From: a virus
Virus record (IMG/VR): IMGVR_UViG_3300022833_000052
Coordinates: 1-21,550 of that record
DNA length: 21,550 bases
Reading direction: 5' to 3' (one strand)
Below the pieces are notes generated by a model. The model was not told where the DNA came from. It saw only the letters and a program-made list of their open reading frames with translations, and did no database searches. The position numbers and the translations under genes are program-made. Of this stretch, positions 1 to 21,550 are shown in pieces. Numbering within the stretch: position 1 is the stretch's first letter; each line of letters starts with the position of its first letter.

Positions 1-80
1 ATAAAGTGCAATACCTGATTTGCGGGATAAAAGTGCGAACCCGCCGCACGGGCCAATGCGCCAAACAAAGGAAAAACAAA
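1..80 (+). other. Leader upstream of the Sak4-like gene
   Basis: No gene is assigned here. An upstream + strand gene could end at the stop codons at 2-4 or 16-18. Two mutually exclusive short stems are possible: 33-37 with 45-49 (GTGCG/CGCAC) and 22-26 with 40-44 (GCGGG/CCCGC). A purine-rich Shine-Dalgarno (AAAGGA) lies at about 67-72, just ahead of the GTG at 81. The reading frame of the next gene stays open back to a GTG at 6, but those 25 residues are basic, low in hydrophobic content and preceded by no ribosome-binding site, so I treat them as untranslated. Confidence 0.35.
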
Positions 81-923
81 GTGAGTATCTTAGATCAGGC
101 AACAGTGCCGACATCGGGACCGCAAGTTATATCAATCTGCGGTGATGCGGGTACAGGCAAAAGCAGCCTTGCAGCATCATTTCCCAAGCCCATCTTTATT
201 CGAGCCGAGGATGGTGTAGCGCGTATCCCCGCATCATTTCGCCCAAGCGCGTTGCCGCTGATTGAAAATTCCGATCAGCTTTGGGAACAGATCATCGCAT
301 TATTGCGCGATGAACACGATTACAAAACGGTCGTTTTTGACACCGTGTCGGCACTTGATCGTATCTTTGTGCAAGACGTGCTTAAAAGCGATCCGAAGGC
401 AAAGGCGCTTAATTCTTGCCTTGGTGGTTATGGTGCAGGCTTTAACGCGCTGTCATCAATGCACCAGCGCGTCCGCAAGGCCGCAGAACACCTGCGCCAG
501 AAACGCGGAATGAATGTTGTCTTTATTGCCCACGCAGAAATCGGCAACGTGTCACCGCCGGATGGTGAAGATTATTCGCGCTATTCTTTGCGTATGACGC
601 ATCATAAGTCGCTGCCGCCATATATTGACGACGTTGACGCCGTTGGTTTCTTACGTCAGCAGATGGTCGTAAAAGGCGATGAAGGTGAACGCAAACGCGC
701 GATCAGCATGGACGGGCGCGAACTGGTTTGCCACTTGACAGCTAATAACGTGTCAAAGAACGCATATGGCATCACGCAGCCCGTGCCTGTCAAGTTGGGC
801 GTCAACCCTCTTGCCGCGTTTATTCCGACAGGCGATCCGCACTCCGGCTTTGCCGCGGCAGATCAAGACACAGCCGAAACCACAACCGAAACCGAAACAC
901 ACAACGAGGAAACAACACAATGA
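81..923 (+). CDS. RecA-like/Sak4-type phage ATPase (single-strand annealing or recombination partner)
   Basis: This 280-residue P-loop ATPase probably loads on or remodels single-stranded DNA during phage recombination and replication. A Walker A motif (GDAGTGKS) lies at residues 21-28 and a Walker B strand (TVVFDT, Asp87) at 83-88; an IAHAE segment further on resembles the sensor strand of the AAA_24/Sak4 group. The last 30 residues are rich in Thr, Glu and Asp and look disordered. I chose the GTG at 81 because AAAGGA lies 8 bases upstream and the Walker A then sits at the usual distance from the N terminus. The stop overlaps the next start as ATGA. The neighbours, an SSB-like protein and a YqaJ exonuclease, are the usual partners of Sak4. 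Family membership is inferred from motifs and context, not from a search. Confidence 0.8.
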   Translation: MSILDQATVPTSGPQVISICGDAGTGKSSLAASFPKPIFIRAEDGVARIPASFRPSALPLIENSDQLWEQIIALLRDEHDYKTVVFDTVSALDRIFVQDVLKSDPKAKALNSCLGGYGAGFNALSSMHQRVRKAAEHLRQKRGMNVVFIAHAEIGNVSPPDGEDYSRYSLRMTHHKSLPPYIDDVDAVGFLRQQMVVKGDEGERKRAISMDGRELVCHLTANNVSKNAYGITQPVPVKLGVNPLAAFIPTGDPHSGFAAADQDTAETTTETETHNEETTQ

Positions 924-1537
924 GTTTTTGGGATTTATCCGACGGTCAAACCGCAGCCGATACATCAAAAGAATACGAAATCCCCGGCGGATCAATGGAA
1001 CCAATTCCGAACAATTCGGACGTGTTGGCAATCATTGACCAAGCAAAATGGGCCAACAAAGACAAAGACGACAAAAACAGCCCCGCATATATCGAATTGC
1101 GGTGGTCTGTCATGGCCCCCGAAGCCGTTAAGGGCCGCAAGGTGTTCCATAAATTGTGGGTCACAGACTTTGATCCAAACGCCAAAGACGACACAAAGGC
1201 CAAGGCCAAGCGCGACAAGGCGCGTCGTATGCTTGCAGCCATTGACGCAAACGCGGGTGGCAACCTTACGCGCACCGGCGAACAGCCTACCGACGAAACA
1301 TTGACGCTGCATCTTTCTAACAAACCGATGGTGGTCAAATTAATGGTCTGGTCGATGAAAGGCAGCGACGGATCTGACATGGCGGGGAATTGGGTCAGCG
1401 CTGTTTCGCCGTCTGACAAGCCTTTGCAGATAAGCAACGAACCTTTGCCCAAGACAAGCCAAGCACCTGCAAGCGGCGGCGGCGGTGGCACATATGGCGG
1501 CGGATCGTCTGTTGCCGACGACCAAATTCCGTTTTAG
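920..1537 (+). CDS. SSB-like single-stranded DNA-binding protein (DUF669-type)
   Basis: This 205-residue protein probably coats single-stranded DNA. The N-terminal 150 residues have the strand-rich, charged look of the DUF669/OB-fold phage proteins that sit beside Sak4-like ATPases. Residues 160-195 form a Gly/Ser/Pro/Ala linker with a run of five glycines. The protein ends in DDQIPF (200-205), very close to the DDDIPF tip by which bacterial SSB recruits partner proteins. GAGGA at 906-910 precedes the ATG, which overlaps the stop of the ATPase gene. A stable hairpin follows the stop codon. The acidic tip is directly visible; single-strand binding is inferred from tip, linker and neighbours. 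I am fairly sure of the role and less sure of the family name. Confidence 0.8.
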   Translation: MSFWDLSDGQTAADTSKEYEIPGGSMEPIPNNSDVLAIIDQAKWANKDKDDKNSPAYIELRWSVMAPEAVKGRKVFHKLWVTDFDPNAKDDTKAKAKRDKARRMLAAIDANAGGNLTRTGEQPTDETLTLHLSNKPMVVKLMVWSMKGSDGSDMAGNWVSAVSPSDKPLQISNEPLPKTSQAPASGGGGGTYGGGSSVADDQIPF

Positions 1538-1552
1538 GTTTAACGCAACAAA

Positions 1553-1583
1553 ACCAGCGGCGCACAATCAACGCGCCGTTGGT
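1553..1583 (+). other. Stop-proximal RNA hairpin after the SSB-like gene
   Basis: An 11-bp stem, 1553-1563 with 1573-1583, closes a 9-base loop. One pair is G-U in the + strand RNA; in the opposite strand it would be A-C, so the fold belongs to the sense transcript. It begins 15 bases after the SSB-like stop and has no U-tract, so a canonical intrinsic terminator is unlikely. It may shield the 3' end or attenuate read-through. Confidence 0.6.
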
Positions 1584-1606
1584 CAACAGCAACATTGGAG
1601 AGTAAT

Positions 1607-1783
1607 ATGGGATATTTGGCACTTATAGACTTACTTGAGATTTATTTTTACCGAGGGGAGTTAAACCTTCACCATGAAGAAAGTGACGACGATTTTGAAA
1701 CATTTTTTGACTATTTGTCCAACCAAAGACTTAGGGAACTTTTGAAAGATGTAGAAATCCTTGATGGAATGGAAGCAAAATGA
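1607..1783 (+). CDS. Small acidic phage protein, function unknown
   Basis: This 58-residue protein is not recognised. It starts with a hydrophobic stretch (LALIDLLEIYFY), followed by an acidic middle (EESDDDFETFF) and a helical C terminus. Its acidity would fit a DNA-mimic or protein-binding role, but nothing shows that. The ATG at 1607 is chosen over the in-frame TTG at 1595 because GGAGAG at 1597-1602 is correctly spaced for it. The stop overlaps the start of the next tiny ORF as ATGA. It sits between the SSB-like and exonuclease genes, so it may belong to the recombination module. Confidence 0.65.
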   Translation: MGYLALIDLLEIYFYRGELNLHHEESDDDFETFFDYLSNQRLRELLKDVEILDGMEAK

Positions 1784-1848
1784 CACGCGAAGAAATGGAC
1801 ACAATCTTAAATGCAGCTTTTGCAAAAGTATTTGGGGACAAGTGGTGA
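1780..1848 (+). CDS. 22-residue mini-ORF coupled to its neighbours
   Basis: The ORF reads MTREEMDTILNAAFAKVFGDKW. It starts in an ATGA overlap with the previous gene and ends in a TGATG overlap with the exonuclease start. Purine-rich GGAATGGAAG lies just upstream. It could be a real micropeptide with one amphipathic helix, or a short reading frame that only keeps ribosomes moving into the exonuclease gene by translational coupling. No family is recognisable at this length. Confidence 0.5.
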   Translation: MTREEMDTILNAAFAKVFGDKW

Positions 1849-2705
1849 TGGAACAACGAACACCAGAATGGTTTGCGGCGCGGGCCGGGCGGATCACGGC
1901 AAGCGGGGCGGGTGCATTGCTTGGCCTGTCACCGCATACAAGCGAGGCGGACGGGTTTCGCAGCCTTGTTAGGTCAATGCACGGGATGCCGTCGGAATTT
2001 GTCGGCAACGTGGCCACGGAATATGGCACATTTCACGAAGCCGGTGCGCTTGTGGAATACTGCATGGAAACGGGGCGTGATGTTGAGGCGCTGGCATTTG
2101 CGCCGCGTGATGATTGGCTCGGCGCATCACCTGACGGGTTGATTGGAAGGGTCGGAATGGTTGAGATAAAATGCCCGTTTGGAAAGCGCAACGAAAACCC
2201 GCCTGCGTTCAAGTCAATAGAATATCAACCCCACTATTATGCGCAGATGCAAATTCAAATGTATTGTACCCTGCGCCTTTGGTGTGACTTCTACCAGTGG
2301 TCGCCACATGGCACGATGACAGAACGTGTTAAATGGGATGACGAATGGCTTTCTAAAAACCTCCCAAAACTTTTAGCCATTTGGAAACGCGCCAAGGTCG
2401 CCGATCCTGCTGACTTTGCGGGGCCAAAGCGTCAAGAGTATGACACGCCCGAAGCTGCCAAGCTGGTTGCGGAATATGACGAACTGTCTGAAGCAATCGA
2501 CAACGCCAGCGCACGCAAAAAAGACATTGTGGCCCGCATGGTTGAAATGTCCGGCAAGCGTGACGCGGTTATCGGCGGGCGCAATCTTACCCTTGTGAAG
2601 CGCAAGGGGTCTGTGTCGTATGCAAAAGCGATTGGCGTGTTGCTGCCCGATGCGGATCTTGAGAAATGGCGCGGCAAGGCAAGCGAAGGCTGGCAGCTAA
2701 AGTGA
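1848..2705 (+). CDS. YqaJ-family viral recombinase (5'-3' exonuclease)
   Basis: This 285-residue PD-(D/E)xK nuclease of the YqaJ/lambda-exonuclease superfamily would resect duplex ends so that the annealing proteins can act. It opens with EQRTPEWFAARAGRITAS, the typical family N terminus. HEAG (Glu64), GASPDGLIG (Asp96), VEIKCP (Glu106, Lys108) and the AQMQIQMY helix (Gln134) supply the catalytic core in the right order. Residues 200-235 are helical and charged, followed by a small C-terminal domain seen in many phage members. The frame is open upstream to 1761, but the ATG at 1848 is preceded by GGGG, is coupled to the mini-ORF, and gives the family N terminus. It acts with the Sak4-like ATPase and SSB-like protein. 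Confidence 0.9.
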   Translation: MEQRTPEWFAARAGRITASGAGALLGLSPHTSEADGFRSLVRSMHGMPSEFVGNVATEYGTFHEAGALVEYCMETGRDVEALAFAPRDDWLGASPDGLIGRVGMVEIKCPFGKRNENPPAFKSIEYQPHYYAQMQIQMYCTLRLWCDFYQWSPHGTMTERVKWDDEWLSKNLPKLLAIWKRAKVADPADFAGPKRQEYDTPEAAKLVAEYDELSEAIDNASARKKDIVARMVEMSGKRDAVIGGRNLTLVKRKGSVSYAKAIGVLLPDADLEKWRGKASEGWQLK

Positions 2706-2959
2706 CGCCGGAACAGGAGGGCCGCGCAAACGATGCTGCGAACAAGATCATCGCGGAATTGATTGCGGCGCAAACAGCGGATGAATGCGAAGCGGTGGCA
2801 GCACGACACGCCGCCGTTTTTGCCCGCTTGCAGGCGGTTCATCCTGTCCGGGCTTTGCACATTATAAATCTAGCGGGCCTGCGAAAGCGTGATTTTACGC
2901 GGGCCGCGCGGGACGCAACACAGCAACAAAGAAAACAGCAAGAGGATTTATTTCGATGA
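2702..2959 (+). CDS. Small helical phage protein, function unknown
   Basis: This 85-residue protein is not recognised. It is Ala/Arg/Glu-rich and predicted by eye to be almost all helix, with a Gln/Arg-rich C terminus. I take the GTG at 2702 because it makes a GTGA overlap with the exonuclease stop, the linkage used throughout this operon. An in-frame ATG at 2666 would add 12 residues, and its upstream Shine-Dalgarno is equally weak, so the start is uncertain. An AGAGGA near its 3' end serves the methyltransferase. It may assist the exonuclease, but only position suggests this. Confidence 0.6.
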   Translation: MTPEQEGRANDAANKIIAELIAAQTADECEAVAARHAAVFARLQAVHPVRALHIINLAGLRKRDFTRAARDATQQQRKQQEDLFR

Positions 2960-3648
2960 AAAACCCATGGCAGCGACACGTTAAGATTGGCGACTGCGAT
3001 TTGTATCTGGGTGATTGCCTTGAGGTAATGCCCGCGCTTGGGAAGGTCGACGCGGTTGTGACAGACCCGCCTTATGGGATGAGTTTTTGCAGCAACCACC
3101 GCATAGACAAACACAAGCCCATTGCAAACGACACGGGAGTTGAGCTGCTTCAGTGGGCTTGTGGGTTGCACTTTTCGCACTCGTCTTATGTATGGATGCG
3201 GTGGGATAACTTAAAAGACATTCCCGCGCCACGCAGCCTCATCACTTGGGTAAAGAACAATCATTCAATGGGAGATCTTGAACACGAACACGGAAGGAAA
3301 ACAGAGGTTTGTGCGTTTTACCGTGGGGCGGATCACTTCTTCCCGTCAGGAAGGCCGACCGATGTTGTCATGGGGTCACGAACTGGGAACAATTACCATC
3401 CCACTGAAAAGCCAGTTGATCTAATGCGAAACGTGATTGAGTGGACTTCGGGCTGCGTAGTGGACCCCTTTATGGGCAGCGGTACAACGCTTGTTGCCTG
3501 CGCCAAACTTGGCCGCAAGGGTATCGGCATTGAACTGGACCTGGACTATTTCGAGATTGCCTGCAGGCGCGTTCAGGCGGCATATGACCAGCCTGACCTG
3601 TTCGTCGCACCTCCAACGAAACCCACGCAAGACGGATTTGACCTATGA
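2956..3648 (+). CDS. DNA methyltransferase, DPPY type (probably N6-adenine)
   Basis: This 230-residue enzyme transfers a methyl group from S-adenosylmethionine to a DNA base. DPPY (37-40) is the catalytic motif IV and favours N6-adenine; N4-cytosine enzymes usually carry SPPY. HPTEKP lies at 148-153 and the AdoMet-binding DPFMGSGTT with GIELD at 170-195. Motif IV before motif I is the beta-class order, as in CcrM. The region between, 60-145, is short, so the target recognition part must be compact. No restriction endonuclease lies beside it, so it looks like an orphan enzyme that could protect phage DNA or time replication. The target site cannot be read from sequence alone. It overlaps both neighbours as ATGA. 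Confidence 0.9.
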   Translation: MKNPWQRHVKIGDCDLYLGDCLEVMPALGKVDAVVTDPPYGMSFCSNHRIDKHKPIANDTGVELLQWACGLHFSHSSYVWMRWDNLKDIPAPRSLITWVKNNHSMGDLEHEHGRKTEVCAFYRGADHFFPSGRPTDVVMGSRTGNNYHPTEKPVDLMRNVIEWTSGCVVDPFMGSGTTLVACAKLGRKGIGIELDLDYFEIACRRVQAAYDQPDLFVAPPTKPTQDGFDL

Positions 3649-5450
3649 CCCTGCGGACATACCAACAGGACGCGCACGATGCGGCGTGGTTGCACATGCG
3701 GACCAGCGTTGACCCTTGCTTGATCGAGGCGGCAACAGGCGCGGGCAAAAGCCACGTCATCGCGGCGCTTGCGCAAACAATTCACGGCGCAACAGGCAAA
3801 AAGGTACTATGCCTTGCGCCGTCTGCCGAGTTGGTGACGCAAAACCGCCAGAAATACATGGCAAGCGGTCACAAGGCCAGCATGTTTAGCGCAAGTGCGG
3901 GCGCAAAAGACCTGCGACACAACGTGGTTTTCGGTTCGCCGTTGACCGTAAAAAACCGCATCAGCCGCTTTCAATCAGGCTATGCCGCAGTTGTTATTGA
4001 CGAAGCGCACGGGCTGACACCAACGATTAAAGGCATCATTGACGCAATGCGCGACGGCAACCCGATGCTGCGCGTGATTGGCCTGACAGCGACGCCCTAC
4101 CGCCTTGGCAGCGGTTACATCTTTCGCCAGTGGCCGGACGGCAAGGTCAACAGCGACGAAACAACGCGCGACCCATACTTTCCAATTCTAGTTGACCGGA
4201 TCACAGCGCCTGAACTGATTGACCTTGGTTTTCTAACAAAGCCCGTGCTGGGATCCGCAGGCACAGAAGGCTATGACACGGCCAGCCTGACAGCCAATGG
4301 GCAAGGCAAGTTCGACAGCCAAGCCGTTGATCGCGCATATCACGGACACGGGCGCAAGACGGCGGCAATCGTTGCAGATGTTGTCGCGCAATCTGCCAAC
4401 CGCAACGGCGTGATGTTTTTCGCCGCAACGGTCCAGCACGCAAACGAGGTCATGGCGTCGCTGCCGCCGGGCTTGTCTGCGCTTGTGACGGGAGAAACGC
4501 CAGCAAGTGAACGCAAGCGGATCTTGTCCGCGTTCAAATCGCGCACAACAAAATATCTGGTCAACGTGTCTGTGCTTACGGTCGGCTTTGATGCGCCGCA
4601 CGTTGATGTTATTGCAATCTTGCGCAAGACAGAAAGCGTCGGGCTGTTGCAACAGATCATCGGGCGCGGGCTGCGCTTGGACACAAACAAGCTGGATTGC
4701 TTGGTTTTGGATTACACGACAAACATTGAGGATCATTGCCCCGACGGTGATTTGTTTGCGCCAGAAATCAGGGCAGGAAAAGAGGCGGGCGAGGGCAAGG
4801 CGTCAGCCGATTGTCCGACCTGCGGTTATGAAAACAGGTTTTCGACCAACATTAAATATGTGGACTATGACAAAGACGTGGCGGGCTACTGTCTTGATCT
4901 GGACGGCAATCGGGTTATGACAGACTATGGTCCGCTGTCTGGTCATCATGGCCGCCGGTGCTTAAACCAAGAAAAGACGGGGCCGCTTGGCACGTATGAA
5001 CGATGCGAGTACCGATGGACAAGCAAGGAATGTGTGTTTTGTGAGGCCGCAAATGACATCGCCGCGCGTTATTGCTGCGAGTGCAAAGCCGAAATTGTTG
5101 ATCCTAACGAGAAATTGCAGATGGATTTCAAGCGCACCAAGCGCACCCCGACTGAAATGCAAACAGATGAAATCGTGTCGATGGTTTCGCGTGAGGGCAT
5201 TTCGCAAAAAGGCAACAAAACAGTGCGCGTGGATTTTGTCACGCCTTGGCGGTCGTTCTCAATTTGGTTCAGCCCCGATAGCCATTACACAAAGCAGCAA
5301 AGCCAGTGGGTCGCATTTCAGAAAGCAACGCAAGGCGGCGACCCCAAGACGATCACTTACCGCAAAGACGCGACCAGCGGCTTTTATAATGTCTACGGCT
5401 ACGACAGGCCGCACGATGTCGAGCCGGATCATGTAGAGGTGATGAAATGA
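3645..5450 (+). CDS. Superfamily 2 DEAH-type DNA helicase with Cys-rich C-terminal region
   Basis: This 601-residue ATP-dependent helicase is probably the phage replication or recombination helicase. Visible motifs: Walker A ATGAGKS (30-36), DEAH (119-122), TAT (148-150), the VLTVGFDAP motif V segment (about 310-317) and QQIIGRGLR motif VI (336-344). It fits the SSL2/RadD-like helicases found in many phages. The C-terminal 200 residues hold paired cysteines (390/393, 463/466, 477-480, plus 439 and 454), which suggests one or two zinc ribbons for DNA contact. The start is the ATGA overlap with the methyltransferase. The stop overlaps the VRR-NUC gene, so helicase and nuclease are translationally linked and may act together. 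Confidence 0.9.
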   Translation: MTLRTYQQDAHDAAWLHMRTSVDPCLIEAATGAGKSHVIAALAQTIHGATGKKVLCLAPSAELVTQNRQKYMASGHKASMFSASAGAKDLRHNVVFGSPLTVKNRISRFQSGYAAVVIDEAHGLTPTIKGIIDAMRDGNPMLRVIGLTATPYRLGSGYIFRQWPDGKVNSDETTRDPYFPILVDRITAPELIDLGFLTKPVLGSAGTEGYDTASLTANGQGKFDSQAVDRAYHGHGRKTAAIVADVVAQSANRNGVMFFAATVQHANEVMASLPPGLSALVTGETPASERKRILSAFKSRTTKYLVNVSVLTVGFDAPHVDVIAILRKTESVGLLQQIIGRGLRLDTNKLDCLVLDYTTNIEDHCPDGDLFAPEIRAGKEAGEGKASADCPTCGYENRFSTNIKYVDYDKDVAGYCLDLDGNRVMTDYGPLSGHHGRRCLNQEKTGPLGTYERCEYRWTSKECVFCEAANDIAARYCCECKAEIVDPNEKLQMDFKRTKRTPTEMQTDEIVSMVSREGISQKGNKTVRVDFVTPWRSFSIWFSPDSHYTKQQSQWVAFQKATQGGDPKTITYRKDATSGFYNVYGYDRPHDVEPDHVEVMK

Positions 5451-5866
5451 AACTAAATGACCTGCCGTTCCGTGTATATGGTGACACCGATTTTCGCAGT
5501 AAATGCGCAACGGAAAGCGTTGAACAGGTGACGTTCTTCAATCGCTTGCGCACGCAATACCCCGATAGCTGGGGGCTGCTTGCCGTCCACCCGCGCAACG
5601 AACAGCAATTACGCGGGGGGCAGTTTGGCGGCATGTCAAAACAGAAAGCCGAAGGCATGTCCCCCGGCGCGTCTGACATTATTTTGCCCGGACGTGTGAC
5701 GTTTGTTTGTGAATTAAAGCGCCGTGACCGCACAAAAAGCACGTGGCAGCCGGGACAGGTCGCATATCTAACAGCAGCGCATCAGGCGGGCGCGTTTGCC
5801 TGTGTGGCGCTGGGCTGCGATGCTGCGTGGCAAGCGTTCAACGATTGGCTTGCCGCGCAAGGTTAG
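5447..5866 (+). CDS. VRR-NUC domain nuclease
   Basis: This 139-residue protein is a stand-alone VRR-NUC (PD-(D/E)xK) nuclease. Expected residues are present: Glu26-Gln27 in the first helix, GASDIIL with Asp77, CELK with Glu89 and Lys91, and Gln101 in the following QPGQ. Small phage VRR-NUC proteins are thought to cut branched DNA, often encoded next to an SF2 helicase, as here. Its ATG overlaps the helicase stop (ATGA). Its TAG stop (5864-5866) overlaps the stop codon of a convergent gene on the other strand, so it is the last gene of the left operon and has no terminator of its own. Confidence 0.88.
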   Translation: MKLNDLPFRVYGDTDFRSKCATESVEQVTFFNRLRTQYPDSWGLLAVHPRNEQQLRGGQFGGMSKQKAEGMSPGASDIILPGRVTFVCELKRRDRTKSTWQPGQVAYLTAAHQAGAFACVALGCDAAWQAFNDWLAAQG

Positions 5867-6033
5867 GCAGCCGCCTTGGGTGCAAAGCTGGCCGCGCCGC
5901 ACGCTCGACAGTAATGGCCGCCAAAGATTGACGGTTCCCATTCATGGCCCATTGCGGCGCAGTGCCTTTCAAATCCTGCGATTAACTTTCGGATGCGGTC
6001 TTTTGTTCCGTCTGGTGTTTCAAGTCTAGTCAT
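5863..6033 (-). CDS. Small His/Cys protein, possible zinc knuckle
   Basis: This 56-residue gene has a good GGGGAGAAAG ribosome-binding site. The protein is basic at the N terminus and contains a C-x5-H spacing (Cys25, His31 region) followed by HYCRACG (40-46), with the CxxC of a zinc knuckle. The function is unknown; a small DNA- or protein-binding role is possible. It is the last gene of a three-gene leftward cluster, and its TAA stop overlaps the stop of the VRR-NUC gene on the opposite strand. The reading was made directly from the reverse complement and is free of internal stops. Confidence 0.7.
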   Translation of the reverse strand: MTRLETPDGTKDRIRKLIAGFERHCAAMGHEWEPSIFGGHYCRACGAASFAPKAAA

Positions 6034-6048
6034 CGTCGCTTTCTCCCC

Positions 6049-6225
6049 TTACAAAATAAAATAGGATTTTGACAATTCGCCAAAGCTGCGAACAATCGAC
6101 GTATTATAGTAATGCTCGCCGCTAGTTGTTTCAAAGGTCAGCGCGGCCAACACGTCACCGTTGCTTTCGATTAGATCCTTAACCGCGTAGGCCAATTCGT
6201 CCGGTGTCATTTTAGGTTTTGTCAT
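6049..6225 (-). CDS. Small acidic phage protein, function unknown
   Basis: This 58-residue protein is not recognised. It begins MTKPKMTPDELAYAVKDLI, a likely helix, then a middle that may form strands (VLAALTFETTSG) and an aromatic end. The ATG is preceded by GGGAGAAAGCGAC, a leader nearly identical to the one before the next gene downstream. The first 14 bases overlap the end of the RHH gene. It lies in the middle of the three-gene leftward cluster and is probably expressed with it. Confidence 0.65.
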   Translation of the reverse strand: MTKPKMTPDELAYAVKDLIESNGDVLAALTFETTSGEHYYNTSIVRSFGELSKSYFIL

Positions 6226-6385
6226 TGTCGCTTTCTCCCTTTGAATAGTCTTTGATGATCAACATGCGCGTGTAGGTTGACGCGCCAACGCCCATAGCTG
6301 CAGCGGCGCGTTCCAGTTTTTCGCGGTCGTCGTCTGTCATAAGAACGTGCAACCGGTTTGTAAGTTTTTGTTTTGTGTTTTTCAT
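6212..6385 (-). CDS. Ribbon-helix-helix (Arc/CopG-like) regulator
   Basis: This 57-residue basic protein has the RHH plan: a short strand (NRLHVLMT, about 10-17), helix A (DDDREKLERAAAAMG, 18-32) and, after GVGASTY, helix B ending in MLIIKD. Such proteins dimerise, insert the paired strand into the major groove and repress promoters. The ATG at 6385 follows AAGGGG; the frame is open to 6490, but that extension would run through the promoter region and has no ribosome-binding site. It is the first gene of the leftward cluster and faces a divergent promoter, so it probably controls itself and the rightward cluster. It could also be a toxin-antitoxin antidote, but no toxin is apparent beside it. 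Confidence 0.72.
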   Translation of the reverse strand: MKNTKQKLTNRLHVLMTDDDREKLERAAAAMGVGASTYTRMLIIKDYSKGESDNDKT

Positions 6386-6390
6386 ATGCC

Positions 6391-6474
6391 CCTTATACAG
6401 CAACGCCAATTCTGCGCAACATATATTACGCACATAAAAGGTGTTGACAGTGCGGGGTTGTTGCTGGATAAAGG
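6391..6474. promoter_or_regulatory. Inverted repeat in the divergent control region, candidate RHH operator
   Basis: The left arm at 6391-6404 (CCTTATACAGCAAC) is the near-perfect reverse complement of the right arm at 6460-6474 (GTTGCTGGATAAAGG): one mismatch and one extra base. The right arm covers the -10 box of the rightward promoter and the left arm covers the ribosome-binding region of the RHH gene. This placement fits binding sites for the adjacent RHH protein. Binding is inference. Confidence 0.45.
6444..6472 (+). promoter_or_regulatory. Sigma70-type promoter for the rightward accessory cluster
   Basis: A perfect TTGACA (6444-6449) is followed 17 bases later by GATAAA (6467-6472), which matches TATAAT at four of six positions. 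The predicted start near 6479 lies about 25 bases upstream of the ATG at 6504, leaving room for AGGGAA. No comparably good promoter is visible for the leftward gene: the minus strand has TAATAT (6428-6423) without a good -35, and TTGCGC/TATAAG too close to its start codon. Confidence 0.75.
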
Positions 6475-6503
6475 GGATAGAAGCAAACAAGGGAACAAAA
6501 ACA

Positions 6504-6788
6504 ATGACACATAAAACCTATTTAGAACGCGCAAAGGCAATGCAGCCCGCGCTGCCAGCCGATGACATCGCGCACATTGAACAGCACGGCAACAACCCGG
6601 ACGTGACAATGCAACAATATGGCCGTGTTGCAAACATCTACGCCGCGATTGACCGTGCGCGACCAAAGCCACCCGCGCCAGCTTATGACCACGAAGCCGA
6701 GTTGCGCAAAGATATGGAATTTCGCCGCGATATGGTGGAGACTGGCAACGGCCTTTATGAACCGTTAAGTTGGGGGGTGTTAGTATGA
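6504..6788 (+). CDS. Small phage protein, function unknown (first gene of accessory cluster)
   Basis: This 94-residue protein is not recognised. It is helical and polar, with a Pro-rich linker near the middle (RPKPPAPAY) and a charged segment, EAELRKDMEFRRDM, that may form a short coiled coil. AGGGAA at about 6490-6495 precedes the ATG at 6504; upstream in-frame codons back to 6441 lie over the promoter and are discounted. As the first gene behind a strong promoter it is probably well expressed early in infection. Its stop overlaps the next start as ATGA. Confidence 0.7.
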   Translation: MTHKTYLERAKAMQPALPADDIAHIEQHGNNPDVTMQQYGRVANIYAAIDRARPKPPAPAYDHEAELRKDMEFRRDMVETGNGLYEPLSWGVLV

Positions 6789-6973
6789 CTGTCAACATTT
6801 CAATCCACCACATCGAAATTGCTGTGGCGAAAACTTATCCCCAGAACGATTTTGACTGTGTTGAGGTGTTCACCGAAGACGGCTTTAACCTCCCAATGTT
6901 TTTACCATACGGCACAGGCCAAGCCGTAGCCGATGCAATCAACGCCGCAATCAAGCCGAAGGAAACCGAATGA
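6785..6973 (+). CDS. Small phage protein, function unknown
   Basis: This 62-residue protein is not recognised. It looks like a small alpha/beta fold: strands in VNISIHHIEIAVAK and VEVFTEDGFNLPMF, then a C-terminal helix, GQAVADAINAAIK. GGGGGG at about 6773-6778 positions the ATG at 6785, which overlaps the previous stop. The C-terminal pattern (hydrophobic-P-M-F, then a helix with ADAxN) recurs loosely near the end of the 115-residue protein two genes downstream, so the two may be distantly related. Confidence 0.65.
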   Translation: MTVNISIHHIEIAVAKTYPQNDFDCVEVFTEDGFNLPMFLPYGTGQAVADAINAAIKPKETE

Positions 6974-7074
6974 CCTTATATCACGCAACCATTGCCGCCG
7001 CTGTGTTCCTCGCAGCATACCTTGCCGTTGTTATGCCCTACGTGGCCTACCTATACGCAACGGGAGCCGTGTGA
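6970..7074 (+). CDS. 34-residue single-span membrane peptide
   Basis: This very small ORF starts in an ATGA overlap with the previous gene and ends in a TGATG overlap with the next. After MTLYH, residues 6-30 are almost wholly hydrophobic (Ala, Val, Leu, Tyr) and would form one transmembrane helix interrupted by Pro23. There are no charged residues in the span. Function is unknown; small phage membrane peptides of this kind can affect host envelope proteins or superinfection, but nothing here proves that. The tight coupling on both sides supports translation. Confidence 0.55.
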   Translation: MTLYHATIAAAVFLAAYLAVVMPYVAYLYATGAV

Positions 7075-7421
7075 TGGATATGCGGGATAAAATTGCGGCA
7101 GAACACGACAGAATTATACACGCAACGATTGACGAGCCGTGTAGCTACAAGCGTTCAGTGTTTCGTGCCGGTTGGGATGCGCACAAAGCCGCCCTGCCCG
7201 ATATGATTGCGCCGTTGGTGTGGGAGTACAACGAATTGCGGGCGGAGTTTATATCTGGCGCGTACTGCATCGCACTGGATGGACCAGACCCTACACTTTT
7301 CATTGCTTGGGCAGAGGATGGCTTACCTTTCATGTTCATTTGTGACGCCAAAGCCGCAGCCGACGCCCTCAACCTCGCCGCTATTATGGCAGCGTTTAAC
7401 CAACCAAAGGAACCAACATGA
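7074..7421 (+). CDS. Phage protein, function unknown
   Basis: This 115-residue protein is not recognised. It begins MDMRDKIAAEHDRIIHATID, then SVFRAGWDAHKAAL, a helical stretch common in small phage proteins, and ends in a strand-and-helix segment (LPFMFICDAKAAADALNLAAIMAAF). The ATG at 7074 overlaps the stop of the membrane peptide; the frame is open further upstream to 6933 but without support. AAAGGA near its end serves the secreted protein that follows. Confidence 0.65.
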   Translation: MDMRDKIAAEHDRIIHATIDEPCSYKRSVFRAGWDAHKAALPDMIAPLVWEYNELRAEFISGAYCIALDGPDPTLFIAWAEDGLPFMFICDAKAAADALNLAAIMAAFNQPKEPT

Positions 7422-7729
7422 AAAAGATCATCACAACAATCGCACTGTGCGCATTTATGACGCCAGCCCTTGCAGAAAACGTGACTGCAAAAGAACTTTG
7501 CCCGATGCTGGGCCAACTTGCCGAGGAGATTATGAAGGCGCGCCAAAACGGCATGTCACCGTCTCAAGCGTATGAACTTGCATCGGAAAGCGAGATTGCA
7601 ATGGGAATGGTCGAACTGGCATACGATGAAACACGTATGCACAGCGAAGGCGGCAAAGAGCGCGCAGTGCAAGACTTTCAAGAGGCTTGGGAGATTGCTT
7701 GTTACGAACAAGACGGTGAACTTTTATGA
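7418..7729 (+). CDS. Small secreted (periplasmic) protein with two cysteines
   Basis: This 103-residue protein carries a textbook Sec signal peptide: MKK, a hydrophobic core (IITTIALCAFM) and TPALA before a likely cut after Ala19. The mature 84 residues are helical and acidic and hold two cysteines (Cys28, Cys95) that could form a disulfide in the periplasm. No lipobox is present. The role is unknown; a phage protein exported from an accessory cluster could alter the envelope, block a second infection or tune lysis. It overlaps both neighbours as ATGA, and AAAGGA precedes the start. Confidence 0.75.
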   Translation: MKKIITTIALCAFMTPALAENVTAKELCPMLGQLAEEIMKARQNGMSPSQAYELASESEIAMGMVELAYDETRMHSEGGKERAVQDFQEAWEIACYEQDGELL

Positions 7730-8043
7730 ACGCCCGCACCGAAGTATTGAACGAGGCTTCCACGCTGATTAACGGCCAGCGCGAAAGCGACTATGGCACG
7801 CCGGAACAATCATTCGGATGCATCGCTGCAATGTGGTCTGCGTATCTTGGCAAGCCGATGACGGCATCCGATGTGTGCAACATGATGACGCTGCTAAAGG
7901 TGGCACGATTACGCAACGGCCCGCACCGCGACAGCAATGTTGACGGCGCCGGCTACATGGCCCTTGGGGCGGAATTAAGTGAGGAACAAAATGAAACTGG
8001 TAATTTTAGAAAGCCCTTATGCGGGCAGCGTCGCGGACAATGA
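7726..8043 (+). CDS. DUF6378-like phage protein
   Basis: This 105-residue protein has the pattern I associate with DUF6378: a helix, then GQRESDYGTPEQSFGCIAAMWSAYLG, DVCNMMTLLKVARL and a DGAGYMALGAEL end. The family is common in phages and its biochemical role is not known to me. The gene runs 53 bases into the next gene in another frame, so its last 20 residues (rich in Arg, Gln, Gly) are probably an unconstrained extension. The start overlaps the previous stop as ATGA. Confidence 0.75.
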   Translation: MNARTEVLNEASTLINGQRESDYGTPEQSFGCIAAMWSAYLGKPMTASDVCNMMTLLKVARLRNGPHRDSNVDGAGYMALGAELSEEQNETGNFRKPLCGQRRGQ

Positions 8044-8317
8044 AACCTATGCGCGGGCTTGCGTCCGTGACAGCTTAGAACGCGGGGAAGCGCCCATTGC
8101 GTCGCACTTGCTTTATACGCAGCCCGGCGTACTTGACGACACAGACCCAGATGAAAGAGCGCAAGGCATCTCGTCCGGGCTGGCATGGTTAAAGAAAGCC
8201 GATGCGTCTGTGTTCTACGTGGATCGCGGCATAAGCGACGGGATGCTGCAAGGCATGTTAAACGCGCAAAAATGGGGCGTGCCGATCAAGCTGCGCAAAC
8301 TTAAAACCAAACCGTAA
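7991..8317 (+). CDS. DUF7768-like protein (nucleoside 2-deoxyribosyltransferase-like fold)
   Basis: This 108-residue protein starts MKLVILESPYAG, then NETYARACVRDSLERGEAPIASHLLYTQ, an ER-GI-GLAWLKKAD segment and VFYVDRGISDGMLQGM. This matches the layout of small proteins resembling nucleoside 2-deoxyribosyltransferases (DUF4406/DUF7768): an opening strand, a helix, a strand with a conserved acidic-aromatic end, and GIS-GM near the end. Activity on nucleotides is possible but unproven. The ATG at 7991 follows GAGGA; a GTG at 7979 is less likely. It is the last gene of the rightward cluster; its stop overlaps the end of the convergent late operon by 17 bases. Confidence 0.7.
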   Translation: MKLVILESPYAGSVADNETYARACVRDSLERGEAPIASHLLYTQPGVLDDTDPDERAQGISSGLAWLKKADASVFYVDRGISDGMLQGMLNAQKWGVPIKLRKLKTKP

Positions 8318-9539
8318 ATCGGCCGTCTTGGCCGTCGTATGGATGATGCACAAAACATTCGACGGCCTGCCGGTTGATATATCCGTTGCGGTGATGCCAG
8401 CCGTCAGGCGGGGACGGGCTGCGCACGTATTCAATCTGCACGTTGTCACCTTCCATCGACCGCAACGCGTTGTGCATCATTGTCATTCCGATGTGATCTT
8501 TTTCGCGCTTGTGAGACAGCACGCCAGCTTGCTTGCGGATTTTGTGGTGCAGGTGATGCACGTAAATATACTTGTGCGGGCAATCCGAAACATGCGCACG
8601 GGCCTCGGTCATCATCAGCGGATATAGATCAGCCTCTTTTGCGCCGTCGCCATGCGTTAAGCCGATCAAGTTATCTTGAAAGCGATAATACTTGCGATGC
8701 TTTTCCGAAAGATTATATTCGGTTGCGGTAACGTCCGGGGCATTGCGAAACCATGCACCGACTTCGCGGGCCAAGCACCAACCCATCAGCCAATCGTGAT
8801 TTGACGGGCAAAAGATCAGATCAACCGGCGCGGTGAGCCGTGCAAGTTCAATGCATTTGATATAGCCCGCGAACGCATCACGGTAAATCTGGTGGATTGT
8901 GCCGTGGCTGTCCTGATAAGTTCCGCTTGTGGTTGTTGATCGTGGCCCGTCAACGTGCAAAATGTCATTGCCCAAAACAAACAAGATGCGCCCAATGCCC
9001 ATGCCAGACGCCTTGCGGATCAATTCGCGTGTGCCTTCAACCATGCGGTGGACAGCAACGTCGCGCCCGTAGGTGTAGCCCGTTTCGGTTTCAACGCATA
9101 ACTTGCCAACGTGAACGTCAGCAAGGTCGATTACCAACAAGCACTCGCCAGCCGGTGCGGGCCGGATTTCATATGTGGGAAAGTCATCGTTTTTCAGATC
9201 GTCAATGGCGCCGCGAATTGTGTCCAGAAACTTGTTTGTTTCGGCTTCATCCGCCGGTGCAGCCCAGCGCGTTGTGCCTGTCTTGTTTCCCGTGGCTGGG
9301 TCGTAATTGTGTATCCAACCGCCCTTGGCCTCAACGCCGTTCAGCCCCGCGCCCTGCATAGCGGATCGTGCGCCGTCTGACAGGTGAAAGCCCCGCGACT
9401 TGGCAACGCTTAGACGGTTTCCAAAAGTGTTCGGATGGATGCCTAGTTCTTTTGCCGCAAGGTTGCCCTTGCCGTTGTTTCGGGCATAGGCTTCAACGGC
9501 TTCAATTGCGAGTTTGTCGCTTAGTGGTGCTGCGGGCAT
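8301..9539 (-). CDS. HTH-metallophosphoesterase fusion protein
   Basis: This 412-residue protein has two parts. Residues 8-50 look like a helix-turn-helix (AVEAYARNNGKGNLAAKEL, then GIHPNTFGNRLSVAK). Residues 133-412 are a calcineurin-like metallophosphoesterase: DVH (141-143), GND (190-192), SNHD (246-249), THGDG (295-299) and HHLHH (328-332) supply the two-metal site in the right order. Mre11/SbcD nucleases share this fold, so a DNA-directed nuclease is one option; a phosphatase is another. AAGG precedes the ATG. It closes the late operon after the spanins, an odd place for a DNA-binding enzyme, and converges with the rightward cluster. Confidence 0.8.
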   Translation of the reverse strand: MPAAPLSDKLAIEAVEAYARNNGKGNLAAKELGIHPNTFGNRLSVAKSRGFHLSDGARSAMQGAGLNGVEAKGGWIHNYDPATGNKTGTTRWAAPADEAETNKFLDTIRGAIDDLKNDDFPTYEIRPAPAGECLLVIDLADVHVGKLCVETETGYTYGRDVAVHRMVEGTRELIRKASGMGIGRILFVLGNDILHVDGPRSTTTSGTYQDSHGTIHQIYRDAFAGYIKCIELARLTAPVDLIFCPSNHDWLMGWCLAREVGAWFRNAPDVTATEYNLSEKHRKYYRFQDNLIGLTHGDGAKEADLYPLMMTEARAHVSDCPHKYIYVHHLHHKIRKQAGVLSHKREKDHIGMTMMHNALRSMEGDNVQIEYVRSPSPPDGWHHRNGYINRQAVECFVHHPYDGQDGRFTVWF

Positions 9540-9576
9540 GGTTCAACCTTTTTTTATTGCGTGTGCAGATTAAACC

Positions 9577-9771
9577 CTATTTACACCACGCTTGCAACTG
9601 ATCTAACAATACGTTAAGCGACCGCCTAGATTGTTTGCCGCCGTCGGCCAGTGCGCCTTGTGCTGCATCAACGCGACTTTGCGCTGTTGCTTCGCATCCA
9701 GCCCTATCGTTTGGCGTGGTCGCGCAGGCTGTCATTAACATCAGCGCAAGACAGATCGCGGCGGGTCGCAT
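9577..9771 (-). CDS. Outer-membrane spanin lipoprotein (Rz1-like)
   Basis: This 64-residue protein starts at the internal ATG at 9771: MRPAAICLALMLMTAC, a short signal with a lipobox (LMTAC) and Cys16 as the lipidated residue. The mature part is about 49 residues with a helix near the end. The first 68 bases overlap the Rz-like gene in another frame, the classic Rz/Rz1 arrangement. It would join the inner-membrane spanin across the periplasm and fuse the membranes in the last step of lysis. The frame is open further upstream to 9888, but only the start at 9771 gives a signal peptide. Confidence 0.8.
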   Translation of the reverse strand: MRPAAICLALMLMTACATTPNDRAGCEATAQSRVDAAQGALADGGKQSRRSLNVLLDQLQAWCK

Positions 9772-9910
9772 CTTCAATGCGTTTTTTTGTTGCAATATAT
9801 TCATTGAGTTCGTCCACTTCCGTTTCGTTTCGTTGATTTCTTTTGCCCTTGAAAAACGCAAAAGCCACGCCCGCGATAAAAACCGCAATTCCGATAAGTG
9901 CCTCGATCAT
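9704..9910 (-). CDS. Inner-membrane spanin (Rz-like)
   Basis: This 68-residue protein has an N-terminal transmembrane segment (ALIGIAVFIAGVAFAFF, about 4-20), a basic stop-transfer stretch (KGKRNQR) and a charged helical periplasmic part rich in Glu, Asp and Arg that can form a coiled coil. This is the layout of Rz-type i-spanins, though it is shorter than lambda Rz. Its 3' part overlaps the lipoprotein gene. Its ATG overlaps the holin stop as ATGA. The function is inferred from topology, the nested lipoprotein and the endolysin next door. Confidence 0.78.
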   Translation of the reverse strand: MIEALIGIAVFIAGVAFAFFKGKRNQRNETEVDELNEYIATKKRIEDATRRDLSCADVNDSLRDHAKR

Positions 9911-10086
9911 GTTGTCCAGCCTTTCCGCTTTGCAATGGCATAAGCGCCCTCGACAGCCGCGCCCAGCGCCAACGCCACAAACGTCACCATGTCAGGGTCC
10001 GCCGCAAGCATGTCGCCTTGCGCAGCGCCGATCACGCCGCCGATGATGTAACGCAGGACAATCCGCGCAATTGGTGCATAATTCAT
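9907..10086 (-). CDS. Holin, small two-span membrane protein (Pam3-like)
   Basis: This 59-residue protein has two hydrophobic segments (about 7-23 and 34-53) separated by a GDMLAADPD turn, and ends KRKGWTT. The end pattern (AxxEGAYAIAKRKGWTT) is seen in small holins of alphaproteobacterial phages such as Pam3 gp28. Holins form holes or depolarise the membrane and set lysis time. The ATG at 10086 is chosen over one at 10101 because GGAGAGG lies 6 bases upstream of it and it overlaps the endolysin stop as ATGA. It sits between endolysin and spanins, as expected. Confidence 0.72.
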   Translation of the reverse strand: MNYAPIARIVLRYIIGGVIGAAQGDMLAADPDMVTFVALALGAAVEGAYAIAKRKGWTT

Positions 10087-10637
10087 TTGAAACCTCTCCA
10101 TGCGGCAAGGAACGCCGCGATTGCAGCCCAGAACCCGCCAACGGGGGCTGCTGTGGGCTTTGGTGTGGCCTTTGCGGTAACGGGTCGCAAAAACAGTTCA
10201 CGTTCATCAGCGCGGCGATTTTTAAGCCCTTGGGACACAACCTTACGCCCCCCCTTGGTTTCCTTATTCCAAAGCAGGATGGACGCAGCAGACCGTGCCT
10301 TGTCACCATTGTTAAAATGACGCAGCGCAGACGAATTTGCAAACCCAGTCGGCCCGATGTTGTATGCCAGCGACAGGAACGCGGATCGCTCGTTGTCATT
10401 TATGTGCGCCGTAATTAACGGGTCCACCTTGGCCGCGAATTTAACAAGCGCCTTTTCCAAATACCATTCGGCCTCTGGTTGCGTTATTGTCAGGCCCATG
10501 CGCGGGACAATGCCAACCCCAGCCCGCGCCGTTGTGCCATAGCCAATCGTCAACACGCCTGCGCTGCAAAGGTATGTAGAAAGGCATAGCCCCTCCCATC
10601 GCTTGATAATTTCTGTCGCTTGCTGTGGAATATGCAT
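10083..10637 (-). CDS. Endolysin, GH24 lysozyme with E-8-C-5-T active site and C-terminal hydrophobic helix
   Basis: This 184-residue GH24 muramidase cleaves peptidoglycan. The catalytic set is Glu15, then Cys24 where lambdoid enzymes have Asp, then Thr30, inside VLTIGYGTT. Bacteriophage P1 Lyz also uses Glu-Cys-Thr with the same spacing. A second cysteine, Cys18, lies close by. There is no N-terminal signal or SAR helix. Instead, after a Pro/Ala/Thr linker, the protein ends in a hydrophobic aromatic helix (about 168-184: GFWAAIAAFLAAWRGFK) that may bind or insert into the membrane. The ATG at 10637 is preceded by GAGGGA; a TTG at 10649 is less likely. It overlaps the holin gene. Confidence 0.88.
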   Translation of the reverse strand: MHIPQQATEIIKRWEGLCLSTYLCSAGVLTIGYGTTARAGVGIVPRMGLTITQPEAEWYLEKALVKFAAKVDPLITAHINDNERSAFLSLAYNIGPTGFANSSALRHFNNGDKARSAASILLWNKETKGGRKVVSQGLKNRRADERELFLRPVTAKATPKPTAAPVGGFWAAIAAFLAAWRGFK

Positions 10638-10645
10638 CGGTTCCC

Positions 10646-10876
10646 TCAATTCTTAATGCTGCGCAAGATTGCCTTGATGTCCGCGCTAATTTCATCTAGC
10701 CGCGTATCCATGCGGTCGCGGCTGTCCTTTGCCGACTGCAAATCTTCTTTGCGTTGCGTCCAAAGCCGTTTAATGTCCGCAGCGTTTGCAATGCCTCGCG
10801 CTTCAAGTCTAACAAACCAAACAACAACACCGACGCAAGCCGCGATTACTGCCCAAAATTCACGAATTACGTCCAT
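10646..10876 (-). CDS. Membrane-anchored coiled-coil protein in the lysis cassette
   Basis: This 76-residue protein has one transmembrane segment (about 8-22: WAVIAACVGVVVWFV) followed by a long charged helix (about 30-75) with heptad-like spacing. This could be a second holin, an antiholin or a spanin-like factor. I do not recognise a named family. The start overlaps the previous stop as TAATG, and it ends 8 bases before the endolysin ATG, so it is made together with the lysozyme. Function is inferred from topology and position only. Confidence 0.65.
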   Translation of the reverse strand: MDVIREFWAVIAACVGVVVWFVRLEARGIANAADIKRLWTQRKEDLQSAKDSRDRMDTRLDEISADIKAILRSIKN

Positions 10877-11157
10877 TAGATGCCTGCTTTCAAGAGTGTT
10901 TTTTTCGCGGCTTCAACCTCCGCAGCCCATGCACTTGCGCAATGATTTGGCGTAAACCAAAACACGCGGTCAATCATGTTGCGGCGCTTGGCCCATTTTG
11001 CGTTTGTCTTGCCGTCAATATAAGCCCGGGCGCTTGTTGTCTGGTGCGTTGACCCGCCGAACACAGAAGCGTTGATAACCCGACTGCCCGACGAAATAAG
11101 CATTTCAGCAAAGCGGGCTAGGATATATAACGGGCGTGATAGGCGGGCGTTAATCAT
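10876..11157 (-). CDS. Conserved-looking phage protein, function unknown
   Basis: This 93-residue protein has a helical N terminus (RPLYILARFAEMLI), then GGSTHQTTSARAYIDGKTNAKW, an IDRVFWF segment, HC and a helical end. The pattern GGS-x-x-x-T-x-SARAY ... IDRxF ... HCxxA...E recurs in small proteins that sit near the lysis genes of many phages, but I know of no function. I chose the ATG at 11157 (ATGA overlap with the previous gene) over the open frame back to 11259, which would overlap that gene by more than 100 bases. Confidence 0.65.
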   Translation of the reverse strand: MINARLSRPLYILARFAEMLISSGSRVINASVFGGSTHQTTSARAYIDGKTNAKWAKRRNMIDRVFWFTPNHCASAWAAEVEAAKKTLLKAGI

Positions 11158-11639
11158 GCGTTGACTTGCGCCGCTTGCAAAAACAGCGTGTCCATCTGCT
11201 CGTCGCTGTAATCTAACAAGTGACCAAAAAAAGCAATGTTTTGGCTTGTGCGAACCCAATCCGAAGCGTTGTCGATCACGACTTTTTCAGACCACGTTGC
11301 AGTTTCGCGGTATGTCAGAACCTTGCCCCATTCGGTTTCGCCCAGCGTGAGGATGCCTTGCATCGGGCTAATGGGGGCAATTGTTGCGCGGGCTTCTGCC
11401 TCGCTCACTTCAATAACGTCCCAGCCCGCAGTCCAGAAGCCATCGACCTTCTTTGGGAACCCCCACGCAACAGCCTTAAAGCCAAAGTTGACTTGTGGCT
11501 CTGGCAGATTGTCAACGCGGTAAACACCGCGCGGGTTTAGGTGCTTGTCAGCGCGGCCCGTGGTGTTGAAGTCACCGCGAAACCTCTCAAAAGAATACGC
11601 AGACGCAACGCCGTCAGTTATTTTGATAAGTTCGGTCAT
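11154..11639 (-). CDS. Probable tail-fibre accessory protein
   Basis: This 161-residue protein follows the repeat-rich fibre gene with a TAATG overlap. Its first half (ITDGVASAYSFERFRGDF ... GVYRVDNLPEPQ ... DGFWTAGWDVIEVSEAEARA) has the layout of small proteins encoded directly after tail fibres, some annotated as fibre-assembly or DUF4376-like proteins: an opening beta region, then a W-V-V segment, then a helical C terminus. A role in fibre folding or as a minor fibre part is inferred from position and layout. It could also be a host-range factor. Confidence 0.5.
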   Translation of the reverse strand: MTELIKITDGVASAYSFERFRGDFNTTGRADKHLNPRGVYRVDNLPEPQVNFGFKAVAWGFPKKVDGFWTAGWDVIEVSEAEARATIAPISPMQGILTLGETEWGKVLTYRETATWSEKVVIDNASDWVRTSQNIAFFGHLLDYSDEQMDTLFLQAAQVNA

Positions 11640-13024
11640 TAGATTATGTCCTCCGCAATAAGGTTGACGGTTGTGCCACTGTCTTTTGTGACGAAAGTGT
11701 AGGTCACACGGTCGCCTGTAGCTGTGGCGCTTGGTGTTCCTACGACAGTGGGGAGTGTTAGGGAGTATTCGGGTGCTAAGGTGTATTGGAACACAGTGTC
11801 GTTAGTGTCTCCAACAATAAGCATAGAACTGCCGTCAGTGTTAAATGCTATCGCAGTTGGGACTGTATCTTGCGAAGAAACACTAAAACTCTTGCTTGCG
11901 TAGGAAGCTGTAGACACGTCAAAACCAGTGCTTAAGGTGTACTGATAAACTGTGTCGTTAGTAAAACCAACAATAAACATAGAAGTGCCGTCAGTGTTAA
12001 ATGCTAACGCCTGTGGGCCTGTCTCTTGCGAAGAAACACTAAAACTCTTGCTTGCGTAGGAAGCTGTAGACACGTCAAAACCAGTGCTTAAGGTGTACTG
12101 ATAAACTGTGTCGTTAGTAAAACCAACAATAAACATAGAAGTGCCGTTAGTGTTGAAGGCTAACGCCTGTGGGCTTGGCTCTTGCGAAGAAACATTAAAA
12201 CTCTTGCTTGCGTAGGAAGCTGTAGACACGTCAAAGCCGACTGATAGCGTGTACTGATAAACACGGTCTGTAGCTGACCCAACAATAAACATAGAAGTGC
12301 CGTTAGTGTTGAAGGCTAGGTCAACTGGCGCAGAATCTTGAGAGGCGACACTAAAACTCTTACTTGCATAAGATGCTGTAGACACGTCAAAACCAGTTGA
12401 TAAGGTGTACTGATAAACTGTGTCGTTTCCGGTGCCTGAAATAAACATAGACGTCCCGTCAGTGTTGAAGGCTACTCCCGATGGCCCAGAATCTTGAGAG
12501 GCGACACTAAAACTCTTACTTGCATAAGATGCCGAGGAAAGATCAAAAGTCGTAGACGGATCAAAAGCAGCGACATAGGAATACTGCCACTTTGCGTTTG
12601 TTGGAAAACTTGCAAAACTTACGGTAGTATCAGCGGTCAATGCGCCTTGGTCAAAGAAGTTGTATGTTGCAACATCCAGCGAAGGGGTCACACCTGATAC
12701 GTTTACAGGTTTGTGTGATGCTAAAAACGCAGAAAGATCGCCAGCAAGTTCTTGAGGCGTGCGAAACTCGCCCCCGTTTTCTGCCGCATTGGCGCGAATG
12801 TAGTCGCCAGCCTTGCCCGTCAACGGGGGCAGGTCGCCTGCAAGCGCCGTGGCAAGCACGTTGTCCGCAACGTCCTGCGCGTAGGTAACAAACGCCTGCA
12901 ACTCAGGGCCGTTGGTCAGTGTCAACCAGTCCATGAAATTATCGACGTTTGTATCGAACGTCGCGTTTGCCTGTTCTTTAGCGGGCAGCGTGTCGGGGTA
13001 AAGCGTGATTGTCGGGGTTGTCAT
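11639..13024 (-). CDS. Tail fibre/receptor-binding protein with beta-propeller-like repeats
   Basis: This 461-residue protein has an N-terminal helical part (about 1-105; MTTPTITLYPDTLPAKEQANATFDTNVDNF ... QELAGDLSAFLAS) typical of proteins bound to the tail tip, a linker, five tandem 52-residue repeats (166-418) and a C-terminal beta domain. Each repeat reads roughly YASKSFSVxSQ ... AFNTDGTSMFI ... NDTVYQYTLSTGFDVSTAS, which resembles a propeller blade; a degenerate partial copy precedes the first. Such repeats are frequent in marine phage and bacterial surface proteins. Five blades plus the partial copy would suit a small propeller. A host-binding role is inferred. It overlaps the upstream gene as ATGA. 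Confidence 0.7.
   Translation of the reverse strand: MTTPTITLYPDTLPAKEQANATFDTNVDNFMDWLTLTNGPELQAFVTYAQDVADNVLATALAGDLPPLTGKAGDYIRANAAENGGEFRTPQELAGDLSAFLASHKPVNVSGVTPSLDVATYNFFDQGALTADTTVSFASFPTNAKWQYSYVAAFDPSTTFDLSSASYASKSFSVASQDSGPSGVAFNTDGTSMFISGTGNDTVYQYTLSTGFDVSTASYASKSFSVASQDSAPVDLAFNTNGTSMFIVGSATDRVYQYTLSVGFDVSTASYASKSFNVSSQEPSPQALAFNTNGTSMFIVGFTNDTVYQYTLSTGFDVSTASYASKSFSVSSQETGPQALAFNTDGTSMFIVGFTNDTVYQYTLSTGFDVSTASYASKSFSVSSQDTVPTAIAFNTDGSSMLIVGDTNDTVFQYTLAPEYSLTLPTVVGTPSATATGDRVTYTFVTKDSGTTVNLIAEDII
11771..12529 (-). repeat. Five in-frame tandem repeats of 156 bp
   Basis: Five copies of a 156-bp unit (52 codons) lie inside the fibre gene. Marker words such as TAGACACGTC recur exactly 156 bases apart (11911 and 12067). 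The middle copies are nearly identical at the DNA level, including third codon positions, while the copy nearest the 5' end of the gene and the last copy have diverged. This points to recent duplication by recombination. It is not a CRISPR array: there are no spacers and the frame is kept. Confidence 0.9.
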
Positions 13025-13929
13025 AATTCTTCCGCCTCTATTGTGGCCTTAGATGTGCCGACACCTTGCGCCGTTGGATTTGCAGACGACAATGTGCCGT
13101 AAATTGAAAATTCTGGATATTGAGCGTCGGCAACAAAGACCGCGCCAATGCCGTCAATGTCATCAACCATGCGCCAGAATGAGTTGGCTTCATAATTTAA
13201 CAGCGTGACGTTGTATGAAACAATTGACGACGTGGTGCGCTGCAAAAGCGATGTCAGCGCCCCGTCTGTCTTTTTGAATGACCGGCTTTTTAGCGTCTTG
13301 CCTGTTCCAACGCCAACAACACCAAACTGCGAAACAATGCCCGCCGCGATTGTGGCAACCTTTGCAACCTCGCCTGTGTTGGTGATTGTTATATCAATTG
13401 AGGCATTCTGCGGAATGTTTAACGCAAAGTTGATGTGTTTGCGTTCAAACGATTTCGGCACAAACAACCACTTCCAAAACGACCCGCCATAAAGCGCCTC
13501 GTCTTTCATGTCATAGCTTACGTTTGCCGCATCGCCTGTTGTGGTAACAGTGGCGACAATTGTGATGTTGCTTGCCTGCACGCCAAAGAACGCGATGCCA
13601 CCGATCCGCGACAATGTTTCAAGCGTGTAGGTAATTGTGTCCGCATTGCTGGTAACGGTTTCAACAACGCGATATTTATCAATTCCAACCTGTCGATCAA
13701 ACGCCGCGTAACGGTTGGCGGGTCCAGCGTCGAACCAATCTGTTGACGTCGCGCTTGGTTCTTCCGATGTTGAAGCCGCGCTAACCTCAAAAATACGTTC
13801 CCCGACACGTTTTTGCGTGCCAAGCGTATAAGTGCCAGCCGTCCACGCAGTTTCAAGCGCCACATTTGACGCCGTGATGTTGGCGTCCGCAATCAAAAGA
13901 GGCACAACAATTTGCAGTGGTGTTGTCAT
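13021..13929 (-). CDS. Tail-tip (distal tail-like) structural protein
   Basis: This 302-residue protein is rich in Thr, Val, Ser and Ala and appears almost all beta. It lies directly after the tape measure gene, where siphophages encode distal tail or hub proteins, and before the fibre gene, overlapping both by 4 bases. Recognisable features are the opening PLQIVVPLLI, a SFWKWLFVPKSFERKHI segment about half way, and repeated beta strands with Gly turns. I cannot assign it to a Dit or Tal family; a minor tail protein or carbohydrate-binding part of the tip is equally possible. Confidence 0.6.
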   Translation of the reverse strand: MTTPLQIVVPLLIADANITASNVALETAWTAGTYTLGTQKRVGERIFEVSAASTSEEPSATSTDWFDAGPANRYAAFDRQVGIDKYRVVETVTSNADTITYTLETLSRIGGIAFFGVQASNITIVATVTTTGDAANVSYDMKDEALYGGSFWKWLFVPKSFERKHINFALNIPQNASIDITITNTGEVAKVATIAAGIVSQFGVVGVGTGKTLKSRSFKKTDGALTSLLQRTTSSIVSYNVTLLNYEANSFWRMVDDIDGIGAVFVADAQYPEFSIYGTLSSANPTAQGVGTSKATIEAEEL

Positions 13930-16900
13930 GTTGCGGCATCCAATGTTAGGGCGTTGGTGTAGTCGGTGTTTTCTGCCGTCTGCGACGATGAATTGGCGGT
14001 AATCTCTGATGTTGATTGTAGCACATCTATACGCGCATTCAACGACTTTAATTCTGCAAGCATTTCTGCCTGCGACTTTTCCGGGCTGTAAGCGATATTA
14101 TTAGCAGCCCGTGACAATCCCCGCCGAAGGTCAACGCCAGTTGCAAAGGCGTTTTCGCTGAATGAAGCGGTTAAGGCGTTTACCGCCGCCGCCGCATCCT
14201 CCGCTACAAAAATCTGCGCAAGCAACGCTTTATTGTGTTCGTTTGTGGCGTCCATTTCACGGCCTCGCATAATGGCCGTCAACTCTTGCGTTTTGCCCTG
14301 CGCTTGCAACAGCCGTTCGGTCAAGGCCACGCGATTTTTCGCTACCGCAAAAAGTTGGTTCACGCTGTCGATATGCGGCACAAGATTTGCAAGGCTTTCG
14401 CCCATGCGTGCAAACTCTTTTGAAATTGCCGCAGACTTTGCCGCCTCGTCCAGCCCTTTTAATGACAAGGAAAATCTGTGCGTAAACCCGTCAAATATAG
14501 AACTGGAAACGCCAAGCGACTCTGCCGCGCCCACTACGCTTTCGCGCACAAGGAACGCCGCTTGATCCATCGGACCCGCGCCTAGTGTCTTGGTAATGGT
14601 TGACCGCTTTTTAGACAGGCCAAAGAAACGCGACTTTTCAATCTCTTTGAACGACTGAAATGCAGCGTTTTCCATTGAGATAACGCCTTTGATGCCTTCG
14701 TCGATGGTTTTTGTCTTTGACTTGAAAAATGAAACAACCGCAAAGACCGCAGCCAATGGCAAGATAGCCGCGCCAGCCGCAGCCGCCAATCCAGCCGCTC
14801 CAGACGATGCACCCGCAAACGCTGTGGACAAAGCCCCTGCGCCGCCAGACAGGCCGCCAGACATCAACCCGCTGCCTACGCTGCCCAGACCACCCAGAAA
14901 GCCTGTGCCAGCAACCGCAGCACTTCCAGCCGTTGCCGCTGTTCCAAAGCCACCAACCAAGCCGGACATTACTCCGCCGCCAGCCGCAGCCGCGCCGCCA
15001 GCCGCAGCACCCGCGCTGCCCATGCCAAGGCTAATCATAATCTTGTTTTTAACCGCCAGAGCAATCATTTGCGAAAGCATATTTTTAAACGTGTCAACGA
15101 TAGACAGTGCAAAGCCCTTGAAGTCTTTCAGCCCGCCGCTCACAAAGTCGCCAAACGCACCAGCCATGCTGTCGATCCCACTGACTAGAATTTGCGCCTT
15201 CGCTTTGCCTAGATCCTCGGTTGTCATAGCGGCTTCTTTCATTGCCGCATTAAACGCTTCGGTTTCTGTTTTTAATTTCTCTATTTTAGGCACGGTCTTG
15301 CCCGCAGACTTTCCAGTAGAAGTAAGTGAGTTATCAAGCAAGTCACTTGCTATCTTTGCTGCGCTTACCTCTTCGGCTGTCTCCGCGATTTTTGTTGTAA
15401 ACTCCTCAAACGCTGTTGAAGTTGCGGTTGTCGATGCAAACAATTGCCTTGCGGTTGCCGATGCCGCCTGCGCTGTCGCTGTGTATTCTAGAGACATCTT
15501 GCGCAAGCCGTCGGAAACCTTGCGCCGCAATGGTTCTTGCAGGTCAAGCCCCAGCGCACGTTCTAAACTGTTCAACGGTCCAGTGATAAAGCTATCAACA
15601 AAGTCAAAACCGCTGTCCAGAACTGACGCAAAGGCTTGCAGGAATGTCGCTGAAAACCCAGCCGCGACCGATTGAGATACAGCAAGCAAAGCAGCTAAAA
15701 ACGTCCCGATGTCAGTCACAACAGCGCGTGACAAAACTGCCACGGCCTTGAACGCCTCGCCAAAGCCGCCCGTGCCTTTGACTAACTCCAAAAATTTGCC
15801 AATTAGCAATCCGGCAACGACGACAACCGCGCCAATGCCAGTGGCAAGCAATGCGCCCTTTAATGTAATTAAACCAACAACAAACGTGGCCGCGGCAACT
15901 GTCGCGCCTATAATTGCAGGCGTAAAGCCAATAACAAGCGCACCTGTGGCCGCGATAACAATCCCAGAAACGGCGTCGATGTTTTCGCCTACAAACGAAA
16001 ACACGCCCGCAAGGCCGGACAAGGCATTTATCCCAATCTCTGCCATTCCAAATAATGCTGCGCCAATGCCCTGTATGGCTGCAACAAATCGCGGGTCGGT
16101 TATTGACCCAATCAACCTGTCAATTGATGCCCGCAGCGTTTCTGTTGCGGGGCCAGACAATTCAAACAGATCGCCAAACGAGTTTCCAAGCGCAGCCAAT
16201 GCGCCGCCCAGCGTGTCGCGCGCCGCCGCAGCCGACCCGCCAAATTGCTTTTCCAGTTCGCCCAGAATAATGCCCTGCGCGCCTGCGAGGTCGTTTGTCG
16301 CAACCATTGCTTTGACAACGTCTTTTTGCGCTTCGGTGAATTGGATGCCCGAACGCGATAGGGCAGTCATACCCAAAACCGGATCGTTCAATGCCTTGCC
16401 GACTTGCAGCGCCGCCGCCTTCAGGTCCGTACCCATCGCGGTCGCAAGATCCATTGTGGCGACTGTGGCCCTGTCAAAGGTTCCGCCTTGAATTTGTGTG
16501 AAGGTCAGCAAGACGCCCTGCATTGCGTTAGTTGCTTCATCGCCAAACTTTGTAACGCCCTGCAACGCTGCTGCGTGCGCGTTTAGCTGGCCAATCGTCC
16601 GGCCAGCCGCGCTGCCCGTTGACAAGATAGCCGCCGCAAGCTGTGCCTGTGCTGCATCGGCTTCAACAGTGGCATCCACAAACTTGTTAAGGCCCGCGCC
16701 CGCAGCGACAACGGCCACAAGCGCCCCAACGGCAGCCGTGGCGGCAATGGCAAACCTTCGCATACCAGCGGCAGCAACGCCGCCAGATGTCGCCCCAAGC
16801 CGCCCCATACCTGCCGCCGCGCCGTCTGTGGCCCGTTCAGTCTTGCGCCCGGCGCGGGTTGTGTCGTCCAGCGCGCGTTCACCCTTTTTCAAGCCGCGCG

Positions 16901-16937
16901 TATCAACGCCGAGAACAAGGTTTGCAAAATCAGCCAT
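13926..16937 (-). CDS. Tape measure protein
   Basis: This 1003-residue protein sets tail length and is the largest gene here. Its N terminus (ANLVLGVDTRGLKKGERALDDTTR) and the following helical part fit phage tape measure proteins. Hydrophobic stretches lie at about 60-84 and 322-380, a Gly/Ala-rich low-complexity part at about 640-760, and a coiled C terminus near the end. At the usual 1.5 angstrom per residue it predicts a tail of about 150 nm. AAGGAT precedes the ATG. It follows the two chaperone frames, as in lambda. Long open frames on the opposite strand are a by-product of its Ala-rich codons. Confidence 0.9.
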   Translation of the reverse strand: MADFANLVLGVDTRGLKKGERALDDTTRAGRKTERATDGAAAGMGRLGATSGGVAAAGMRRFAIAATAAVGALVAVVAAGAGLNKFVDATVEADAAQAQLAAAILSTGSAAGRTIGQLNAHAAALQGVTKFGDEATNAMQGVLLTFTQIQGGTFDRATVATMDLATAMGTDLKAAALQVGKALNDPVLGMTALSRSGIQFTEAQKDVVKAMVATNDLAGAQGIILGELEKQFGGSAAAARDTLGGALAALGNSFGDLFELSGPATETLRASIDRLIGSITDPRFVAAIQGIGAALFGMAEIGINALSGLAGVFSFVGENIDAVSGIVIAATGALVIGFTPAIIGATVAAATFVVGLITLKGALLATGIGAVVVVAGLLIGKFLELVKGTGGFGEAFKAVAVLSRAVVTDIGTFLAALLAVSQSVAAGFSATFLQAFASVLDSGFDFVDSFITGPLNSLERALGLDLQEPLRRKVSDGLRKMSLEYTATAQAASATARQLFASTTATSTAFEEFTTKIAETAEEVSAAKIASDLLDNSLTSTGKSAGKTVPKIEKLKTETEAFNAAMKEAAMTTEDLGKAKAQILVSGIDSMAGAFGDFVSGGLKDFKGFALSIVDTFKNMLSQMIALAVKNKIMISLGMGSAGAAAGGAAAAGGGVMSGLVGGFGTAATAGSAAVAGTGFLGGLGSVGSGLMSGGLSGGAGALSTAFAGASSGAAGLAAAAGAAILPLAAVFAVVSFFKSKTKTIDEGIKGVISMENAAFQSFKEIEKSRFFGLSKKRSTITKTLGAGPMDQAAFLVRESVVGAAESLGVSSSIFDGFTHRFSLSLKGLDEAAKSAAISKEFARMGESLANLVPHIDSVNQLFAVAKNRVALTERLLQAQGKTQELTAIMRGREMDATNEHNKALLAQIFVAEDAAAAVNALTASFSENAFATGVDLRRGLSRAANNIAYSPEKSQAEMLAELKSLNARIDVLQSTSEITANSSSQTAENTDYTNALTLDAAT

Positions 16938-16961
16938 GTGTTATTCATCCTTGAACGGTTG

Positions 16962-16984
16962 CGACCCGCCACAACAGCGGGCCG
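16962..16984 (-). other. Stop-proximal RNA hairpin before the tape measure gene
   Basis: In the late transcript an 8-bp stem (CGGCCCGC with GCGGGTCG) closes a 7-base loop and begins immediately after the TAA of the chaperone extension frame. One pair is G-U, which would be A-C on the other strand. No U-tract follows. It lies about 24 bases before the tape measure ATG and could reduce or delay its translation or protect upstream RNA. Confidence 0.6.
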
Positions 16985-17373
16985 TTATTTGGTTTTGTTG
17001 CGTTGGTCTGGCGGTATAGAAAAAGGGCTTGTGCCTTCATTCATGCCAGTGACAAAAGCGTCTGACATTTTCTTGATTAGGCTGGCTTCCCAAGGCTCAA
17101 TCGTATCCATCGTCAGGGACGCATAGGCCGCGATGTCAACCCAATCCAGCGACTGAAAGCCGCCCATCGGTCCAGACTTTATCGGCCCAGCCTCGATCAG
17201 GATATTTAGCAAGTATTCCCCCGCGTCCAATTCTACAAAAGGCGCGGGGGTGTTGTTTGCGGTGTGACGCATCAAACGGCTTTCTTTCGGCCTGTCTGTT
17301 TTGTCGTTCTTTAACTCAATAATGGCGTTCAACCATCCGGCTTGGTGGGCGGCAAGTATTAGTTGCCCTTGCC
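16985..17373 (-). CDS. Tail assembly chaperone extension (GT-like), made by -1 frameshift from the upstream ORF
   Basis: This frame has no proper start: its first possible codon is a TTG at 17332 with no ribosome-binding site, but it is open without a stop back to the slippery site at 17374-17380. Slipping -1 there adds 129 residues and gives a fusion of about 294 residues, like lambda gpG-T. The tail-end part (AGEYLLNILIEAGPIKSGPMGGFQSLDWVDIAAY ... WEASLIKKMSDAFVTGM) resembles the second chaperone of many siphophages. The fusion recruits tail tube subunits around the tape measure. Only frameshifting explains this frame well; independent translation from TTG is possible but weak. Confidence 0.78.
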
Positions 17374-17868
17374 GTTTCCCAAGCGGTTCGCCTGCTTAGA
17401 TGCAAAGTCGCTGCACTGCTTGGCAAACGGGTTGTTGGACATTTCAAACACAGGTTCGCCGTCTTTATTCAAAACAGGTTCACCGTCTGCATCCTCTTTG
17501 ACGCCCATATGCACAAAAGTCAGGTTTAAGAACCACATCGCATCGTCAGCGGTTGCGGGCTTGCCGTCTTTGTCCACGTTTTCAAAACCAACAATGAACG
17601 GCGCAGCCGCTTCGCAAAGCTGGTCATGGACATCTTCCATTACGCGGGCTTCGTCATCGCTGCCCTTGGCCTTTGCAGCCTTAGACATCATAGCGGCCTT
17701 TTGTGCTGCCCGCATTTTGGCTTGCATAGATGCCGACGCAGTACCGCGCAAGATAACCCGGCAAGGCTTGTCGCCATCCATTAGCGCCTCGCCTGTCCAC
17801 TCATCAACGATCTGCATTGGCGATCCGGTTTCAGCTTTTGCGCGGCTGTCAAACTTAGAAAAATCCAT
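17359..17868 (-). CDS. Tail assembly chaperone (G-like)
   Basis: This 169-residue protein comes between the tail tube and tape measure genes, the standard place for tail chaperones. It starts MDFSKFDSRAKAETGSPMQIVDEWTGEAL, has a helical Ala/Lys-rich middle (about 45-70) and an acidic part with a short internal repeat (DGEPVLNKDGEPVF). It ends in KQANRLGNGKGN. Most ribosomes would stop at the TAA; a minority would slip at the GGGAAAC and make the longer fusion. AAGGA precedes the ATG. The role is inferred from position, length, and the lambda-like frameshift. Confidence 0.82.
   Translation of the reverse strand: MDFSKFDSRAKAETGSPMQIVDEWTGEALMDGDKPCRVILRGTASASMQAKMRAAQKAAMMSKAAKAKGSDDEARVMEDVHDQLCEAAAPFIVGFENVDKDGKPATADDAMWFLNLTFVHMGVKEDADGEPVLNKDGEPVFEMSNNPFAKQCSDFASKQANRLGNGKGN
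17374..17380 (-). promoter_or_regulatory. Programmed -1 ribosomal frameshift site, GGGAAAC
   Basis: The minus-strand heptamer G GGA AAC is in the correct phase (third base of a Leu TTG, then GGA and AAC) five codons before the TAA of the chaperone gene. It follows the X XXY YYZ rule and differs by one base from the lambda G/GT site GGGAAAG. Right after it, GGCAAG (17373-17368) can pair with CTTGCC (17356-17351), or GGGCAA can pair with a later TTGCC-CCC; either may stimulate slipping. Confidence 0.8.
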
Positions 17869-17898
17869 CGTTTATATCCTTGGGGTTCTGGTTCAAGT

Positions 17899-17930
17899 GG
17901 GGCGACGGGCGAACCAAACCGCGCCGCCCC
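17899..17930 (-). other. Stop-proximal RNA hairpin after the tail tube gene
   Basis: In the late transcript GGGGCGGCG (17930-17922) pairs over 9 bp with CGTCGCCCC (17907-17899) around a 14-base loop. One G-U pair makes it complete only in the sense RNA. It starts 16 bases after the tail tube stop and precedes the chaperone ribosome-binding site. No U-tract follows. Confidence 0.62.
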
Positions 17931-17946
17931 TACCGCCTAAGCGGAT

Positions 17947-18438
17947 TTAGGAAGGCTCAACGTCGTCCACTGTGGCCGCGTTTTGCTTAAAGTTGATTGA
18001 AGCACCTTCAAAAGAACTGTCGTCTTTTGGGTTTTCTTCATATGTGTGAAGGTAGCCATGGGCGTACTGCACAACGTCACCCGTGACAGGTGCAGGGCCG
18101 TCGCCGCTGTCCGTGCCAGAACCGCGCACAATCTTGAGCGAATAAACACCCGACTGCGCATTAGCCGCAAGGATAGCAGTAGCAATGCCTGTGTCAGTGC
18201 CGTCGCCATGAAAGGTCAGGGTGGTATCTTTGCCAGTCGCCGCGCCTTTAACGCCAGACGTAAAGCCTGTGCCAAGGTCTGACACATCAATGTTGTTGTG
18301 CGTCACGCCGAAGACGGGCAGGGATTGCGTGCCTTTAAGCTGCACAAAGGTTAGGGCTTCAAAGCCTGCTTTGTTGTTGGTGGCTGGTGAACCTGCTACG
18401 CCGTATAGCGTCAGGCCAATGTTGTTGTTGGTAGTCAT
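17947..18438 (-). CDS. Major tail tube protein
   Basis: This 163-residue beta-rich protein has the usual tail tube plan: GLTLYGVAGSPATNN at the start, a strand with KGTQSLPVFGVTHNNIDVSDLGTGFTS, a Gly/Asp-rich middle and a closing strand-helix (YAHGYLHTYEENPKDDSSFEGASINFKQ). Rings of six such subunits stack to form the tail tube. It lies before the chaperone pair and tape measure and after the tail terminator. AAAGGA in the upstream gap gives a good ribosome-binding site for the ATG. As one of the most abundant virion proteins it should be strongly translated. Confidence 0.85.
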   Translation of the reverse strand: MTTNNNIGLTLYGVAGSPATNNKAGFEALTFVQLKGTQSLPVFGVTHNNIDVSDLGTGFTSGVKGAATGKDTTLTFHGDGTDTGIATAILAANAQSGVYSLKIVRGSGTDSGDGPAPVTGDVVQYAHGYLHTYEENPKDDSSFEGASINFKQNAATVDDVEPS

Positions 18439-18480
18439 GTGCTTGGTATCCTTTCAAGCGATTAAGCCCAACGCGGGCAT

Positions 18481-18654
18481 TTATTTATTGACGCGAAACC
18501 AGCCTATTTTCAGCCATGCGCCAATATCTTTTTCAAGGGGTGTGGCGAACGCACCGGCCCTGTTTGTGAGGTTTGCTTTGACCGGCTTTGCGGCAACGCC
18601 TGTGGGGCTTGCCAGTGGCGTATCAATGCGGGTGAAGGTGTTTTGCTTTTTCAT
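18481..18654 (-). CDS. Small basic protein in the tail gene cluster, function unknown
   Basis: This 57-residue protein begins MKKQNTFTRIDTPLASPTG and is rich in Lys, Ala and Pro. It lies between the tail terminator and tail tube genes, overlapping the former as ATGA. The ATG at 18654 is taken rather than one at 18693, which would lie inside the terminator gene. No family is recognised. A short GC-rich stem (GCCC/GGGC) lies in the gap that follows, but it is too weak to list separately. Confidence 0.6.
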   Translation of the reverse strand: MKKQNTFTRIDTPLASPTGVAAKPVKANLTNRAGAFATPLEKDIGAWLKIGWFRVNK

Positions 18655-19058
18655 GTCATACTTTCGTAGCTGATATAAATCGGGGTTTCCCACCGCACGC
18701 CTTCTTCGCGGCCTTGACGCACGCTGTGGCCTGTTATCGTGACCCGCGTGTCGTTTGCAGTGACGCGCAACCCGCGCTTGAAATATGCGACGATCTCGCC
18801 CGCCTTGCGCTTTGTGGCCACTTCGTAAACGTCAAGAGGCGAAACCAGCGTGATGACCAGAAACCCTTGGCGCATGTAAACTTGATCCGACAGCCCGGCC
18901 GGGACGTTATCATTAGGCAATAAAAACAGCGTGACGTGTTCGTCAGCCGGTTGATCTCCGCCTTTTTGCGACCACAACGCGGGGTAGCCCAGCGCGGTTG
19001 CCATAACGTCCGCTTGCGCGTTTAGGGCTTGCAAGATGTCGCTTTCTACATTGCTCAT
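18651..19058 (-). CDS. Tail terminator protein (DUF4128-like)
   Basis: This 135-residue protein has the layout of tail terminators: an N-terminal helix (VESDILQALNAQADVMA), a strand pair with HVTLFLLPND, RQGFLVITLVSPLDVYEV, a helix with AGEIVAYFKRGLRV and a final strand that ends PIYISYES. In siphophages this ring caps the finished tail tube and joins it to the head. The ATG overlaps the previous stop as ATGA. Position after the HK97 gp10-like protein and before the tail tube gene supports the call. Confidence 0.75.
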   Translation of the reverse strand: MSNVESDILQALNAQADVMATALGYPALWSQKGGDQPADEHVTLFLLPNDNVPAGLSDQVYMRQGFLVITLVSPLDVYEVATKRKAGEIVAYFKRGLRVTANDTRVTITGHSVRQGREEGVRWETPIYISYESMT

Positions 19059-19507
19059 TGTCTGCCAATCTCCATGTTAAGCTGTCGGACAATGCTTTGA
19101 AATTTCTGCACGGTCAGCGCGACCATCCCCGCCGGTGCTTTGCGTGAAAAGCCGCCGATAGTCTTTGGCCCGTCAGGATAACCGCCTTCTTCTAGCTTCA
19201 AGATGTAGGGCAGGTTGTTCGTCAGATAGATAATGTCGCCCGCGTCCATCGTCGCAATCTTTGCTTGCACTTTTGCCATAGTTGCCGCGCCGCTGGTGTC
19301 TGTTGCGTTCACGGTTCCGACTGCTGGGGAGCCGATGGACGGTTGCCAGTTTGCCCGCGCGCCGCCCTTATCAACGGGGGTTTCGAATATCACATTGCGG
19401 AAAACGTCCCCTGCAACGCGCCGAGCCAAGGTGTCCATCTTGCGTTCAGTCTTTGTTTGCGCGGCCCGCAATTGATCTGCGAAACTACCCACGGCAAACC
19501 ATGTCAT
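19055..19507 (-). CDS. HK97 gp10-like neck/tail completion protein
   Basis: This 150-residue protein has the family pattern: a helical N terminus (FADQLRAAQTKTERKMDTLARRVAGDVFRNV), TPVDKGGARANWQPSIG, a variable middle, and YLTNNLPYILKLEEGGYP before the C-terminal helix. These proteins join the head-tail interface or assist tail completion. The ATG at 19507 gives a 23-base overlap with the upstream gene; a GTG at 19492 is an alternative. Frame extension to 19615 would lie wholly inside the upstream gene and gives a basic, unlikely N terminus. Confidence 0.78.
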   Translation of the reverse strand: MTWFAVGSFADQLRAAQTKTERKMDTLARRVAGDVFRNVIFETPVDKGGARANWQPSIGSPAVGTVNATDTSGAATMAKVQAKIATMDAGDIIYLTNNLPYILKLEEGGYPDGPKTIGGFSRKAPAGMVALTVQKFQSIVRQLNMEIGRQ

Positions 19508-19877
19508 AAAGCGCCGTCTGTCCGCCCGATGCCACGCGGCCCGTGTCCATAATCGTGCGCGTCTTTGTGACGCCAGCAAAAGAAAATGTGACAAGATCCG
19601 AAGACGTGATTTCAATCCCGATAGGCTCGACGATCACTTGGAAGTCGCCAACTTTGATGGCAGTTCCGTCTACCCTGCTGCCGTCAATCAGAAATATCGC
19701 CATGCGGGCTGTGACCGGCGTTGGTGTTGTGCCAGCCGTGCCGCCCGTTGGGTCGCTTGGTCCGCCGCCTGTGGCCTGTGGTGTCGGTTGTTGAATTGTG
19801 CCTGTCTGGATCGCGTCCGGCTGCTTTGCGGCCAGCTTGTCAAATGCGCCCGTGACCTTGCCGCGAATTGTAGCCAT
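19485..19877 (-). CDS. Probable head-tail joining protein
   Basis: This 130-residue protein lies between the adaptor-like protein and the gp10-like protein, where head-closure proteins are encoded. It has a basic N terminus, a Pro/Gly/Thr-rich low-complexity linker (about 25-55), then beta strands (ARMAIFLIDGSRVDGTAIKVGDFQVIVEPIGIEIT) and a final FAGVTKTRTIMDTGRV segment. I do not recognise a specific family; the call rests on gene order. It starts in a TAATG overlap with the adaptor stop. Confidence 0.55.
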   Translation of the reverse strand: MATIRGKVTGAFDKLAAKQPDAIQTGTIQQPTPQATGGGPSDPTGGTAGTTPTPVTARMAIFLIDGSRVDGTAIKVGDFQVIVEPIGIEITSSDLVTFSFAGVTKTRTIMDTGRVASGGQTALYDMVCRG

Positions 19878-20368
19878 TATCCGCGCACCATGTTGGCCAT
19901 GCCCACGCCGCCGCGAACGTAACCGCGCAACAGCCCTTCAACCGCAACAATGCGGGGCGTTGATGTTGGCAGGTTGTTGCCCGCGATTGTGATCGGCCCG
20001 ACTTTGATGCTTTCGCTTGTCGTGCTGGTTTCAATTGTGGCAAACGGATCAAGCCCGCCTTGCAGGATAAACGCCATTTCAAATTGCGCGTGTTTGATGT
20101 CCAGCGGGATTGTGTCAGGATCGACCGGCCAGCTATCCACAAGGTCGTTGACCAAGCGCGGCCAAGACAGGGCTTGAAATTGAAATTGCTTCATTCCGAT
20201 AAAAGAATATTTACGATCAAGGTAGCTTGCAGCTTTGCGCATGTTGATTTCGTTTGCCGCATCTGTAGCAGCGAGCGTGTAGCCCATGCCCAGCGCATAG
20301 CCCTCATAATCCGAAAGCGTGCCGTAGCTGTCAGCGTTTACGCCGCCAATTGTGGTATCAAGTGCCAT
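19877..20368 (-). CDS. Head-tail adaptor (DnaT-like phage connector)
   Basis: This 163-residue protein matches the plan of phage adaptors that databases often label DnaT-like: ADSYGTLSDYEGYALGMGY near the start, KAASYLDRKYSFIG, then QALSWPRLV, IPLDIKHAQFEMAF and a beta C terminus. The helical bundle binds below the portal. The label DnaT-like does not imply a role in priming DNA. It follows the coat gene and a strong hairpin, and it opens the set of neck genes. Confidence 0.75.
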   Translation of the reverse strand: MALDTTIGGVNADSYGTLSDYEGYALGMGYTLAATDAANEINMRKAASYLDRKYSFIGMKQFQFQALSWPRLVNDLVDSWPVDPDTIPLDIKHAQFEMAFILQGGLDPFATIETSTTSESIKVGPITIAGNNLPTSTPRIVAVEGLLRGYVRGGVGMANMVRG

Positions 20369-20394
20369 ATGCGGTCCCTTCTAAACTTAGTGAA

Positions 20395-20416
20395 GGGGCA
20401 AGCCGAAGCCCGCCCC
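20395..20416 (-). other. Stop-proximal RNA hairpin with UUCG tetraloop after the coat gene
   Basis: In the late transcript a 9-bp stem (GGGGCGGGC with GCTTGCCCC) closes a UUCG loop with the favourable C-G closing pair, the most stable class of tetraloop. Two G-U pairs exist only in the sense RNA. It starts 10 bases after the coat stop. The following bases (UUCACUAAG) are not a U-tract, so RNA protection or partial attenuation fits better than intrinsic termination. Confidence 0.75.
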
Positions 20417-20426
20417 TCTTCTAAAT

Positions 20427-21550
20427 TTAGCCCAGCAATGTTGCGACGAAATTCGGCTTCCAAACCTTCGCGGCATAGAAAGTCGTGATGTCAAACATCG
20501 ACTTGCCATAGCCCTTATAGACGCCGATGTCGTAAACAAGACCGGAGAACGGATCTTGTACGGTCAGGCGGTCAACAGCCGCATCGCCGCCAAGTGGCTG
20601 CGCAGGTGGACGAACAACCAACTCGCAAGCCGCGCGGTGGAACGCGACGTTGGCTGTGTGGTTGTTCAGGATTGTCACAGCGTTGTTGTCAGGGATTGCA
20701 ACACGCAAGCCCGGCGCGGCGATTGTGAACGTGCCGGATGTACCAACAACGCCAGCTTCAACAACGTACTTATTCGCTGTGTCTGCTGCGAATGTCACAA
20801 CGTCGCCAGCTTTTACGCCTGTTGCGCCTGCGGTTGCACCGTCAAACACAATAGCGGTTGCACCTTCCGCAAGTGCGCCGTTTACGGTCACGCTTGTTGC
20901 AGTGCCTTTGACGTGCGATGCGATGCCGTTGCTTTCCTTCAACATCAAGCCTTGCAAGTTAAGCAATTCGCCGCGACGCAACAGTTCCTCGCCGCCAGCT
21001 TCATTGACACGCTGCAATTGTGCAAGGTTGCGCAGCTTTGTACCGGCTGCGGTGTTCATCGCAATTGTGGCTTGCCCGTCAAGTGGCATCCCGTTGTCAA
21101 CCAAGATTTGACGAATTTCTGCAACTTCATCAAAGTTGGAACCGAATGGGGTTGTGCCAGCCGTACCGATTGCGCGTGACGCGCCAAGAGCAAGCGTGGA
21201 AGCCGTGTGGCTTTCAATTGCGTTGGTGATTTTGCGCATGGCTTGTGCAATTTGGTCGCCGTAGACGGTTTCGTATCCAGCGCCGTTGTTCAGGTGCTTG
21301 ATGTCTTCGCCGGTGTAGGGGATCTGAATGTTGGCAACCTTGTCGATGGTCATTTCCTTGTTGTCAACGGTCTGATCGTTACCTTCGGGGATGGTCATCG
21401 CAGGCGCATAGCTGTCGTTCAGAGTTGGCGTGCGGGTGTAGGCAGCGCGAACCGTGTCACCAAACGCAGCACCTTCGGAACCGGCGTTGATTGTAACGGA
21501 TGGAATGACGCCAACCAATTCACGGCCAACAATGTCGGCTGCGCGGTAGA
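20427..21550 (-). CDS. Major capsid protein, P22 coat-like (5' end outside window)
   Basis: The gene is open to the right edge, so the N terminus is missing; at least 374 residues are visible. The segment at the edge, YRAADIVGRELVGVIPSV, continues in frame before the first internal start at 21518, so that start is not the real one. ADIVGRE, a helix with NAIESHTASTLALGASRA, TAAGTKLRNLAQLQ and a beta-rich inserted domain (about 215-290; SVTVNGALAEGATAIVFDGA ... GDVVTFAADTANKYVV) fit the P22 gp5 coat family with its I-domain. It forms the shell and heads the visible late operon. P22-type coats also occur in siphophages. Confidence 0.85.
   Translation of the reverse strand, partial: YRAADIVGRELVGVIPSVTINAGSEGAAFGDTVRAAYTRTPTLNDSYAPAMTIPEGNDQTVDNKEMTIDKVANIQIPYTGEDIKHLNNGAGYETVYGDQIAQAMRKITNAIESHTASTLALGASRAIGTAGTTPFGSNFDEVAEIRQILVDNGMPLDGQATIAMNTAAGTKLRNLAQLQRVNEAGGEELLRRGELLNLQGLMLKESNGIASHVKGTATSVTVNGALAEGATAIVFDGATAGATGVKAGDVVTFAADTANKYVVEAGVVGTSGTFTIAAPGLRVAIPDNNAVTILNNHTANVAFHRAACELVVRPPAQPLGGDAAVDRLTVQDPFSGLVYDIGVYKGYGKSMFDITTFYAAKVWKPNFVATLLG

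Follow-up and report, generated by a model that had tools for sequence, protein, structure and literature searches.

A probable programmed -1 frameshift of the lambda G/GT kind in the tail chaperone genes of an uncultivated tailed phage

Frameshifting within the tail assembly chaperone genes is a textbook mechanism for the tailed phages. The slippery heptamer of the lambda G/GT pair is GGGAAAG, and in chaperone families of this type a downstream stimulatory RNA structure is optional. Levin (1993) is said to be the reference for the lambda frameshift, and Xu and colleagues reportedly surveyed frameshifting across the tailed phages in 2004. According to the available part of one paper, the lambda G/GT pair is likewise a tail chaperone pair with a programmed -1 frameshift, and its two products are made at a ratio of 30:1 (PMC5009743). 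Sites of the form G_GGA_AAC have been predicted in the same gene pair of phage KL1 (PMC3483164), Caulobacter phage Colossus (PMC3556154) and the haloarchaeal virus HCTV-1 (PMC5009743), going by the accessible portions of these reports. These are different phages from the one considered here, and on those portions the likeness lies in the heptamer, the gene pair and the direction of the shift. A frameshift predictor, PRFect, has been trained on such genes, as stated in the available part of its description (PMC10274946). Both the mechanism and the use of G_GGA_AAC in this gene pair are thus already known, and the locus described below is a further well-supported example. Our literature search, to which most subscription papers were closed, found no paper on frameshifting in this particular chaperone family.

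The window, by which we mean the whole stretch of DNA analysed, is one virus record of 21,550 bases (IMGVR_UViG_3300022833_000052). Its tail genes lie on the minus strand in the order tail terminator, major tail protein, ORF1, second frame and tape measure gene. The features to which the text refers are as follows.

18651-19058, minus strand: tail terminator gene (PF13554)
17947-18438, minus strand: major tail protein gene, upstream of the chaperone pair (phrog_158, E 6.6e-9)
17359-17868, minus strand: ORF1, zero-frame tail assembly chaperone (gpG-like), 169 aa, with an ATG start and AAGGA upstream (phrog_313, E 2.6e-6)
17359-17395, minus strand: stretch in which both frames are open (frame reading)
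17374-17380, minus strand: putative slippery heptamer G_GGA_AAC, in X_XXY_YYZ phase in ORF1, with GGA and AAC unchanged in 21/21 clusters of the GGGAAAC class
17373-17368 with 17356-17351, minus strand: stem GGCAAG/CTTGCC, without a spacer, present in the window and not conserved
17366-17362 with 17353-17349, minus strand: hairpin core common to relatives, 7 nt after the heptamer, in 13/21 clusters
17330-17332, minus strand: TTG, first common start codon of the second ORF, a start codon in 2/21 clusters and not conserved
16985-17377, minus strand: -1-frame extension (gpT-like), 130 aa from its AAA codon (PF23812 match, open frame)
13926-16937, minus strand: tape measure gene, 1003 aa, directly downstream of the pair (phrog_27166, E 6.1e-34; PF06791, E 5.7e-5, below the PF06791 cut-off)

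The chaperone pair is flanked by the major tail protein and tape measure genes, as expected for a pair of the lambda G/GT type. ORF1 of the window is assigned as 'Tail assembly chaperone' by phrog_313, and at an E value of 0.01 this profile matched one of the six ORF1 family members scanned, namely the window's own protein. The extension matched PF23812 (Phage_TAC_18) with an E value of 1.4e-4 and 22.4 bits, which is under the curated cut-off of 27, and 6 of the 11 extension family members matched that profile at an E value of 0.01. AlphaFold models of both parts were poor, with a mean pLDDT of 58.4 for the extension and 48.5 for ORF1. Elsewhere in the window, at 20427-21518, a major capsid protein of the P22 coat family is encoded (PF11651, E 1.2e-17; phrog_283, E 4.8e-70).

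At the putative site the ORF1 frame reads TTG GGA AAC GGC AAG GGC AAC TAA, so that the stop is the fifth codon after AAC, with four sense codons between. The -1 frame is open from 17395 to its stop at 16985, and the last -1-frame stop upstream is a TAA at 17398. Since both frames are open only between 17359 and 17395, a shift must fall within this short overlap, where GGGAAAC is the only in-phase X_XXY_YYZ motif; a -1 shift yields a fusion of 294 aa. A preliminary description of this DNA had placed the heptamer at 17374-17380 in this phase, had described the second frame as open back to it, and had estimated a fusion of about 294 residues, and on all three points our computation agrees. The window heptamer ends in C and so puts AAC (Asn) in the A site, whereas that of lambda ends in G. 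GGGAAAC itself occurs at chance frequency, with three copies observed in the window against a mean expectation of 2.98, and in-phase X_XXY_YYZ motifs were found at 6 of 2871 codon positions in the window genes (nine reading frames, the chaperone pair included). Because the heptamer alone is no more frequent than chance, the case for its use rests on the relatives of the pair.

A nucleotide search of named phages with the 884-base chaperone pair gave no match, and protein searches were therefore needed to reach them. With the single proteins as queries, ORF1 recovered 13 viral loci and the extension 18, while searches with alignments returned 22 and 62, respectively, many of them on the same contigs. 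Further relatives consisted of one genome contig (L117) and eight phage records, five of which were analysed (L118-L122). From these we assembled 80 junctions: the window, 61 of the 62 extension-alignment loci, 12 of the 22 ORF1-alignment loci, L117 and L118-L122. One rearranged locus (L084) was left out, as were 10 ORF1-alignment loci on contigs already counted. An in-phase X_XXY_YYZ heptamer was present inside the overlap at 80/80 junctions, including those of named phages at 28-36% identity, many of the 80 being near copies and the junction being extrapolated where a match began after residue 1. As a control, such a motif was found in 10 of 320 windows of 33 nt placed further upstream in the same phase. 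Overlap length varies, with a few long cases (from -165 in L045, L046 and L048; from -51 to 91 in L118), so that a chance heptamer is likelier there than in the 33-nt control; in L045, L046 and L048 the only heptamer found is still GGGAAAC at the usual place. The comparison of the heptamer across related phages that the preliminary description had proposed thus finds an in-phase slippery site kept throughout.

The sites fall into several types. GGGAAAC stands alone at 50 junctions and TTTTTTG alone at 8, and a further 8 combine TTTTTTG, TTTGGGA and GGGAAAC. The remaining types are GGGTTTT with TTTTTTG (5 junctions), AAATTTT (3), TTTTTTG with TTTGGGC (2), TTTTTTC (2), TTTTTTG with TTTGGGG (1) and TTTGGGA with GGGAAAG (1). 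With the position of GGGAAAC as reference, the TTTTTTG and TTTTTTC sites begin 6 bases and the AAATTTT sites 9 bases upstream of it. On a tree built from 51 distinct extension proteins, the five classes of site call for 5 changes of type, where 4 would be the minimum, and several long branches leave the deep placements in this tree unsure. In the L086 group (L086-L093, junction near 1490-1510) three in-phase heptamers, TTTTTTG, TTTGGGA and GGGAAAC, overlap. This tandem site, TTTTTTGGGAAAC, holds T_TTT_TTG, T_TTG_GGA and G_GGA_AAC together, and it is possibly an intermediate between the T-run and GGGAAAC classes.

Two loci call for separate mention. The relative L117, whose site is T_TTT_TTG, was found on a contig assigned to a Blastopirellula MAG and may be either a prophage or a misbinned phage contig. 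In L084, positions 1000-1800, read by eye, appear to hold a further chaperone extension with a tape measure start, after which come residues 71-130 of the extension of the present family and then a second tape measure start, an arrangement that could reflect either recombination or misassembly.

Among the named phages, Paracoccus phage vB_PkoS_Pkon1 carries a homologous pair, pkon1_p48/p49 (L118), with 37% identity to ORF1 and 36% to the extension. Its site is an in-phase GGGAAAG with an overlapping TTTGGGA, in contrast to GGGAAAC in the window. The Pkon1 record enters the pair as two separate hypothetical proteins, and the terms 'frameshift', 'slippery' and 'chaperone' were absent from the main text of the Pkon1 paper (PMC6536676). 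The pair is annotated as separate genes in the records of CGphi29, Vibrio phage 1.151.O and two Acinetobacter phages as well. The heptamers in these records are GGGAAAG in Pkon1, AAATTTT in CGphi29 (L119), TTTTTTC in Vibrio phage 1.151.O (L120) and AAATTTT in both Acinetobacter phages (L121 and L122).

GGGAAAC is found at 51 of 72 loci; one of these (L067) was too short, and the remainder gave 39 distinct rows in 21 clusters at 90% identity. Within this class neither heptamer codon shows a synonymous change, GGA and AAC each being present in 21/21 clusters, while GGA makes up only 25 of the 270 Gly codons in the window genes. Neighboring codons vary: an Asn three codons before GGA is written AAC in 14 clusters and AAT in 7, and the Ala codon preceding that Asn is GCG in 10, GCT in 5, GCA in 3 and GCC in 1, with Ser in two. 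The rows were picked for having GGGAAAC, so that the constancy holds within that class, and the unselected test is therefore the 80/80 junctions. The codon immediately before GGA (17382-17380 in the window) was TTG in 18 clusters and ATG in 3, and never CTG; the window genes as a whole use CTG 51 times and TTG 63 times. This fixed UUG or AUG may be a relic of a T-run or a determinant in the E site.

The -1 frame was compared across the same clusters. Its codon 2, the first after the slip, encodes Arg in 21/21 clusters by four different codons (CGG 11, CGC 8, CGA 1, CGT 1), and the overlapping zero-frame residue is G, D, E, A or V among the 39 rows. Beyond the ORF1 stop and upstream of the TTG at 17332, Ala10, Gln12 and Gly14 of the -1 frame are each kept in 21/21 clusters. 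In -1 codons 8-14, which run from the ORF1 stop to the TTG, the third positions vary most, with a mean pairwise difference of 0.54 versus 0.23 and 0.17 at the other two. By these measures, constraint on the protein of the -1 frame sets in at the very first codon that follows the slip.

Could the second ORF nevertheless be an independent gene, starting at the TTG at 17332 or further inside, perhaps by coupling or reinitiation? Ribosomes are known to reinitiate near a stop, and the in-frame TTG lies 27 bases past the end of the ORF1 stop at 17359. In the window an AAGGA-type site is lacking ahead of this TTG, which has just a GGA at a distance of three bases, whereas AAGGA precedes the ATG of both ORF1 and the tape measure gene, and the TTG column is a start codon in only 2/21 clusters. 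The preliminary description had called this start unsupported, which is what we find; a conserved in-frame start for the second ORF, which it had named together with a ribosome-binding site as evidence that would count against a frameshift, is absent among the relatives. An ATA codon overlaps the ORF1 stop (TAATA) and has AAGGG six bases upstream, but its column is Val, Lys, Glu or Thr in 6/21 clusters. Start codons are more frequent at -1-frame columns 35 and 36 (9/21 and 6/21 clusters; TTG 17275 and ATG 17272 in the window), but a start there would lose a conserved part of the protein that includes Arg2, Ala10, Gln12 and Gly14. Independent initiation is thus unlikely, and we grant it only a small chance, because the constraint lies upstream of the TTG, the TTG is not conserved and AAGGA is lacking. 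The tryptic -1-frame peptide QGQLILAAHQAGWLNAIIELK begins upstream of the TTG at 17332, and internal initiation there cannot yield it.

Transcriptional slippage in place of ribosomal frameshifting is an even less probable source of the fusion. In distant relatives six or seven T stand in a row close to this position, and RNA polymerase could in principle slip on them, but at the site of the window no base is repeated more than three times in succession, and what is invariant is a codon-phased XXXYYYZ motif. That no fusion is made, the frame break being a sequencing or assembly error in what is a single virus record or the extension a decayed gene, has a negligible probability, since the same break is found in relatives on many contigs from independent records and in named phages such as Pkon1 and CGphi29 with other heptamers, and the extension is conserved to near its C-terminus.

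The sequence after the heptamer was analysed for structures that might stimulate a ribosomal -1 shift. The preliminary description had proposed the stem pairing 17373-17368 with 17356-17351. It does exist and is the minimum-energy fold of the window stretch, but it leaves no spacer, 71.6% of its cells pair across 17 rows, and its energy is not significant in the window (z -0.63; 44 of 200 shuffles as good). The relatives instead share a five-pair core with the ORF1 stop in its loop in 13/21 clusters (L042, L044, L050, L051, L052, L055, L059, L060, L061, L062, L066, L074 and L104). In the window two of the five pairs are broken as A.C mismatches. Nothing significant replaces the core, the downstream fold of the window alone giving p values of 0.57 and 0.30 against synonymous recodings. 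Across the 21 clusters the mean local fold was -8.0 kcal/mol versus -4.1 for synonymously recoded sequences, and a mean as low was reached by 0 of 1000 such sets, a figure that is not a clean probability because the stretch was chosen after an earlier fold scan and the rows are related. That scan, over the 40 bases after the heptamer, gave p < 0.05 in 3 of 22 rows.

Covariation was assessed in 17 rows (16 of the 21 clusters and L064, without L086, L106, L107, L108 and L116). In the conserved stem 94.1% of cells pair, no pair is changed on both sides and 500 of 500 shuffles did no worse. The stem without a spacer has one pair changed on both sides, and 266 of 500 shuffles were as high; a third stem, set off by a spacer of 6 nt, has 80.0% of its cells paired and no pair changed on both sides. 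Covariation thus supports none of the three. A stimulatory hairpin is likely in the family and unproven in the phage of the window. A Shine-Dalgarno-like sequence upstream, AAGCAGG, was rejected as a stimulator because it varies among relatives, the codon there being CAG in 13 clusters, CAA in 7 and CGT in 1.

We consider with high confidence that the two ORFs form one programmed-frameshift gene of the lambda G/GT kind. This was the main claim of the preliminary description, and it is supported by the phase of the heptamer, the overlap, the 80/80 junctions, the invariance of the site within its class, the protein constraint in the -1 frame, the lack of a conserved start and the gene order. Most ribosomes would stop at 17359 and release the 169-aa chaperone. 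In a minority, a backward slip of one base would replace the P-site codon GGA and the A-site codon AAC by GGG AAA, and reading would continue to 16985; the product would be the 294-aa fusion, whose C-terminal part would lack a separate start. On the lambda pattern, the short form would coat the tape measure protein, and the long form, which would be rarer, would recruit the major tail protein. We infer that both products are made, with the short form in the majority, and that they have roles in tail assembly.

In the tandem slippage model the tRNA on GGA moves to GGG and that on AAC to AAA, and the junction residue comes from the zero-frame A-site tRNA. Because that tRNA (AAC, Asn) would supply the residue, the junction peptide is probably mostly NRLGN-RQGQ, in place of the NRLGK-RQGQ given in the preliminary description, and some product with K is possible. 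In E. coli, AAC as the second codon is less slippery than AAG when A_AAA_AAC is compared with A_AAA_AAG (PMC5009743, in the available part), which counts against a frameshift at this site. Also to be set against it are the lack of significance of the hairpin in the window, the absence of stem covariation, the PF23812 score under its cut-off and the want of an evident Shine-Dalgarno-like stimulator.

To judge from its sequence and that of its relatives, one gene pair of this uncultivated tailed phage very probably yields two tail-building helpers, one short and one long, and the tail module of the phage should likely be annotated with one frameshifted gene instead of two. The environmental phage family to which this phage belongs lets a known recoding device be followed across the replacement of its site. 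The one point of wider interest is this replacement within a single family, with the tandem state in the L086 group. It is conceivable, though we hold the balance to be somewhat against it, that the slippery site was replaced several times in one homologous family by way of overlapping in-phase intermediates while the frameshift was kept. If this is true, the family could illustrate how one essential recoding site gives way to another while its function is kept.
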